A stretch of 64,000 nucleotides of DNA from positions 330,558-394,557 of the forward strand of contig JANPZV010000002.1 of the NCBI GenBank assembly GCA_024707365.1, in the 5' to 3' direction. This document shows positions 1-64,000 of this stretch, piece after piece. The DNA comes from Terricaulis sp. (GTDB lineage: Bacteria; Pseudomonadota; Alphaproteobacteria; Caulobacterales; Aquidulcibacteraceae). The position numbers and the translations under genes are program-made. The notes below the pieces were generated by a model that was not told the DNA's origin, ran no database searches, and was given only the letters and a program-made list of their open reading frames with translations. Position 1 is the first letter of the stretch, and every line of letters begins with the position of its first letter.

Positions 1-2097
1 CCACGCCGCCGTGCGCCGGGTTTCAAGCTTGGCCGCTTCATCCTCGCCGTTCAGCAGCGGCTTGATGAATTCAAGATACCAATCGCAATAGACGTTCCAC
101 ACGAATTTATAGAGCGCGCCCGCCGCTTCGTTGAAGCGCCGCGCCTCCAATTCGCGCGTCACCGCCGCCAAGGTTTTCGCTGTTTCGCCCACGACCCAGC
201 GGTTCACCGTTTCTTTCGGCGAGCGCGGATCATATTCATCCCACACCGCGCATTCGTTCATCTGCGCAAAGCGGGCGGCGTTCCAAAGCTTGGTGCCGAA
301 ATTACGATAGCCTTCGATGCGCTGCTCGCTGAGCTTGATGTCGCGCCCTTGGGCGGCCATCGCCGCCAGCGTGAAGCGCAGCGCATCGGCGCCGTATTTA
401 TCGACAAGGTCCAGCGGGTCCATGGTGTTGCCCTTGGACTTGGACATCTTCGCGCCCTTGGCGTCGCGCACCAGGGCATGGATGTAGACCTCGTGGAACG
501 GCTCTTCCTTCATGAAGTGCAGCCCCAGCATCATCATCCGCGCCACCCAGAAGAAGATGATGTCATGCGCGGTGACGAGCGTTGAGGTGGGATAAAAGCG
601 CTTAAGCTCGGTGGTTTGCTCAGGCCAGCCCAGCGTCGAGAACGGCCAGAGCCCGGAGGAAAACCAGGTGTCGAGAACGTCCTCGTCCTGCTTGAGCGCA
701 ACGTCCTTGCCGTAATGCTTCTTGGCCGCGCTTTTGGCCGCGCTTTCGCTTTCCTCTACGAACACCTGCCCGTCAGGGCCGTACCAAGCCGGAATGCGAT
801 GGCCCCACCAGAGCTGGCGCGAGACGCACCACGGCTCGATATTGCGCATCCAATTATAATAGGTCTTGGTCCAGCTCTCGGGCGTGAATTTGGTTTTGCC
901 GCTTTCAACCGCCGCGATCGCGGGCTTCGCCAGCTCACCCGCATTGACGTACCATTGGTCCGTCAGCATCGGCTCGATCACGACGCCCGAGCGGTCGCCG
1001 AAAGGCTGCTGGATTTTCTTATCTTCCACCCGCTCAAGCAGGCCCAGCGCATCGATATCGGCCACGATTGCTTTGCGCGCCTCGAAGCGGTCCAGCCCGC
1101 GATATTTCGCCGGCACGTGGGGCGCATCGGCCATGCGGCCCTTGCCGTCCATCAGCACGTACATTTCAAGATCGTGCGCGCGGGCGACCTTGTAGTCGTT
1201 GAAATCGTGCGCGCCGGTGATCTTCACCGCGCCCGAGCCAAAATCGGGATCGGGATATTCATCGGCGATGATGGGAATGTAACGATCGGCCAGCGGCAAC
1301 AGCACGCGCTTGCCCACGATCGGCGCATAGCGCGCGTCCGAGGGATGCACGGCCACCGCGCCGTCGCCCAGCATGGTTTCAGGCCGCGTGGTGGCGATGG
1401 CGATGTAATCGCGGGTTTCCCATTCGGCAGGCTTGCCTTCTTCATCGAAGGCGATCGGGAATTGATAGGTCTCGCCGTTTTCGAGCGGGTATTTGAAGTG
1501 CCAGAAATGGCCGGCGACCTCTTTGTTCTCGACCTCGAGGTCTGAGATCGCCGTCTCGAAATGCGGATCCCAATTGACGAGGCGCTTATCCTTGTAAAGC
1601 AGCCCTTCCTTGTAGAGCTGCACGAACACTTTGAGCACGGCGGCCGAGAGGCCCTCGTCCATGGTGAAGCGTTCGCGGCTCCAATCGCAGCTCGCGCCGA
1701 GGCGGCGCAGCTGCTTGAAGATCATGCCGCCGCTTTCTTCCTTCCAGGCCCAGACGCGCTTGAGAAATTCCTCGCGCCCCAAAGTGCGGCGATCTTCGTT
1801 GCCGTCCTCTGCCAGCTTGCGCTCAACCACCATTTGCGTGGCGATGCCGGCATGATCCATGCCCGGCTGCCACAAGACGCTCTTGCCGCGCAGCCGCTCA
1901 AACCGCACCAGCACGTCCTGCAGCGTGTTGTTGAGCGCGTGCCCGATATGCAGCGAGCCGGTGACGTTCGGCGGCGGGATGACGATGCAGAAGGGATCGG
2001 CCTTCGGATCGGTTTTGGGCTTATAGGCGCCAGATTGCTCCCAAGCCTCGCTCCAGCGCGGCTCGACGTCTTTGGGATTGAAGGTGGTTTCGATCAT
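1..2097 (-). CDS. valS: Valine--tRNA ligase, 3' end outside window
   Basis: Class Ia aminoacyl-tRNA synthetase that charges tRNA-Val in the cytoplasm. The reading frame is open for 699 codons from an ATG at 2097 to the left edge, so about the last quarter is missing. The N-terminus carries the HIGH-type signature [14 protein letters not shown], and the KMSKS loop is KMSKSKGN near positions 424-450. A tryptophan-rich central region ([15 protein letters not shown]) matches the ValRS editing and catalytic segments. It lies downstream of the popZ-like gene on the same strand, but a strong hairpin terminator separates the two, so it probably has its own promoter in the roughly 115-bp gap. No frameshift was seen in the part present. 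Confidence 0.97.
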
Positions 2098-2173
2098 CTC
2101 TTTGGGGATTCAGCACCCCGCAGATGGCGAGGCCAAAGCGCTATAGCAACCCTCGCGGCCCGGCGCGAGGCGT

Positions 2174-2209
2174 ACAAAACAACACCGCCCCGGCTGTGAA
2201 CCGGGGCGG
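2174..2209 (-). terminator. Rho-independent terminator after popZ-like gene
   Basis: On the minus strand, directly after the stop codon at 2214, the arms CCGCCCCGG (2185-2193) and CCGGGGCGG (2201-2209) form a perfect 9-bp stem with a 7-nt loop. A T-rich tract (complement of 2176-2183) follows. It should end the popZ-like transcript before valS. Confidence 0.75.
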
Positions 2210-2213
2210 CGGC

Positions 2214-2711
2214 TTAGAATGCAGCGGTGAGCCTTAGCGCGCCAGGCGCGGAAATCCGCTCAAGCTCGGCTTCCACGCGGGCCTCGACGATGGCCGGCAG
2301 ATTGCGATCCAGCCATTCCTTCAGCATGGGCTTGAGCAACTCGCGCACCACGCCTTCGATGGTTTGGCCCGGCGCGTCGCTGATGCGCAGCGTGCCGGCC
2401 AGGCGCGCCATCGAGCCGGCGGCGGCCGAAGCGGCGGGTGGGGAAATGATGGTTTCCGGCGTGATCGCCGCGGCGGCGGGCGCGGCGTGAACCGGCGCAG
2501 GCTCAGGTTCGGCGATGGGCTCGACCGCTTCAAACACGATGTCATCTTCCACCACTGGCGGCGGCGCGGCGGCGACAGGCGCGGCCGGCGCGGACTCGGT
2601 GAGATCCAGCACAGGCTCGGCGGGCGATTGCTCCTCCTCGGAGATGATGCGGCGGATCGACGCCAGAATCTCTTCCATGGAAGGTTCGGCTTGCGGATCT
2701 TGCAGCGCCAT
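2214..2711 (-). CDS. popZ: PopZ-like polar organising protein (DUF2497 family)
   Basis: 165-residue protein with the three-part PopZ layout. A short conserved N-terminal helix (SMEEILASIRRIISEEE) is followed by an acidic, proline- and alanine-rich low-complexity linker of about 80 residues, then a C-terminal helical block (VRELLKPMLKEWLDRNLPAIV). In Caulobacter, PopZ self-assembles at the poles and tethers the chromosome origin through ParB; the helices at the two ends mediate partner binding and oligomerisation. The start at 2711 is preceded by a GAGG-type ribosome site; an upstream in-frame start adds residues unlike the family. The popZ-valS neighbourhood is common in alphaproteobacteria. 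Function is inferred from family and context. Confidence 0.85.
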   Translation of the reverse strand: MALQDPQAEPSMEEILASIRRIISEEEQSPAEPVLDLTESAPAAPVAAAPPPVVEDDIVFEAVEPIAEPEPAPVHAAPAAAAITPETIISPPAASAAAGSMARLAGTLRISDAPGQTIEGVVRELLKPMLKEWLDRNLPAIVEARVEAELERISAPGALRLTAAF

Positions 2712-2876
2712 TTTCGAGCCTCGTGAATGCCAAGTTTGAGTCGTTCGACTCAAAGGTTATTGCGTGCAGCGATTCTCGTCCACGCACGCGCATTGAATCG
2801 CCTGTTGCTTCACAACAAATGCTGAGGCGTGAGCGAATAAGGGAACGTTAACGCGCGGACAGAGTCAGCGCCGCGC

Positions 2877-3527
2877 TCAGAACGCGAAAGCGGGCGCTTG
2901 CGCGAGCCCCGGCGCAACCGGCGGCGCTGCATCGAACGCCACGCGAAACGCGATGGTTTCGCCAGTTTTCGTATAGATTCGCGCCGAGCCCGCTGGCCCC
3001 TGGCGCACGATCACGCCCAAGCGCCCGCCCGGCGCAAGCTGATCAAGCCACGCATCTGGAACGATCTCGGCCGAGCCGTTGAGCATGATGAGATCGTAGG
3101 GCGCGGCATCGGCCCAGCCATGGGCGGCGGTGGTGCAAACGGTTTGCACATTGGCGATCCCGCACGCTTCCAGCGCCGCGCGCGCGGCGAACGAGAGCTC
3201 AGGATCGGGATCGTGCGCCACCACCTCTTTGCAGCAGGCGGCCAGCACGGCCGCGCCATAGCCGGTGGCGCCGGCGATTTCGAGCCCGCGCTCATGGCTC
3301 TTGGCCCCGAGCGCATGGATCAGCTTGGCGAGATCGCGCGGGCGCATCAGCACCCGGCCGGGCGCCACCTCAAGCTCCATATCGCCATAGGCGAGGCCCC
3401 GCTTGGCGGGCGGCGCGAACCGCTCACGCGGCAGCGTGCGCATCGCGCCGAGAATGCGCGGGTCCGTCACGTCATTGGTGCGGACTTGAGATTCGACCAT
3501 TTGATCGCGGGCTTGCGCGAAATCCAT
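2877..3527 (-). CDS. Protein-L-isoaspartate O-methyltransferase family protein
   Basis: 216-residue Rossmann-fold SAM-dependent methyltransferase of the PIMT family, which in its classical form methylates isoaspartyl residues in damaged proteins. The N-terminus (MVESQVRTNDVTDPRIL) is typical of the alphaproteobacterial branch. The SAM motif I reads LEIAGATGYGAAVLAACC, and a later YDLIMLNGSAE stretch occupies the post-motif position. The glycine-rich motif departs from the usual GxGxG, so activity on isoaspartate is uncertain. The start at 3527 has a GAGGG ribosome site. In many relatives this gene is followed by tolC and then popZ/valS; here tolC is absent and popZ follows directly. Confidence 0.85.
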   Translation of the reverse strand: MDFAQARDQMVESQVRTNDVTDPRILGAMRTLPRERFAPPAKRGLAYGDMELEVAPGRVLMRPRDLAKLIHALGAKSHERGLEIAGATGYGAAVLAACCKEVVAHDPDPELSFAARAALEACGIANVQTVCTTAAHGWADAAPYDLIMLNGSAEIVPDAWLDQLAPGGRLGVIVRQGPAGSARIYTKTGETIAFRVAFDAAPPVAPGLAQAPAFAF

Positions 3528-3584
3528 GTGAGGCACCCTCTTCAACGCCCCGGTTAAGCCGCCCCGGCCCCGCCGGCAAGCGCC

Positions 3585-4299
3585 CTACCGGCACATCTTG
3601 TCGCGCCCGAGATCGAAATGCAGGTGATCGCGGTGGGCGGCGTTGTAATCGGGGGAGAGCACCGCCTCGAACAACGGGCGGGCAGGCGCCATCGCGCACC
3701 GCGCGGAGGAAGGCGCGCTCCGCAGGCCGGCCGCGCCAGCCGCCCAGCACCTTGATTTCGCTGCCATCTTCCAGCGTGAAGCCGCCAATATCGACGGCGT
3801 TGGCGCGCGCATGCTCGCTGAGCCGGCGATCGCTGCGCCCCGCCACTTGGCGGCAGGCATAGACCGCCCCGGCCAGATCAATGCGCGCCACGCCCTGGCC
3901 CAGATGCTCGGCCGCCGCCGGGGCCACCACGTCCCGCTCCCACAGCGCCAGCGCCGCGGCCAGCGCGCAGGAGCCGCCCACCGGGCTCGAATAAGGGTGC
4001 ACCGAAAGCGTCAGCTCCACCGCCTCGTCATAGCCGCAGGCCCCCTCGCGCCGATCCGGCAGTTCCGCGATTCCAAAGCCGGCCTCTTCCAGCGCCGCCC
4101 GGCAGATGGCCACATCGTCCTGAAACACCGCGATCTGGTCGGTGCGCAGCAGCGCAGGCTCGGCTGGCGGCTCGGGCACAGCCGGCCGGAGCAGGAACAG
4201 CCCGCCCATCAGCACGGCCAGCCCCGCCAGCGCGCCGGCGGCGACCAGCCTGGCCCGCGCCTGGCCTTCTGCTTTTAGAGGACGAAAGAAACCCAGCAT
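3585..4299 (-). CDS. Extensin-like / M15-type peptidase family protein (frameshifted)
   Basis: Membrane-anchored periplasmic protein. An N-terminal transmembrane helix (residues about 17-38) is followed by an extensin-like C-terminal domain, which shares the metal-binding layout of M15 D-Ala-D-Ala peptidases: a His-x6-Asp motif in SEHARANAVDIGGF and a terminal HRDHLHFD. A cell-wall role is inferred. The frame breaks near 3680: the first part ends in RAVRDGAC and the rest (PLFEAVLSPDYNAAHRDH) continues one base over. Removing one C from the C run of the coding strand restores a family-like sequence, so this is probably a sequencing error rather than a pseudogene. The gene ends 57 bp before the PIMT-like start. 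Confidence 0.75.
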
Positions 4300-4370
4300 G
4301 GTGCGCCGCGCCTTGACCGATTCCCTGCAACACGCCTAGGAGAAGCCCCCCGGCGCACTGCGCCGCGCCC

Positions 4371-4443
4371 GGCCTCGTGGCGGAGTGGTTACGCAGCGGA
4401 TTGCAAATCCGTGCACCCCGGTTCGATTCGGGCGAGGCCTCCA
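4371..4443 (+). tRNA. tRNA-Cys (GCA)
   Basis: Acceptor arms GGCCTCG and CGAGGCC pair perfectly, the discriminator base is T (usual for tRNA-Cys) and CCA is encoded at 4441-4443. The anticodon loop TTGCAAA holds GCA, and the T-arm carries GGTTCGATTC. Confidence 0.95.
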
Positions 4444-4751
4444 ATTTCCCACCATAGCAACACTTTTGCAGGCTTCGTGAATGGCGCGTTCGCTATTTAC
4501 GGAATGTTTACCCGTTAGAGGGATATTCACCTCGTCTTCCCTTGGAGACACCCCACCATACCCAACGCCTTCGAGGGCCCCGCAAGGGGCCTCGTTTTCG
4601 TTAGGGGCTTGGCAATATCCTGCTCACCCCTGCTTAACGGCTTCGATCAAGGCCCGGCGCCCGCCTGCGGCGCCAGATACGCAAACAGGGCTTTTCCCTG
4701 CGCGCCGAACTTGATAGGAAGCCGCCCTCGCGCTTCGGCGCGCGAAAATGG
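4444..4751. other. Intergenic gap between two tRNA genes
   Basis: About 308 bp with no convincing gene. It holds one hairpin terminator (4572-4597). Short open frames on both strands have no family-like features. Confidence 0.6.
4572..4597 (+). terminator. Rho-independent terminator downstream of tRNA-Cys
   Basis: GAGGGCCCC and GGGGCCTC arms around a GCAA loop, followed by GTTTTCG. A GC-rich stem plus a short T run is the expected form for terminating the tRNA-Cys transcript. Confidence 0.65.
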
Positions 4752-4826
4752 TCCTCGGTAGCTCAGCGGTAGAGCAACCGGCTGTTAACCGGTTGGTCGT
4801 AGGTTCGAATCCTACCCGGGGAGCCA
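4752..4826 (+). tRNA. tRNA-Asn (GTT)
   Basis: Acceptor arms TCCTCGG and CCGGGGA (one G-T pair), discriminator G and encoded CCA at 4824-4826. The anticodon arm GGCT-GTT-AACC gives GTT. D-arm GCTCAGCGGTAGAGC and T-arm GTTCGAATCC are canonical. Confidence 0.95.
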
Positions 4827-4940
4827 TTCCCTATCCTCATAGAGATATCGCCCCGCTCGGCATGCGCCGTGCGGGGTTTTGTTTGCGCCGCGCCGGCGCA
4901 GCCGCTTTTCAGCCCCGCCCCAAGCGGGCATGACGCGCTG

Positions 4941-6533
4941 ATGCATGACGTGATCATCATCGGGGCCGGGCATAACGGGCTGACGTGCGCGGCATATCTG
5001 GCGCGGGCGGGGTTCAAAGTGCTGGTGCTGGAGCGGCGCGGCGTCGTGGGCGGGGCGGCGGTGACGGAGGCGTTTCACCCCGGCTTCCGCAATTCGGTGG
5101 CGAGCTACACCGTCTCCCTGCTCAATCCCAAGGTGATCGCCGATCTTGAACTCAAGCGTCACGGCTTGCGGCTCGTGGAGCGGAAGGTCTCGAACTTTCT
5201 GCCGCTGCCAGGCGATGACTATTTCATGGCCGCGCCGGGGATCACGCAGGATCAAGTGGCGCGGTTTTCCAAGCGCGATGCGGCGCGGCTGCCTGAGTAT
5301 GAGCAGCGGCTTGAAACCATCGCCGACGTGGTGCGCGCGCTGCTGCTTAAGCCGCCGCCGAACCTCGTAGAGCATGGCCTCGTGCGCGGCATCGAAGAAG
5401 CGGTGCGCGCCGCGCAATTGGGCGGGCGGCTCAACAAGCTCGACATCACCGCCAAGCGCGATCTGCTTGATCTCTTCACCAAATCCGCCGGCGAGTGGCT
5501 GGATCATTGGTTTGAGAGCGAACCGGTGAAGGCGCTGTTTGGCTTTGACTCGATCGTCGGCAATTTCGCCAGCCCTTACACGCCGGGCTCGGCCTATGTG
5601 CTACTGCATCATGTGTTTGGCGAGGTGAATGGCAAGAAGGGCCTGTGGGGGCACGCGATCGGCGGCATGGGCGCGATCACCCAAGCGATGGCCGCCTGCT
5701 GTCGCGAGCGCGGCGTAGAGATTCGCACCGATGCGGGCGTTGCGGAGATCATCGTCGATGATGACGGCGACGCGCGCGGCGTCATCACCGAGAGCGGCGA
5801 GCGGCTGCATGCGCGGGCGGTGATTTCCAATCTCAATCCGAAGCTGCTGTTTACGAGCCTTGCGCCGCAAGAGGCGTTGCCGGCCGATTTCCGCGAGCGC
5901 ATCGGCCGCTACAAGAACGGCTCGGGCACGTTCCGCATGAACGTGGCGCTTTCGGAGCTGCCGCGTTTCACCTGCAAGCCCGAAGCGGGCGATCACCTCA
6001 CCGCCGGCATCATCATCGCGCCAAGCCTTGCCTATATGGAGCGCGCTTATGACAGCGCGCGCGCGAAAGGCTGGTCTGATCAGCCGATCGTGGAGATGCT
6101 GATCCCTTCGACGCTGGACGAGACGCTGGCGCCGCCCGGCCAGCATGTGGCGAGCTTGTTTTGTCAGCACGTTGAGCCGCAGCTTTCGGGCGGGCGCTCA
6201 TGGGATGATCACAAGGATGAGGTGGCGGATCTGATGATCGCCACGGTGGATCGATACGCGCCGGGCTTCGCCGCTTCCGTGCTGGGGCGGCAGGTGCTTT
6301 CCCCGCGCGATCTCGAACGCACGTTCGGGCTGGTGAATGGCGACATCATGCACGGCGCGCTATCGCTGGATCAGTTGTTCTCCGCGCGGCCGGTGCTGGG
6401 GCATGGCGATTATCGCACGCCGATCAAGCGGCTCTATCAATGCGGCAGCGGCACGCACCCCGGCGGGGGCGTCACCGGCGCGCCGGGGCATAATGCGGCG
6501 AAGGTGGTGGCCAGGGATTTAGGCGCGCGTTAG
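4941..6533 (+). CDS. FAD-dependent oxidoreductase, PYROXD2 / CrtI-like family
   Basis: 530-residue flavoprotein of the phytoene-desaturase-like superfamily. The N-terminal Rossmann motif VIIIGAGHNGLTCAAYLARAG binds the FAD ADP moiety, an acidic/basic turn follows (LVLERRGVVGGAA), and the C-terminal flavin-contacting segment is YQCGSGTHPGGGVTGAPGHNAA. Length and end motifs fit the PYROXD2-type branch rather than carotenoid desaturases, so the substrate is unknown. The start at 4941 was chosen because the dinucleotide-binding motif begins within a few residues; an earlier in-frame ATG at 4869 would add 24 atypical residues. No carotenoid genes lie nearby; a gap with repeats follows. Confidence 0.85.
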   Translation: MHDVIIIGAGHNGLTCAAYLARAGFKVLVLERRGVVGGAAVTEAFHPGFRNSVASYTVSLLNPKVIADLELKRHGLRLVERKVSNFLPLPGDDYFMAAPGITQDQVARFSKRDAARLPEYEQRLETIADVVRALLLKPPPNLVEHGLVRGIEEAVRAAQLGGRLNKLDITAKRDLLDLFTKSAGEWLDHWFESEPVKALFGFDSIVGNFASPYTPGSAYVLLHHVFGEVNGKKGLWGHAIGGMGAITQAMAACCRERGVEIRTDAGVAEIIVDDDGDARGVITESGERLHARAVISNLNPKLLFTSLAPQEALPADFRERIGRYKNGSGTFRMNVALSELPRFTCKPEAGDHLTAGIIIAPSLAYMERAYDSARAKGWSDQPIVEMLIPSTLDETLAPPGQHVASLFCQHVEPQLSGGRSWDDHKDEVADLMIATVDRYAPGFAASVLGRQVLSPRDLERTFGLVNGDIMHGALSLDQLFSARPVLGHGDYRTPIKRLYQCGSGTHPGGGVTGAPGHNAAKVVARDLGAR

Positions 6534-7075
6534 CGCCCTCGCGCGCCAAAGGCTGCGGAGGCGGAAGCGCAGCGTGCGCGCGCGGTTTTTATGCAAAGCT
6601 TGCGCTTTGCGGGATTGAGCTCGGTGCGTGCTGCACGCTGCGCTCCCGCGATCGTTGTTCTGCCAGCGTTATGTCCGGGGCGCGTGTTCAGCGCGTGGAC
6701 GATCCAGCCAACGGCGAGCGGGTTTGGCCAAACCCAAACCCGGACCCGGCGGTTTCACTGCCCCGCCGGCATGGCGCCCGCACGCTTCATGCTCCCCGTT
6801 TACGGGGGAGCTGTCAGCGAAGCTGACTGAGGGGGCGGCGACAACCTCCCCCTTCGGCTCGCTTCGCTCGCCACTTCCCCCGCAAGCGGGGGAAGATGAG
6901 TCGGCAGCGTTTCTCGCTCGATCGCATCGCTATTCCAGTGTGGGATTTGAGCGCCAACTCCCTCCGCGTGAACGGCGATGAGGCAAGTATAAACGCGCGG
7001 GCGAAGGGGTTGGATAGATTTTTTGCGGGGCGCTGAAATCGGCGGTTTTTATGGGAAAACCTGTGGGATAGCGCC
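6534..7075. other. Intergenic region rich in short inverted repeats
   Basis: About 540 bp between convergent genes without a credible CDS. It contains several GC-rich inverted repeats (see 6791-6895). Short open frames here are low-complexity and repeat-derived. Confidence 0.6.
6791..6895. repeat. REP-like cluster of GC-rich hairpins
   Basis: Three adjacent features: CTCCCCG-TTTA-CGGGGGAG (6791-6810), an AGCGAAGCTGACTGAGGGGG segment, then CTTCCCCC-GCAA-GCGGGGGAAG (near 6874-6895). The paired C5/G5 arms with short loops resemble dispersed extragenic palindromes. Position between convergent genes would also allow transcription termination. Confidence 0.55.
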
Positions 7076-8907
7076 CTATTCGGCGGCCAGCGCCGGCTCT
7101 TCGGCCTGTAGCTTCCAAAGGCTGGCGTAGAGCCCATCTTCGGCGATCAGCGCCGCATGCGCGCCGCGCTCAACCACGCGCCCCTCTTCCAGCACGATGA
7201 TCTGATCGGCGGCGGCGATGGTGGAAAGCCGGTGCGCGACGACGATAGTGGTGCGCCCGCGCGAGGCTTCTTCCAACGCATCCTGCACCTCGGCCTCGGT
7301 GCCGCTGTCGAGCGATGAGGTGGCTTCATCGAGGATAAGGATGGCGGGATTTTTCAGCACCACGCGGGCGATGCCGACGCGCTGCTTTTCACCGCCCGAA
7401 AGCTTGAGCCCGCGTTCGCCCACGCGCGTATCCCAGCCTTGGGGCAGGCTTTCGATGAAATGCAAAAGCTGCGCGCGGCGTGCGGCGTCATCCAGCTCTT
7501 GCTGCGTCGCTTCGGGGCGGGCGTAGCTGATATTGTAGCGGATGGTGTCGTTAAACAGCACCACGTCCTGGGGCACGAGGCCGAGCGCCTGGCGCACGGA
7601 GTTTTGCGTGACGCTGCGCAGATCCTGGCCATCGATCAGCACGCGGCCCGCGCTTGGATCGTAAAAGCGGAACAGCAGTTTGAGGATGGTGGATTTGCCG
7701 GCGCCGGAGGGGCCGACGATGGCGGTGGTTTTGCCCGCGGGCGCGGTAAAGCTCACGGAATCAAGCCCGCGATCGCGGCCCTCGTGCGCGAAGCTGACGG
7801 CCTCGAACGCCACCTCGCCGCTTTTGGGCGCAAGCGCGGGCGCGCCCGGCGCATCGGCGATATCTGGCTGCTCATCAAGCAGCGCATACATCTTTTCCAT
7901 ATCGATCGAGGTTTGCTTGATCTCGCGATAGGCAAAGCCCAGCATGTTGAGCGGGGCGTAAAGGTTCGTCATGATGAGGATGACGGCGGTGATGTCGCCC
8001 GGCCCCATCGGCCCGCGCGCGACAAGAAACCCGGCCGACAGCACCATCGCCAGCAGGCCGATATTCATCACCACGTTCTGCGCCACGTTGAGCAGCACCA
8101 GCGAGGTGTTGGCGCGCACGGCGGCTTTGGCGTATTGCGCCAGCGCCCCGTCATAACGCTCGGCCTCGCGCGCTTCGGCGGCGAAGCTTTTCACGGTTTC
8201 AAAATTGAGCAGCAGATCCACGGCGCGGCCTGCGGCTTCGCTATCGAGCTCATTCATTTCGCGGCGATATTTCAGCCGCCATTCGGTCACGCCGAAGGTG
8301 GCCCAGGCGTAAACGCCCACCGTGAGCGCCGCGATCAGCGCGAAATTCCAGCCATAGCGCCAGGCCAGAACGCCTGCGGCGAGCGCAAGCTCAACCACCG
8401 TAGGCCCGATATTGAAGGCCAGAAAGCGCAACAGAAAATCGATCGCGCGGACGCCGCGCTCAATGGTGCGATAGACCGTGCCGGTGCGTTTGGATTGATG
8501 GAAGCGGACCGAGAGCGCATGCACATGCGCGAACACGCGCGCCGGCGCGGCGCTGGGCCTCTTCGGTGATGGGCTGAAACAGCGCGTCGCGCAATTGCGG
8601 GCCGGCGGTGGAGGCAAAGCGCAGCGCCGCCCAAAAGCCGGCGAGCCCCAAAAACAACGGCAGCGCGCGCCTCGCCGCGCCCCTCCGACAGCGCGTTGAT
8701 GCCGTCGGCCAGCACCAAGGGCGAAAACACCGCGAGCACTTTGGCCGCGAGCGTGAGCCCGAACGAGGCCCACAGGCGCACGCGATAGCCTGGCCCTTTC
8801 AGCCCGCCGATGAGCACCATAAGGCGCGTGATGCTGCGCAACAGCGGGGGCGAGCCGTCGTCCGCCTCGCCCGATCCCTCGCCATGTCTTCCTTCGCCGC
8901 GCGCCAT
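7076..8907 (-). CDS. Atm1-type half-size ABC exporter (two frameshifts)
   Basis: Half transporter of about 610 residues: six predicted transmembrane helices, then an ATPase domain with Walker A GPSGAGKST, a Q-loop near LVPQDVVLFNDT, signature LSGGEKQR and Walker B ILILDEATSS. The Atm1/HMT1 family exports glutathione-linked sulfur or metal species. Relatives with the segment GTVYRTIERG and YREIKQTSIDMEKM belong to this family. The N-terminal 260 bp, the next 120 bp and the rest lie in three frames, with shifts near 8668 and 8543; joining them gives a complete exporter. The start at 8907 (MARGEG) has an AGGA ribosome site; a TTG 9 bp upstream is less likely. Confidence 0.85.
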
Positions 8908-8989
8908 CTGAAACAATCCTTCGCTGCGGACTTAGGCCGGCTGGTTTTCCCCGCAATGGCGCCTTAATGGCTAAGTGTAATGATACCTC

Positions 8990-9561
8990 ATGGCTGATTC
9001 CAAATCCCTCCAGCGCCAGATCAAGTCGGTGTGCGTGTATTGCGGCTCCTCGGAGACGACGCGCCCCGAATATCTCGATCTCGCCACACGTTTTGGCGTG
9101 GAATTGGCCGCGCGCGGGCTGCGGCTTGTCTATGGCGGAGGGCGATCGGCCTGATGGGGCGCGTGGCGCGCGCCGCGCACGAGGCGGGCGGAAGCGTGTT
9201 GGGCATTATGCCGCGCTTTTTGGAGCGGCGCGAAGTGGTGTTCGACGCTGTCGAGCACCGGCTTGTCGATACCATGCATGAGCGCAAGCACATCATGTTC
9301 GAGGAAAGCGATGCGTTCGTGGTGCTGCCGGGCGGCATCGGCACGCTGGAGGAAGCGGTGGAGACGCTCTCCTGGCGGCGGCTTGATCTGCACAAAAGCC
9401 CACCGTGTTCCTCTCGGAAGACGATTTCTGGGCGCCGTTCTTTCACCTGATCGATCACCGCGATCGAGGCCAACCTCACCCCGCGCGATTTCGTGGACAC
9501 GGTGGCGAACGCGCGCAGCATCGAGGAATGCTTCACTGCGCTTGAGGCGCTTGCGCGCTGA
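8990..9561 (+). CDS. LOG family protein (cytokinin riboside 5'-monophosphate phosphoribohydrolase-like), frameshifted
   Basis: Rossmann-like nucleotide phosphoribohydrolase of the LOG family, historically misnamed lysine decarboxylase. Hallmarks: VCVYCGSSE at the N-terminus, LVYGGG, MHERKHIMFEESDAF and the signature PGGIGTLEE. Three frame breaks: near 9144 a G is missing from a G run (GGAGGGCGAT), near 9403 in CAAAAGCCC, and near 9462 in GATCACCGCGATC. Joining the pieces gives about 190 residues ending SIEECFTALEALAR. Likely sequencing errors, though three in one small gene leaves genuine decay possible. The 3' end overlaps the convergent cyclase gene by 29 bp. Confidence 0.8.
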
Positions 9562-11639
9562 GCACGCGCGCGGCCTCTGCGGCGCAATCATAGGTGTGAT
9601 CAATCACGCGGCAGAAATCGGGCCAACGATCTGTATCGCGCCAGTATTCAAGCAGGCCCGTATCGCGCACCACCGCAATGAAGCGCTTATCGCGATGCAG
9701 CGCGGTGAACGGCCCCATGAAAATAGAGGCGGTGCTCACGCCCGGGATGGCGAGATGGCCTTCGATCACCTCGAACGCCGCATCGACCTCGCCCGCCGTC
9801 GCCAGCACGGCGGCGACCGACATGCGGTTGATCTGACGCTGGCGGATCAGGTCACGCATGTTGAGCGCGGCGCGCCGCATTGCGGCGGAATCGCCGGCCA
9901 CGCGCGCGGTGAGAAAGGCGCGCCAATGGGCGCGGACACCCTGCTCAAGCCGGACCGGGGCGCGGTCCATGTCATCGAGCATGCCAAGCGCCTCGCGCGG
10001 ATCGGCGAGATAGGCGCTGTTGAAAAAGCGGTTGAACCAGCCTGTCGGCGAATTGGGCCAAACCCGATAATAGCGGGCGCGCAATTGATCTGTCTCGGCG
10101 CGGTGGCCGGCGGCGGCCAGGGCCGGGGTGAGGTTGATCAAAATTCTTGCGATAAAGGCTCGCGCGCCACCGCGCGCCGCAATGCGGCGACCGCACCCTG
10201 CATACGGCCGATATCCATATCGAGATAAGCTTGCGCCGCGTGCGCGGCGGCAAGATCGGGCTCCGCCGCCAAGGCGCTGTTAATCAGATCCTGGCGCGCG
10301 GCCCACGCGCCCATGGCCGGCAACAAGCTTGTTTCAGCGAGATAGCTTTCGCCGTTGTTGCGATCGAGCGCGCGCGCGCGCGCAGCGGCCTCGCGCACCT
10401 CTTCAGCGTAGGCGGCTTGTTCTTCTGGCGAGCCGAAAGCCGCGAACAGGCCGGCCGCCGTCGCGCGCATGGACCAGCCGCGTGAGAAACGCGGCGCGCG
10501 CTCCGTCACCTGGCGCGCGACCTGGAGGAAGCCTTCAAAGGTTTCATCCACCTTGGCGCTGCGCTCGCAGGCGCGCAGGTAAAGCGCGAGGGTTTGGGTG
10601 TCGATTTCCCCCGATTGCGGGCGGCGTGAGATCAACGCGCAGCTGAGCACATGGCCAAGATCGGCGGCGATCTGCTCGGGCAGATATTCGGCCTCCGCCG
10701 CAGGCCGCGCATATTCGGCGGACCAGAGCGCAACGCCCTCGCGCGTGTCGATGATCTGCGCGCTGGCGGCGACCATATCCCCGCTTGTGCGCAACGCCCC
10801 ATCGACCACAAAAGCAACGCCCCGCCGCGCCAGCGCGCGCGCCGGCGCCGCGAAAATCAGCCGCCTGCGCTGGCGGCACGGTTTGCAATTCGCTTTGGCT
10901 GATCGCCGAGACGATCCGGCTGGCGACGCCGCTCGCGAGCGGGGCAAGCGCGTCATCGCCCGGTGTCTCAAATTGCAGCACGGCCACGCGCTCGATCCGC
11001 GGCGCCAGCATGCCGGGGCCAAGCACGAGCGCGAGTGCGGCAAGGGCCGCAACCAAAGCGCCAAGCGCCGCCAATTTGCGTTTGTGCAGCCGCCAATCAA
11101 AGCCCGAGGGCGCCTTTCCAGGCGGCGCTGAGGCTGAACACCTCAATGCGCTCGCGCATCTTGTTCAGCTGCACGCCGCCGCGTGAAGCCAAACGCGCTG
11201 CGACCTCCGGCGGGGCTGCGTTTTTCACATCGGCTGAAACCAGCACCTCGCCCGGCTTGGCAAGGCCCTGCAGCCGCGCGGCGATATTGACGCCGCGCCC
11301 GAGCAAATCCTCATCCGGCGTCTGGGTGACTTGCCCAAGATGCACGCCGATGCGCACCGGCACGCGGTTGTTGGAGATTATTTCCTCAGCCGCCGCCAGC
11401 GCGCCGGGCGCGCCGCCAAATTCCAGCATGAAGCCGTCGCCGGCGGTGTTGAACACGCGCCCGCCATGGGCGGCGGCGGCGGCGCGGATGCGCTCGCTCA
11501 GCGCAGAGATTTCACGGATGGCGACCGATTCATCGATTTCGCTCTGGCGCGAATAGCCAGCCGCATCGATGGCCACGATCGCGGCCAGCCGCTTGGCCCC
11601 GGCGGGGCCTTCGGCTTCGGTTGGAACGTCCGTGTTCAA
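9533..11639 (-). CDS. Class III adenylate/guanylate cyclase with TolB-like and TPR regions (frameshifted)
   Basis: Multidomain signalling protein of about 700 residues. Residues about 13-180 form a class III nucleotide cyclase domain: metal-binding segment IVAIDAAGYSR, the turn NTAGDGFMLEF, and GRGVNIAARLQGLAKPGEVLVS. A transmembrane helix (AALGALVAALAALALVLGPG) follows, then a TolB/FlgO-like domain (RVAVLQFETPGDD) and TPR-like helices to the end. This layout is common in rhizobial and Caulobacter-type cyclases. Frames break near 11100, 10845 and 10142; all three joins read smoothly. The start is taken as TTG at 11639 behind GAGGGA; the longer upstream open frame overlaps the TonB-like gene. 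Confidence 0.75.
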
Positions 11640-11728
11640 GACGTGTCGGTCCCTCAAACGAACCGCGAAAAAGACCCCAATGCACCGCGAGGGGCAAGCG
11701 TCTTCGGATTTAAATCCGCGCGCGCGGG

Positions 11729-12094
11729 TCAAACCACGCGAAACGCCAGCGGAACGCGCAAGCGTCCGCCCTCCATGGGCACGCCATCGCGGGTCGCGGG
11801 GCGGACGCGCCAATGGCTTGATATTTCCAAAGCCGCTGCGCCAAAGCCCCAATCCGTCGGCGTTTCCTCGGCCACGTCGCAATCGAGCGTGGTGTCGAGA
11901 TTGACGATGCAATCCAACACGACGCGCCCATCAACGCCCTGCATGTTCGCCTCGTGCGGATAGTACCGCGCAAAGAGATCCGGGCTTGTGCGCACGATCC
12001 ATTCGGGATTGGCGAACACAGGCTCGCGCACCGCCGGGCTTGCGCATGCGCTCAGGCACAGCGCCAGCGCGCCGAAGAGCGCGCGAAAGCTCAC
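11729..12094 (-). CDS. TonB-C-like lipoprotein
   Basis: 121-residue predicted lipoprotein. The signal peptide ends in a lipobox-like LCLSAC, so the mature protein would be lipidated at Cys17. The rest resembles a TonB C-terminal domain ([21 protein letters not shown], then [20 protein letters not shown]), as found in energy transducers and in stand-alone periplasmic proteins. No transmembrane anchor or proline-rich stalk of a true TonB is present, so a structural or partner role is more likely. The GTG start at 12094 overlaps the gltX stop (GTGA), implying translational coupling. Confidence 0.7.
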
Positions 12095-13429
12095 GCCGCC
12101 TCGCCGTTGAGCCGCTTGCGCGCGCGGGCTTCGCCGATGAGCGGGAAGAGTGCGGCCATTTCCGGGCCGTGCTCGCGGCCCGTCAGCGCCTGGCGCAGCG
12201 GCATGAACAGGGCTTTGCCCTTGGCGCCGGTTTTTTCCTTCACCGCGTTGACGAAGGCTTGCCAGGTTTGGGCGTCGTAGGCGCCGGTGGGCAGAACCTC
12301 GGCGGCGGCGGCTGCGAAGGCCGCATCGGGCACGACAGGCTCAATCGGCCCATCGATGATCGCGGCCCATTCTTTCACATCCGGCAGCAGCACCAGATTG
12401 GCGCGCACCGCGTTCCAGAAATCGGGGCCCTTATCGGCGCCGAGCGCGGCGAGGCGTTCTTTCACCACCGCATAATCCAATTGGTGCAGCACAGCGGCGT
12501 TGACGCGCTTGAGCTCTTCGGGATCGAAGCGCGCGGGCGCGCGGCCGATTTTGTCGAAGGAAAATTCTTCGGCGAGCTGCGCCAGCGTCAGCCGCGCCTC
12601 GACCGGATCGGAGGTGCCGATTTTGGCGAGATGCGACAGCAGCGCCATCGGCTCATAGCCTTCCGCCGCCAATTCACCCACGCCGAGCGAGCCGATGCGC
12701 TTGGAGAGCGCCGCGCCGTCAGCGCCCACCAGCAGCGGGAAATGCCCGAATGCGGGCGCCGCCCCGCCCAGCGCTTCAAAGATTTCGATCTGCACGCCGG
12801 AATTGGTGACGTGATCTTCGCCGCGCACGATGTGGGTGATCTTGAAATCAATGTCATCGACCACGCTGGGCAGCGTGTAGAGGAAGGCGCCATCCTCGCG
12901 GATCAGCACCGGATCGGAGAGCGAGGCGGTATCGATCGATTGGGGCCCGCGCACCAGATCGTTCCATTCCTTGCGATCGCCGGAGAGCTTGAAGCGCCAA
13001 TGCGCCTTGCGCCCTTCGGCTTCCAGCCTGGCGCGATCTGCGTCGGTGAGCTTCAGCGCGGCGCGATCATAGACGGGCGGGCGGCCCGTCGCCTGGGCGA
13101 TCTTGCGCTTCGCGATCGAGCTCATCCTCGGTTTCATAGCACGGATAGATGAGGCTGGCGGCTTTGAGCTTGGCGGCGGCGGCTTCGTATTCGGCAAAGC
13201 GATGCGATTGGTTGGCGCGCGCATTCCAGGGCAGGCCAAGCCAGGCGAGATCGCTGACGATGCCATCCTCATATTCCTTGGTGGAGCGCGCGAGATCGGT
13301 GTCGTCGATGCGCAGCAGCACCTCTCCGCCCTGCCCCAGCGCGAACAGCCAGTTCATCAGCGCGGTGCGGACATTGCCGACATGGATCCGCCCAGTGGGC
13401 GAAGGCGCGAAACGGAGGCGGATGGACAT
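12091..13429 (-). CDS. gltX: Glutamate--tRNA ligase (frameshifted)
   Basis: Class Ib synthetase that charges tRNA-Glu, and in many alphaproteobacteria also tRNA-Gln before amidation. The N-terminus is [20 protein letters not shown] with the HIGH-like element HVGN; the KMSKS-like loop is ALSKRIGS. About 446 residues in total. The frame breaks near 13115: the first 104 codons end [11 protein letters not shown] and the rest resumes [14 protein letters not shown], the family's usual continuation. Because the gene is normally essential, the break is probably a sequencing error. The stop overlaps the next start by 4 nt. A second gltX paralogue is common in the group, so this copy's tRNA specificity cannot be read from sequence alone. 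Confidence 0.9.
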
Positions 13430-13557
13430 TCGGTTGGACTCTGTGGGCGGGAAGCGCCGGGTTATGCGTCCGCGCCGGGGCTTAGTCCAGGGCCGGCGCC
13501 GGCTTGGATATGCCTCCGCCCCGCTTTAGGGTGCCCGGAAAAGGAAGGGACGCCCCA

Positions 13558-14562
13558 ATGGCCATCACCGCACGCGAAATCCTGCTGAAAAGCCGCCCCG
13601 AAGGCATGCCGCGGGCGGAGAATTTCGAGCTGGTCACGGTCGAACTCGACAGCCCCGGCCCCGGCGAAGTGCTGGTGCGCAACGAATGGATGTCGGTCGA
13701 CCCTTACATGCGCGGGCGCATGTATGACCGGCCAAGCTATGTGCCGCCGTTTGAACTGGGCAAAGCGCTGCAAGGCGGGGCCGTGGGGCGCGTGGTGGAA
13801 TCCGGCGACGAACGCTTTGCGCCCGGCGATCTGGTGGAGTCCATGTTCGGCTGGCGCGAGGCCTATATCGCGCCCGCGCCAATGCTGACGAAACTGCCGG
13901 ATGTGGGCGCGCCGCCGCAGGCGTTTTTGGGCGTGCTCGGCATGCCGGGGATGACGGCCTATACCGGCTTTCACCGCATCGGCGCGCCGAAGGAAGGCGA
14001 CGTTGTGTTTGTGTCCGGCGCGGGCGGGGCCGTGGGCTCAAGCGTGTGCCAGATTGCGAAAATTCGCGGCTGCACGGTGATCGCTTCGGCGGGCTCGGAT
14101 GAAAAGCTTGAATGGCTCAAAAGCGTCGGCGTTGATGAGGTGGTCAATTATAAAAAGACGCCTGATCTGTTGAAGGCGGTGCAAGCGGCCGCGCCCAAGG
14201 GCGTGGACATCTATTTCGACAATGTGGGCGGCGATCATTTGGAGGTGGCGCTTGAAGTGGCGCGGCCGTTCGCGCGCTTTATCGAGTGCGGCATGATCGC
14301 GATCTATAATGACGCCGAGCCCAAGCCCGGCCCGCGCAACATGGCTTACGTGGTGGGCAAGCGCATCAAGATGCAGGGCTTTATCGTGTTCGATTTCATC
14401 GACATGAAAGAGCAATTCTTCGCCGATATGAGCCAATGGGTGCGCGAGGGGCGGATCAAATGGCAAGAAACGGTTGAAATTGGCGTTGAAAACGCGCCTA
14501 AGGCGTTCCTCCAATTGTTCAGCGGCGGCAATGCCGGCAAAATGCTCGTGAAACTCGATTGA
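13558..14562 (+). CDS. NADP-dependent oxidoreductase, CurA / leukotriene B4 dehydrogenase family
   Basis: 334-residue medium-chain reductase without zinc, acting on alpha,beta-unsaturated ketones or aldehydes with NADPH in characterised relatives. The N-terminal GroES-like domain includes SVDPYMRGRM, the family signature; the nucleotide-binding motif is SGAGGAVGSSVCQIAK. The FDNVGGDHLEVAL segment and the C-terminal GGNAGKMLVKL are also typical. The start at 13558 is preceded by AAGGAAGGGA; the upstream in-frame ATG at 13504 gives an atypical extension. The next gene starts two bases after the stop, so the two are probably co-transcribed. Substrate unknown. Confidence 0.88.
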   Translation: MAITAREILLKSRPEGMPRAENFELVTVELDSPGPGEVLVRNEWMSVDPYMRGRMYDRPSYVPPFELGKALQGGAVGRVVESGDERFAPGDLVESMFGWREAYIAPAPMLTKLPDVGAPPQAFLGVLGMPGMTAYTGFHRIGAPKEGDVVFVSGAGGAVGSSVCQIAKIRGCTVIASAGSDEKLEWLKSVGVDEVVNYKKTPDLLKAVQAAAPKGVDIYFDNVGGDHLEVALEVARPFARFIECGMIAIYNDAEPKPGPRNMAYVVGKRIKMQGFIVFDFIDMKEQFFADMSQWVREGRIKWQETVEIGVENAPKAFLQLFSGGNAGKMLVKLD

Positions 14563-14563
14563 T

Positions 14564-15449
14564 ATGAACCCGCGTCTTTTCCAAGCGTACATCATGGTGG
14601 ATTGGAGCGCCGCTTCCAAACCCACCACAGGCCCCGATTCGGTTTGGATCGGGGTGATGAAGCGCAATGTGCGTTTTCAGATGGCGTTCGAGGCGTTCAA
14701 TCCCGCAACGCGCGCGGAGGCCGAAAAGCTGCTGGACGCGCAGCTGGCCGAGCTTTCGCGCAAGAGCGAGCGCGTGCTGGTTGGGTTTGATTTCCCGCTG
14801 GGCTTTCCGCGCGGCACGGCGGCGGCGCTGAAACTCGATGGCGCGCCCTGGCGGGCGCTGATCGATTTCGTCGCCAAGGAAGTCAAAGATAAAGCCGATA
14901 ACACCAACAACCGTTTCCAAGTCGGCGCCAAGATGAACCGGCTGATGACGGGCGAGGCGTTTCCGTTCTGGGGCGCGCCGGCGCGCGATACGCAAACCAT
15001 GCTTTCGGCCAAGCGCGTGCGCGAGCACACAGAGGGCGATCTGCCGGAATTCCGCTATGCCGAGGAAAGCGCCAAGGGGCGCCTCTTCGATCTGGAAGCT
15101 TTATTATCAAGGCTCCGTCGGCGGGCAGGCGCTGACGGGGCTGCCGGTGGTGAAGCGGCTGGCGGCGAAGCGGCCGACGAAACTCTGGCCGTTTGAAACC
15201 GGCTGGGGCCCGCTGGCGCAGAGCGATCTCGAAGAAACCGAAGCGGTGTTCGCGGAAATCTATCCTTCCGCGCTCGCCCCCAAGCCAAAGCCCGGCGAAA
15301 CCAAGGATGCGGCCCAAGTGCGCGCCGCGTGCGAGCATTTCAATGCGCGTGACGAAAAAGGCCAGCTTGGCGCCCTCTTCGGGCCAGCGGGCGATGATCC
15401 GCGCCGCGCGGTGATCGAAGCCGAGGAAGGCTGGATTTTAGGGGCTTAG
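14564..15449 (+). CDS. Conserved hypothetical protein, DUF429 / RNase H-fold-like (frameshifted)
   Basis: I recognise the family but not a proven function. Homologues start with a MVDWSAASKP-type stretch and are often auto-named cobalamin biosynthesis CbiG or molybdopterin proteins without evidence. The pattern of a DWSA motif, a later GFDFPLGFPRG and a terminal acidic segment suggests an RNase H-like fold related to DUF429. The frame breaks near 15085: the first part ends EESAKGR and the second reads SSIWKLYYQGSVGGQALTG, a conserved block. Total about 295 residues. It probably forms an operon with the oxidoreductase just upstream and overlaps the convergent MATE gene by 12 bp. Confidence 0.5.
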
Positions 15450-16791
15450 GCTTGGGTCAAGCGTTTGCGGCGCGGGCAATACGCCCGAGCGCGCAAGCGC
15501 CTGCCAGCGCGCCAGCAAAATCCCGAACGACAAAACGCTCGACCAGAAGATGGCGAGGATGAGCCCGGCCACGCCCATGCCCTGATGCTCGGCCAGCCAA
15601 TAGCCCAGAAGCGGCATGACGATGGCGTAAGAGAGGATGTGGCTGAACGTGGGAAACCAATTATCGCCGCGCGCGCGCAAGGCGGAGGCGGCCACCACCT
15701 GCCCCGCCATCGGAGCCAGCACCAAGGCGCAGGCCCACATCAAGCCGGCGATCAAAGCGGCGAGTTCAAGATCGGCGGTGTAGGCGCGGCCGATCGGGCT
15801 GGCGAAGATCAAGATCACCGCCGCCGCGATCAGCATGGCGATGGTGTTGAGGCCAAGCCCTGTCCAGCCCGCACGCGCGGCGTCCTGCGGGGCGCGGCGG
15901 CCCACCGCTTCTGACACAAGCACCGCGCTGGCCGCGCCCACGCCCATGGCGATCATGAACACCAGCGCCATCACGTTGAGCAAAATCTGATAGCCGGAAA
16001 CGGCCTCCGCGCCGATGCGCCCGGCGATCACCGTCATGGCCGAAAACGCGCCGGCTTCCACCGCCTGGCTCACGGCGGCGGCGATGCCGACAGCGAACAG
16101 CGAACGGTAGCTCGGCCCTTTGCCGCCAAGCTTGCGCACGCCGTAATAGGCGCCATCGCGCAAAAACCAGATGGCGGCGAGGATCGCCACGGCCAGGAAA
16201 ATGCGCGCGCCCACTGTCGCCCAGGCCGAGCCCACCGCGCCATGCTCAGGCACGAGCCAGAGATTGAGCACGAGGTTGAGAATGTTCGCCGCCCACATCA
16301 CCGCGGTGGAGATCACCGGCTTTTTGATCGCTTCAAGAAAGAAGGTGCCGGCGATGTAAATGAGATGCAGCGGGATCGAGACGGCGAGCACGCTCATCAC
16401 CACCGCCGAAGGGCCGGCAAGCTCGGGCGCGATGCCGAAGGTGAGGAAGAGGTTTTCGCCCCAGGCCGCCATCGCCACAGCGGCGATGATCCCCGTCCGC
16501 GATCGCGATGATGAGGCCGCGCCGCAGCGCCATGCCCGCGCCTTGCGGGGCGCCCTCGCCCATGGCGCGCGCGGCCAGCACTTGCACGCCTTGCAACAGG
16601 CCGATGCCAGCGACGAGAAACACCGCCGTCGGCGCCCAGCCGAGCGCCTGGTGCGGCAATTCGGCCGGCGCAAGCTGGCCCACCGCGATCACGTCCACCA
16701 GCGCCATGGTGATGATGCCCAGGCGCGCGAGCGCAACCGGGCCCGCAAGCCGCAACGTATCGATGATATAAGGGCGTGAAGCGGCGGCCAT
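15438..16791 (-). CDS. MATE family efflux transporter (frameshifted)
   Basis: Integral membrane protein of about 450 residues with twelve predicted helices in two homologous halves, as in NorM-type drug/sodium antiporters. Recognisable stretches are the N-terminal RLAGPVALARLGIITMALVDVIAVGQLAP and, in the second half, SGYQILLNVMALVFMIAMGVG. The frame breaks near 16494: an extra G in a G run of the coding strand (GACGGGGATC) interrupts an otherwise continuous protein. Substrate cannot be inferred. It stands alone, about 40 bp after the stop of the upstream membrane-protein gene. Confidence 0.85.
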
Positions 16792-16832
16792 GGGAGCGCG
16801 GGTTTACGCGGAGCCTTGAGGGCCGTCCAGCC

Positions 16833-17642
16833 TCAGCCTGGTTTGATGCGCCGGTAAAGCGCGGCTGAAAGCGCGGCCTCCAGCGCGCCATAGAGCGCGA
16901 TCTGCGCAAACAGCCCGATGGCGAAAAACAGCAAAAACAATCCGGGATTGGCCTGCACCTGCGCCAGCAGCGCGGCCGCATCACTGGTGTTGAAGCCGAA
17001 CGCAACCGCGAGCAATGATTGCAGCGCCCAAACCAGCACCAGCGCCGGCAAAAGCAGCATGAGGCGCGCGCCCATGATTTTCAGCGTATGCCCGCGTGTT
17101 AAGCGCCAGCTATCGAATGCGCGCACGCGGCCTTCAACAACGCTTGCCGGCGCGGCGAGGTAAAAGCGCGTGGTGATGTAGAAAATCAGCGCCGCCCCGA
17201 TCGCCAAGGCGATGGAGGCCACGTGCGGCTGGGATTCGACGGCGCGGTTGAAGATGGCGGTTAGTTGCTCCTGGTTTTCGCCGGCGGCGCGCGCCTCATC
17301 CGCAAACGGCGCAATCAGCACCATCATCGCGCCATAGACGCCGGCAATGATGATGAAGCCAATCACCAGCCCCACCATGGCCATGGCCGCGCCCACGCGC
17401 CCGGCATCGCCCAGGAGCCGCGCCCGCACCGCCGCCGCGCCATTGAACGCCGCCGAAATCAGCGCGGTATGGCAGGTGACAAGCACCACAAAAATCGCCA
17501 GCAGCGCGAGCGGGCCAAGCACGGCCCCCACCATCGCCGCCAAAGCGCCGGCGCCCGCCACGATCAGCACGAAACGCCCCAGCGCCCGCGCCGTGCGCAA
17601 AGCTTCGCCGACGCTGTCTTTGATGGAAATCGGTGTGCTCAT
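16833..17642 (-). CDS. Polytopic membrane protein of unknown function
   Basis: 269 residues with about six predicted transmembrane segments, among them FVLIVAGAGALAAMVGAVLG, LAIFVVLVTCHTALISAAF and ALIFYITTRFYLAAPASVV. The layout resembles glycerophosphodiester-phosphodiesterase membrane-domain or DUF-type proteins of alphaproteobacteria, but I do not recognise a specific family. The start at 17642 (MSTPISIKD) is chosen because the upstream open frame reads into the neighbouring repeat. The start codon lies about 45 bp from palindromic repeat unit A (17688-17762), which sits between this gene and the end of the TonB-like gene. Confidence 0.6.
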   Translation of the reverse strand: MSTPISIKDSVGEALRTARALGRFVLIVAGAGALAAMVGAVLGPLALLAIFVVLVTCHTALISAAFNGAAAVRARLLGDAGRVGAAMAMVGLVIGFIIIAGVYGAMMVLIAPFADEARAAGENQEQLTAIFNRAVESQPHVASIALAIGAALIFYITTRFYLAAPASVVEGRVRAFDSWRLTRGHTLKIMGARLMLLLPALVLVWALQSLLAVAFGFNTSDAAALLAQVQANPGLFLLFFAIGLFAQIALYGALEAALSAALYRRIKPG

Positions 17643-17687
17643 CGGCCCGGTCTGCCACGGATGGCGCGGGCGGATCAATGGCGGCAA

Positions 17688-17762
17688 AAGCGTCTTTGAC
17701 GGGCTTAAATGCGACATGGCGGCCGATCCATCGTGCGGGCCGCATTTAAGTCCCGACGCTTT
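17688..17762 (-). repeat. Modular palindromic repeat, unit A only (copy 1)
   Basis: 75-bp element forming a long hairpin. Read on the minus strand it begins AAGCGTCGGGACTTAAATGC and closes with the complementary arm ending GACGCTT, with a small bulge in the right arm. The loop contains CACGATGGATC, shared with the copy at 53097. This copy lacks unit B. It overlaps the 3' end of the gene at 17705-18940 and provides its last codons and stop. Confidence 0.85.
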
Positions 17763-18940
17763 AGCCAAGGCTGAACGAAACCGGGACAAGCAAATGCATG
17801 TCCATACGGCAGTTTGCCGGGGAAGTCTTCTTGCCGCACGACCGTCCAGCGGTTCCTCGAATTGTTGATCGCCTGCGCAAATGCATCGTCGCCGATCACC
17901 GCCACCGCGCGGGTCTGGATCACCTCGCCGGCCGCGTTGATCGATACGCGCATCGTCAGCCCCGCAAGCGCCCCCTGATCCAGCGCGCGCGCCGGATAGA
18001 GCGAGGCCAAATTGCCCCGGCCATGGCGCAGGGAGACAAAACAGCGCGGCTGGCCCGCCTCGATCGGCGCGGCCACCTCCATCGCGCCATCGGCGTCACC
18101 TTCAGCCTCGGTATATTCGGGCACGTTCATGCGATCGGTGCGCGCCTTTGCGCGCAGCGCCGCGCGCCAGGCCAGCGCCTCGGCCAGCGCAGATTGCGCC
18201 AGCGACATTTCCCCCGATGGCGGATCGACAACGGCGAGCGGCTGCAGCAGCAGCACCGCTTCGCTCAATTCGCGCCAGGCATATTCGAGCCCATCTACGC
18301 TGAGCGTTCCCCGACGCGCGCGCGTGCGATTCAAATCTTCGAGCATGGCCGCCGCGGCCGCGCCAACCTGCGCCCGCGCCCGCGCGTACGCCTCAGGGTA
18401 GCGCGAGCTGCCGGCATAATCGGCGGCGATGGACCAGCCCTCGCGCGCCAGCGCGAATTGGCTTTCACCGAGGGCGAAGATGCCGAGCTCAAGCGCCGCG
18501 TCGTAGATTTCCTCGCCCGGAACGCCAGCGGCGGGCGCCGCCTCCAGCGCTGCGCTCAGCCGTTCGGCGTCGCGGCCAAGCTTGAGATCGGCGCGGCCGA
18601 TCAGAAGCTGCGGCAGGACGGGAGAAAAGCCCGCGGCCGCTTCATCAGCCGCCGCCAAATCCGCCGCCCGCTGCGCCGCCGCCGCCGCGCCTGCGGCGTC
18701 ATCATTGATGAAACGGGCGGTGGCGAGGTTCATCGCGAGCGCGGCCGTGGCGCCGCCATCACCGTCGCGCGCTTCGGAGGCCGCCAGCGCGGCTTCCGCT
18801 TGCCGCGCCGCCTCGGGCAGATCGCCGCGCTCAAGCGCCGCTTGGTAGGCGCGGTAATGGGCGGTTACGGGATTGGGGGTTTGCGCGGCGGCGCCGGCGC
18901 ACGCGGCCCAGATCAGCACAACAGCCGCCAGCCGCTTCAT
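17705..18940 (-). CDS. Secreted protein with TonB-C-like C-terminal region; tail encoded by a repeat
   Basis: 411 residues. A signal peptide (MKRLAAVVLIWAACAGAAAQ) is followed by a helical, alanine-rich region that looks like degenerate TPRs (residues about 25-240). A C-terminal block, GLTMRVSINAAGEVIQTRAV, resembles TonB C-terminal domains. Homologues in Hyphomonadaceae-like genomes are uncharacterised. The last 19 codons (from LKRRDLNA to the stop) are encoded by palindromic repeat unit A, so the original stop was probably displaced by insertion of the element. A much longer open frame extends upstream opposite trmFO but is antisense shadow; the start at 18940 is set by the signal peptide. 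Confidence 0.65.
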   Translation of the reverse strand: MKRLAAVVLIWAACAGAAAQTPNPVTAHYRAYQAALERGDLPEAARQAEAALAASEARDGDGGATAALAMNLATARFINDDAAGAAAAAQRAADLAAADEAAAGFSPVLPQLLIGRADLKLGRDAERLSAALEAAPAAGVPGEEIYDAALELGIFALGESQFALAREGWSIAADYAGSSRYPEAYARARAQVGAAAAAMLEDLNRTRARRGTLSVDGLEYAWRELSEAVLLLQPLAVVDPPSGEMSLAQSALAEALAWRAALRAKARTDRMNVPEYTEAEGDADGAMEVAAPIEAGQPRCFVSLRHGRGNLASLYPARALDQGALAGLTMRVSINAAGEVIQTRAVAVIGDDAFAQAINNSRNRWTVVRQEDFPGKLPYGHAFACPGFVQPWLKRRDLNAARTMDRPPCRI

Positions 18941-18983
18941 ATCGCCACTCCCGCTACATCCTTGGGCTGAGTATGAGTGCGCA

Positions 18984-20377
18984 ATGAGTAAAACGCCATC
19001 CCCGTTTTCGTCGTCGGCGCCGGCATGGCCGGATCGGAGGCGGCCTGGGCGCTGGCCCAGGCGGGCGTGCCGGTGGCGCTCTATGAAATGCGCCCGGTGC
19101 GGAAAACCGACGCGCACCATACCGATAAGTTCGCCGAGCTGGTTTGCTCCAATTCGTTTCGCTCCGATGATTGGCGCGGCAATGCGGTGGGGCTGCTGCA
19201 TGAGGAAATGCGCCGGCTTGGCTCGCTGGTGATGCAGAGCGCCCTGCCCGCCCAAGTGCCCGCCGGCAGCGCGCTGGCGGTGGATCGGGACGTGTTCGCC
19301 GATGCGGTGACGGCGGCGCTGATGAGCCATCCGCTGATCGAGGTGCGGCGGCAGGAAGTGCCTGCGCTGGATGCGCTGCTCAACGATGCGGACACGCGCG
19401 TGATCTTCGCCACCGGGCCGCTGACCTCGCCGGCGCTGGCGGATTCCATCCGCGCCATGACCGGCGAAGACAGCCTCGCCTTCTTCGACGCCATCGCGCC
19501 GATCGTGCACGCCGATTCGATCAATTTCGACATCGCCTGGAAACAATCGCGCTACGACAAGGAAGGCCCCGGCGGCGATAAGGCCGCTTACGTCAATTGC
19601 CCGATGGATCAGGGCCAATACGAAGCCTTCATCGCCGCGCTGAACGATGGCGAGAAAACCGAATTCCGCGAATGGGAAAAGTCGACGCCCTATTTTGAAG
19701 GCTGCCTGCCGATCGAGGTGATGGCCGCGCGCGGGCCGGAAACATTGCGCTTTGGGCCGATGAAGCCGGTGGGCCTCATGGATGCGCGCGTGGGCAAGCG
19801 GCCATATGCTGTGGTGCAGCTTCGGCAAGACAACAAGCTTGGCACGCTGTTCAACATCGTGGGCTTTCAGACCAAGCTGAAATACGGCGCGCAGGAAAAG
19901 ATTTTCCGCATGATCCCTGGGCTTGAGAACGCGCGGTTTGCAAGGCTTGGCGGCATACACCGCAATACGTTCCTCAATTCACCGCGCCTGCTGGATGCGT
20001 CGCTGCGTTTGAAAAGCGAACCGCGCGTGCGCTTTGCGGGGCAAGTGACGGGCGTTGAGGGCTATGTCGAAAGCGCGGCCATGGGGATGATGGCGGGCCG
20101 CTTCGCCGCGGCCGAGCGCCTGGGCAAGCCGCTTGAGCCGCCGCCGCCCACCACCGCGTTCGGCGCATTGCTCGCGCACGTCACCGGCGGGCATGTCAGT
20201 GACGGCAAGGGCTCGTTTCAGCCGATGAACGTGAATTTCGGTTTGTTTCCGCCGATTGAAGCGCCGACGCATGGGCCGGATGGGAAGAAGCTGAAAGGCG
20301 AAGAACGCGGCCGGGCGAAAAAGCTGGCGCTGGCGGAACGGGCGTTGGGGGATTTGGCGGGGTGGCTGGGAAGCTGA
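18984..20377 (+). CDS. trmFO: Methylenetetrahydrofolate--tRNA-(uracil-54) methyltransferase (frameshift near start)
   Basis: Folate- and FAD-dependent enzyme that methylates U54 in the T-loop of tRNAs. Most of the protein is one open frame of 450 residues with family landmarks: the [27 protein letters not shown] block, the [13 protein letters not shown] stretch and the C-terminal [11 protein letters not shown]. The FAD-binding N-terminus is split: ATG at 18984 encodes MSKTP, and the expected [11 protein letters not shown] continues one base over, so a base is missing near 18997. The correct product is about 464 residues. It stands as a single gene ending at a bidirectional hairpin before thiG. 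Confidence 0.93.
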
Positions 20378-20414
20378 TCGCTCCTGTTGGCGAGGGAGCC
20401 ATCCCCTCACCCTG

Positions 20415-20440
20415 CCCTCTCCCCCTCTCGGGGGAGAGGG
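20415..20440. terminator. Bidirectional hairpin between convergent trmFO and thiG
   Basis: Perfect 11-bp arms CCCTCTCCCCC and GGGGGAGAGGG around a TCTC loop. It lies in the 68-bp gap between two convergent stops. The flanking CCCTCACCCTGCCCTC is typical of dispersed repeats in this class, so it may be a repeat reused as a terminator. Confidence 0.6.
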
Positions 20441-20445
20441 TTGTG

Positions 20446-21216
20446 TCAGATCAAACCCGCCAATGGCGAGCTTGGGTCTGCGTAGCGCTTCTTGCCCATC
20501 CGCCCCGCGAGATACGCTTCGCGTCCGGCGATCACCGCGTGCTTCATGGCTTTGGCCATGCGCACTGGATCTTTCGCTTCGGCGATGGCGGTGTTCATCA
20601 GCACGCCGTCCACGCCCAGTTCCATCGCCACGGCCGCATCGCTCGCGGTGCCGACGCCCGCGTCCACGATCACCGGCACGCGGGCTTGTTCGACGATGAG
20701 GCGGATGCCCACCGGGTTTTGCACGCCCAGCCCCGAGCCGATCAGCGAGCCGAGCGGCATGATGGCGACGCACCCCGCATCCTCCAGCTTGCGCGCATAG
20801 ACCGGATCGTCGCTGCAATAGACCATCACCTCAAAGCCCTCGGCGACGAGGATTTTGGCGGCGGAAAGGGTTTCTTCCATATCGGGATAGAGCGTTTTCT
20901 GATCGGCCAGCACTTCGAGCTTCACCAGCTTCCAATCGCCCGCCTCGCGCGCCAGGCGCAGCGTGCGCAGCGCTTCATCGGCGGTGAAGCAGCCGGCGGT
21001 GTTGGGCAGGAACACCACCTTCTTCGGATCGATATGATCGGTGAGCCGCTCCTTGGTGGGATCGGAGAGATTCACGCGGCGCACCGCGACGGTGACGATT
21101 TCGGCGCCGGAGGCTTCCAGCGCGGCGGCGTTTTCGGCATAGGTTTTATACTTGCCGGTGCCGATGATGAGGCGGGAGCTGAAGGCCTTGCCGGCGATGG
21201 TGAGGGTGTCGGTCAT
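20446..21216 (-). CDS. thiG: Thiazole synthase
   Basis: 256-residue TIM-barrel enzyme that builds the thiazole phosphate of thiamine from deoxyxylulose 5-phosphate, dehydroglycine and ThiS-thiocarboxylate. Start [23 protein letters not shown]; the catalytic lysine lies in [10 protein letters not shown], and phosphate-binding loops appear in [14 protein letters not shown] and [17 protein letters not shown]. The start is at 21216, whose ATG overlaps the stop of the upstream DUF5615-like gene (ATGA). thiS lies 530 bp upstream on the same strand, separated by the DUF433/DUF5615 pair, an unusual interruption of the thiS-thiG operon. Confidence 0.95.
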
Positions 21217-21483
21217 GGGATAGATACTTCGATCAAAGCGCCAGGCGCGGCGCGCGCGAGCGCCTCCGCGACAAGCGACATGTGCAATTTGATGCGCCGC
21301 CAATTGGTCGTCGAAAGCACGATGATCGCCAAACGACGGCCCGCAAGGTTCTGCTGATAGCGCAAATTCTGATCTGTCGTCATCAGCACATCAAATCCAT
21401 CAGCCTCGGCGGCGGATAGCAGATTTCCATTGGAGAGCATCTGCCAACCGCGCAGGGGTTCCTTGATCGAAAAGCACTTTCAC
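21213..21483 (-). pseudogene. DUF5615 PIN-like protein, internally deleted
   Basis: DUF5615 proteins (about 115 residues) are PIN-like putative toxins paired with DUF433 antitoxins. Here the GTG start at 21483 gives the usual opening VKVLFDQGTPA, and the second half ([20 protein letters not shown], then [20 protein letters not shown]) is well preserved. About 23-25 codons that normally lie between them are missing, and the halves are in different frames. The catalytic acidic residues of the PIN-like fold around the junction are probably lost. The stop overlaps the thiG start. A real deletion is more likely than a one-base error. Confidence 0.7.
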
Positions 21484-21487
21484 GGCG

Positions 21488-21706
21488 CTATGCCGTCTCA
21501 AGGCTGCGCTGCGCGTGCTCCAAAACCGCCTCGGCGTCGGCGCGCGCCACGCCTGGAAACCATTCCAGGAATTGGTCGATGCTCGCCCCGCCCTCCAGGT
21601 TCTCGAACAGCGCTTTCACCGGCACGCGCGTGCCTTTGAAGAGCCAGGCGCCGCTGACCTTCTCGGGGCTGCGCTCGACAGCCGGGCATTGGCTCCAGTC
21701 GATCAT
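21488..21706 (-). CDS. DUF433 family putative antitoxin
   Basis: 72-residue HTH-type small protein of the DUF433 family, usually encoded directly before a DUF5615 partner. Landmarks are the C-terminal-half block IDQFLEWFPGV and the opening MIDWSQCPAVERSPEKVSGAWLFKGTRVPV, where FKGTRVPV is diagnostic. It ends 4 bp before the truncated DUF5615 gene and lies 37 bp after the stop of thiS on the same strand. The antitoxin looks intact although its partner appears broken. Assignment as a toxin-antitoxin pair is by family association; DNA-binding autoregulation is inferred. Confidence 0.8.
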   Translation of the reverse strand: MIDWSQCPAVERSPEKVSGAWLFKGTRVPVKALFENLEGGASIDQFLEWFPGVARADAEAVLEHAQRSLETA

Positions 21707-21743
21707 CTTTCAAACCTGACGCTGGGCGGGGGCAAAAACAAGC

Positions 21744-21944
21744 TCACCCGCCCCCCACAAATTGCACGATCTCCAGTTGATCCCCTTCCGCGAGCGCCGT
21801 CTCGGCCCAGAGGCTCCTGGGGGCGATCTCGCGGTTGTGCTCCACGGCCACGCGCCGGCCCTCGATCTCCAGGGAGGCGAGCAGGTCGGCGATCGTCGCC
21901 GAATCGGGAACTTCCCGCATTTCTCCGTTGACGGTGAGAAGCAT
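21744..21944 (-). CDS. thiS: Sulfur carrier protein ThiS
   Basis: 66-residue ubiquitin-fold carrier that is thiocarboxylated at its C-terminal glycine and donates sulfur to ThiG. It starts [15 protein letters not shown] and ends with the required Gly-Gly (QFVGGG). The [14 protein letters not shown] segment is conserved. The start at 21944 excludes a longer, unsupported upstream extension. The gene is divergent from aroQ. I see no TPP-riboswitch-like sequence in the 93-bp gap upstream. Confidence 0.92.
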
Positions 21945-22037
21945 CGGCTTTCCTATCGCCCCCGACTTAAGCCCCCTTGAGCCGGGGTTCAACGTGCCCG
22001 CCCCCAGGGGCGCTAGCGAAATGAATTTCCAGGGACG

Positions 22038-22502
22038 ATGCCGGAACCAAAGCCCCTTTACGTGCTGAACGGGCCCAACCTGAATTTGTTGGGAACCCGC
22101 GAGCCGCACATCTACGGCCACGCCACGCTGGCCGATATTGAGGCCGCCTGCGCCCAGCGGGCGGCCGATCTGGGGCGCGGTATCGTGTTCCGCCAGTCCA
22201 ATATCGAGGGGCAATTGGTGGATTGGCTGCAAGAGGCGCGCGACAAAGCGGGCGCTGTTGTTTTAAACGCCGGCGCCTATACCCACACCTCCGTCGCGCT
22301 GCACGACGCTATCAAGGCCATTGGCGTGCCGGTGATCGAGACCCATCTTTCCAACCCCGCAACGCGCGAAGAGTTTCGCCATGTGTCGCTCGTGGGCCAA
22401 GCGGCCAAGGGCGTGATCGCGGGGTTTGGGGCGATGTCCTATCTGCTGGCCATTGAAGCGGCGGCCTTGCTGGCGAATGAAATTGAAAGCCCGCGCGCTT
22501 GA
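22038..22502 (+). CDS. aroQ: Type II 3-dehydroquinate dehydratase
   Basis: 154-residue enzyme converting 3-dehydroquinate to 3-dehydroshikimate in the shikimate pathway. Recognised by the opening [21 protein letters not shown], the catalytic tyrosine in IYG, the [16 protein letters not shown] block and [17 protein letters not shown] with the catalytic histidine region. Full length for the family. It is followed 17 bp later by accB on the same strand, the aroQ-accB-accC order common in proteobacteria. Confidence 0.97.
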
Positions 22503-22519
22503 GCAGGAAAACAAAAGCA

Positions 22520-23002
22520 ATGAGTGAGAAGAAAACAAATATCGATCCGGGCCTGGTGCGCGAGCTTGCGTCCATCCTGAACGATACTGGGCTTTCCGAA
22601 ATCGAGGTCGAGCAAGGCGAATTGCGCCTGCGCCTGGCGCGCACGCTGACGGTGGCCGCAGCGCCTGCGCCAGCTTTCGCCGCCGCCGCCGCGCCTGCTG
22701 CGATCGCTGCGCCGGCTGCGCCCGCGCCCGCCGCTTCGGCCCCGGCCGCGGCCGATCTTTCCAAGCATCCGGGCGCTGTGGCCTCCCCGATGGTGGGCAC
22801 GGCCTATCTTTCGCCCGAGCCAGGCGCGCCGACCTTTATCAAGGTGGGCGACACCGTCACCCAAGGCCAGACGCTGATGGTGGTGGAAGCGATGAAGACG
22901 TTCAACCCGATCCCCGCCCCGCGCGCGGGCAAGGTGACGGCGATCCTAGTGACCGACGCCCAGCCGGTGGAATTCGGCGAGCCGCTGGCGATTATCGAAT
23001 GA
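22520..23002 (+). CDS. accB: Biotin carboxyl carrier protein of acetyl-CoA carboxylase
   Basis: 160 residues. An N-terminal helical region (MSEKKTNIDPGLVRELASIL) is followed by an Ala/Pro-rich linker (about residues 55-85), then a biotinyl domain (APTFIKVGDTVTQGQTLMVV) with the biotin-accepting Lys126 in VVEAMKTFNPI. It carries biotin between AccC and the carboxyltransferase in the first step of fatty acid synthesis. It lies just after aroQ and before accC, but the accB-accC gap is unusually long (123 bp) and filled with heptamer repeats. Confidence 0.96.
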   Translation: MSEKKTNIDPGLVRELASILNDTGLSEIEVEQGELRLRLARTLTVAAAPAPAFAAAAAPAAIAAPAAPAPAASAPAAADLSKHPGAVASPMVGTAYLSPEPGAPTFIKVGDTVTQGQTLMVVEAMKTFNPIPAPRAGKVTAILVTDAQPVEFGEPLAIIE

Positions 23003-23006
23003 GATC

Positions 23007-23117
23007 GGCAATAGGCAATAGGCAATGGGCAATGGGAGCGCGCGTTGGCGCGCCTCGAGCGCTTAAGCCGGCCGCCGCGCGATTCACCCCATTCCCCATT
23101 CCCCATTCCCCATTCCC
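23007..23117. repeat. Two inverted heptamer arrays between accB and accC
   Basis: Array 1 (23007-23036) has four copies of GGCAATA/GGCAATG. Array 2 (23091-23117) has about four copies of ATTCCCC, whose reverse complement GGGGAAT closely resembles array 1. Together with the GC-rich GCGCGTTGGCGCGC between them they can fold into an imperfect long hairpin. Effect on accBC coupling unknown. Confidence 0.75.
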
Positions 23118-23125
23118 GAACCCTC

Positions 23126-24475
23126 ATGTTTGAAAAAGTCCTCATCGCCAACCGAGGCGAGATCGCGCTGCGCATTCATCGCGCGTGCAAAGAGATGGGC
23201 ATCGCCACCGTGGCGGTGCATTCCACCGCCGACGCCGAAGCCATGCATGTGCGCCTCGCCGATGAGAGCGTGTGCATCGGCCCGCCGCAGGCGGCGAAAT
23301 CCTATCTCAATATCGCCTCGATCATCGCCGCCGCCGAGATCACCGGCGCGCAGGCGATCCATCCCGGCTACGGCTTTCTTTCCGAGAACGCCAAATTCGC
23401 GGACATCGTCACCCAGCATGGCATGACGTTTATCGGCCCCACGGCCGAGCATATCCGGCTGATGGGCGATAAGATCGCCGCCAAACAAGCCGCGATCGAT
23501 ACCGGCATGCCCGTGGTGCCCGGCTCCGATGGCGGACTTGAAAGCGAAGCCGAAGCGCTCAAAGTGGCGAAAAAGATCGGCTATCCGGTGCTGATCAAAG
23601 CCGCCGCGGGCGGGGGCGGGCGCGGCATGAAAGTGGCGCGCACGGCCGAAGAATTGCCCGTCGCCTTCGCCACCGCGCGCGCCGAAGCCAAAGCCGCGTT
23701 CGGCGACGATGCGGTCTATATGGAAAAATACCTGACGCGCCCGCGCCATATCGAGATCCAAGTGGTGGCCGATAGCCACGGCAACGTGATCCATCTGGGC
23801 GAGCGTGATTGCTCCTTGCAGCGCCGCCACCAAAAGGTGCTCGAAGAAGCGCCCTCCCCGGCGCTCAACGATGAGGATCGCGCCAAGATCGGCAAGATCA
23901 CGGCCGATGCGATTTCAAAGCTCGGCTATCTCGGCGTCGGCACGGTTGAGTATCTTTATGAGGACGGCGAGTTCTATTTCATCGAAATGAACACGCGCCT
24001 GCAGGTGGAGCATCCCGTCACCGAGATGATCACCGGCATTGACCTTGTGCGTGAGCAGATCCGCATCGCCGATGGCGCGCAGCTTTCGGTGAAGCAGAAG
24101 GACGTGAAGTTCAACGGCCATTCCATCGAGTGCCGCGTCAACGCCGAGCATCCGCGCACGTTCGCGCCCTCGCCCGGCCGCATCACCGGCTTTCACCCGC
24201 CCGGCGGGCTTGGCGTGCGGCTCGATAGCGCGATCTACGCGAACTACGCGATCCCGCCGAATTATGACTCGCTGATCGGCAAGCTGATCGTGCATGGGCG
24301 CGATCGCTCTGAGTGCCTGATGCGGCTCAAGCGCGCCCTGAACGAGATGGTGATCACCGGGGTGGACACCACGCTGCCGCTGTTCCGCGATCTGGTGAAC
24401 GAGCCGGACGTGATCAATGGCGATTACTCGATCCACTGGCTTGAGCAGCATTTGAAGGCTGAGGCCGAAGGCTAA
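23126..24475 (+). CDS. accC: Biotin carboxylase subunit of acetyl-CoA carboxylase
   Basis: 449-residue ATP-grasp enzyme that carboxylates the biotin of AccB. It starts [18 protein letters not shown]; the glycine-rich ATP loop is [12 protein letters not shown] (residues about 160-170), and catalytic residues lie in [20 protein letters not shown]. The C-terminal domain starts near [12 protein letters not shown]. Complete and intact. The start at 23126 immediately follows the ATTCCCC repeat array, which leaves no clear Shine-Dalgarno sequence, so translation initiation may depend on repeat structure. Confidence 0.97.
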
Positions 24476-24523
24476 GCTGAGCCCCGCTTTGCAAGCGGGC
24501 GCAGCTTTGGCATCCTTGCGCAC

Positions 24524-25164
24524 GTGAAGCCGTTCTCCACCGACGATCTCTTGGCCTGCTATCGGCGCGGGGTGTTTCCCATGGCCGAGAGCCGGGAGGA
24601 TGAGGGCTTTTTCATCGTCGATCCCGATTGGCGCACGGTATTGCCGCTTGAGCCGTTTGCGATGCCGCGCCGGCTTGCACGCACGCTGCGCCAGGATCGC
24701 TTCCGCTTCAGCATCGACCGCGATTTTGAAGCGGTGATTGATTCTTGCGCCGCCCCCGCCGCCGACCGCGAGGACACCTGGATCAATCCCGACATCCGCG
24801 CGCTTTATCTTTCGCTCCACGCCCAGGGCGCGGCCCATAGCGTGGAGGCGCGCATCGATGGCGCGCTGGTGGGCGGGCTTTATGGCGTGGCGATCGGCGG
24901 GGCGTTCTTCGGCGAGAGCATGTTCAGCCGCGCGACCGACGCCAGCAAAGCCGCGCTCGTGCATCTGGCCGCGCGGCTGCGCTTTGGCGGCTTTAAACTG
25001 CTCGACGCGCAATTTACCACGCCGCACCTTTTGCAATTTGGCGCGCAAACGCTGCCGCGCCGGGTATTTCAGGATTTGCTCAGCGTGGCGCTGCACACGC
25101 GCGCGGATTTTTCGGCGCTGCCGGAAGATACGCGCGGGGCGGCATTGGCGGCGATTGCGGGGGC

Positions 25165-25168
<4 letters not shown>
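24524..25168 (+). CDS. aat: Leucyl/phenylalanyl-tRNA--protein transferase
   Basis: 214-residue enzyme of the N-degron pathway that transfers Leu or Phe from tRNA to N-terminal Arg or Lys, marking proteins for ClpAP. Family stretches: LLACYRRGVFPMAE, TWINPDIRALYLSLHAQGAAHSVE, and GGAFFGESMFSRATDASKAALVHL. It begins with GTG at 24524. It follows accC by 48 bp, with a small hairpin (CCCGCTT-TGC-AAGCGGG, 24483-24499) between them. Its stop overlaps the convergent antitoxin gene by 4 bp. Confidence 0.95.
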
Positions 25169-26855
<1,687 letters not shown>

Positions 26856-27698
26856 CTACTGGGCGGCGGCGGCCGCCGCCTCTTCGGCGGCTTCCTTCTT
26901 GGCGCGCCAGCGCTCGATCAGCCAGACCAGCCAGATCGAAATCTCATAGAGCGTATACATCGGGATCCACATCACGACGAGCGAGATCACGTCGGGCGGG
27001 GTCACCAAGGAGGAGAATACGGCGATGCCCAAAATGGCGTAGCGCCGCCCCTTGCGCAGCATCTCGGCCGAGACAACCCCGATGCGCGCCAGCAGCGAGA
27101 GCACCACCGGCAATTGGAAGCAAATGCCGAACGCCAGCACCAAAGTGGAGGCGAGCGCAAAATACTCGTTCATCTTCGGGATGAGTTCGACGCTGACGGC
27201 CTCGTTCTCAATCTGGAAATTCAGCGCGAAATACATGGCAAAGCGCAGGCCGACAAAATAGGCGAACGCCGCCCCGGCCAGAAACATGAGCGGCGAGGCC
27301 ACCAGGAACGGCGCCACCGCCCCGCGCTCGCGCTTATAAAGCCCCGGCGCAATGAAGGCGTAGGCCTGATAGGCCAGATACGGGAACGAGATGGCGACGC
27401 CGCCCATCAAGGCGATGCGGAGATAGGTGTAAAAGCCCTCGAGCGGGGCGGTGATCTGCAAGCGCGGGGTTTCCCCCGGCTCAAGGAAACCGCGCTGCAC
27501 CAGCGCTTCCCGATACGGGCCGACCAGCAATTCAAAAATCGGCGCGGCGAAGAAATAAGCCACCACCGTGCCGACAACCAGCGCGATCAGCGCCTTGATC
27601 AGCCGGTCACGCAATTCGGAAAGATGATCGAGCAGCGGCGCGCGGGAGGCTTCGATTTCATCCTCGTCGCTCGATTGTTTCTGCGCCTCTTGCGTCAC
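26856..27698 (-). CDS. tatC: Sec-independent protein translocase TatC
   Basis: 280-residue inner-membrane protein with six predicted helices, the twin-arginine signal receptor. It starts with a long acidic N-tail (DEDEIEASRAPLLDHLSELRDRL) in which PLLDHLSELRDRLI is the conserved TatC opening; a glutamate important for signal-peptide contact lies there. YQAYAFIAPGLYKRERG is the conserved cytoplasmic loop. The ATG at 27698 overlaps the tatB stop by 4 nt. Intact. Confidence 0.95.
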   Translation of the reverse strand: MTQEAQKQSSDEDEIEASRAPLLDHLSELRDRLIKALIALVVGTVVAYFFAAPIFELLVGPYREALVQRGFLEPGETPRLQITAPLEGFYTYLRIALMGGVAISFPYLAYQAYAFIAPGLYKRERGAVAPFLVASPLMFLAGAAFAYFVGLRFAMYFALNFQIENEAVSVELIPKMNEYFALASTLVLAFGICFQLPVVLSLLARIGVVSAEMLRKGRRYAILGIAVFSSLVTPPDVISLVVMWIPMYTLYEISIWLVWLIERWRAKKEAAEEAAAAAAQ

Positions 27699-28138
27699 GA
27701 GGCGCTCCGCTGCGCGGGGGCGGGCTCAACCGGCGCTTCGGTGAGATTTTCTTCCGGCGCTTCGGGCGCGGCTTCGGCCTTGGGCGCTTCGCCTTCCGGC
27801 GCTTCAAGCGCGGGCGCTGGCGATGGCGCGGGGATGGCGGGCGGGGATTTTACCCCGGCGTAATCCTCAAGCGTGGGCAGCGGCTTGTTGAGTTCGCGGG
27901 TGATGTCTTGCAGCGAGGTGGCGCGGCGCAGCGATTCCACCTCGCGCTTGAGCTCATCAAGTTCAGCCTGGCGGGCGAGCTCATCAAAGCCGGTGCGGAA
28001 TTCTTGCGCCATGCCGCGCAGCTTGGCGGTGAAGCGGCCGATCTTGCGGAACAGCAAAGGCAATTCCTTCGGGCCCACCACCACAAGGGCGAGCACCGCA
28101 ATGACCAGCATTTCTGTCCAGCCGAGGCTCGGAAACAT
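27695..28138 (-). CDS. tatB: Sec-independent protein translocase TatB
   Basis: 147 residues: one N-terminal transmembrane helix (LGWTEMLVIAVLALVVVGP), the typical VVGPKELP hinge, an amphipathic helix (LPLLFRKIGRFTAKLRGMAQEF), then a disordered Pro/Glu/Ala-rich tail. It forms the receptor complex with TatC. The longer tail distinguishes it from TatA just upstream. Part of the tatABC operon. Confidence 0.92.
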   Translation of the reverse strand: MFPSLGWTEMLVIAVLALVVVGPKELPLLFRKIGRFTAKLRGMAQEFRTGFDELARQAELDELKREVESLRRATSLQDITRELNKPLPTLEDYAGVKSPPAIPAPSPAPALEAPEGEAPKAEAAPEAPEENLTEAPVEPAPAQRSAS

Positions 28139-28160
28139 GGGCGCTTACCCCGCGCGCGCT

Positions 28161-28361
28161 CTACTGCACGCGGTCCTTTTGATCGGTGACCTGGGCGGGA
28201 GGCTCCTCGGGCTTTTTATCTTCTTCACTGATGCCTTTGCGGAAGCCCTTAATGCCCTCGCCGACATCCTTCATCAGATTGGCGATCCGGCCCGGCTTGC
28301 CAAACAGCAAGAAGGCAAGCGCAAGGATAATCAGAAGGGCCCAAATGCTCGGGGGGTGCAT
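28161..28361 (-). CDS. tatA: Sec-independent protein translocase TatA
   Basis: 66 residues. The N-terminal membrane helix (IWALLIILALAFLLFG) is followed by the hinge KPGRIANL and an amphipathic helix, then a short charged tail (EEDKKPEEPP). TatA oligomers form the conduit for folded, twin-arginine-bearing proteins. It starts 42 bp after the scpB stop (28404) on the same strand, so it may share the scp transcript. Confidence 0.9.
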   Translation of the reverse strand: MHPPSIWALLIILALAFLLFGKPGRIANLMKDVGEGIKGFRKGISEEDKKPEEPPAQVTDQKDRVQ

Positions 28362-28403
28362 TGTGCAAACTCCATTCAGCGCATCATGCGCATTGGCGCG
28401 GGA

Positions 28404-29120
28404 TTACTCGTCCTCGCCCAGATGATCCACGAAAAAGCTTGCTGCGTCGTCACCTTCTGACAGCGGCTCTTCGTCCGGGGCCTGCCCTTCACTTGGGCGC
28501 GGCACCTCGATCTGGCCCGCCGCGCGTGGATCGAGCAGGCCAAGGCCCTTGAGATCGTCCTTGCCCGGCAGGGCGTCAAGCGAAGCCAGGCCGAACTGGC
28601 TGAGAAATGCGTCCGTCGTCCCGAAGGTGAGCGGCCGGCCCGGCGTGCGGCGGCGGCCGCGCGGGCGAATCCAGCCGATTTCCAGCAAAAGCTCCATCGC
28701 CCCGCGCGAGAGCGAGACGCCGCAGATCTCTTCGATTTCGGCGCGGGTGACCGGCTGATGGTATGCAATAACCGCAAGCGTTTCCATCGCGGCTTTGGGC
28801 AGGCGCTTGGGCTGCTGCCTGGTTTCGGCGAAGAGCCCGCCCAGATCCGGCGCGGATTGGAACCGCCAGGCCCCGCCCGCCTCCACCAGCTCCACGCCCC
28901 GGCCGGCATAATCGGCTTTGAGCTGCATCAGCACGGCGGCGATGTCGAGGCCGGGAAAGCGCTCGGCCAGGGCCTTGGCGGAGATCGGCTCTCCGCCCGC
29001 GAACAGAAGCGCCTCAACCGCGCGGATCGCATCGGCCGAAGGGGGGCTGCGCTCACCCTCGGCGAACGCATCCTCGATGCGCTTCATGGCGTCAGCGACG
29101 GGGGTGTCGGGACCGGTCAT
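28404..29120 (-). CDS. scpB: Segregation and condensation protein B
   Basis: 238-residue kleisin-partner with tandem winged-helix domains that, with ScpA and SMC, forms the bacterial condensin. Family landmarks: IRAVEALLFAGGEPISAKALAERFPG at the N-terminus and VIAYHQPVTRAEIEEICGVS in the second domain, then TTDAFLSQFGLASLDALP. Start codon overlaps the scpA stop (ATGA), showing coupling. Acidic C-terminal tail is longer than usual. Confidence 0.93.
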   Translation of the reverse strand: MTGPDTPVADAMKRIEDAFAEGERSPPSADAIRAVEALLFAGGEPISAKALAERFPGLDIAAVLMQLKADYAGRGVELVEAGGAWRFQSAPDLGGLFAETRQQPKRLPKAAMETLAVIAYHQPVTRAEIEEICGVSLSRGAMELLLEIGWIRPRGRRRTPGRPLTFGTTDAFLSQFGLASLDALPGKDDLKGLGLLDPRAAGQIEVPRPSEGQAPDEEPLSEGDDAASFFVDHLGEDE

Positions 29121-29929
29121 GCTTCATCATGCCCTTGGCGGGCGCGCACGAACAGCGGCGCGAACGCCTCGGCCTGGCGCAATTCCATCTTGCCCTCGCG
29201 CGCGAGTTCCAACGCAGCGCCGAAGGTGGAGGCCACATAGCTTTCCGGCGGGGGCGCATCGGGCCCCTCCTCGGCTGCGGGCGCCACCGCTTCGATCACG
29301 CGCCACTCTTCGAGGCTTTTGAGCGCCTGCTCGAGCCGCTTGCGCGCGGTTTCGAGCGGATAGGCGCGGCGCACGAAGGTTTTGAACGCGCGCTTGCGCA
29401 CGCTCTTGGTGCGTTCGGCGCAATAGGCGTTGAGCAATTCGTAGAGATCGGCGCGCCAGGCGGTTTGCATCGTGATCAGCGTCGGGCGCGGATCGCCGTT
29501 GAGAAACACCTCGCGCCCCAGCTGCGGCAAATCCTCAAGCCGCTTGGCGCCGGCGCGCGCCAGTTCGAGCCGCTGCAATTTATCGCGCAGCGCCGCCGCT
29601 TGCTGCAGCGGATCGGGCTCATCAGGCTCAAGCTGCGGCTTGGGGATGAGCAGGCGCGATTTCAGCAGCGCAAGCCAGGCGGCCATGACGAGATAATCGC
29701 CGGCCAGTTCAATATTCGCGGCGCGCGCCTCGGCGATGAAGGCGAGATATTGATCGGCGATCTCGCCCACGGAAATCTGCGTGATGTCGAGCTTTTTGGC
29801 GCGCGCCAGTTCGAGCAGCACATAGAGCGGCCCCTCGAACGCATCGAGCGCCACAACCAACGCCTCGCCCTCTTCCGCTTCGGCGGCGGCGGCGAGATCG
29901 AGTTCTGTCTGTTCTTCCAAATCCGACAT
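29117..29929 (-). CDS. scpA: Segregation and condensation protein A
   Basis: 270-residue kleisin that bridges SMC heads and binds ScpB. The conserved opening FEGPLYVLLELARAKKLDITQISV and the block YLVMAAWLALLKSRLLIPK are typical; the C-terminal winged helix contains VASTFGAALELAREGKMELRQ. An acidic N-terminal extension precedes the domain. Six bases separate it from nagZ upstream. Confidence 0.94.
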   Translation of the reverse strand: MSDLEEQTELDLAAAAEAEEGEALVVALDAFEGPLYVLLELARAKKLDITQISVGEIADQYLAFIAEARAANIELAGDYLVMAAWLALLKSRLLIPKPQLEPDEPDPLQQAAALRDKLQRLELARAGAKRLEDLPQLGREVFLNGDPRPTLITMQTAWRADLYELLNAYCAERTKSVRKRAFKTFVRRAYPLETARKRLEQALKSLEEWRVIEAVAPAAEEGPDAPPPESYVASTFGAALELAREGKMELRQAEAFAPLFVRARQGHDEA

Positions 29930-29935
29930 GCGTGT

Positions 29936-30955
29936 TTAGGCGCCTGGCCCCATCAATTCCTTAAACCGCACCCAGCCCGCTTGCGCATCAAATTCATCCG
30001 CCGGGCGTTTGGCGAAGCCTTCCACCGCGCGGGCGCGATCCAGCGCCGCCCCTTGCAGCGGCCCGCAGCCGGCGGCGGCCTGGCGCATTTCCTTAAGAGC
30101 GCCCGAGCATTGCAGCACCACATCGCAGCCAGCGCCAAGCGCGGCGGCCGCGCGCTCTTTCAGCCCGCCTTTGACGGCGTGGGCGAGCGCCTTCATATCG
30201 AGATCATCGCTCATCAACAGGCCCGAAAAGCCGATGCGGCCGCGGATGATGTCCTCGATCACGCGCGGCGAGCATGTGGCTGGGCGGGCGCTGTCGAAGG
30301 CGTCAAACACGATATGCGCCGTCATCGCCGCTTCCGCATCTTTCAGGGCGATGAAAGGCGTGAGATCGGCGGCCAGCGCTTCGGCCTCGGCACTGACGCG
30401 CGGCAGGTGGAAATGGCTGTCGACGGCAGCGCGGCCATGGCCGGGCATGTGCTTGACGCAGCCCGCCACCGCGCCGGCATGCAGCCCTTCGAGCGCAGCG
30501 CGCGCGAGGATGCCGACATTTTTCGGATCAGCCGAAAACGCCCGATCGCCCACGATCTTATCGCTGCCGATCACCGGCACATCGAGCACCGGGGCGAAAT
30601 CGCCATCGACGCCGATGGCTTTAAGTTCATGCGCGATCAGCCGATGGCCAAGGCGCGCCGATTCAACGCCGGCGATCGCGTCCCGCTGGAAGAGATCGCC
30701 ATAGGCTTTCGCAGGCGGCCAGGTTGGCCATTCCGGGGCTTTCAGGCGCGCGACGCGCCCGCCCTCCTGATCGATCCAGATCAGCGCATGCCGGCCCACG
30801 CTCTCGCGCAGATCGGCGCAGAGCGCGCGGGTTTGTTCGCGGCTCACGCAGGCTTCGCGGAAGAGGATGAAGGCCCAAGGCTGCGCCTCACGGAAAAACG
30901 CGCGCGTTTCCGCATCGAGCTTGGGTTGGCGAAGGCCGAGCGCGCAGCTGAGCAT
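29936..30955 (-). CDS. nagZ: Beta-N-acetylhexosaminidase (peptidoglycan recycling)
   Basis: 339-residue family GH3 glycosidase that removes GlcNAc from muropeptides in the cytoplasm. The KHMPGHGRAAVDSH loop (flexible catalytic His loop) and the nucleophile aspartate in GLLMSDDLDMKAL are present. The opening WAFILFREACVSREQTRAL and IDQEGGRVARLKAP are typical. No signal peptide. Located between a SPOR protein and scpA, the usual alphaproteobacterial order. Confidence 0.94.
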   Translation of the reverse strand: MLSCALGLRQPKLDAETRAFFREAQPWAFILFREACVSREQTRALCADLRESVGRHALIWIDQEGGRVARLKAPEWPTWPPAKAYGDLFQRDAIAGVESARLGHRLIAHELKAIGVDGDFAPVLDVPVIGSDKIVGDRAFSADPKNVGILARAALEGLHAGAVAGCVKHMPGHGRAAVDSHFHLPRVSAEAEALAADLTPFIALKDAEAAMTAHIVFDAFDSARPATCSPRVIEDIIRGRIGFSGLLMSDDLDMKALAHAVKGGLKERAAAALGAGCDVVLQCSGALKEMRQAAAGCGPLQGAALDRARAVEGFAKRPADEFDAQAGWVRFKELMGPGA

Positions 30956-30964
30956 GCGATGCCC

Positions 30965-31537
30965 TTAGCGCGCCACGACGATGCAGTCTTGGGCCATACG
31001 CCGGATTCGCTCGCAGAAGCGGTTGGCGTTTTCCCGGTCAGCGAAATAGCCGGCGCGCACGCGGTGATAGACGCCGCGGCTGCCAAGATCGGCGCGCTCC
31101 ACATCCAGGCGCGCATGGGCGAACAGGTCCGGCGCGCGCGAGGCCAGCCGGTTCCATGCCGGCTCCGCCGCTTCGGCCGATTGCAGCGCCGCGAGTTGGG
31201 CGAGATACGGCCCGTTTGCAACAAAGCGCGGCCCGGCAGGCGTCGCCGCGGCGGGCGCTGGCGTGCGCACGGCGCTGGGCGGGGTCATTGCGGCCGATGT
31301 ATCGGGCGCAGGCGCGCCCTGCTCGGCCGCGTCAGGCGCGATGGCGGCTTCGGGCGCTGGCTCGGTTTTGTAAGGGCCGGGCTGGGGGGCGATGCGCGGG
31401 ATTTCCGGGCCGCTATAGAGCTGCCACACGAACGCCCCGAACGCGACCGCCACCACGATCAGCAGCATGTAGATCACGCCCGCAAAGCGGTTGCGCTCCT
31501 CGTATTCATGCGCGCGTGGATCGGATCGGGCGGACAA
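30965..31537 (-). CDS. SPOR-domain protein, inner-membrane anchored
   Basis: 190 residues. A cytoplasmic N-terminus is followed by one transmembrane helix (VIYMLLIVVAVAFGAFVWQL), a Pro/Ala-rich periplasmic linker and a C-terminal SPOR-like fold (YLAQLAALQSAEAAEPAW, later YHRVRAGYFADRENANRFCERI). SPOR domains bind denuded glycan strands at the septum. The start is TTG at 31537 behind AGGAA; no in-frame ATG lies nearby. In many relatives argS lies between this gene and dgt; here only 104 bp separate them. Confidence 0.8.
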   Translation of the reverse strand: MSARSDPRAHEYEERNRFAGVIYMLLIVVAVAFGAFVWQLYSGPEIPRIAPQPGPYKTEPAPEAAIAPDAAEQGAPAPDTSAAMTPPSAVRTPAPAAATPAGPRFVANGPYLAQLAALQSAEAAEPAWNRLASRAPDLFAHARLDVERADLGSRGVYHRVRAGYFADRENANRFCERIRRMAQDCIVVAR

Positions 31538-31641
31538 AATTCAGGTTCCTTGAGAGTGAATCGGGCGTCAGTTTAGCATGCGCGCCCGCCGATGGCCGAA
31601 CGATCATCACGCCTATTGGTTGCCGAGCTGCTACCGGACGC

Positions 31642-32898
31642 CTAACGATCCAGTGAGAAAAGCCGCTTGTGTTCCTCGATGGCGTAATCGTCGGTCATGC
31701 CGGCGATGTAATCGCAGACCCGCCGGGCGGTGCGCTGCCCGCCGGGGCCATCGCCGCCAATCTGCCAGGAGGGCGGCAGCAATTCCGGCTCCGCAAGGAA
31801 CAGCTCAAACAGCGCCCTGAGCGTGCGCTTGGCCATGCTGCGTGAGCGGTTGACCTTCCAATGCCGGTACATGCGCGCCATCAGGAAGCGGCGCAGCACC
31901 GCTTGGGCCTCGTTCATCTCATCGGAAAAGCCGATCAGCGGCCGGCCCGCGCCGCGCACATCCTCGGCGCTTTGCGGCTTGGCGGCGGCGAGGCGATTGG
32001 TCGTTTCCCAGACCAGATCATCCACCCACACCCCGATCAGACGGCGCACGGTTTCGGCGATGTGGCGCGCTTGTTCCAGGCCCGGATAATCGCGATCCAC
32101 CGTGGCGGCCACGCGCTCCACCATCGGCGCTTCGGCGCGCAATTCGGCGTAGCTGAAAAGCCCGGCGCGCAGGCCGTCATCAATATCGTGATTGTTGTAG
32201 GCCACATCATCGGCGTGCGCGGCGATCTGCGCTTCGGGGCCGGGCCAGGTGTGCAATTCAAGATCGTGCGCGGAGTCATATTCCTGGATCGCCACCGGCA
32301 GATCGCTGAGCGCCCTGCCCGGAAAGATCAGCGGGCCATTGTGCTTGACCACGCCTTCAAGCGTTTCCCACGCCAGGTTCAGCCCATCGAACGCCGGGTA
32401 GCGGCGCTCAAGCTTGGTGAGCACGCGCAGCGTCTGGGCGTTATGGTCGAACCCGCCAAACGGCTCCATGCAGGCGTCGAGCACGTCCTCCCCGGTATGG
32501 CCGAACGGGGGGTGGCCAAGATCGTGGGCAAGGCCCAGCGCCTCGGCCAGATCGTCATCCAGCGCCAGCCGGCGCGCGGCGGCGCGGGCGATCTGGGCCA
32601 CCTCAAGCGAATGGGTGAGCCGCGTGCGGTAATGATCGCCCTCATGGGCGACGAACACTTGGGTTTTGCCCTTGAGGCGCCGGAAGGCGCTGGCGTGGAC
32701 GATACGGTCCCGGTCGCGCTCAAACGCCGTGCGATTGGCGCTCTCGGGCTCGGGGTGGAGCCGCCCGCGGGTGCGTTCCCAGGCGGTGGCGTAGCGCGCG
32801 CGCGGGGGGGCGCTGATACGCGGCCTTTTGAGGCTCCAGCTTATTTGCGCCCGGTTCCGCCACGTTCGCCCTTCTCCTAAACCAGCGATTGGGACCAT
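31642..32898 (-). CDS. dgt: dGTPase family HD-domain triphosphohydrolase
   Basis: 418-residue deoxynucleotide triphosphohydrolase (dGTPase-like, type 2). The HD-motif metal ligands are in RLTHSLEVAQIARA and LAHDLGHPPFGHTGED, with the FDHNAQ block downstream. It hydrolyses dNTPs to nucleosides and triphosphate in characterised homologues. The start at 32898 is the nearest ATG giving a plausible N-terminus; translation could begin further downstream. Divergently transcribed from the erpA-like gene, with 61 bp between starts likely holding both promoters. Confidence 0.9.
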   Translation of the reverse strand: MVPIAGLGEGRTWRNRAQISWSLKRPRISAPPRARYATAWERTRGRLHPEPESANRTAFERDRDRIVHASAFRRLKGKTQVFVAHEGDHYRTRLTHSLEVAQIARAAARRLALDDDLAEALGLAHDLGHPPFGHTGEDVLDACMEPFGGFDHNAQTLRVLTKLERRYPAFDGLNLAWETLEGVVKHNGPLIFPGRALSDLPVAIQEYDSAHDLELHTWPGPEAQIAAHADDVAYNNHDIDDGLRAGLFSYAELRAEAPMVERVAATVDRDYPGLEQARHIAETVRRLIGVWVDDLVWETTNRLAAAKPQSAEDVRGAGRPLIGFSDEMNEAQAVLRRFLMARMYRHWKVNRSRSMAKRTLRALFELFLAEPELLPPSWQIGGDGPGGQRTARRVCDYIAGMTDDYAIEEHKRLFSLDR

Positions 32899-32959
32899 AT
32901 ATGGAGCGCAAGGTTTGAGAAATCGCCCCCCAAGGGCGCGGCGCATGAGGCGTTAACGT

Positions 32960-33286
32960 ATGAGTTCTGTGGCCCTATCCGCTTCCGCCGCCGCCCAAAT
33001 CAAGGCGGTGACGCAAGGCGAGCCGCCCGGCGCGGGCTTGCGCGTGGCGGTAGAAGGGGGCGGCTGCTCTGGGTTTCAGTATGAAATCGCCGTGGCCCCC
33101 GCTGCAAACGCGGACGATCTGGTGATTGAGCGTGATGGGGCGCTTTTGTTCGTTGATCCGATTTCGCTGCCCTTCCTGCTCGGCTCGGAGGTCGATTGGG
33201 CCGACGAGCTGATTGGGGCTGCGTTCAAAGTGAAAAACCCCAACGCCAAATCCGCTTGCGGCTGCGGCGTCAGCTTCGCTGTCTGA
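32960..33286 (+). CDS. erpA: Iron-sulfur cluster insertion protein (HesB/ErpA family)
   Basis: 108-residue A-type carrier that delivers iron-sulfur clusters to target apoproteins. The three conserved cysteines are present: Cys36 in GGGCSGFQY and Cys100/Cys102 in SACGCGVSF. The product is complete. ErpA versus IscA/SufA is assigned mainly from the dgt-erpA neighbourhood, so the exact subfamily is moderately certain. The Sel1 gene starts one base after the stop. Confidence 0.85.
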   Translation: MSSVALSASAAAQIKAVTQGEPPGAGLRVAVEGGGCSGFQYEIAVAPAANADDLVIERDGALLFVDPISLPFLLGSEVDWADELIGAAFKVKNPNAKSACGCGVSFAV

Positions 33287-33287
33287 C

Positions 33288-33917
33288 ATGTTCGGCCGCA
33301 AAAGCGCGCTGGACCGTGGGCTCGATGCGTTCGAGAGCCGCAATTGGAAACGCGCGCGGCGGCATCTGGAAGAAGCGCAGCAGAACGAGCAGCGCGCGGC
33401 CGGCGATTATCATTTGGGCTTGCTCTATTGGCGCGGGCTTGGCGGCGAACGCCAGCAAGCGGAGGCGGTGGCGCTGTTTGAGCGCGCGGCCGCAAGCGGG
33501 CATTCAGCGGCGCAAACCGCTTACGCCATGGCGCTACGCGCCGGTACGGGGACCAAGCAGGATCTGAACGCCGCGCGCGCGCTCTTCCGCGAAGCCGCAG
33601 GCGCAGGCGATAAAACCGCGATGGTGGAGCTTGCCGCCATGAGCCCGCCCGACGACGCGCGCTATTGGATGCTGCGCGCTGGCGAACTCGGCCATGCGCC
33701 GGCGATGGTGTTTTTGGCGGACATTCTGATGCGGCGCGAGCCGATCGAGGCGCTGGCGTGGCTCTACACCGCCGCCACGATCTCAGGCGAGGACGCCCCG
33801 CGCAAACGCGCCGCTGCGCTGGCGCGCGAAATGAGCGCCGCCGAAATCGACGAGGCGCAAAAGCTTGGCCGCGCGCGCGCCAAAAGCCTACAGAACCAGA
33901 TGCGGGAGCGCAGATGA
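33288..33917 (+). CDS. Sel1-like repeat protein
   Basis: 209 residues built of about four Sel1/TPR-like repeats (for example YHLGLLYWRGLGGERQQAEA and AYAMALRAGTGTKQDLNAAR). No signal peptide, so cytoplasmic. Such repeats mediate protein-protein contacts; no partner can be inferred. It sits between erpA (1 bp gap) and the nitroreductase, whose start overlaps its stop (ATGA), so all three probably form an operon. Confidence 0.8.
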   Translation: MFGRKSALDRGLDAFESRNWKRARRHLEEAQQNEQRAAGDYHLGLLYWRGLGGERQQAEAVALFERAAASGHSAAQTAYAMALRAGTGTKQDLNAARALFREAAGAGDKTAMVELAAMSPPDDARYWMLRAGELGHAPAMVFLADILMRREPIEALAWLYTAATISGEDAPRKRAAALAREMSAAEIDEAQKLGRARAKSLQNQMRERR

Positions 33918-34575
33918 ACATCGACGAGGCCATAAAGGCCGCATCTCCGTGCGCGCGTTTACCGATGCGCCCATTGCTGAAGCGCTGCTGCGCGAAATTC
34001 TTGATGTGGCGCGCTATGCGCCCTCCGGCGGCAATGTGCAGCCATGGCGCCTGATCGCGGTGGCTGGCGCCGAACGCGATGCGGTGATCGCGCTGGCGCA
34101 GGCCAACCTGCCCGGCGATGAGGGCGGCGAGTATCCGGTTTATCCGGCCAATCTGTGGGAGCCCTATCGCAGCCGCCGTTTCAAGGTCGGTGAAGATATG
34201 TATGCGGTGATGGGCATAGCGCGCGAGGATAAGCCGGCGCGGCTGGCGCATGTGGCGCGGAATTTTCAATTCTTTGGCGCGCCGGTGGGGCTGTTCTTCG
34301 TGATGGATACGCGCATGGGCCATGGCCAATGGGCGCATCTGGGCATGTTCATGCAGACCATCGCGCTGGCCGCGCAGGCGCGCGGGGTTTCAAGCTGCAT
34401 GCAGGAAGCTTGGCGGCGGATCGCGGGGCCATTGCACGCGCACTTTGCCCTCGCCGCGCATGAGACGCTGGTGTGCGGCATGGCGCTTGGCTACGCGGAT
34501 GCAGCCGCGCCGGTGAACACGCTCCGCGCCGATCGCGCCAGCGTGGATGAGATCGCGGTGTTTAAGGGCTTCTAA
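33914..34575 (+). CDS. Nitroreductase family protein (frameshifted)
   Basis: FMN-dependent NAD(P)H oxidoreductase of about 220 residues. The opening MNIDEAIK-GRISVRAFTDAP matches the family's basic SVRAF phosphate-binding motif, and ILDVARYAPSGGNVQPWRL and WAHLGMFMQTIALAAQARG are typical. The frame breaks near 33938: ATAAAGGCC lacks one G of the expected AAGGGCC, so MNIDEAIK is split from the rest. Probable sequencing error. Start codon overlaps the Sel1 stop. Natural substrate unknown. Overlaps the convergent membrane-protein gene by 4 bp. Confidence 0.85.
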
Positions 34576-34898
34576 GGCTTGCGCGCGTTGCCGATGACGC
34601 CGTCCTCGGCGTAATCGACGATGGCGTAGACAACGCCCATCACGATCAGCCAGCCAATCGGCAAAAGCATCAGCGGCATCGCGGCGTGATCGCCCGCGGC
34701 GAGGGCGCGCCAGGCGCTCTTGACGCTGACGAACGCGGCCACCGGATAAACCCAGACCAGAAACTCCGCAGAAAATCGCGCGGCGGCGGAGCTCCATTGC
34801 GCGCGCTCCCCCGCTGAGAGCAGCCGCACGGCCGCCGCAACGCAGGCCAGCGCCACCGCAATGTGGAACAAAGTAAAGGCGGTGAGAATTATCGCCAT
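34572..34898 (-). CDS. Small integral membrane protein
   Basis: 108 residues, with three predicted transmembrane helices: AIILTAFTLFHIAVALACVAAAV, the FLVWVYPVAAFVSVKSAW segment and MLLPIGWLIVMGVVYAIVDY. I do not recognise a family. The start at 34898 is chosen at the ATG beginning the first helix; the open frame extends upstream without a plausible start. It is convergent with the nitroreductase gene. Confidence 0.5.
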   Translation of the reverse strand: MAIILTAFTLFHIAVALACVAAAVRLLSAGERAQWSSAAARFSAEFLVWVYPVAAFVSVKSAWRALAAGDHAAMPLMLLPIGWLIVMGVVYAIVDYAEDGVIGNARKP

Positions 34899-34973
34899 AC
34901 GCCCAAGCCTAAACGCGCCGCCATCGCCGCGCGATGGCCAAGATAGCGCATCGGGGCGAAAGGAGAAACGCCT

Positions 34974-35120
34974 ATGACCGCCCGCAAAGTCGGCGATCAC
35001 GTCGAAATCCCGCAAGAGGACGCCCGCGCCGGACGCACCGGGGTGGGCCTGCGCTATGTGCTGGCCGCTTCGATCGTGCTGGTTGTGCTTGGCTTTGGCA
35101 TCGCGGCGATCTTCACCTGA
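34974..35120 (+). CDS. 48-residue single-pass membrane protein
   Basis: Starts ATG at 34974, 5 nt after AAAGGAGAAA, a strong ribosome site. It encodes MTARKVGDHVEIPQEDARAG, then RTGVGLRYVLAASIVLVVLG as a membrane helix, and ends at 35120. The good ribosome site and coherent helix make it a real small gene. Function unknown. It lies 27 bp upstream of xth. Confidence 0.6.
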   Translation: MTARKVGDHVEIPQEDARAGRTGVGLRYVLAASIVLVVLGFGIAAIFT

Positions 35121-35147
35121 GCCCGCGCACAGGCTAAAGCCTGCGGC

Positions 35148-35924
35148 ATGAAAATCGCCGCCTGGAACGTCAATTCGATCAATGCGCGCCTGCCCACGGC
35201 GCTGAAAGTGTTTGAGGCCGTGGACGCCGATGTGTGGTGTCTGCAGGAGATCAAGTGCGAGGATCCGCGCTTTTCCCGGCTCGAATTTGAAGCCATGGGC
35301 TACAATATCGAGACGTTCGGCCAGAAGAGCTATAATGGCGTGGCCATCCTCTCAAAGTACCGGATTGAAGAAACCGTGCGCGGCGTGCCGGGGCTGGAGC
35401 ACGATCAATCGCGCTATATCGAATGCGTGCTGGCCGGGCCCGATGGGCCGGTGCGGGTGGCTTCAATCTACGCGCCGAACGGCAATCCGATCGACGGAAA
35501 AGTTCGGCTTTAAGCTGGCCTTCATGGAGACGCTCTACGCGCATTTGCGCGCGCTGCTGAAAGGCGAAGAACGCTTCATCATCGCCGGCGATTACAACGT
35601 GATCCCGCGCGAGGTCGATTGCGTCGATCCGCGCGTGTGGGCGAATGATGCGCTCTATCAGCCGGAAACCCGCGCCGCCTATCGCGCCCTCATCAATCTG
35701 GGCCTTGCCGACGCCTACATGCAGGCCGATGGCGCGGCGCATAAATATACCTTCTGGGATTATCAGGCCGGCACTGGCAAAAAGATAACGGCATCCGCAT
35801 CGATCACCTGCTGCTTTCACCGCAGGCGGCGGCGATCGGCTCGAAGCCGTTGAAATTTACAAAGCCGCGCGCGCGCTGGAAAAAAGCCAGCGATCACGTG
35901 CCGATCATCGGGCGCTTTGCTTAA
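35148..35924 (+). CDS. xth: Exodeoxyribonuclease III (two frameshifts)
   Basis: AP endonuclease / 3'-5' exonuclease of base-excision repair, about 258 residues. Landmarks: MKIAAWNVNSINARLPTALK, LQEIKCEDPRF with the metal-binding glutamate, IYAPNGNPID, FIIAGDYNVIPREVDC and the terminal SDHVPIIGRF with the catalytic histidine. Frame breaks near 35502 (after PNGNPID) and 35784 (AAAAAGATAAC lacks a G before GATAACGGC), restoring KDNGIRIDHLLLSPQ. Both look like sequencing errors. The 3' end overlaps the convergent lipoprotein gene by 4 bp. Confidence 0.9.
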
Positions 35925-36268
35925 TCGACGCAAATCGTGGTTGTGACGGCGCCGTTCACAATGGTGGAATAGCAGCCAAATTGCTGGTTCGTGGCTTGGC
36001 ATTGGCCTTTCACCGGGGCCTGCGCATCCTCCTGCGGCTCGGCGATGCAGCGCCCAGCTTGGCAAGCGCTTCCATCACTGCACGCGGCGCCTGCGTCGGC
36101 GTAATGGATCACGCATTGCAGCGTTTGGGCGCGGCCCACGCGCTCGAGCTGGCCGCCTTGGGCGGCGCATTGGGCTTCGGCGGTGTTTTGCGCAGGCGGC
36201 GCCTCCTCAGCCGGCGCGGCGCAGGCGGCGAGCGCGAGCGCGAACAGAGCCAAAATCGCACGCCTCAT
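35921..36268 (-). CDS. Small cysteine-rich lipoprotein
   Basis: 115 residues. Signal peptide with lipobox LALAAC; the mature protein is rich in cysteines (eight more after the lipid-anchored one), suggesting disulfide-bonded periplasmic fold. The GAACSDGSACQAGRCI segment looks like a short disulfide knot. I do not recognise the family. Its start overlaps the yacG stop (ATGA), so it is coupled to the upstream run yacG and RNase E/G-like. Confidence 0.6.
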   Translation of the reverse strand: MRRAILALFALALAACAAPAEEAPPAQNTAEAQCAAQGGQLERVGRAQTLQCVIHYADAGAACSDGSACQAGRCIAEPQEDAQAPVKGQCQATNQQFGCYSTIVNGAVTTTICVD

Positions 36269-36429
36269 TGCCGTTCCTCCTTATCTTCGCCCTCATCCTC
36301 TTCGGAGGCTGGGATGGCGTAGCCGCCGGCGAACCAGCGGTTCAAATCCACATCGGCGCAGCGTTTGGAGCAGAAGGGTTTGAACTTCTCATCCTTCGGC
36401 TTGCCGCAGATCACGCATTTTCCGCTCAT
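36265..36429 (-). CDS. yacG: DNA gyrase inhibitor YacG-like zinc protein
   Basis: 54-residue zinc-binding protein with the CxxC / CxxxC pattern: CVIC near the N-terminus and FCSKRCADVDLNRWFAGGY downstream, the latter block diagnostic of YacG. E. coli YacG binds GyrB and inhibits gyrase. The C-terminal acidic tail (EDEGEDKEE) is common. Start overlaps the RNase gene stop by 4 nt, a conserved arrangement in alphaproteobacteria. Confidence 0.9.
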   Translation of the reverse strand: MSGKCVICGKPKDEKFKPFCSKRCADVDLNRWFAGGYAIPASEEDEGEDKEERQ

Positions 36430-37511
36430 AGCGCCCTCGCATCGATCTTATCGCGCGGGCCGGGGCTTGCGTCCAAGCTCCAGCGCATGCCGATGCGGTT
36501 CGACAGCGCCTCGCGCCAAGCAATTTCGCCCGCGTCAAACCAGGCCTTCACCTCGGGCGAGACGGTGCAAGCGATCTGCCGGCCGGAACTTGCCCGCGCT
36601 TCGCGCTCGATCGCGCGCAGCGCCATGAGCGCGAGCGTTTCAGCGCTGAGCCGGCCTTCGCCATCGCGCATCTGCTCATGCAGCGGCGTGCGCAATTGCG
36701 CGCGCGCGAGCTCAAAGACGCCAAAGTGCGAAAGCCCGCCAAACTGCACCGCCCAGGGATCGCCGGCGAAAGCTTTGCGCACCGCCTCTTCCAGCGCCTT
36801 GTTATGGCTCTTGGCGCGCATGTTCACAAAATCGATAGCGATGACGCCGCCAAGATTGCGCAAGCGGATCTGCCGCGCCGCCTCTTCGGCGGCGGCGATG
36901 TTGAGATCGAGCGCAAAGCGCTCAGGATCGGATGAGCCGGGCCGGGCGCCTGCATCGACGTCAATCGCCGTGAGCGCAGCTGTGGGCTCGATGCTGAGCA
37001 CGCCCCCGCCTGGGATGGGCGCAATGCGCGCCAGCGCATCTTCGATCAGCGCATCCAGCTTGCCGCGCATCTGCGCATCGGCGGGCTTGGCCAGCACCAT
37101 ATCGTCATCGCTGGCGTGATGGCCGATTTTGTGCGGCGGCTCGCCATCGTGGCCGATCTCTTGCAACTCAACCACCGGGTTTTTGCCGCGCGCGGCTTCG
37201 CGCACGATGGCGATGATGACGCCCTGGCCTTCGCGCAGCGCGATGCGCTCCTTGCCGCCGCGGCGCGCGCGGCCATCATGGCCAAGCGGCAAAAAGCCCT
37301 GCTGGGCGCTGAGGCCAAGCTCAAGGAACGCCCCGCGCCGGCGCTGATCCACCTCGCGCACGCGCGCACAATAGATTTCGCCCCAACGCGCCCGCGCGCC
37401 TTCATCGGAGGCGCGCGCGATGCGCAGCGCGATGGGCCGGCCCTGGCGCACCAGGGCTTCGCGCGTTTCGCCGATGGCGGCGTCGATCCAGGTTTCCAAA
37501 GGCTCGCTCAA
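36426..37511 (-). CDS. Ribonuclease E/G-family protein (short form)
   Basis: 361 residues, the compact RNase E/G-like form found next to maf and yacG in alphaproteobacteria. An S1-like N-terminal part ([20 protein letters not shown]) is followed by the catalytic region with the metal-binding aspartates in LTAIDVDAG and [11 protein letters not shown]. It lacks the long degradosome scaffold and zinc-link CPxC of RNase E. Likely acts on structured RNA; exact targets unknown. Both ends overlap neighbours by 4 nt (maf upstream, yacG downstream). Confidence 0.85.
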
Positions 37512-38075
37512 GCTTTTCCCTCTTGAGCGCCTTCGAGCAAATTCGCGGTTTCAAACAAGGGCAAGCCGACAATGGCCGAATAGGAGCCGACAATGCCGGT
37601 GATGAAGCGGCTGGCGCGGCCTTGGATGGCGTAGCCGCCGGCCTTGCCGCGCCATTCATCGCTTTGGATGTAGGCTTCGATTTCCGCCACGCTCAGCACT
37701 TTGAAGCTCACGCGCGCTTCGCCGAGGCGCGTGCGCAAGCCGTGCGGGGTTTTCAGGGCGACGCCGGTGTAAACGCGATGGCCGCGCCCGGAGAGCAGCT
37801 CCAGGCACGCGCGCGCTTCCGCTTCGGTTTCGGTTTTCGGCAGCAGCCGGCGGCCAACCGCGACGACCGTATCGGCGCCCAGCACCACCGCATCGGCCAC
37901 ATCCACGGCCAGCGCCTTCGCGCGCGCGAGGCGCAGCGCCAGCGCGCGGGGGCTTTCTTTCGCGCGCGGGGTTTCATCGATATCGGCCGGCAGCACAGCG
38001 TCAGGGCGCCACGCCAATCTGCGCGAGCAAAGCCAGCCGGCGCGGGCTTGCGCTGGCGAGCACGAGCTTTGTCAT
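37508..38075 (-). CDS. Maf family nucleotide pyrophosphatase (frameshifted)
   Basis: House-cleaning NTP pyrophosphatase of about 189 residues, hydrolysing modified or canonical dTTP/UTP-type nucleotides. The opening [21 protein letters not shown] is the Maf signature; the [22 protein letters not shown] and GADTVVAV segments and [21 protein letters not shown] are typical. The frame breaks near 38011, where an extra C in GTGGCGCCCTGACG creates a stop; removing it restores [13 protein letters not shown]. The start overlaps the SDR stop (ATGA). Confidence 0.92.
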
Positions 38076-38947
38076 GGGGCGGCTTTGTCAAAGCCCAGCC
38101 GCTTGGCGATGATGCGATCCACCGCGCGCGGCCCCATCAGGCGCGGCAGCGTGCGATCCAGCAATGGGCGGCGCAGGATCGGATAGCGGGTTTTGGGCGA
38201 AGCATCGGAGAGGCAGAACCAGACAAGATCGCCCACGTCAGACGCCGGCAGGCCCTTGCGGCCATTATCGACCATGAACGCGGCGACACGCTCAATGAAC
38301 GCGCCATAGGGCGTGTTCTGAAAGCGGGCGACATCTTCTTTTTCGGCCTTATCCCAGATCGGGGTGGCGATGGCGCCGGGGCCGATGATAATGACGTCGA
38401 TCCCAAACAGCAAAAGCTCGCGCCGCAGCGATTTTGAATAGCCCTCAAGCGCGTGCTTGGACATCGCGTAAGGGCCGAGAAACGGATTGCTGTCCTGCCC
38501 GGCGACAGAGGAGATCATGACGATGCGGCCAGGCTTGCCCGTGCGATCACGATCGGCGCCGAGCAGAGGCGCGAACGCGCGCGTGACATTGTGCACGCCC
38601 AGCACGTTGATCTCGAATTGCCGGCGCAATTCTTCGCTGTCCATATAAAGCAGCGGGCCCGGCACGGCGACGCCGGCATTGTTGACGAGGCCATAAAGCT
38701 TGCGCCCGCCCAAGGCGGCGCTGACCTCAGCGGCGGCGGCGGCGATGGCGCTTTCATCGGTGACGTCGAACGTCAGCGGCGTGACGGCGGCGCCATATTC
38801 AGATTTGAGGCTCTCCGCATCGGCGGCCTTGCGCACGCTGGCGAACACATGCGCGCCTTCGCGCACGGCTTTGCCGACAGCGGCGCGGCCGATGCCGGTG
38901 GAAGCGCCCGTGACGACAACGGCGCGATCGAGCGAGCCTTGGTTCAT
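38072..38947 (-). CDS. Short-chain dehydrogenase/reductase
   Basis: 291-residue classical SDR. The cofactor motif is VVVTGASTGIGRAAVGKAV, followed by NNAGV and the catalytic set with SerMISSVAGQ-type and YAMSK (Tyr and Lys), here IVMISSVAGQDSNPFLGPYAMSKHALEGYSKSL in consecutive pieces. A C-terminal extension lies beyond the Rossmann fold. Substrate unknown. It is inserted between infA and maf, which are adjacent in many relatives. Its stop overlaps the maf start, so it is part of the same transcript. Confidence 0.85.
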   Translation of the reverse strand: MNQGSLDRAVVVTGASTGIGRAAVGKAVREGAHVFASVRKAADAESLKSEYGAAVTPLTFDVTDESAIAAAAAEVSAALGGRKLYGLVNNAGVAVPGPLLYMDSEELRRQFEINVLGVHNVTRAFAPLLGADRDRTGKPGRIVMISSVAGQDSNPFLGPYAMSKHALEGYSKSLRRELLLFGIDVIIIGPGAIATPIWDKAEKEDVARFQNTPYGAFIERVAAFMVDNGRKGLPASDVGDLVWFCLSDASPKTRYPILRRPLLDRTLPRLMGPRAVDRIIAKRLGFDKAAP

Positions 38948-38957
38948 CTGATCCGCA

Positions 38958-39176
38958 TTATTTGAAACGGTAGGTGATGCGCCCCTTGGTCAGATCATAG
39001 GGCGTCATTTCCACGAGCACTTTATCGCCCGCGAGCACGCGGATGCGGTTCTTGCGCATCTTGCCGGCGGTGTGGGCGATGATCTCGTGATCGTTCTCGA
39101 GTTTCACGCGGAAGGTGGCGTTGGGCAAAAGCTCAACCACCGTTCCTGCGAATTCCAAAAGTTCTTCCTTGGCCAT
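38958..39176 (-). CDS. infA: Translation initiation factor IF-1
   Basis: 72-residue OB-fold factor that occupies the A site of the 30S subunit during initiation. The sequence is the canonical alphaproteobacterial form: [20 protein letters not shown], then [20 protein letters not shown] and the end GRITYRFK. Intact. It heads the infA-SDR-maf-RNase-yacG-lipoprotein run. Confidence 0.98.
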
Positions 39177-39228
39177 TATGTCTCCTGAATCGGCCGTCTG
39201 GCCGCGCGGGGCTTATAATCCCCCATCT

Positions 39229-39684
39229 CTATCCCGTCGATGGGCGCGGAAACCGGGCTGCGATGCGCTTATCCAGCCCGTCGCGCACCAGCCGGTATTC
39301 CATAAGTCTTTGTTCCCGCGAGCCTTCCATGAGGGATGGGTCGAAGGTGGGCCAGTATTCGGCCGCTTTCCCCAATCGGGGGACAAGATCGAGAGCCCGG
39401 TGATGGGCCTCGGGGCTGAGCGTGACCATGAGATCGAACGGCTCAGCCTCATCAAGCAGGAGCTCTGACAGCGCCTTGGGCCGGTGCTTCATGATATCGG
39501 CGCCCAATTCGTCCAAAACAAGAACCGCCAGCGGATCGACGAAATCAGCCTCCCGCACCCCGGCGCTATCGATGCGCAGCAAAGGCCCGTGCCGAAGCTT
39601 GGCCAAAGCCGCGGCCATGGGCGAGCGGATGGCGTTGTGCGTGCAGACGAACAACACCGAGCGCGGGGCCTCGCCCTCGCTCAC
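39229..39684 (-). CDS. Low-molecular-weight phosphotyrosine phosphatase / ArsC-like protein
   Basis: 151 residues with the P-loop VLFVCTHNAIRSPMAAA, in which Cys14 and Arg20 (CX5R) are the nucleophile and phosphate-binding arginine. A late aspartate in TFDPSLMEG could be the general acid. The family includes protein tyrosine phosphatases and arsenate reductases; the SNRSQM-type arsenate reductase variant is not obvious. It starts with GTG two bases below the stop of the UPF0262 gene, in the conserved murA-DUF2948-UPF0262-phosphatase order. Confidence 0.82.
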   Translation of the reverse strand: MSEGEAPRSVLFVCTHNAIRSPMAAALAKLRHGPLLRIDSAGVREADFVDPLAVLVLDELGADIMKHRPKALSELLLDEAEPFDLMVTLSPEAHHRALDLVPRLGKAAEYWPTFDPSLMEGSREQRLMEYRLVRDGLDKRIAARFPRPSTG

Positions 39685-39685
39685 C

Positions 39686-40159
39686 TTAAGCCCGCACGTG
39701 CAAGGCGCAGATCAAAGTGAACAGCCGGCGCGCGGTTTCGAGATCGATGATGAAGCGTTCGCGCAAGCTCTCTTGCAGCACCTCGGCCGCTTCGTTGTGC
39801 AGCCCGCGCCGGCCCATATCGATGGCTTCGATCTGGCTGGGCGCGGCGGTGCGGATGGCGGTGTGATAGCTCTCACACAGAAATGCATAATCCTTGACGA
39901 TCTTGCGCACCGGCGAGAGCGGCATGTGATGAAGGCACAAACGCGCGCCCGCTTCATCGCTGACATCAAACGCAAGCCGCCCATCATGGATGGCGAGATT
40001 GAGCAGATACGGCCCCTGATCGGCGCCGACGATCGCGAAGGAATTGCTTTCCTTGAGATCGAACAGCGCGATGCGGCGCTCATGCTCGGCATTGGGCGAA
40101 GCAGGCGCGAGCGAGCTCTCTTCGAGCGCGACATCGATGAGGCGGTTTTTATCGCTCAT
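39686..40159 (-). CDS. UPF0262 family protein
   Basis: 157-residue conserved alphaproteobacterial protein of unknown function. Typical stretches: NRLIDVALEESSL near the N-terminus, HMPLSPVRKIVKDYAFLCESYHTAI in the middle and GRRGLHNEAAEVL later. Predicted soluble and cytoplasmic. Conserved next to murA and DUF2948 genes, which suggests a house-keeping role; nothing in the sequence gives a reaction. Confidence 0.88.
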   Translation of the reverse strand: MSDKNRLIDVALEESSLAPASPNAEHERRIALFDLKESNSFAIVGADQGPYLLNLAIHDGRLAFDVSDEAGARLCLHHMPLSPVRKIVKDYAFLCESYHTAIRTAAPSQIEAIDMGRRGLHNEAAEVLQESLRERFIIDLETARRLFTLICALHVRA

Positions 40160-40170
40160 CGCGCGTGTTT

Positions 40171-40605
40171 CTAAGCCTGGTGATCGGGGCGGCGCGGCGT
40201 GTTCCAGGCCGGGCCTATATCAAGCAGCAGCGCATCCAGGCACTCGACATCGAGCACAATCTCGCCCCCGCCCGCCAGCACGATGCGCACCACTCCGCCG
40301 GGCGGCTCCGCCGCCGGCTCAAAGCCGACCGCCAGAACCGAAGCGAGCGCATCAGGCGCATCGCGGCGCAGCTTGCGGCTTTTCACGCTCAAAACGCTTT
40401 CAAACGAAAGCGCGGCGCGCACGCGCTGATACGGCCCCTCCGGTTCGGCCGCTTCCCAGCGGAAACGGTTGATAAAGGCGGCAAAGCGCCGCGATTTGGG
40501 ATCGAAACTCAAATCGCCCATGCGCACCAGCGCGTCCTGGGCCGCGGCGGCCAGGATTTCGAGATCGGCGCCATCTTCGGCCAGCAGCTTTAAGCCGTCG
40601 CTCAT
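40171..40605 (-). CDS. DUF2948 family protein
   Basis: 144-residue alphaproteobacterial protein of unknown function, with segments LKLLAEDGADLEILAAAAQD, DPKSRRFAAFINRFRWE and the end LDIGPAWNTPRRPDHQA. Predicted cytoplasmic. Its start codon overlaps the murA stop (ATGA) once the murA frameshift is corrected, which strongly supports translational coupling. Confidence 0.85.
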   Translation of the reverse strand: MSDGLKLLAEDGADLEILAAAAQDALVRMGDLSFDPKSRRFAAFINRFRWEAAEPEGPYQRVRAALSFESVLSVKSRKLRRDAPDALASVLAVGFEPAAEPPGGVVRIVLAGGGEIVLDVECLDALLLDIGPAWNTPRRPDHQA

Positions 40606-41880
40606 GCAGCTTGATCCTCACGCTGGCGCGCCACCTGCGCGCCGCAGGCGGTGAGCTTGGCTTCCAGCCGCTCAAAGCCCGCGATCGAGGTGATAGACAC
40701 GGTTGACGATGGTTTCGCCTTGCGCCGCAAGGCCGGCGATCACCAGGCTCACCGACGCGCGCAGATCGGTGGCCATCACCGGCGCGCCAATCAGGCGTTC
40801 AACCCCGGTCACCACCGCTTCGTTGCCGTGCACGGCGATTTGCGCGCCAAGCCGGGCAAGCTCGGGGGCGTGCATGAAGCGGTTCTCGAAAATGGTTTCC
40901 TTGATGCGCGATTGGCCGTCCGCGAAGCAGAGCATGGCCATGACTTGCGCTTGCAGATCGGTGGGAAAGCCGGGAAACGGCGCGGTGTCGAAATCCACCG
41001 CTTTGAGCCGGCCGCCATCGCGCTTCACGCGCAGGCCCTTGGCCTCGGCCTCAACAGCAACGCCGGCTTGTTGCAGCACGGCGATCATGGCGCCCAGATG
41101 CTCGGCGCGCGCGCCTTCGAGCAGCACATCGCCGCCCGCCGCGCCCACAGCGGCTGCAAACGTGCCCGCTTCGATCCGATCGGCCACCACGCGATGGGTG
41201 GCGCCGCTGAGCGAGGTGACGCCCTTGATGCGGATTTCGCTTTCGCCCGCACCTTCGATGCGCGCGCCCATGGCGTTGAGGCATTCGGCGAGATCGACGA
41301 TCTCCGGCTCACGCGCCACGTTGCGCAGCACCGTATCGCCATGCGCCAGCGCGGCGGCGAGCATGGCGTGCTCTGTCGCGCCCACCGAGACGAACGGGAA
41401 TTCGATCTCCGCGCCCTTGAGCCCGCGCAGCGCAGCGGCTTTCACATAGCCCTGCTCAATGACGATATCGGCGCCCATCGCCTCGAAGGCTTTAAGGTGC
41501 AGATCCACCGGGCGCGCGCCGATGGCGCAGCCGCCGGGCAAGGACACGGTGGCGTGGCCCACGCGCGCCAACAGCGGGCCCAGCACGTTGAACGAGGCGC
41601 GCATCTTCCGCACCTGATCGTAAGGGGCGATGGTGGAGCCGATCTCGCCCGCGGCCATGCGCAAGGTGCGGGTTTCCTTGATCCAGGTGATCTCGACCCC
41701 GAGCGAGGCCAAGAGCTGCGCCATGAAGCGCGTATCGGCGAGATCAGGCATGTTTTCGAGCATGAGCGGCTGGGCGGCCAGAAGGCTGGCCGCCTGCAGC
41801 TTCAGCGCCGAATTCTTGGCGCCGTAGATTGGAATGGTCCCTTGAAGGGCTGCGCCCCCGGTGATGGCGATGCGATCCAT
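40602..41880 (-). CDS. murA: UDP-N-acetylglucosamine 1-carboxyvinyltransferase (frameshift near end)
   Basis: About 425-residue enzyme for the first committed step of peptidoglycan synthesis, transferring enolpyruvyl from PEP. Opening [25 protein letters not shown] is split here as [12 protein letters not shown] / [14 protein letters not shown]; the phosphomycin-sensitive cysteine lies in [15 protein letters not shown]. The frame breaks near 40677: GATCGCGGGCTTTGAG has an extra G, truncating the protein at RVYHLDRGL; correction gives [16 protein letters not shown] and a stop at 40602. Essential gene, so most likely a sequencing error. Its upstream gap holds the palindromic repeat. Confidence 0.95.
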
Positions 41881-41973
41881 GGTGTCTTTCGTGCCAGCCC
41901 GAGCCCCGGGCTCCCCGCAAAGGGGCGGTTTTCGCTTATGAGGGCCGCGCCCGGCGTAAGCAAGGCGCCGCTT

Positions 41974-42136
41974 AAGCGTCGGGACTTAAATGCGACCCAC
42001 ACGAGGGATCGACCGCCGCGTCGCATTTAAGTCCCATAAGACGCTTTAGATTCAAAGTTTTCCAAAGCAACTTATGGACTTTAAATTCGCGCAGCGCACG
42101 CCATCAAACTGAGGCGAATTTAAAGTCCGTTGCTTT
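41974..42136 (+). repeat. Modular palindromic repeat, units A+B (copy 2)
   Basis: 163 bp, two hairpins in tandem. Unit A: arms AAGCGTC + GGGACTTAAATGCGAC (41974-41996) and GTCGCATTTAAGTCCC + GACGCTT (42020-42046), with a 4-nt bulge in the right arm. The linker contains AGATTCAAAGTTTTCC. Unit B: AAAGCAAC + GGACTTTAAATTCGC (42064-42090) and GCGAATTTAAAGTCC + GTTGCTTT (42114-42136). Same length and order as copy 3 at 53097-53259. It fills the murA upstream gap. Confidence 0.9.
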
Positions 42137-42147
42137 AAAGGCGGGCG

Positions 42148-42273
42148 TCAGCCCTTTGGTTTTTCTGCCGGTTTCTCGGCCTTCTGGGCGGCCTTGCGGC
42201 GCTGGATATTGCGCTTGAGCGCCTCGGCCAGGCGGGCGTCACGCGGGGATTTCGGCGGTTTTGGCGCGCTCAT
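42148..42273 (-). CDS. Small basic protein, DUF4169-like
   Basis: 41 residues, lysine- and arginine-rich: MSAPKPPKSPRDARLAEALK, then RNIQRRKAAQKAEKPAEK. Such short basic proteins occur beside murA in alphaproteobacteria, and this one resembles DUF4169. Possibly nucleic-acid binding. The start at 42273 lies 21 bp from the CCA end of tRNA-Thr; the gene may be transcribed with the tRNA. The stop lies 12 bp from the end of the palindromic repeat. Confidence 0.55.
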   Translation of the reverse strand: MSAPKPPKSPRDARLAEALKRNIQRRKAAQKAEKPAEKPKG

Positions 42274-42293
42274 GGCTTGGCCTGGAACGGAAA

Positions 42294-42368
<75 letters not shown>

Positions 42369-42454
42369 GGTTCCGGCGCGGAAAGGGAATCCCCAAACGC
42401 CGGAGGCGGCGCTTCTAGCCCGCGCCGCGCCCGGAGGGAAGCCCCGGCGCAGCC

Positions 42455-45400
42455 TTAGCCCCCGCCCGTCAGCCGCGAGAGCGCCGCCTGATAATTGGCG
42501 AGCTGCTTGGTGTAATATTCGGGGACCGCCCCGCCGGCCAGCCGGCGCTGCTCCAGGGCCTTTTCGGCGTCCGTCATTTCCTTGGCGTTGGGGTTGAGGA
42601 GGTGCTCGTAGGCTTGGCGCACGATGGAGATCGCCGCCGAAAGCTCCGCCTTGGTGGAGGCGATGGCGGCTTTGCTGTCGAGCTTGAGATCGGCGGCGAT
42701 GAGGCCAAGGCCGTACGTCTGCACGCTGGAGCGGCTTTTACTGTTCACGGCGATGATTCCCGGCCCAAGCCCGAGCCCGGCGAGCGCATCGCGCCCTTCG
42801 CGGCCCGCATCAAGGCGCAAGGCGCTGTTGTTGAAGGCGCGGATGCGCAGGCGCTCAACGCCATCTTCCTTGATGATCTCGGCGCGGCCGCCCGCGCCGA
42901 TGGCGCGATTGATCTTCGCGGCCAGGGTGGCGAGCGTGTCTTTTTCCTCGATGCGGATGCTTGTGAGCCTCCGGCCATCGAGCCCGACCTGAAATTCATC
43001 GCCCACGCGCAGCGCGCTGCGGGCAGTGAGCGCCGATGAATCGGCTGCGCCCAGCACGCCGCGCGGCAGGCCCAGCACGTCGAACGCCGTGGAGCCGCTT
43101 GTATCGACGGCAAGGCCGTTGAGCGTCATCGCCCCGCCGCCGCTTTGGAACGCACGCGCCCAGGTGATGTCGCCCTCATCATCGAGCCGCGCGAGGAAGC
43201 TTGAGGGCGCGTTGGCATTGCCGACGCCCGCGATCAGCCCGCCCGCCGTGCCGGCGGCGTAGACCGCGCCGTCAACCACGACGATGCTTTTGACCGCGTC
43301 ATCCTTGGCCGAGCCGATATAGCTGGCGCGATCCTGCGCGGTGGAGCTGAGATCGGCGTCCATCCGCGCGACGAAACCTTCAAGCCCCGCAACCGCGCCC
43401 TGCGCTGTCGCGCCCAGCGTCAGCCGATCCGCGCCGATGGCGCCGCCGACATAAAGCGCCGCGCCATCAAGCGCGATGCTGTTGATGGCGCCGCCATGGA
43501 AATTGCCGATGTCGCGCACTGCGCCCGCGCTGAAACCTGCGCTGGCCGAATAAGTGAAGCTGCGGATCATTCCGCGATTGTTTTCCACCCCGCCGGTGAA
43601 AATCTCGATGCCGCCCGCGCCGTTATCGCGCACCGTAAGCGCGGTGGCGCTATCGGCGCCGCCTGTGCCGAACTGGCGGGTGAAAAGCTCAACGCCGCTG
43701 GCGCTGAAGCCGCGCACGTAAGCATCCTTGCCGCCTGCGGCCAAGGCCGGGCCCAGCGCGGATTCGGTTTCGCCGGAGATAATCACAGAGCCGTCGGAAG
43801 CGAACGCCACCGCGCGCACGGCGTCATTGGCCGTCGCGCCGCGCCGCTGGCTCCACAGCTCTTTGCCGCTGGCGTCAAACACGCTGACGAAGGAATCTGT
43901 CCCGCCGCGCTCGGCGCCCGCGCCCGAGAGCGCGCCCTCAACCGCGCCGGCCACCGCGACCTTGCCATCGGCGGACACAGCAAGCGCAAAGCCGCTGGCG
44001 CTTTCGCTGGCGCCCAGCACTTGCATGAAGGCGAGCTTGCCGGCGCTATCGTATTTCAGCAGCGCGACATCGCGCGCGCCTTTGATCGCCGTGTTCGCTG
44101 AATCGCCGCCAAGATCGGCAAGCACGTAGACCGAGCCATCGGGCCCGGTTTGCACCGCTTGCGCGGTGGCGACCTTGCCGGCGACGCCGACATCAAACGC
44201 CCGGCCCGGAAACCAATTGGAGGCCGCAGCGCTCGGCGCCGTGGCGGTTGAGCCCGGCAGCGTTTCGATCACCGCCGCCCCGCGCGAAGCGCGCGCAGCG
44301 GCGAGCGGATTGGAATCGAGCGTGACGCCAAAAGCTGCATCGCCCAGCGCGAAGCCAGCGACGCCGCGCACGCTATGGGTGGAGCCGGTGACGATGCGCA
44401 AGCTTGCGCCGCCGCCGGAAAGATCGGTGACAGCCACGCCCGCATCATAGCCTTGCGCGGCGAGCGCTTCGTTGAGGCGGAGCGCTGCGCTTTCCAGCGT
44501 GCGCGGATCGCCCGGCTCCAAGCTGGCGCTGATGGTGCGCTGGCCCCAGATGGTGTCGATGGTGATCGAGACGCTGGGATTGGCGGTGAGCGCCGCGCTG
44601 GTTTCATCGGCGGCGGCGGCCGCATGCGCGCCTGTGAAGCTGCGCTCGGGCGATGCGGCGCCGCCAAGGCCAAGCGCGGGCGCCTCAGCCGTCAACGCCA
44701 ATGCATCGCCATTGATGGAGACAGACATCACCCGATGGCCCGCGCCTTCGGCGGCCGTCCACGCGGTGAGATCATCGGAGGCGGACACATAAACGCCCGC
44801 CGCGTTCAGCGCCGCATCGAGCCGATCCTGAAACGCGCTATTCCAAACGCCCGCCGCAATATCTGGATTATCCAGCCGCTCCTGCGCGGAGACGGCCACA
44901 GACACCGTGCGCTGGCCCGTGGGCGTTTGCACCACGATCTCAAGATCAAGCGCGCCCGTATGCGCGAGCAGAGGAGAGCCGCCCGCGCTCATCACGCGCA
45001 GATTATCGCTGAGGCCAGTGGGCAAGCCGCCATCGCTCCAGGCGCCCGGCGCGAGCAATTCAGCCGCATGCGTGGTTTGATTGAGCCGCGCACTGATGGA
45101 GGCGACCTCGTGCATGCCGTCGAGGCGGAAATTCAGCGCGCCGCCTTCTTCCACGAAAGACGCCGCCGCCGCGATGTTCTTGGCGCGCAATTGGGTGTTG
45201 AGCTTTTCGATCAGCGTTTCAGCGTCGATCCCATCATCGCCGCCATCGATGGTGATGGTTTGCGTTACCCCGCCCGCGCTCACCGTGAAGGTTTGCTTGC
45301 CGGTGAAGAGCTCGGCCGCGCCGGCGACAGCGCCCGCTTCAAACCGGCGCGCGAACACGCCATCGCGCAACCCGCCGACCATGCCGGGCGGATCAATGCT

Positions 45401-46795
45401 TTCGAGCGCGGCGTTGTGCCCGCCAATGCTGAGCTGCGAAACCGAGAGCATGTCATCGCTCAGCACCGAGAGGCCGTACTCGCCATCTTCTTCCCAGGCG
45501 ACGACCTTGGCGGCCACGCCTTGCTCATGCAGCAATTGCGAGAGCCGCTCGGCGAGATCGCCCATCATCGCGGCGTCATCAGTCCCGGCCCAGGCTTCCT
45601 GATCGCCCGCGCGCCAGCCGGTGGCGACAGAAAGCGTGCGGCCATCGGCAAATTGCAGCTTGAGCACCGCTTCGCCCGCGGCGCGCAGCGCGGTTTCAAA
45701 CTTATTGCCCTCGGTTTCGACCATGAGCGCGTTGGAGCGTTGCTCAAACCCGCCGCCAAGGAAGCCAAGCGACACATAAGGCCCAATCGGATCATCGGTG
45801 GCGCCGGGGCGATCGAGCCACAGCGGCTGGCCCGCATCCCCGCCGGTATCTTCCAATTTGATCAGCCGGGCGCCGCCGTTCACATCGCCCACCGCGTAGA
45901 AGGCGGGCGTGGCGGCCACCGGCTCGAACGAGACTTTCTCACCGGCGCGTACATCGACTTTGAGGGCGTATTGTTTGGGGCCTGTGTAACGCGTGGTGTG
46001 GGTTTGCCCGGCGAGATTGATGGTGTTGGTTTTCGGCGTTTGATCCACCGTTTCAAGCCGCGTGGCCACGCCCGCAGCGGAAAGCCTTCCATTGATGAAG
46101 CTCACCACGTTCGACAGCGTGCGCGGGATGGAATTCATCTCGGCCAAATCAATCGCCACGCGCCGCTCAGTCCCGCCCGGCGATTGGGCCACGATCTCGA
46201 ACTTGGCGTCAGCGGCAAGCCCTGAGACTTTATCGTAGAGCCCGCCGCGATGGATGATCCCGGTGATGTAGTCTTCGCTGCGCATGGGCAGCGCCAGCGT
46301 GGTTTGCGCCGCATCCACGCGATCGGGCTTGCACGAGGCGAATATCGTCAAATTGCTGGCTGGCGAAGAAGCTTTTCAGCTCATCAAGCCCGCGCGCGAA
46401 TTGCGCCAGCGTCTGCGCCGCCTGGGATTTGCTGAGCGATGCATCCTCCGCCAGCGTCGCCAGCGAATTGAGGGTGGTAAGCCCCGAATAAAGCGCAAAC
46501 AGGCGCTTGAAATCGCCGGTGGCGCCAAGATCGCTATAGAGCTTGGCGCTGGTGTCGAAGAAGGGCCGCCCGGTGAGCGCGCGCTGGATCAGCGCTTCGG
46601 CGCTCGGGGAAACGCCGGGCGACCATACCGGCGCGATCGGGCGTTGGGATTTTGCGCCATAGCGGCGGCGCTGACGCCCACGCCGGCCTTGGCGCTGGCC
46701 CATTGCGTCAGCAGATCGGCGCTGACGCCCGATGTCGTTCCGCTCGACTGGCTAAGCCAGACGTTCAGCAATGCGGTGTTGACGGTGTTGACCAA
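42455..46795 (-). CDS. Large FlaEY-like protein: flagellin-IN-type repeats plus SBBP beta-propeller (two frameshifts)
   Basis: About 1,445 residues. The N-terminal 150 residues resemble FlaEY (RLFALYSGLTTLNSLATLAE, then AQFARGLDELKSFFASQQFDD). Residues about 150-700 hold five or so repeats of a beta-hairpin module as in FliD/FlgK/flagellin-IN motifs (for example TLSNVVSFINGRLSAAGVATRL). A six- to seven-bladed propeller of SBBP-type repeats follows (GPDGSVYVLADLGGDSAN and related), then one more IN-like module and a C-terminal helix. Caulobacter FlaEY regulates flagellin assembly; function here is inferred. Frame breaks near 46648 (C run) and 46330. The start is TTG at 46795 with GGAG 6 nt upstream, moderately certain. 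Confidence 0.6.
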
Positions 46796-46866
46796 GGCGG
46801 GCTCCGGCCGATCAGAATCGCACCGAATGAGTAAACGCCCGGTTGGCCCGATCGCTAACGCGGCGG

Positions 46867-47460
46867 TTAAACCGCCGTTTCGAGCCCGAGCGCGGTTTCC
46901 ACCCGGCCAATCCAGGCGCGCAGCGCCGGATATGGCGCAAGATCGAACCCGCCCTTGGGGGCGTTGCGGGTGTAGGCCGCGAGTGCGATGTCCGCGAGGC
47001 TCAGCGCTTCGCCGGCCAGCCAATCGGCGCCTTGAAGCGCCAGCTCCATCCGCGCCAGCGCCGCCTCGCCCTTGGTTTTCAGCGCCGGATCGAGATCGGC
47101 TTCGGCCACGCCCATGAAATGGAGGCGCGCGATGCGCACCGCGATCGCCGGCTCGTGGCTGTATTGCTCCCAAAACAGCCATTCAAACATTTTGGCGCGC
47201 GCGAACGCATCTTTTGGGATGAGATCGGAGCCTTCGGCCAGATGCAGCAGGATGGCGTTCGATTGCGCCAAGGCGCGGCCGTCATCCAGCACCAGCGCCG
47301 GCGCTTGGCCGGCGGGGTTGATGGCGAGAAAGGCCGGCGTGCGCGTTTCGCCCTTGAACGTATCGGTTTCAATCCAATCGAATGGGAGCCCGAGCCGCTC
47401 AGCCACCCATTTGACCTTGAGGCAATTGCCGCTGGTTGAACTGCCGTAGATTGTCAGCAT
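46867..47460 (-). CDS. Glutathione S-transferase family protein
   Basis: 197 residues: thioredoxin-fold N-terminal domain (MLTIYGSSTSGNCLKVKWVA) and an all-helical C-terminal domain. The conserved cis-proline region is INPAGQAPALVLDDGRALAQSNAIL and the hydrophobic staple motif LSLADIALAAYTR is present. The SSTSGNC stretch suggests a Ser/Cys-type (beta- or nu-like) active site. The start at 47460 excludes an unlikely upstream extension. Substrate unknown; it lies between the FlaEY-like gene and the M28 peptidase. Confidence 0.85.
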   Translation of the reverse strand: MLTIYGSSTSGNCLKVKWVAERLGLPFDWIETDTFKGETRTPAFLAINPAGQAPALVLDDGRALAQSNAILLHLAEGSDLIPKDAFARAKMFEWLFWEQYSHEPAIAVRIARLHFMGVAEADLDPALKTKGEAALARMELALQGADWLAGEALSLADIALAAYTRNAPKGGFDLAPYPALRAWIGRVETALGLETAV

Positions 47461-47511
47461 CGCCGCCTCCCGCGCGCTTGAGATAAGCGCGCGGGAGGCC
47501 AAACGAAAGCG

Positions 47512-49187
47512 TTAGCGGCCATCAGCCTCGCGCGCGGCGCGGAATTCGGCGTTGTCGCGCCAGCGCGGCCATTCTTCGCTATCGGCAAGGCGGCGGCCCA
47601 CGTCATAGAGCAGGCCAAGATCTTCCGATCCGCCGCGCATGTCCCAAGCGTCAGTCAGCTCATCCGAGGGCTTGTGATAATGGTTGGCGATGTAATCGGC
47701 CACCAGCGCGCGGCCGCGATCAACCCCGCCTTCGAGAAGATCAATACCGGCCTTGGTGTAAAGCACCGGAATGCCCAGCTGCGCGAAATGGATATGGTCC
47801 GAGCGATAGAAGAAGCCCGCCTCGGGCAATGAATCAGGCTCCACGCGCCGCCCTTCGGCGCGGGCGGCCTCGGTGATGAGATCGTCCATCTCGCTTTTGC
47901 CGAAGCCGATCACCTCAATATCGCGGGTGGGGCCGTTACGGTTGAGCCCATCCATATTGATCGCCGCTACCGTCTGCCGCGAGGGGAAGAGCGGGTTCTG
48001 CTGATAATAAAGCGCGCCGAGCAAGCCTTGCTCCTCCGCCGTCAGCGCGATGAACACGACAGAACGCTCAGGCGCGCCTTGCCCGCTGAACTGGCGCGCC
48101 AATTCGATCAGCCCGCCCGTGCCGGTAGCGTTGTCGAGCGCGCCATTGCAGATGTCGTCGCCGTCCACCGGCGCGCAGCGGCCAAGATGATCCCAGTGCG
48201 CGGTGTAGATGACATATTCATCGGGCCGGCTCGTCCCCGGCAGGATGCCGACGACATTGGCCGATTGCAGCGTCTCGAAACTGGTTTCCAGCGTGACAGA
48301 GCCGGTGAGCCGGCCCATGGCCACCGGGCGGAAGCCCTGGCGCTGGGCGCGCGCGCGCAATTGATCAAAATTGAGCCCAGCGCGGGTGAACGTATCGCGC
48401 GCCACGCGCTCTTGGATCCAGCCCCTCAAAGCCCGCGCGCGGGCGCCGCGATCTTCGCGCGCCACGTCAAAGCGCGCCCCGGTGACGCGGCTGCCGATCA
48501 CCTCCCACGGATAGGCGGCGGGCGCGGTTTGGTGGACGATGATGGCGCCGGCCGCGCCTTGGCGGGCGGCTTCTTCGTATTTGTAAGTCCAGCGGCCGTA
48601 ATAGGTCATCGCCCGGCCGCCGAAGCCGCGATCATCGCCCGTATCGAAATCGGGATCGTTGATCAGGATCACGGCGATTTTGCCGCGCATGTCCACGCCT
48701 TCGTAATCGTTCCAATTCAGCTCCGGCGCGACGATGCCGTAGCCGACGAACACCAACTCGGCGTTCTCCACCGCCACGGTGGGATCAAGCCGCTTGGTCC
48801 ATGCGGTGAAATCCTGGCCGTACACATAGTCGCGCGCGCCATCGCGGCCGCTGATCGTCAGCACCGGCTCATTGGTGAGCGTGGCGGCGACGAGCCCGGC
48901 GTTCTGGCGCCACGATCCGTTCGCGCCCGGCTGCAAGCCGGCGGCGGCGAACGTGCGCTCAAGATAGTCAACCGTCAGCCGCTCGCCTTCGCCGCCGGGG
49001 CGCGGCCTTCAAACCCATCGGAGGCGAGGATGCGCACATGCTCGATCAGCGCCTCGGCGGTCATCGGCCCGTACTCGAACGAGGGCGCGGCGGGGATGAT
49101 TCCCTCTTCGCCCGAATGATCGTGCCCATGGCTGGCGCATGCTGCGAGCGCGAAAAGCGCCGCCGCCGCTGCAAATTGGAGTTTCAT
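47512..49187 (-). CDS. M28-family zinc aminopeptidase lipoprotein (frameshifted)
   Basis: About 558-residue secreted metallopeptidase. Signal peptide with lipobox ALAAC (MKLQFAAAAALFALAACASH) followed by a His-rich stretch HGHDHS. It has a protease-associated (PA) domain inserted (VFVGYGIVAPELNWNDYEGV), then the M28 catalytic domain with zinc ligands in YTAHWDHLG, GALDNATGT, LTAEEQGLLG, INMDGLN and SDHIHFAQ. The frame breaks near 48998, in a run of four G on the plus strand (CGCCCCGGCG in the coding strand lacks one C); correcting it joins EGRAPGGEGERLTVDYLE. Probably outer-membrane anchored. Confidence 0.88.
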
Positions 49188-49240
49188 CGCATCCCCCTGA
49201 TGTTTCACTGGGGGCGGTTGTAGGCCGATTGCGCCGAAGC

Positions 49241-50243
49241 TCAATCCTCAAGCCAGGGCGGAACCGGCAGATCCTTGCTGCGCAGGAAATCGGGATTGAA
49301 CAGCTTGCCCATGTAGCGATTGCCGTAATCGGCCAGGATGGTGACGATGGTTTTGCCCGGCCCAAGTTTTTTGCCGAGCTCAATCGCGCCCAGCACGTTG
49401 AGCGCGGAAGATCCGCCAAGGCTCAAACCCTCTTCCTGGATCAGCTTGTAAAGCACCGGCAGCCAATCGCGATCTTCGATGCGGAAGGCTTCGTCCACCA
49501 CGACGCCTTCAAGGTTTGCGGTGATGCGCCCCCTGGCCGATGCCTTCGGTGATCGAGGTGCCTTCGGCGCGCAATTCGCCGTGCTTGTAGTAGTTGAAGA
49601 GCGCCGCGCCCCCCGGATCGGCGATGCCGATCACCACGTCCTTGCTCTTGGCTTTGAGCCCGAGGCTCACACCGCCCAGCGTGCCTCCAGAACCGACGGC
49701 GCAAATGAAGCCATCGACCTTGCCTTGGGTCTGCTCCCAGATCTCGGGCGCGGTGGTGTCGATATGGCCCTGCCGGTTGGCGACGTTGTCGAATTGGTTG
49801 GCCCAGATCGCGCCATTGGGATCGGTTTGCGCTTTTTCCTCGGCGATGCGGCGGGCGATCTTGGGGTAGTGGTTGTCGCTGGCGGCGGGGGCGGCGTCCA
49901 CCTCCACCAATTCAGCGCCCAGCGCGCGCACGGCGTCTTTCTTCTCCTGGCTTTGGGTGCGCGGCATCACCACGATCACCTTATAGCCCTTGGCCGCGCC
50001 GATGAGCGCAAGGCCAATGCCGGTATTGCCGGCCGTGCCTTCGACGATGGTGCCGCCGGGCTTGAGCAGGCCCTTGGCCTCGGCGTCCTTGACGATGGCG
50101 AGCGCGGCGCGATCCTTCACCGATTGGCCCGGATTGAGAAATTCGGCCTTGCCCAAAATGGTGCAGCCGGTTTCTTCCGACGCGCGCTTGAGCTTGATCA
50201 GCGGCGTGTTGCCGATGGCGTCAAGAACAGAAGCGTAAGGCAT
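49241..50243 (-). CDS. cysK: Cysteine synthase (PLP-dependent; frameshifted)
   Basis: About 333-residue fold-type II PLP enzyme, O-acetylserine (thiol) lyase. The opening MPYASVLDAIGNTPLIKLKR and the PLP-lysine motif LNPGQSVKDRAALAIV are clear; GTAGNTGIGLALIG is the substrate loop and GSGGTLGGVSLGLKAKS binds the PLP phosphate. The frame breaks near 49530: an extra G in CAGGGGGCGCATC separates GIGQG from RITANLEG. The tail (DRDWLPVLYKLIQEEGLSLGG) is typical. The exact subtype (CysK versus cystathionine beta-synthase-like) was not tested. Confidence 0.88.
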
Positions 50244-50380
50244 GGATCGTACTCCCTGGGATCAGGCCGGCCGGATTTGGCCGGTTTTAGCCCGCCGTCC
50301 AAGCCCCAAACGCCACACCTGGGCTAAACCTTGCCTTTAGCCGGCGGGCGCGGGCTATAATTGCACCCAAAGAGAGAAAC

Positions 50381-51100
50381 ATGGCGCTGGGATCTGAGGA
50401 CAAATCGCCGCCGGCGGACGCGGCCAAGGCGGCGGCCATGCCGAAGCTGATCAAGCCGTATTTCTACCTCTCGGGCTATTACGGCCTGCTGGCGGGCGTG
50501 ATCATCCTGGTGCTGCTGCTGCAGCCGGGCCTGGTGCAATATATGCCGATCGGCGGGGCGGCGAGTTTTGGCGCGGTGGAGCCCGCGTTCGAGCCGGTGC
50601 AGCGCGATGTGCGCCCCACTGAATCGGCGCTGGTTGAAGGGGTGAAGCTAGCGCTTTCGATCGTTTCGGCCTTCCTCCTGATGCTGCCGGTGACATGGAT
50701 CTGCATGGGCGCGCGCCGGCGCAAGGATGTGAGCCAGAGCTTCATCCAAACCATCCTGATCTTGCCGATGATCATCACCGGCGTGGTGCATATCGTGCAC
50801 AATTCGCTGGCGCTGGCGTTTAGCCTCGCTGGCATTGTCGCGGGCGTGCGCTTCCGCCACACGCTGAAAGACAGCGCCGAGACGACCTACCTTTTCACCG
50901 CCATCGCCGTGGGCCTCGCCTGCGGCATCCATGCGGTGGAGGTGGCGGCGATCATCTCGATCTTCTTCAATTACACCGTGCTTGGCCTCTGGGCGACGGA
51001 GTTCGGCGCGGAGGCCACCTCCAAGCAGAGCTTCTCCCGCGAATGGATGGGGCGCGACGACGCCGCGCCCGAGCCGCCGCGCAAAAAGAAAAAAGGATGA
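50381..51100 (+). CDS. DUF4956 membrane protein
   Basis: 239 residues with four predicted transmembrane helices. The conserved block SLALAFSLAGIVAGVRFRHTLK (in two parts) followed by DSAETTYLFTAIAVGLACG is the DUF4956 signature. Relatives often accompany VTC/CYTH-type polyphosphate polymerase genes, but none is seen here. The Lys/Arg-rich C-terminus (PPRKKKKG) faces the cytoplasm. Its TGA overlaps the following ATG, so it starts a coupled three-gene operon. Confidence 0.75.
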   Translation: MALGSEDKSPPADAAKAAAMPKLIKPYFYLSGYYGLLAGVIILVLLLQPGLVQYMPIGGAASFGAVEPAFEPVQRDVRPTESALVEGVKLALSIVSAFLLMLPVTWICMGARRRKDVSQSFIQTILILPMIITGVVHIVHNSLALAFSLAGIVAGVRFRHTLKDSAETTYLFTAIAVGLACGIHAVEVAAIISIFFNYTVLGLWATEFGAEATSKQSFSREWMGRDDAAPEPPRKKKKG

Positions 51101-51951
51101 CGAGGAAGATGATGATTAGAGCCCTCGCCGCCGCACTCGCGCTCGCCGCCTGCGCCCAGCCGCAAGTAGGCGCAGCAGCGCCGGCCCCGCCCGGCTCACT
51201 GTTCGCCGCCGCGCCCGAGCAGCAATGGCGCCTGCCGCAGCGGCTCGCGGAAATCTCCGGCCTCGCCGTCCATCCCGACGGGCGCGTGTTCACGCACGAC
51301 GATGAAACCGGCGTGATCTATCAGATCGACGTGACGGAGGGGCGCCTCATCAAGAATTTCGCGCTCGGCGATCCGATCGAGCTTGGCGATTTCGAGGGCC
51401 TTTCGATCAGCCCCGAGGGCGTGTTCTATCTCATCACCAGCCGCGGCCTCATCTATCGTTTTGAAGAGGGCGCCGATGGCGCGCACGTCGCGTTCGAGAC
51501 CATCGACACCGGCATGCATCGGGTGTGCGAGATCGAAGGGCTTGCCTATTTCGCGCCGGAAGAAAGCCTCATCCTTGCCTGCAAGCGGATGAATGCTCGG
51601 CCCATGCGTGAGAGCGTGCGGCTCTATTCCTGGCGGCCCGATGCGCCGCAAAACCCGGCGCAAGAATGGCTCGCGCTGCCGGCGGCCGATCTTGCCGCGC
51701 GCGCCGGCGTTGAGCAATTTCGCCCCTCAAGCGTGGAGATCGATCCGGTGAGCGGGCGCATCCTTTTGCTTTCGGGCAATGACGGCGCCTTCGCCGAGCT
51801 TTCGCATGAGGGCGAGATTTTGGCGGCGCGCGCCCTTTCTGGGCATGCGCAGGCCGAGGGCGTCACCGTCGCGCCGGATGGAACGCTGATCGTCTCGGAC
51901 GAAGCGGCCGGTGGCCAAGCCATGCTCAGCCGCTATGCTCGCGCCCCATGA
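51097..51951 (+). CDS. Secreted beta-propeller-like lipoprotein (SdiA-regulated-like)
   Basis: 284 residues. Signal peptide with lipobox LALAAC, then a six-bladed propeller-like region: LPQRLAEISGLAVHPDGRVF, DDETGVIYQIDV and ISPEGVFYLITSRGLIYRFE are NHL/SdiA-regulated-type blades. Soluble periplasmic or outer-membrane lipoprotein. The ATG at 51097 overlaps the DUF4956 stop; internal ATGs at 51109/51112 with GAGGAAG are alternative starts. Stop overlaps the phosphatase start (ATGA). Ligand unknown. Confidence 0.55.
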   Translation: MTRKMMIRALAAALALAACAQPQVGAAAPAPPGSLFAAAPEQQWRLPQRLAEISGLAVHPDGRVFTHDDETGVIYQIDVTEGRLIKNFALGDPIELGDFEGLSISPEGVFYLITSRGLIYRFEEGADGAHVAFETIDTGMHRVCEIEGLAYFAPEESLILACKRMNARPMRESVRLYSWRPDAPQNPAQEWLALPAADLAARAGVEQFRPSSVEIDPVSGRILLLSGNDGAFAELSHEGEILAARALSGHAQAEGVTVAPDGTLIVSDEAAGGQAMLSRYARAP

Positions 51952-53093
51952 TGACTCTGCTTCGCACCGCGCTTGCGGCCTTCGCCGCGTTTGTCCTGTT
52001 TTCCAGCCCGCACGCGGCGCGCGCGCAATCGAGCTTTGCAGGCGTTGAGCGCATCGTCGCCATCGGCGATCTTGAAGGCGCCTACGAAAAATATCTCGAC
52101 ATGCTGCGCACCGCCGGCCTCATCGATGCGGACGGCGATTGGATCGGCGGGCGCGCCCATCTTGTGCAATTGGGCGATATTCCCGATCGCGGCCCCCATA
52201 GCCGCGCCATCATCGATCATTTGCGCCGCATCGCCCCGCAAGCGCGCCGCGCCGGCGGGCGCGTGCATGCGCTCATCGGCAATCATGAAGCGATGAATGT
52301 CGAAGGCGATCTGCGCTACGTGCATCCCGGCGAATACGCCGCCTTCGCCACAGCCGCCTCGCCGCGCGCGCGCGAACAATACATGCAGCGCGCCATCCGC
52401 CATATCCGCGCCAATCCGCCGCCCGAGGGCGCGCCCGCTTTTGACGCCGCCTGGCGCGCGCAATGGGAGGCCGAACATCCGCTCGGCTGGGTGGAGCATC
52501 GCCGCGCTTGGGGGCCCACAGGCGAGTATGGCCGCTGGATCAGCGGCAACAACGCCGTGGTGCGCATCAATGACACGCTGTTCCTGCATGGCGGGCTGGG
52601 CCCAAGCTATGTGACGCCGGACGTTGCGCTGCTGAACCGCGCCGTCACCGGCGCGCTGCGGCTGCGCCCCGTGCCCGGCTATGAGGGCATCGTCGAAGAT
52701 GAGGAAGGCCCGCTCTGGTATCGGGGCCTTGCCCGCAATGACGAGCCGGCCGAAACCGCCCATCTTGAAGCGCTGCTGGCGCGCCACGGCGTTTCCCGCA
52801 TCGTGATCGGCCACACCAAGCTTGCGCCCATGGTCGTGCCGCGCTTTGGCGGGCGGGTGCTGGTGGCCGATATCGCCGCGCCGCGCGGCTACAGCGATCC
52901 GCATGCGTTCGTCGTGATTGAAGGGACGCAGGCTTTCGCCATGCATCGCGGCCAGCGCGTGCCGATCAACGCCGCAACCAGCGAAGCGCGCTGCGCCTAT
53001 ATCGGCGCCATCGCCGCGCTTGATCCCGAAGGCGCGCCCACCGCCGCGCTGGCCGAGGCTTGCGCCGGGCCAGCGCTCACCACAGCGGACTAA
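51948..53093 (+). CDS. Periplasmic calcineurin-like metallophosphoesterase
   Basis: 381 residues. Signal peptide (LAAFAAFVLFSSPHAARAQ) followed by a PPP-superfamily phosphatase core with metal motifs AIGDLEG, QLGDIPDRGP (GDxxDRG) and LIGNHEAMN; later histidines lie in TLFLHGGLGP and RIVIGHTKL. The architecture matches Shewanella-like secreted protein phosphatases. It ends four bases before the palindromic repeat at 53097, so it shares no coding overlap with it. Coupled to the upstream propeller gene by an ATGA overlap, which suggests joint envelope function. Confidence 0.85.
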   Translation: MMTLLRTALAAFAAFVLFSSPHAARAQSSFAGVERIVAIGDLEGAYEKYLDMLRTAGLIDADGDWIGGRAHLVQLGDIPDRGPHSRAIIDHLRRIAPQARRAGGRVHALIGNHEAMNVEGDLRYVHPGEYAAFATAASPRAREQYMQRAIRHIRANPPPEGAPAFDAAWRAQWEAEHPLGWVEHRRAWGPTGEYGRWISGNNAVVRINDTLFLHGGLGPSYVTPDVALLNRAVTGALRLRPVPGYEGIVEDEEGPLWYRGLARNDEPAETAHLEALLARHGVSRIVIGHTKLAPMVVPRFGGRVLVADIAAPRGYSDPHAFVVIEGTQAFAMHRGQRVPINAATSEARCAYIGAIAALDPEGAPTAALAEACAGPALTTAD

Positions 53094-53096
53094 TTA

Positions 53097-53259
53097 AAGC
53101 GTCGGGACTTAAATGCGACCCACACGATGGATCAAGCACCGCGTCGCATTTAAGTCCTCAAAGACGCTTTAGATTCAAAGTTTTCTAAAGCAACTTCTGG
53201 ACTTTAAATTCGCTCCGCGCCTGCCATCAAGCTGAGGCGAATTTAAAGTCCGTTGCTTT
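53097..53259 (+). repeat. Modular palindromic repeat, units A+B (copy 3)
   Basis: 163 bp with the same two-hairpin design as 41974-42136. Unit A arms end at 53169 with GACGCTT; unit B arms end at 53259 with GTTGCTTT. The outer arms and the AGATTCAAAGTTTTC linker are conserved; loops differ at several positions, as expected for structural selection. It lies between convergent genes (stops at 53093 and 53258). Confidence 0.9.
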
Positions 53260-54307
53260 AGTTCATCCCGCCGCGGCAGCGATTGATCAATTGGCGCTCC
53301 ACCTGCGCCGGATCGCTGATGGTTTGGTAAAATTCCTCGATAAAGCGGCGCGCGCCGGCGCGGCGGCTATCGGAAAGCCGCGGCTCATTATCGATCAGCG
53401 CCAGAACCGCCTCACGCCGCGCCTGGAAATGCGCGATCGCCTCGGGCAATTGGTCATTGAAGCGGCAATAGCCGCGATAATAGCGCTGGCGCACATTGCG
53501 CACCGGCAGCGATTCCGGCGGCAGCGCGTAAGGCGCGTTCACAAAGCCCGAATAATCGAAATCATACGGCGCGGGGATGAGGTTTTCGCGGCTTTCGTTG
53601 CTGGCGGCCAAAAGCCGGCTGTTGTGGCAGCAATCGCGGCCGCTGCGCGCTTCAATCATATCCCAATCGAGATTGCCGATCATGAATTGAAACAGCGCAA
53701 ATTGCGTCGCCGCGCGTGGATTGAGCTGGGTGGACCGCACCTCGCCCGTGGCGACATCAAGCGCGCGCCAGCGCTCATTGCGGCGCGCCAGATCATCGAC
53801 ATCTTCGATCAAAAAATTGAACTGCACCTCATCGCGGCGATCCCGATAGGTGATGGTTGCAGGGCGCACCGCGTAACTCCACGGCGTGATCTCGTTGTAG
53901 ATCCGGTAGGCGAGATATTCGAGCACGGTGAGCTGCTCAAACGCCGCCCCGTTGCGGCAGCGCGTGACAACCTTGATGCGGTTTTGCCCGCGAAACAGCG
54001 TGCCGCGCGTGCCCTCGTCAAAATCGAGCCGCATGGGCGGGAAGCTGCAGAGCCCGCCCGTGCGGCGCGAAACGCCGCGCGGCTCTAGCTGGATCTGCCA
54101 GCGCGGCTCGTGCCCGGTCACGCTCAGCGTTGCGGGCACAGGCTCTACGTTGCGCGCGGCGCGGCGCACCAGCGTATCGACCGGCCCTTCGACGAGGATT
54201 TCGAGCTCCGAGTGCTCGGAAAACAGTGGATGCTGGGCGGCGGCGGGAGAAATCGCAGCGGCGGACAGCGCGCCAAACGCCAAAGCGAAGAGGAATTTTC
54301 TCGGCAT
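53258..54307 (-). CDS. Secreted protein of unknown function, distant CotH/kinase-like features
   Basis: 349 residues with a signal peptide (FLFALAFGALSAAAISPAAAQ). I do not recognise a family with certainty. The central part VLEYLAYRIYNEITPWSYAV with the later FNFLIEDVDDLARR resembles CotH-type atypical kinases. FQFMIGNLDWDM could act as a catalytic-loop-like element and PAPYDFDYSGFV as a metal-binding DFD. These are weak parallels. Cysteines (GRDCCHNSR) suggest disulfides. Start taken as ATG at 54307; a GTG one codon upstream is equivalent. Overlaps the palindromic repeat by 2 bp at its 3' end. Confidence 0.4.
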   Translation of the reverse strand: MPRKFLFALAFGALSAAAISPAAAQHPLFSEHSELEILVEGPVDTLVRRAARNVEPVPATLSVTGHEPRWQIQLEPRGVSRRTGGLCSFPPMRLDFDEGTRGTLFRGQNRIKVVTRCRNGAAFEQLTVLEYLAYRIYNEITPWSYAVRPATITYRDRRDEVQFNFLIEDVDDLARRNERWRALDVATGEVRSTQLNPRAATQFALFQFMIGNLDWDMIEARSGRDCCHNSRLLAASNESRENLIPAPYDFDYSGFVNAPYALPPESLPVRNVRQRYYRGYCRFNDQLPEAIAHFQARREAVLALIDNEPRLSDSRRAGARRFIEEFYQTISDPAQVERQLINRCRGGMN

Positions 54308-54360
54308 CACGGCGCCCCCTGCCGTTCAAGACATTTCTATGACGAAACATTACCCCCGGT

Positions 54361-54492
54361 TCAGGCGATCTGGAAGCCGATCGACACCAAAGTCAGCGGC
54401 AAAACCATGCCCGCCCCGATGCACATGGCGAACACGGCCAGCGTCTGCGCTTGGCTCCAGGCGGCGCGGGCGGCTTGTGCAACATGGGTCAT
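54361..54492 (-). CDS. 43-residue single-pass membrane protein
   Basis: Starts ATG at 54492, 6 nt after GAGGAAG, an excellent ribosome site. It encodes MTHVAQAARAAWSQAQTLAV then a helix FAMCIGAGMVLPLTLVSIGF. Function unknown. It is short, but the ribosome site and coherent helix make it plausible. It lies between the secreted protein and the divergent ABC cluster. Confidence 0.5.
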   Translation of the reverse strand: MTHVAQAARAAWSQAQTLAVFAMCIGAGMVLPLTLVSIGFQIA

Positions 54493-54699
54493 CGGGGCTT
54501 CCTCCTCTGGAGGGCGGCGCGGCGCCGCTCTCCATGCGCTCAAGATGCAAAATCCCGCCGCCTGGCGCCGTTACGCCGGTCACACATCCGTGAGGCTCGG
54601 CTAGCCCTCTGTTTTAGCGTGACATTTATCCGCACGCCGGGCCTGGATGACGGGGCCTGCGGCTTACGCTAGCGTCCGCGCCCGCCAAAGGGGGGCTGC

Positions 54700-55665
54700 G
54701 TGCGCAGTGTGACCGATATCAGTGCGCCAGAGCCCGCCTTCATCCGCGTTGCGGGCGTGCGCCACGCTTATCGCGGCGCGCCAGCGCCCGCGCTGGACGG
54801 CGTCAGCTTCGACATCGCCCAGGGCGCCTGCTTTGGCCTGCTTGGCCCCAACGGCGCGGGCAAGAGCACGCTGTTTGCGCTGCTGACGGGCGTGCGCAAG
54901 CTGCAAAGCGGGGAGATCAGCGTGGGCGGGATTTCCGCGCGCGCCGATCTGCCGGGCCTGCGCGCCCAAGGCGCGATCGCACCGCAAGATCTGGCGTTTT
55001 ACCCCGACCTCACCGGCCGCGAGAATCTCGATTTCTTCGCCGGCGCCTATCGGCTCGACCGCGCAGCGTGGCGCGAGGCGATGGCGCGCGCAGTGGAAAC
55101 ATGCCAGCTCAGCGAGGTGCTCGACCGGCGCGCCGAAACTTATTCGGGCGGGCTCAAGCGCCGGCTTAATCTCGCCATCGCGCTGCTGAACGAGCCGCGC
55201 GTGCTTTATCTGGATGAGCCCACCGTGGGCATCGACGCCCGCTCGCGCCGGCTGATCGTGGATGCGATCGCGGCGCTGAAAGCAGAGGGCGTCACCATCA
55301 TCTACACCTCCCATTACATGGAAGAGGTGGAAGCGCTGTGCGATGGCGCGGCGATCATCGATCGCGGGCGCGTGGTGGCGCAAGGCTCGATCCGTGAGAT
55401 CGTGCGCGCCCATGGCGGCGGCGCTTTGGAACTGGTGTTCGCCGCCCCTGCCGGCGATGGCTTGCGCGCCGGCCTTGCCCCACTCGGCGCTGTGTGGCGC
55501 GACGAGCAAACCGCCGCCATTGCCGCAGCAGACGGCGAAACCATTGCGCGCGCGGTGGACGCCGTCACCCAAAGCGGGGCGCCGCTGGCGCACATGAATT
55601 TCGGCCAGGCGCGGCTTGAGGCGGCGTATCTCAGCGTGCTGGGCCAAAGCGGGGATGAGGCATGA
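54700..55665 (+). CDS. ABC transporter ATP-binding protein of biosynthetic cluster
   Basis: 321-residue ATPase with Walker A GPNGAGKST (residues 49-57), signature YSGGLKRR (148-155) and Walker B VLYLDEP (168-174), of the type that energises ABC-2 exporters. It starts with GTG at 54700; a second GTG at 54709 is an alternative. The next gene overlaps by ATGA and encodes the ABC-2 permease. Similar ABC pairs are found within flexirubin and aryl-polyene clusters, where they are thought to move the lipid product across the inner membrane. That role is inferred from context. Confidence 0.9.
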   Translation: MRSVTDISAPEPAFIRVAGVRHAYRGAPAPALDGVSFDIAQGACFGLLGPNGAGKSTLFALLTGVRKLQSGEISVGGISARADLPGLRAQGAIAPQDLAFYPDLTGRENLDFFAGAYRLDRAAWREAMARAVETCQLSEVLDRRAETYSGGLKRRLNLAIALLNEPRVLYLDEPTVGIDARSRRLIVDAIAALKAEGVTIIYTSHYMEEVEALCDGAAIIDRGRVVAQGSIREIVRAHGGGALELVFAAPAGDGLRAGLAPLGAVWRDEQTAAIAAADGETIARAVDAVTQSGAPLAHMNFGQARLEAAYLSVLGQSGDEA

Positions 55666-56852
55666 GGCGCTCGGCCACCCTCGCCGCGATTATCAAGGAA
55701 TTGCGCCTGATCCGGCGCGATCCGCATGGGCTGGCGCTTTTGTTCGTGCTGCCGCTGGTGTTCATCCTCATCATGTCGCTGGCGATGCGCGATCTTTACG
55801 CGACCCGCGCCGGCGCCGGCGTTGGCGTTCTGGTGATCGATCGCGGCGGCGGCGCGCAGGCTGAGGCGCTCTATCAGCGGCTTGCCGCCAACCAGGGTTT
55901 TGCACTGACGCGCCTTGCCGAAGCCGCCGATGCGCGCGCGGCGTTGCGCGCGGGCGATTACGCTTTTGCGGTGGAGCTGCCTGCGGATTTTGAAACCCGC
56001 ATCGGCGAAGCCGCATTGCTTGCCTCGCAAAGCGCCCTGGTGCGCGTGACGGTGGCGGCCGATACAAGCCGGCAGCTTGAGCTGATCTTCAACGCCGCGC
56101 TGCGCGAGGCGCTGCAAAGGCAGCGCGCGGAGATCATGCTCACGCGCATGGGCGTGACCTCGCTCGCGGCCGAGGATGAAGCCTCAAGCCGCCGCGTTGA
56201 GACTGTGTACGCCTATGAAGGCGCGCGCGCGGCGGCGCCCAGCGCGGTGCAGCAGAACGTGCCAGCCTGGCTTGTGTTTGCGCTTTTCTTCGTGGCCGTG
56301 CCGTTCTCGAACGCTTTTATCAAGGAGCGCCAGCACGGCGCGCTGGCGCGGCTGCGCAGCACCAATATGGGCGCGGGCGCGCAATTTGCCGGCAAGCTCG
56401 CGCCCTATTTCGCCATCAACCAGATCCAGGTCGTGCTTATGCTGCTGGCGGGGGCCTTTCTTGTGCCGCTGCTGGGCGGGGAAGCGCTGGCGCTCAATGG
56501 CGCGCCCTTGGGCTTTATCCTGCTATCAACCGCGCTTTCGATCGCGGCGCTGGGCATGGCGATGCTGATCGCGGTGATCGCGCGCACCAGCGAGCAGGCC
56601 ACGCTCACAGCCGGGGTGGGCAATATCGTGCTGGCCGCCATTGGCGGGGTGATGGTGCCGAAATTCGTCATGCCCGAAGCGATGCAGACGCTGGCGGGCT
56701 TTTCGCCCATGGCCTGGGGCGTCGATGGATTTCTGGAATTGCTGCTGCGCGGCGGCGGCGTTCTGGACATTCAAATGGAATTGCTAAAATTAACCGGCTT
56801 TGGCTTGGCGGCGCTGGCGCTTGCTTGGGCGCTTTACCGGCCGCAGGAGTAA
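55662..56852 (+). CDS. ABC-2 type permease of biosynthetic cluster
   Basis: 396 residues. One N-terminal helix (LALLFVLPLVFILIMSLAM) is followed by a large extracytoplasmic domain (residues about 50-200) and five more helices, beginning LVFALFFVAVPFSNAFIKER; this is the ABC-2 (DrrB/NodJ-like) arrangement. The conserved FIKERQHGALARLRSTNM segment links to the ATPase. Starts by ATGA overlap with the ATP-binding gene and is followed two bases later by the ACP gene, so exporter and carrier protein share one operon. Confidence 0.88.
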   Translation: MRRSATLAAIIKELRLIRRDPHGLALLFVLPLVFILIMSLAMRDLYATRAGAGVGVLVIDRGGGAQAEALYQRLAANQGFALTRLAEAADARAALRAGDYAFAVELPADFETRIGEAALLASQSALVRVTVAADTSRQLELIFNAALREALQRQRAEIMLTRMGVTSLAAEDEASSRRVETVYAYEGARAAAPSAVQQNVPAWLVFALFFVAVPFSNAFIKERQHGALARLRSTNMGAGAQFAGKLAPYFAINQIQVVLMLLAGAFLVPLLGGEALALNGAPLGFILLSTALSIAALGMAMLIAVIARTSEQATLTAGVGNIVLAAIGGVMVPKFVMPEAMQTLAGFSPMAWGVDGFLELLLRGGGVLDIQMELLKLTGFGLAALALAWALYRPQE

Positions 56853-56854
56853 TC

Positions 56855-57121
56855 ATGCCCGCACCCGACACCGCCACCCTGATCGCCGAACTCAAACAGG
56901 TGATAATCACCGAATGCGATAAGGAGGTAACCCCCGATGAGATCGATCAGGCCGATCGGCTGATCGGCGGGGCGCTGGAGCTTGATTCGCTTGATGCGTT
57001 GCAGCTCAGCCTTGCGGTGAAGGAGCGTTACGGCGTGCGCATCGAAGGCGGGCCCGATGGGCGCGCCGCGTTTGAAACGCTGGAGACGCTGGCGAAATTC
57101 ATCCAAGAGCGGGCCGCATGA
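56855..57121 (+). CDS. Acyl carrier protein of biosynthetic cluster
   Basis: 88-residue ACP with the phosphopantetheine-bearing Ser45 in LELDSLDALQLSL. Acidic helices II/III are conserved (KERYGVRIEGGPDGRAAF). It probably carries the growing acyl chain for the cluster ketosynthases, like DarC or ApeE/F-type ACPs. An AGGAGT ribosome site precedes ATG at 56855. Its stop overlaps the ketosynthase start (ATGA). Confidence 0.9.
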   Translation: MPAPDTATLIAELKQVIITECDKEVTPDEIDQADRLIGGALELDSLDALQLSLAVKERYGVRIEGGPDGRAAFETLETLAKFIQERAA

Positions 57122-58260
57122 AGCGCAGCGCCTTTTTAGGCGCGGGCGTTCACACCGCGCTGGGCGCGGGGCTTGCGCAAAATATCGAGGCGTTGTTCGC
57201 CGCCCCACCGAAAGCGGGGGAAGCTGCGCTGCAAGTTGGCGCTGAAAACGTGCGCGTGCCGGCGCTGCTTTTGGCGGAGCGCCCGCTCGATGACATCGAG
57301 GCGCGCTTCTGGCGCGCGGCGGAAGCGGTGGTGGGGCACGCCATCGCCGCCGCGGGGCTTACGCAAGACGAAGTGCGCCAGGCCGCCTTCCTGATCGGCA
57401 CCTCATCGCTCGACATCGCCGTCAGCGAAGCGATCTATCAGCGCGAGCTCAGCGAGGGCGCGGACGCCCATCCGCTCACCAGCAATTCCACCATGGGGCG
57501 CCTCGCCCAACGCTTGCGCCAGGCGCACGGCATTGGCGGCCCCGAATACACGATCTGCACCGCCTGCACCGCCAGCGCCAATGCGCTGCTTTATGCGGAT
57601 CAACTCGTGCAAAGCGGGCGCGTGCGCCACGCTATCGTGGTGGGCGTTGAGATTTTCAACCAGATCACCGCGCTTGGCTTTCATGGGCTGGAGCTTTTGG
57701 CCAAGGACGGCATGAAGCCGTTCGACAGCGCGCGCGGCGGGCTCACGCTCGGCGAAAGCTGCGCGGCTCTGGTGATTGGGCAAGCGCGCACGGAAGGCTT
57801 TCATCTGCGCGGCGGCGCCAATCTCTGCGATATTCACGGCATTTCCGCCGCCAACCCCGACGGCTCCACCGTGGCCGACGTGATCCGTCTTGCGCTGGCC
57901 GATGCGCAACTGGCGCCCGATCAAATCGATGGCGTCAAAGCGCACGGCACGGCCAGCCTGATGAACGACGAAGCGGAGGCGGCGGGCATGGCGCTGGTGT
58001 TTGAAACCGCCCCGCCGATCTGCGCGCTGAAGCCATTCATCGGCCACACCTTCGGCGCGTGCGGGGTCACTGAACTCATTCTCTTCTGCGGCATGATCGA
58101 GCGCGGCTATTTTCCCGCCACGCCGGGCGTGTGCGCAGAGCCGAGCGATCTTGGCGTGCGGCTTGAGCAAAAGCCGCTGCCGATTAGGCCGGGCGTGTTT
58201 CAGCTCAATTTCTTCGGCTTTGGCGGCAACAACACCTCGCTGGTGATCGCCAATGGCTGA
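57118..58260 (+). CDS. Beta-ketoacyl-ACP synthase (KAS I/II type)
   Basis: 380-residue thiolase-fold ketosynthase with a complete Cys-His-His triad: Cys150 in CTACTASANALLYA, His276 in VKAHGTAS and His310 in KPFIGHTFGACG, with Lys305 nearby. It should elongate ACP-bound chains by decarboxylative condensation. Such KAS proteins are present in aryl-polyene and flexirubin loci, where pairs build the polyene or acyl chain. Start overlaps the ACP stop by 4 nt, and the next gene overlaps its end by 8 nt, indicating tight coupling. Confidence 0.88.
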   Translation: MKRSAFLGAGVHTALGAGLAQNIEALFAAPPKAGEAALQVGAENVRVPALLLAERPLDDIEARFWRAAEAVVGHAIAAAGLTQDEVRQAAFLIGTSSLDIAVSEAIYQRELSEGADAHPLTSNSTMGRLAQRLRQAHGIGGPEYTICTACTASANALLYADQLVQSGRVRHAIVVGVEIFNQITALGFHGLELLAKDGMKPFDSARGGLTLGESCAALVIGQARTEGFHLRGGANLCDIHGISAANPDGSTVADVIRLALADAQLAPDQIDGVKAHGTASLMNDEAEAAGMALVFETAPPICALKPFIGHTFGACGVTELILFCGMIERGYFPATPGVCAEPSDLGVRLEQKPLPIRPGVFQLNFFGFGGNNTSLVIANG

Positions 58261-59138
58261 TGTGATCATCCGCGGCTGCGGCGATTATTATGCGCCGGTG
58301 GAGGGTGAGGCCCTGCCGGACGTGCGCGCGCTCGCCAAGGAAACGCTTGGCAAGCAGGTGCGGCGCGTGGGGCGCTTTATTCTGCTGGGGCTCGTGGGCG
58401 CGGCGCGCTGCGTGGGCGCGCACGCCCCGCCCGCGCACACCGCGATCTATCTCAGCTCCCGGCGCGGGGATCTCGAAACCAATGTCGAGGTGATGCAGGA
58501 TTTGTTCGCGCGCGGGCTCGCGCCCAAGCCGCTCTCCTTCATCAACACCGTCTCCAACGCCTCCTGCTATTATGTGGCGCGGCATTTCGGGCTGCACGGG
58601 CGCTCGCTGTTTGTGAGCGGGGTGTGCTTTTCGTTTGAAACCGCGCTGCAGGCGGCGCTGCTGGATTTCGAGGCAGGGCAAGTGCGCTCGGCGCTGGTGG
58701 GCGGGCTCGATACGCTGATCGCGCCGCTGGCGATTGAGCGGCGCCGGCTTGGGCTCGCGCCGGGCGCGCCGGTTGCGGAGGCGAGCCATTGGCTCTGGCT
58801 GGAAACCGGGCCGGCGCAGCCGGGCGACCTGGTGCTGGAGGCGAGCGAAGCGTTCGCCGATCGCGCCGCCCTCATCGCCTGGCTCAGCGCGCGCGGAACT
58901 GAAAAAAACCGTGCTGGCGCAGGGGCAATATCTGGACGCCGCCGCCTTCGCCGCGATCGCCGCCGAGGCGGGCCTGCCCCGCTCGTTCCGCTACCGCGAC
59001 GGGCGCGCCTATTATGACGGGCAGGCAGCGGCGGCCTTAAGCGCCTTTGCAGCCTCCGATCTCGACGGCGCTGTGCTGACGCATATAAATGCGGATGCCG
59101 ATGGCCGATACGCGGCCTTCGTGGCGCGCAGGGTTTAA
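58253..59138 (+). CDS. Short ketosynthase-like partner protein (frameshifted)
   Basis: About 295 residues, shorter than a normal KAS. The N-terminal half has a thiolase-like core, LFVSGVCFSFETALQAAL (candidate Cys125), and LVGGLDTLIAPLA. After the frameshift near 58895 the C-terminal half continues KKTVLAQGQYLDAAAF and LDGAVLTHINADADGR, but I cannot find the HGT or GHxxGA histidine motifs. It resembles a KAS N-terminal or chain-length-factor-type partner that may pair with the upstream KAS. It starts inside the KAS gene (8-nt overlap). The break is probably a sequencing error. Confidence 0.6.
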
Positions 59139-59155
59139 ACGAGCCGGGGGCTCAG

Positions 59156-59677
59156 GTGCCTAAAGTCATCACCAATTACATGACCGCGAAAACCGAGGGC
59201 GATTTCGTCGTCCTCTTGACGGGCATGCGCATCAACAAATTCTGGAAGATCTGGAAATGGCTGCCTGTGTTCATCGCCATGCCGCGCATGAACCATGAGC
59301 TGATGAAGCACCCTGAGCTTGGGCTTTTGCACTATCGCAATCATGTCGGCTTTCGCGAGATGATGGTGGTGCAATATTGGGAGAGCTGGGAAAAGCTGCA
59401 CGCCTGGGCGACAGACCCAACCCGCCGCCACCTGCCCGCCTGGCTTAAGCTCAACAAGGATGTGGGGCTCAACGGCGATGTCGGCACCTGGCACGAAACC
59501 TACATCGTCAAGGAGCGCGCGCAGTTTGAGTGCCTGTACGTGAACATGCCCCCGCATGGGCTTGGCAAAGCCATGGGCGTGGCTGAAGCGCGCGGATCAA
59601 AGCGCACGGCCAAAGGGCGCCCTAGGCCAGAAGGAAAGCGCGATCCCGACGCCGCCGCCGGTGAAAGAGCCGGCTAA
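59156..59677 (+). CDS. DUF4188 family protein (monooxygenase-like)
   Basis: 173 residues beginning with GTG at 59156. The stretch DFVVLLTGMRINKFWKIWKW and the later HVGFREMMVVQYWESWEKLH are DUF4188 features; the fold is related to dimeric alpha/beta-barrel (ABM-type) monooxygenases. The WHETYIV segment is typical. A disordered basic tail of about 35 residues follows. It may oxidise or decorate the cluster product; DUF4188 is not a standard member of flexirubin loci, so this is an inference from position. Its 3' end overlaps the convergent BtrH-like gene by 4 bp. Confidence 0.65.
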   Translation: MPKVITNYMTAKTEGDFVVLLTGMRINKFWKIWKWLPVFIAMPRMNHELMKHPELGLLHYRNHVGFREMMVVQYWESWEKLHAWATDPTRRHLPAWLKLNKDVGLNGDVGTWHETYIVKERAQFECLYVNMPPHGLGKAMGVAEARGSKRTAKGRPRPEGKRDPDAAAGERAG

Positions 59678-60672
59678 AGTCCGCGAAGCAGAGCCCACAT
59701 TTCTTGCTCGCGATCGGCAACGTGATTGAGCTGCGCATCGAGCGCCTTCACATCCATCTTCGCGCGGCCACGGCACATCTTGGTGGCGTTGAGCGCAAAG
59801 CGCCGCCACTCATCGCCCGCATCGGTGAACGCCTTTGAGGCTTCAAGCAGGCGATCGTTGTTGAGCAGCTTGCCCGCTTCTTGCAGGAACGAGGCGTAGA
59901 GGAAACGGAAGCCCGCCCCGCCCGTGCCGATCTCTTCCTGCATGCGCACGATATGGCCAAGATAAAGCGGCAGCATCTTCTCGGCTTCGGCGCCTTGGGA
60001 CACCTTGACGATATTGCGCCCTAAAAAGCGAATGCCGCGAATGCCGGCGATCGGCACCGGGCCGTTCATGGTTTTATAATTCCAGCGGATCGCGCTTTTG
60101 ATCACGCGCTCATAATCGACGCTGCTGGGCAATTCGGTGGGGTAATACATGTGGCCTTTGGCGGCCATGTCGCCCTTGGCGAAGCGCGCGCGCGTGAGCG
60201 CGGGGCCATCGCAGCGCGTGGTTTCCTCAAACACCGGATCGCTGATGAGATAATCCTCACCATCGCGGCCATAGACGACGATATTGTGCGAATTGAAATG
60301 GAAGCGCATTTCCTCGGGGAAATACGGCAGCCAATAGATGCAGGTTTGCAAGCCCACCGGCCGGCCCGCGCGCACTTCTTCGTCAAGCGCCGCAGCGCCC
60401 GCGCGCGGATCGGAAAAGCGCCGCCGCGCCCATTTCATGCCGAGCCGCTTTTCCACCCCGCGAATGATCGAGCCCGGAAACATCCGATACGCGATCACCG
60501 GCATGCCGGCCATTTTGATCATCGGCATGTAAGCAAAGGTGAGCGAGGCCGAGATGCCGAACGCCATCGCCTCGCTCATCGGCAAGCCGTGATGGGTGAG
60601 CAGGTTCGACACCACGCCGCTTTCGCAATGGGCCGATTGGCGATGCTGGAAGGGAGCGGCGGCGTCAAACAT
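59674..60672 (-). CDS. BtrH N-terminal-domain protein
   Basis: 332 residues. The N-terminal papain-like domain of the butirosin BtrH family has a candidate nucleophile Cys16 in QHRQSAHCESGVVSNLL and a histidine in FHFNSHNIVVYGRDGEDYLI with an aspartate in SDPVF. BtrH transfers an acyl group from ACP to an amine; the same domain family occurs in flexirubin-type loci, where it may be a tailoring acyltransferase. The C-terminal region is helical. The start at 60672 lies 8 nt inside the end of the upstream HTH-like gene. Reaction here is inferred. Confidence 0.75.
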   Translation of the reverse strand: MFDAAAPFQHRQSAHCESGVVSNLLTHHGLPMSEAMAFGISASLTFAYMPMIKMAGMPVIAYRMFPGSIIRGVEKRLGMKWARRRFSDPRAGAAALDEEVRAGRPVGLQTCIYWLPYFPEEMRFHFNSHNIVVYGRDGEDYLISDPVFEETTRCDGPALTRARFAKGDMAAKGHMYYPTELPSSVDYERVIKSAIRWNYKTMNGPVPIAGIRGIRFLGRNIVKVSQGAEAEKMLPLYLGHIVRMQEEIGTGGAGFRFLYASFLQEAGKLLNNDRLLEASKAFTDAGDEWRRFALNATKMCRGRAKMDVKALDAQLNHVADREQEMWALLRGL

Positions 60673-61069
60673 TGTCAGGTAATCCGCGCAATTCTTCGAT
60701 CGTGATGCCCATGACGAACGCATAGCGCTCGTGCAGATCGGCGCTCAGCTTTGGAAACACGTCCGGCTTCAAATGCCGCGCAACGCGCCATTTCCAGATG
60801 CCGGTGGTGGCTGAAAGCGTGGCGAGATCCATGCGCCGGGCGTACATGTGATATTCAAGCGTGGAGGCTTTGCCCGCCTTGGCGCGCACAAGCGCCGCCT
60901 CGGCTTGGCGCTTCAGCTCATCCACCGCCGCAAGCGTGACGTAGTTTTCAACCTCCCAGCCGGTGGATTGCACCCCGCCATACTCGCCCTTTTCATCGAC
61001 GGCGTAGAGCAGCTTGCGGATGCCGGCGTGGATCTGGCTGGGATCTTGGGGGACTTCGTCCTTCTTCAT
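60665..61069 (-). CDS. HTH-like small protein of cluster
   Basis: 134 residues. The N-terminal part (SQIHAGIRKLLYAVDEKGEY) and helical linker precede residues about 79-125, which look like a Cro/C1-type helix-turn-helix: MDLATLSATTGIWKWRVARH then YAFVMGITIEELRGL. Similar proteins sit beside BtrH-like and dar genes in flexirubin clusters. It could be a local regulator or an assembly partner. Its stop overlaps the BtrH-like start by 8 nt; it is 18 nt after the stop of the KAS III gene. Confidence 0.6.
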   Translation of the reverse strand: MKKDEVPQDPSQIHAGIRKLLYAVDEKGEYGGVQSTGWEVENYVTLAAVDELKRQAEAALVRAKAGKASTLEYHMYARRMDLATLSATTGIWKWRVARHLKPDVFPKLSADLHERYAFVMGITIEELRGLPDNV

Positions 61070-61087
61070 GTCACACCGCCCTCATGC

Positions 61088-62228
61088 TCACACCGCAGTG
61101 ACCTGGAAGAAGCAGCCCGAGAAGCGCCCGCTTTCCGGCACCCAGCAGAGCACCCGCTCCCCGCGCTTCAGATTGCCCGAACGCACCAGCTCATCGAGCA
61201 TGATGTAGATCGAAGCAGCGCCGGTATTGCCGCGCGTGGTGAGGTTGGTGAACCAACGCTCAAGCGGAATGTCAAAGCCGACATTCTGGATCGCCTGATG
61301 CAGCCGCGGGCGGAAAAATTCCGAGGAATAATGCGGCAAAAACCAGCTGATCGCCTCGGGCTTTAGGTTGTGCTTTTCGATGCAATATTTCAGCGGCCGC
61401 TCAGCCGCATAATGCATCACGTTTTCATTGAGCAGGCGCACGTCCTGCTTGACCGCCATCACCGAATTGCGCGCGCGCTCATCGCCGTCAAACCGGGCCC
61501 AGCCGGTGACCGAGCCATCCTCGTTCTTCACCGCGCCCGCATACATGCAGGTTTCCATCTCGCCCGCATAAGATTGGATCTCGATCCAATCGAGGCGGAA
61601 GATTGAGCGCCCCCTCACGCGGCGCGCTTTCCAGCAGCATCGCGCCGGCGCCGTCCGACAGCATCCAGCGCAGGAAATCCTTCTCGAACGCCAGCTCCGG
61701 CTGGGTTTCAAGTTCGGTGACTTTGGCTTCCACCTCAGCGCTATAATTTTTCGCGCCGAACACGGCCGAGGAAAGCTCAGAGCCGGTTGAAATCGCGCGC
61801 GCGTGCATGCCCGAGGCGACGGAGAAATACGCATATTTCAGCGCCGCCGCGCCCGAAATGCACACCCCGCTGGTGGAGACAACCTCAAGCCCAGGCGCGC
61901 CCAATTCTCCATGCACCATCACGCCATGGCCCGGCACGATCTGATCGGGGATCGAGGTGCCGCTGGCGAGCACGCCGACATCGCTCAAATCAATTCCAAG
62001 CCGGCGCACAGCTTCCGCTGCGAGCGAAGCGTTGGAGTGCGTCGGCGCCAGGGTTTCAGGATCGATCGCGTAATGGCGCGTCTTGATGCCGTTGGAGCGC
62101 AGCACCGTGCGGCGCGCGCGAGAGGGACGCGCCCCCGGCTGGCCCAGCACGCGCTCCATATTGTCGTTATCGACCGGCGCATTCGGCAGGAACGAGGCGG
62201 TCTGCGTGATGTAAACCGACTGCGTCAT
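61088..62228 (-). CDS. darB: DarB-like 3-oxoacyl-ACP synthase III (frameshifted)
   Basis: About 380-residue KAS III-type ketosynthase. The opening VYITQTASFLPNAPVDNDNM and block PSRARRTVLRSNGIKTRHYA are characteristic of the dialkylresorcinol (DarB) branch. The nucleophile is Cys123 in TSGVCISGAAAL; His in WFLPHYSSEFF and Asn in RGNTGAASIYI complete the triad. In known pathways DarB joins two acyl-derived units head to head to make a resorcinol precursor. The frame breaks near 61612, in a run of five G of the coding strand (GAGGGGGCGC); one deletion restores REGRSIFRLDW. Its ATG overlaps the darA stop. Confidence 0.8.
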
Positions 62229-63176
62229 GCTTTGCCTTGCTCCACCAAATGCATCGACTCCCCCGAGGGCGCTGCAAAATATTCACGCTGGCGCGCAATG
62301 CGTTTGCGCGTCAGCGGTTTCAAAATCGCCTTGATGATCGCCAGCAGCGGCACCACCGTGACGATCACCAGGAATAAGAACACCACGTAAAGGCACACAA
62401 GCAGGTTACGCAGCAGATTGCCCGGCTTGCCGGCCGAGCGGATCAGCGCGCCCCATAAACGGAAGCTGCGTTTAATCGCCTTTTCCGATTCAATCAGGCT
62501 CTCGCGCACATGCACGGCGCCAAGGCCGGCGAACATCGGCGATGAATCGCTGCGCTCCCGGCTCGGCAATTGCGCGGCGATGGCGCGGCCAAAGCGGGCG
62601 CTGGCGGCGATGTCTGCGTCAGAGACGCCCGCCGCCGGGATCATGCCGCCGAAGAACGGGCCCTTATCGCCCGTCAGCAGCCAGGCCGGCGTCGAATAGA
62701 AGGTGAAGGCCGAGTGGGTGCTGTCAGACAGCACCACATTGTCGATGATGCGCCCGCCAAGACCGGCGACGATCTCCTTCACCCGCTCCTGCGCCATCAG
62801 CCACATATTGCGGCAGCCGCACAGCGTGATGACGGGCCGATCCTTGAACAGCGCCTTCGCGCCCTCCGATTTCAAGAACGCCTGCACCGGCAGCGACGGT
62901 TGCAGAAACCAGACTTGGTACGCGAGCACGATCAGATCGTAATCCTTGCCCGCATCGATCGGCGCCCTCGACCGGGGCGATGTCCTCGTAGATGGTTTCG
63001 GGGAAGGTGTTGAAGAAGCGCAGCGCCGGCCAGGGAAACGGATAAGATGAAGGCGGCGCGATCTCGACCACGTCGAGTTCAATATCCGTGCGCTCACCCA
63101 GCGGCGCCAGCGCCGCGTGAACGATGTCGCGCAACTGGCCCGTCTGCGAAAAATAGACCGCCAGAACCCGTTTCAT
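62225..63176 (-). CDS. darA: DarA-like dialkylresorcinol condensing enzyme (frameshifted)
   Basis: About 316 residues. The flavodoxin-like N-terminus (MKRVLAVYFSQTGQLRDIVH, then PSSYPFPWPALRFFNTFPETI) is characteristic of proteins annotated DarA in flexirubin and dialkylresorcinol clusters. DLIVLAYQVWFLQPSLPVQ and VITLCGCRNMW follow. A C-terminal hydrophobic hairpin (CLYVVFLFLVIVTVVPLLA) suggests membrane association. DarA is thought to act with DarB in ring closure or aromatisation. The frame breaks near 62966 (extra G in GAGGGCGCCGATC). Ends with ATGA overlap into darB. Confidence 0.75.
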
Positions 63177-63256
63177 AGCAAATTAACCCATCCCGCTCGC
63201 GGCGGACTGAACACGCAATCGCAGCATCGGGCAAGCCAAGCCCGCGCATTTGCAGG

Positions 63257-63574
63257 CTATTGCGGCGTTCGCGCCGCAGCGCCAGCGCCTTGCGCGAGCA
63301 GCAGCTGCCCAGAAGCGAGCGGCTCTTCGCCCACGCTGACGGTAAAGCGCACGCCTTGGTTTTGCGGCGCGCTGAAAGCGATGCTGAACGCCTCGCCCGG
63401 CGCCAAGGGCCGGGTGAATTTCATGCGCTTCACGCCCCGCGCGGCAAGGCCGGTTTGCGCCGCCAGCTCTGCGACGATCCGCGCAAGGATCACCACGCCG
63501 GGCGCGATCGGATGGCCGGGAAAATGGCCCGGCAAGGCAGGATGATCGGCGGGAATGACGTGTTGCGTCGGCAT
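63257..63574 (-). CDS. Hotdog-fold 3-hydroxyacyl-ACP dehydratase (ApeI/FabZ-like)
   Basis: 105 residues. The FabZ/ApeI-type signature ALPGHFPGHPIAPGVVIL includes the catalytic histidine, and LAPGEAFSIAFSAP is typical. It would dehydrate 3-hydroxyacyl-ACPs during polyene or acyl chain formation. The start at 63574 is 48 bp from the divergent hotdog gene at 63622, leaving room for two promoters. It heads the minus-strand operon toward darA, with an 80-bp gap. Confidence 0.75.
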   Translation of the reverse strand: MPTQHVIPADHPALPGHFPGHPIAPGVVILARIVAELAAQTGLAARGVKRMKFTRPLAPGEAFSIAFSAPQNQGVRFTVSVGEEPLASGQLLLAQGAGAAARTPQ

Positions 63575-63621
63575 GCCCGCTCCCTTATGGGCCGCCCAAG
63601 CCGCTGACAACAGGACATGCA

Positions 63622-64000
63622 ATGCTGGACCGCGACGCCATTGCGCGCCTCATCCCCCATGCGGGCGCGATGTGCCTGCTGGCCAGGGTGGTCGTGCATG
63701 ACGCAACGTCAATCACCTGCGAGGCCGAGAGCCACCGCGATGGCGACAATCCGCTGCGCAACACAACCGGCCTGCCCGTCAGCGCCGGGATCGAATACGC
63801 CGCCCAGGCCATCGCCTTGCACGCCGCCCTGCGCAAAGGCGCCGGCCCCTCCGGCCGAGGCTTCCTGGCGGTCTTGAGCGACGTGCGCTGGAGCCGCGAG
63901 CGGCTGGACGACCTGCCCGCGCCCTTACTTATCCAAGCCGACCTGCTCGCCGACACCGGCGGCGGCCTCCAGTACCGCTTTTCGGTGAGGATAGAGGGTG
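63622..64000 (+). CDS. Hotdog-fold dehydratase-like protein (ApeP-like), cut by right edge
   Basis: At least 126 residues in an open frame that runs off the window. The opening DRDAIARLIPHAGAMCLLAR, with the IPHAG motif, and the block GLPVSAGIEYAAQAIALHAA resemble ApeP-type 3-hydroxyacyl-ACP dehydratases of aryl-polyene clusters. A CAGGAC ribosome site precedes the ATG. Divergent from the ApeI/FabZ-like gene, so the cluster continues rightwards, where further KAS, ketoreductase or glycosyl/acyltransferase genes would be expected. Confidence 0.7.
   Translation, partial: MLDRDAIARLIPHAGAMCLLARVVVHDATSITCEAESHRDGDNPLRNTTGLPVSAGIEYAAQAIALHAALRKGAGPSGRGFLAVLSDVRWSRERLDDLPAPLLIQADLLADTGGGLQYRFSVRIEG

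Follow-up and report, generated by a model that had tools for sequence, protein, structure and literature searches.

The right-hand end of a 64,000-nucleotide stretch of Terricaulis sp. DNA (the window) carries a 12-gene dialkylresorcinol (DAR) cluster at positions 54700 to 64050, its last 50 bases lying beyond the window edge. The locus is a genuine gene cluster for dialkylresorcinols, and its kind is already known, because the gene set corresponds to that of the Azoarcus arcuflavin dar cluster. It is probably the dialkylresorcinol half of a two-locus flexirubin/arcuflavin-type pigment pathway, in which an aryl-polyene acid would be esterified to a dialkylresorcinol.

Gene content and conservation

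The components of the cluster are an ABC ATPase and permease, an acyl carrier protein (ACP), the ketosynthase KS1 and its partner KS2, a PF13826 protein, DarH, DarG, DarB, DarA and two hotdog proteins (Table 1). Homologues of 11 of the 12 genes are grouped in each of seven other Caulobacterales genomes, which excludes a chance grouping; in one of them (G061), the group is interrupted by an insert of about 8 kb. The PF13826 gene is present in one of the seven relatives (the congener G226, 83% identity) and at one of 80 named loci, which belongs to the same genome.

Table 1. Genes of the dialkylresorcinol cluster, with positions in the window
Gene product	Position	Strand	Evidence
ABC transporter ATPase, like Azoarcus DarF	54700..55665	+	PF00005 E 4e-29; homologue in 7/7 relatives
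ABC-2 permease, like DarI	55662..56852	+	PF12698 E 3.5e-30; 7/7 relatives
Acyl carrier protein, like DarC	56840..57121	+	PF00550 20.9 bits (cut-off 20.8); motif LDSLDAL; 7/7 relatives
Beta-ketoacyl synthase KS1, like DarJ	57118..58260	+	PF00109/PF02801; Cys and both His regions kept in alignment
Ketosynthase-like partner KS2	58253..59138	+	PF00109 E 2.3e-6; limited to the N-terminal KAS region; frame broken near 58887
PF13826 monooxygenase af470-like protein	59156..59677	+	E 1.4e-39
DarH, BtrH-type acyltransferase, intact	59674..60723	-	NF053550 (DarH_acyl) 480.9 bits (cut-off 300); BtrH_N PF14399 and DUF4872 PF16169
DarG-family protein	60665..61069	-	NF053536 167.1 bits (cut-off 70)
DarB (StlD/DarB ketosynthase)	61088..62228	-	NF005293 pieces 297.7 and 259.8 bits; frame break near 61604
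DarA	62225..63176	-	Homologues 44-66% beside DarB; frame break near 62960
FabA/FabZ-like hotdog protein	63257..63622	-	PF07977 22.1 bits (below gathering 23); 7/7 relatives
ApeP-like hotdog protein, 142 aa	63622..64000, on to 64050 outside the window	+	PF22817 17.9 bits (below gathering 27); 7/7 relatives

An initial annotation, made from the sequence, had read this region as a DarA/DarB locus in an alphaproteobacterium, a reading that is supported here, with Caulobacterales as the order to judge by named relatives. Profile matches were obtained for its ABC ATPase, ABC-2 permease, ACP, KAS, KAS-like partner, DarB and BtrH_N protein. Its two hotdog genes are also present, both with scores below gathering, and the second runs past the window edge; the PF13826 gene was missing from its list. 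The protein that it called HTH-like proved to be a DarG-family match with an XRE-like helix-turn-helix fold predicted at the C-terminus, the flavodoxin fold that it gave to the DarA-like protein is seen in the structure prediction of a congener's copy, and its family placement of DarB is upheld by the NF005293 matches and by StlD structures.

Curated NCBIfam cut-offs of 300, 70 and 450 bits were used for DarH, DarG and DarB, respectively. The DarB model NF005293 (450) is exceeded in the congener G226 (579.2) and in six other genomes (568.5-613.5), and matched by the window copy as pieces only. The narrow resorcinol_DarB model NF053539 (550) is missed, both by the G226 protein (482.3) and by the window pieces (251.3 and 212). 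The DarB Cys, His and Asn are all kept in the alignment, divided between the two pieces, and the N-terminal piece matches StlD in the PDB (5gk2/5gk0) at E 9e-72. KS2, which is KAS-N-like, lacks the conserved active-site Cys in the alignment. DarA matched no Pfam or NCBIfam family and is therefore tied to tested DarA proteins by position: it adjoins DarB, and the homologues are adjacent in relatives as well. The congener's DarA is modeled (pLDDT 92.5) as a flavodoxin fold with long C-terminal helices, with flavodoxin/WrbA matches in the PDB (best E 2e-6). The DarG model (pLDDT 85.6) consists of a beta hairpin, a long helix and the C-terminal XRE-like element, with weak PDB matches. When the DarH alignment was searched against the PDB, the single match was at chance level.

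A probable partner polyene locus

The DAR cluster lies on contig C8 of the assembly, and a polyene locus is found on contig C5. The latter encodes an aromatic amino-acid lyase (PF00221, 350 bits for the C-terminal piece), a ketosynthase, a reductase, two ACPs, acyltransferases and a glycosyltransferase. The combination by which the flexirubin/arcuflavin type is recognized, DAR plus polyene genes within one genome, is thus present. The polyene ketosynthase model NF006587 (470) is exceeded in G226 (580.6) and in six of six named alphaproteobacteria; the window genome's own copy is split, with its N-terminal piece scoring 294.5. In G226 and G180, an AMP-binding domain (PF00501) and an ApeI-like dehydratase (PF22818), both over gathering scores, are fused in one polyene protein. 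The corresponding protein in the window genome is in pieces, and the one piece scanned had no match.

In the sample of 299 genomes from the order, eight carry DarH. Seven of the 299 have a DarB that exceeds its cut-off and, with the window genome, whose copy is split, they make up the same set of eight. The polyene AMP-binding protein occurs in 14 of the 299, with all eight DarH carriers among them (Fisher p 2e-12, for genomes that are not independent). When ten genomes were searched, both polyene markers were found in the eight with DarH, and neither was found in two congeners that lack it. In a class sample, DarH was over the cut-off in one of 385 genomes, the window's own, and there were two weaker partial matches. 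NF006587 is unspecific at E 0.001 (295 of 299), and so the curated cut-off alone was used; at that cut-off, it is exceeded in 42 of 299 genomes of a phylum sample, compared with 38 of 50 DarH-positive genomes (32 of 44 from other groups and the six alphaproteobacteria).

It may be that the cluster is instead a stand-alone pathway, in which the ABC pair exports resorcinol lipids in free form and the other locus makes an aryl polyene independently. In seven of the eight genomes, the window's own and six of the seven others, the two loci lie far apart or on separate contigs, and six of the 14 polyene-positive genomes of the order lack DarH, so the polyene does not need DarH. An ACP, a ketosynthase and hotdog proteins are also encoded within the cluster itself, and free DARs are known from Pseudomonas chlororaphis, whose cluster is described as darABC plus darSR for 2-hexyl-5-propylresorcinol in the part of PMC6403133 consulted. 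However, all eight DarH-positive genomes of the order sample carry the polyene marker, the two loci adjoin in G180, and the free-DAR cluster, which shares the darA and darB core, is described in that same part of the source without DarH, DarG or ABC genes. This reading is accordingly unlikely, and the two-locus ester pathway is preferred. Counted against the latter are the mostly unlinked loci, the 12 of 50 DarH-positive genomes without the NF006587 marker, the missed narrow DarB model and two missed flexirubin equivalogs: a Bacteroidetes-type DarG model (170; window DarG 136.9) and the FlxA lyase model (700; G226 lyase 319.1). None of the lyase models is exceeded.

A close lyase (58-82% identity) is present in all eight DarH-positive genomes. 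It is at the polyene locus in seven and on another contig in G244, a finding that ruled out a simple end of the G244 contig ahead of its lyase gene. The window genome also encodes a separate second lyase, 34% identical to that of the polyene locus. StlD of Photorhabdus serves stilbene formation, and it may be asked if DarB acts in the same way on a lyase-derived cinnamoyl-type thioester, so that its head-to-head product would be something else, an alkyl stilbene for example. StlD (PDB 5gk0-5gk2) is the closest solved relative of DarB, and a lyase is encoded in the genome; however, beyond its position at the polyene locus in seven of eight genomes, the lyase accompanies polyene genes in five of six DarH-negative genomes tested, and thus goes with the polyene, for which DAR is not required. 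A stilbene-type product is very improbable.

Relatives of DarH and the genomic site

The initial annotation had described this gene set as known mainly from Bacteroidetes and gammaproteobacteria. The distribution is wider: the best 80 of 461 confirmed DarH relatives come from Gamma-, Beta- and Alphaproteobacteria, Campylobacterota, Desulfobulbia and a few other MAGs, and no record titled Bacteroidota is among these 80. A Bacteroidetes origin is accordingly not supported, in a comparison whose tree had no Bacteroidota row. In that tree, the Caulobacterales proteins form their own group (SH-aLRT 91, not starred) beside gammaproteobacterial MAGs, a point of difference from the Paraglaciecola and Thiotrichales clusters discussed below.

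To the right of 64050 are a tRNA-Ser, a sugar transferase, ExbD, GST and GatB, and no polyene genes were found in this flank. Among the outcomes that the initial annotation named as refuting its reading was a right flank without aryl-polyene, resorcinol or lipid-tailoring genes; to the letter, this is largely what is seen beyond 64050. The result is not fatal to the reading: nothing from this flank is needed to complete the DAR cluster, and the genome holds its polyene genes on contig C5. In three congeners, other genes occupy the same site beside tRNA-Ser(GCT). Ten flank proteins were compared with the 34-40 kb surrounding the DAR genes in the seven relatives, and none matched at E 1e-8. An att-like repeat of the 3' part of the tRNA-Ser to the left of the cluster was rejected (a 21-base pattern with up to three mismatches occurs once in L003, as the tRNA itself), as was plasmid carriage: when 72,556 plasmid records were searched with DarH by tblastn, 95 matched, all below 60% identity, with the 15 listed at 25-32%. 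A defence role was set aside after three scanned proteins gave no PADLOC match. Promoter and terminator scans gave signals no more frequent than in shuffles, and Rfam found three tRNAs only in the window.

Frame breaks

KS2, DarB and DarA are each split over two frames. It may be that these breaks are real mutations in a decaying remnant, with the pathway dead in this strain. The frame scan gave five signals in the 9.4 kb cluster and 11 in the rest of the window, a density somewhat higher in the cluster, and four at the polyene locus, where more breaks are visible by eye. However, a further seven signals occur in the 30 kb to the right of the window, including one in GatB; a GMC oxidoreductase is also flagged, and PyrB appears broken by eye but is unflagged. 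Control stretches (eight, from the genomes of four relatives and one Caulobacter-like genome) gave five signals in about 114 kb of coding sequence. The assembly has a completeness of 89.73% in eight contigs, and DarH, KS1 and the ABC genes are unbroken. Because breaks occur throughout the assembly and DarB and DarA are open in relatives, error is likelier than decay, and a dead remnant is improbable. With three DAR genes and several polyene genes broken here, function in this particular strain is not assured.

Proposed pathway

From these observations, we infer a pathway for this organism, including each reaction, the joining by DarH, export and the final product, as follows. The lyase of the C5 locus would form a cinnamic-type acid, probably 4-coumarate from tyrosine as putative substrate; lyase motif 1 is reported to mislead (PMC3992019). 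The AMP-binding protein would activate this acid for an ACP, and the ketosynthases, ketoreductase and dehydratases of the same locus would extend the starter to a polyene. At the window locus, the ACP, KS1/KS2 and hotdog proteins may supply acyl and beta-ketoacyl thioesters, two of which DarB would condense head to head and close to a ring. DarA, with its flavodoxin fold and probable membrane helices, could then oxidize the ring to the resorcinol. DarH may take the polyene off its ACP and attach it to a hydroxyl of the resorcinol, a putative role suggested by family and co-occurrence. The ABC-2 pair would export the product, perhaps helped toward the outer membrane by MMPL-like and LolA-like proteins encoded with the polyene genes.

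Relation to known systems

The closest parallel is Azoarcus sp. BH72, whose darA-darK genes are listed in Table 1 of PMC3949708 and whose pigment, arcuflavin, is proposed to be a polyene-DAR ester. Shared components are the darJ ketosynthase, darC ACP, ABC genes darI/darF, BtrH-like darE, darD, darB and darA, and the Azoarcus polyene (arc) genes likewise occupy two further loci, unlinked to each other (PMC3949708). The PF13826 gene and two hotdog genes are extra here, whereas the Azoarcus PilT and PHD genes are not among the twelve. Azoarcus also starts its polyene from chorismate (ArcB, PMC3949708), in contrast to the lyase found at the polyene locus here.

In the flexirubin clusters of Chitinophaga pinensis and Flavobacterium johnsoniae (PMC3992019), a lyase-initiated polyene is combined with darA/darB, as here, and the two gene groups are likewise apart in C. 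pinensis (PMC3992019); unlike in those species, DarG and the lyase fall under the flexirubin equivalog cut-offs. Gammaproteobacterial polyene-DAR clusters are a further parallel: in four Paraglaciecola loci (L086, L104, L107 and L116) and one from a Thiotrichales MAG (L075), DarA, DarB, DarG and DarH are accompanied by a lyase of 57-60% identity inside the 20-kb locus.

The abstract of PMC3992019 presents flexirubin as a chemotaxonomic marker for Bacteroidetes, and PMC3949708 already argued against such use. Aryl polyene clusters are reported from another alphaproteobacterial family, the Acetobacteraceae, in the portion of PMC8776678 seen. Among the matches listed from openly licensed PMC papers, no title or abstract concerns DAR or flexirubin in Caulobacterales; Table S7 of PMC3949708 may list alphaproteobacteria.

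It is possible, if doubtful, that two loci, not linked to each other, provide a Caulobacterales lineage with a pigment of the flexirubin class, with DarH as the missing joining enzyme, and that in the genus of the window the monooxygenase-like PF13826 protein alters the product, creating a new subclass. If DAR and a lyase-started polyene are indeed combined in Caulobacterales, this pigment type would extend to another class. Carriers of both loci appear to include a culturable yellow type strain, Hirschia baltica, which could provide a tractable host for finding the joining enzyme.

A dialkylresorcinol cluster of the Azoarcus type

The locus at the right-hand end of the window is a dialkylresorcinol (DAR) cluster of 12 genes, which lie in facing groups with one last rightward gene beyond them and share the base composition of the window. 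The DarA/DarB-type locus that the initial annotation had placed in this alphaproteobacterium is of the same kind as the dar cluster of Azoarcus BH72, and NCBIfam models recognize the BtrH-type acyltransferase DarH (480.9 bits, cut-off 300) and DarG (167.1 bits, cut-off 70). The Azoarcus set, as given in PMC3949708, comprises darA, darB, darD, the BtrH-like darE, the ABC genes darF/darI, the ACP gene darC and the ketosynthase gene darJ. NCBIfam and Azoarcus lettering differ: the BtrH annotation equates NCBIfam DarH with DarE of Azoarcus, and DarG is probably DarD, judged by position. Unlike BH72, the window's genome has a lyase at its polyene locus, a PF13826 gene and two hotdog genes; unlike Bacteroidetes-type flexirubin systems, neither the window's proteins nor those of a congener reach the cut-offs of the flexirubin equivalogs. 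Within the block, the PF13826 af470-like protein has the highest identity (83%) between the window and its congener G226; the remaining six of the seven relatives whose DAR blocks were compared showed no copy of it.

Features of the window and of the partner locus
Feature	Position	Strand or note
ABC ATPase, ABC-2 permease, ACP, KS1, KS2, PF13826 protein	54700-59677	rightward
PF13826 af470-like protein	59156-59677	rightward
Hotdog protein, DarA, DarB, DarG, DarH	63622 down to 59674	leftward, facing first group
Last hotdog gene	63622-64050	rightward
tRNA-Ser(GCT)	64091-64181	right of the DAR cluster
Frame-change signals outside the DAR locus	3684, 8538, 8667, 10822, 15098, 16491, 16794, 17790, 35773, 39252, 46326	codon-usage scan
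Polyene locus	contig C5, ~967-984 kb	homologues of G180 polyene proteins

DarB is split into two pieces (297.7 and 259.8 bits against NF005293), the N-terminal of which matches solved StlD structures at E 9e-72. No Pfam or NCBIfam model matched DarA; the predicted structure of a congener's DarA (pLDDT 92.5) has a flavodoxin domain, resembling WrbA and 3edo (Foldseek E 2e-6 to 7e-6), and long C-terminal helices, and a DarA profile search also picks up 2mwm/3edo (E 2.9e-4). The protein first described as HTH-like corresponds to DarG, whose model (pLDDT 85.6) ends in a predicted XRE-like helix-turn-helix fold; its matches to the PDB are weak (best E 0.03, none below 0.001). In active-site alignments with seven relatives, every row of the ketosynthase KS1 retains the Cys and both His regions; in DarB, Cys, His and Asn are all conserved, distributed in the window across both pieces. 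KS2 has the N-terminal KAS region only. The window's copy has Cys at the active-site position, where the seven relatives have Ser, Tyr (two), Ala, Glu (two) and Arg; by its resemblance to chain-length factors, KS2 is probably a partner without catalytic activity.

Frame breaks

The genes for KS2, DarB and DarA each contain one frame change. A codon-usage scan written for this analysis, which flags frame changes without a gene boundary, gives 16 signals in the window (five in the DAR locus, 11 elsewhere), seven in the 30 kb to its right and four in the polyene locus, as against five in ~114 kb of control coding sequence (eight stretches, five genomes). The scan has limited precision: among the locus signals, one (63183) falls just beyond the limits of darA and another (63323) inside a hotdog gene, and PyrB, which looks broken by eye, was not flagged. 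Under a rival reading the cluster is decaying and its breaks are real mutations; signal density is somewhat higher in the DAR locus than in its surroundings. The DarB frame is open in all seven relatives and that of DarA in 70 of 80 loci. Small errors seem to be numerous in this assembly, and the breaks in the DAR locus are taken as errors of this kind. Given the many signals outside the locus, other split genes in the window call for cautious reading.

Genomic site

The window (G000:C8:330558-394557) belongs to a 3.4 Mb genome of eight contigs and 89.73% completeness. The right flank, where polyene genes had been looked for, holds none between 64050 and GatB; tRNA-Ser(GCT) is followed there by a sugar transferase, ExbD, GST and GatB. 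Seven congeners were searched for the genes that adjoin the cluster on either side. In three (G053, G226 and G117), a stretch of ~8 kb takes in both neighbours and the tRNA-Ser that separates them, and the place of the DAR cluster is filled by three or four different genes, among them those for a PLP-dependent decarboxylase-like protein, an esterase and a DsbA-like protein; in the other four, one neighbour is missing or far off. The DAR cluster that G226 carries is on a different contig. Because other genes occupy the site in three congeners and the G226 cluster lies elsewhere, the block arrived at, or moved to, its present site within the window's lineage. An att-like repeat was looked for at the site and not found.

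In the site comparison (window 54310-64091 with the congener stretches L158, L159 and L160), tRNA-Ser(GCT) points the same way in G053 and G226, and the opposite way in G117 and the window. The left-neighbour genes adjoin tRNA-Val in G132, one of the other four congeners, and in G244, of another family, tRNA-Ser(GCT) also lies ~3 kb from that genome's DAR block. In the relative G061, darH and KS2 are separated by genes for a subtilisin-like protease, an AAA ATPase and a heavy-metal P-type ATPase, together with a hydrolase-like gene identified by eye (L016:16936-20000, L017:1-4982).

Distribution

DarH occurs in 8 of 299 genomes of the Caulobacterales (6 of 54 genera), and DarB exceeds its cut-off in seven, which with the window's split copy are the same eight. 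Weaker DarB homologues (278-357 bits, cut-off 450) occur in 24 further, DarH-negative genomes of the order sample (G057, G230 and G053 among them), and two control genomes also match the search, one of them above cut-off. In addition to the true DarB, G061 has such a second StlD/DarB-like ketosynthase (362 bits), and Caulobacter vibrioides also matches.

A polyene marker is found in 14 of the 299 genomes (E 1e-20), including all eight DarH carriers; the Fisher p of 2e-12 overstates this association, since the genomes are related to one another. In the class sample, the window's own genome is the only one of 385 above the DarH cut-off. G488, from another family of the class, has two DarH-like fragments at contig ends (C69:2-550 and C110:8-355; 107 and 42 bits) and is perhaps a further carrier.

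The best 80 of 461 confirmed DarH relatives include eight alphaproteobacterial records: Caulobacteraceae RBC028, Caulobacter RYN_457, Caulobacteraceae PMG_203, RI_35, Caulobacter SLTY, Hyphomonadaceae MAG-150, Hirschia SP140 and Hirschia maritima. Among 50 taken from these 80, the polyene ketosynthase NF006587 exceeds its cut-off in 38 (6/6 alphaproteobacteria, 32/44 others), compared with 42 of 299 in a phylum sample. The other 12 comprise five Betaproteobacteria, two each of Campylobacterota, Desulfobulbia and Gammaproteobacteria, and one Verrucomicrobia MAG; these may rely on different polyene enzymes or have none. In a quick DarH tree of 86 rows, none from Bacteroidota, the Caulobacterales rows form one group (SH-aLRT 91, no bootstrap) next to MAGs from Gammaproteobacteria.

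The partner polyene locus

In the relative G180 a polyene locus adjoins the DAR cluster, and two of its proteins, an AMP-binding/ApeI-like fusion and an MMPL-like exporter (PF00501, PF22818 and PF03176), served as queries in ten genomes. Both are present in all eight DarH-positive genomes and in neither of two DarH-negative congeners. In the seven DarH-positive genomes other than G180 the DAR and polyene loci are on separate contigs or >300 kb apart. The polyene locus of the window's genome encodes an aromatic amino-acid lyase (its C-terminal piece scores 350 bits against PF00221), an LpxL-like and a further acyltransferase, a glycosyltransferase, a reductase, ketosynthases and two ACPs. Thioesterase-like, LolA-like (22.7 bits against a gathering score of 23) and DUF3261 proteins and an FAD enzyme are also encoded there.

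A close lyase lies at the polyene locus in seven of the eight DarH-positive genomes (in G180 at the stretch's end); that of G244 is on another contig (70% identity). Further lyases in the window's genome and the DarH-negative congeners are only distant (34-36%). The relatives' lyases keep Ala-Ser-Gly wherever the motif was read, and in the window's genome the reading frame of the lyase breaks at this motif. The substrate is not readable from motif 1, given what PMC3992019 reports for FlxA. A close lyase also accompanies the marker in five of six polyene-positive, DarH-negative genomes (G017, G157, G239, G279 and G284), probable aryl polyene producers without DAR; G229 has the marker without this close lyase.

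G110, which appears to be Hirschia baltica IFAM 1418, carries a DAR block and a polyene locus with lyase. H. baltica colonies are described as yellow in IFAM 1418 and white in IFAM 1408 (PMC3368421).

Proposed function

Beyond the family matches, the roles of the exporters and the order of the pathway steps are our assumptions. The activities of DarB and DarA would be carried over from relatives; darB and darA of C. pinensis are reported to yield a DAR in a heterologous host (PMC3992019). We infer that DarH is the ester-forming enzyme from its kinship to BtrH, its HRQSAHCE motif with His and Cys (invariant in 8/8 rows), its association with polyene genes and the published description of the P. 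chlororaphis free-DAR cluster, which does not include it. FlxW has been proposed for the ester-forming step (PMC3992019). According to PMC3949708, DAR genes occur in 16 of 39 polyene-carrying genomes, inside or beside the polyene cluster in nine, and Azoarcus BH72, with polyene genes in two further loci, makes arcuflavin, a proposed DAR-polyene ester. In the window's organism, DarH would join a polyene to the DAR as an ester, and a polyene acid esterified to DAR, from two loci, is the best explanation.
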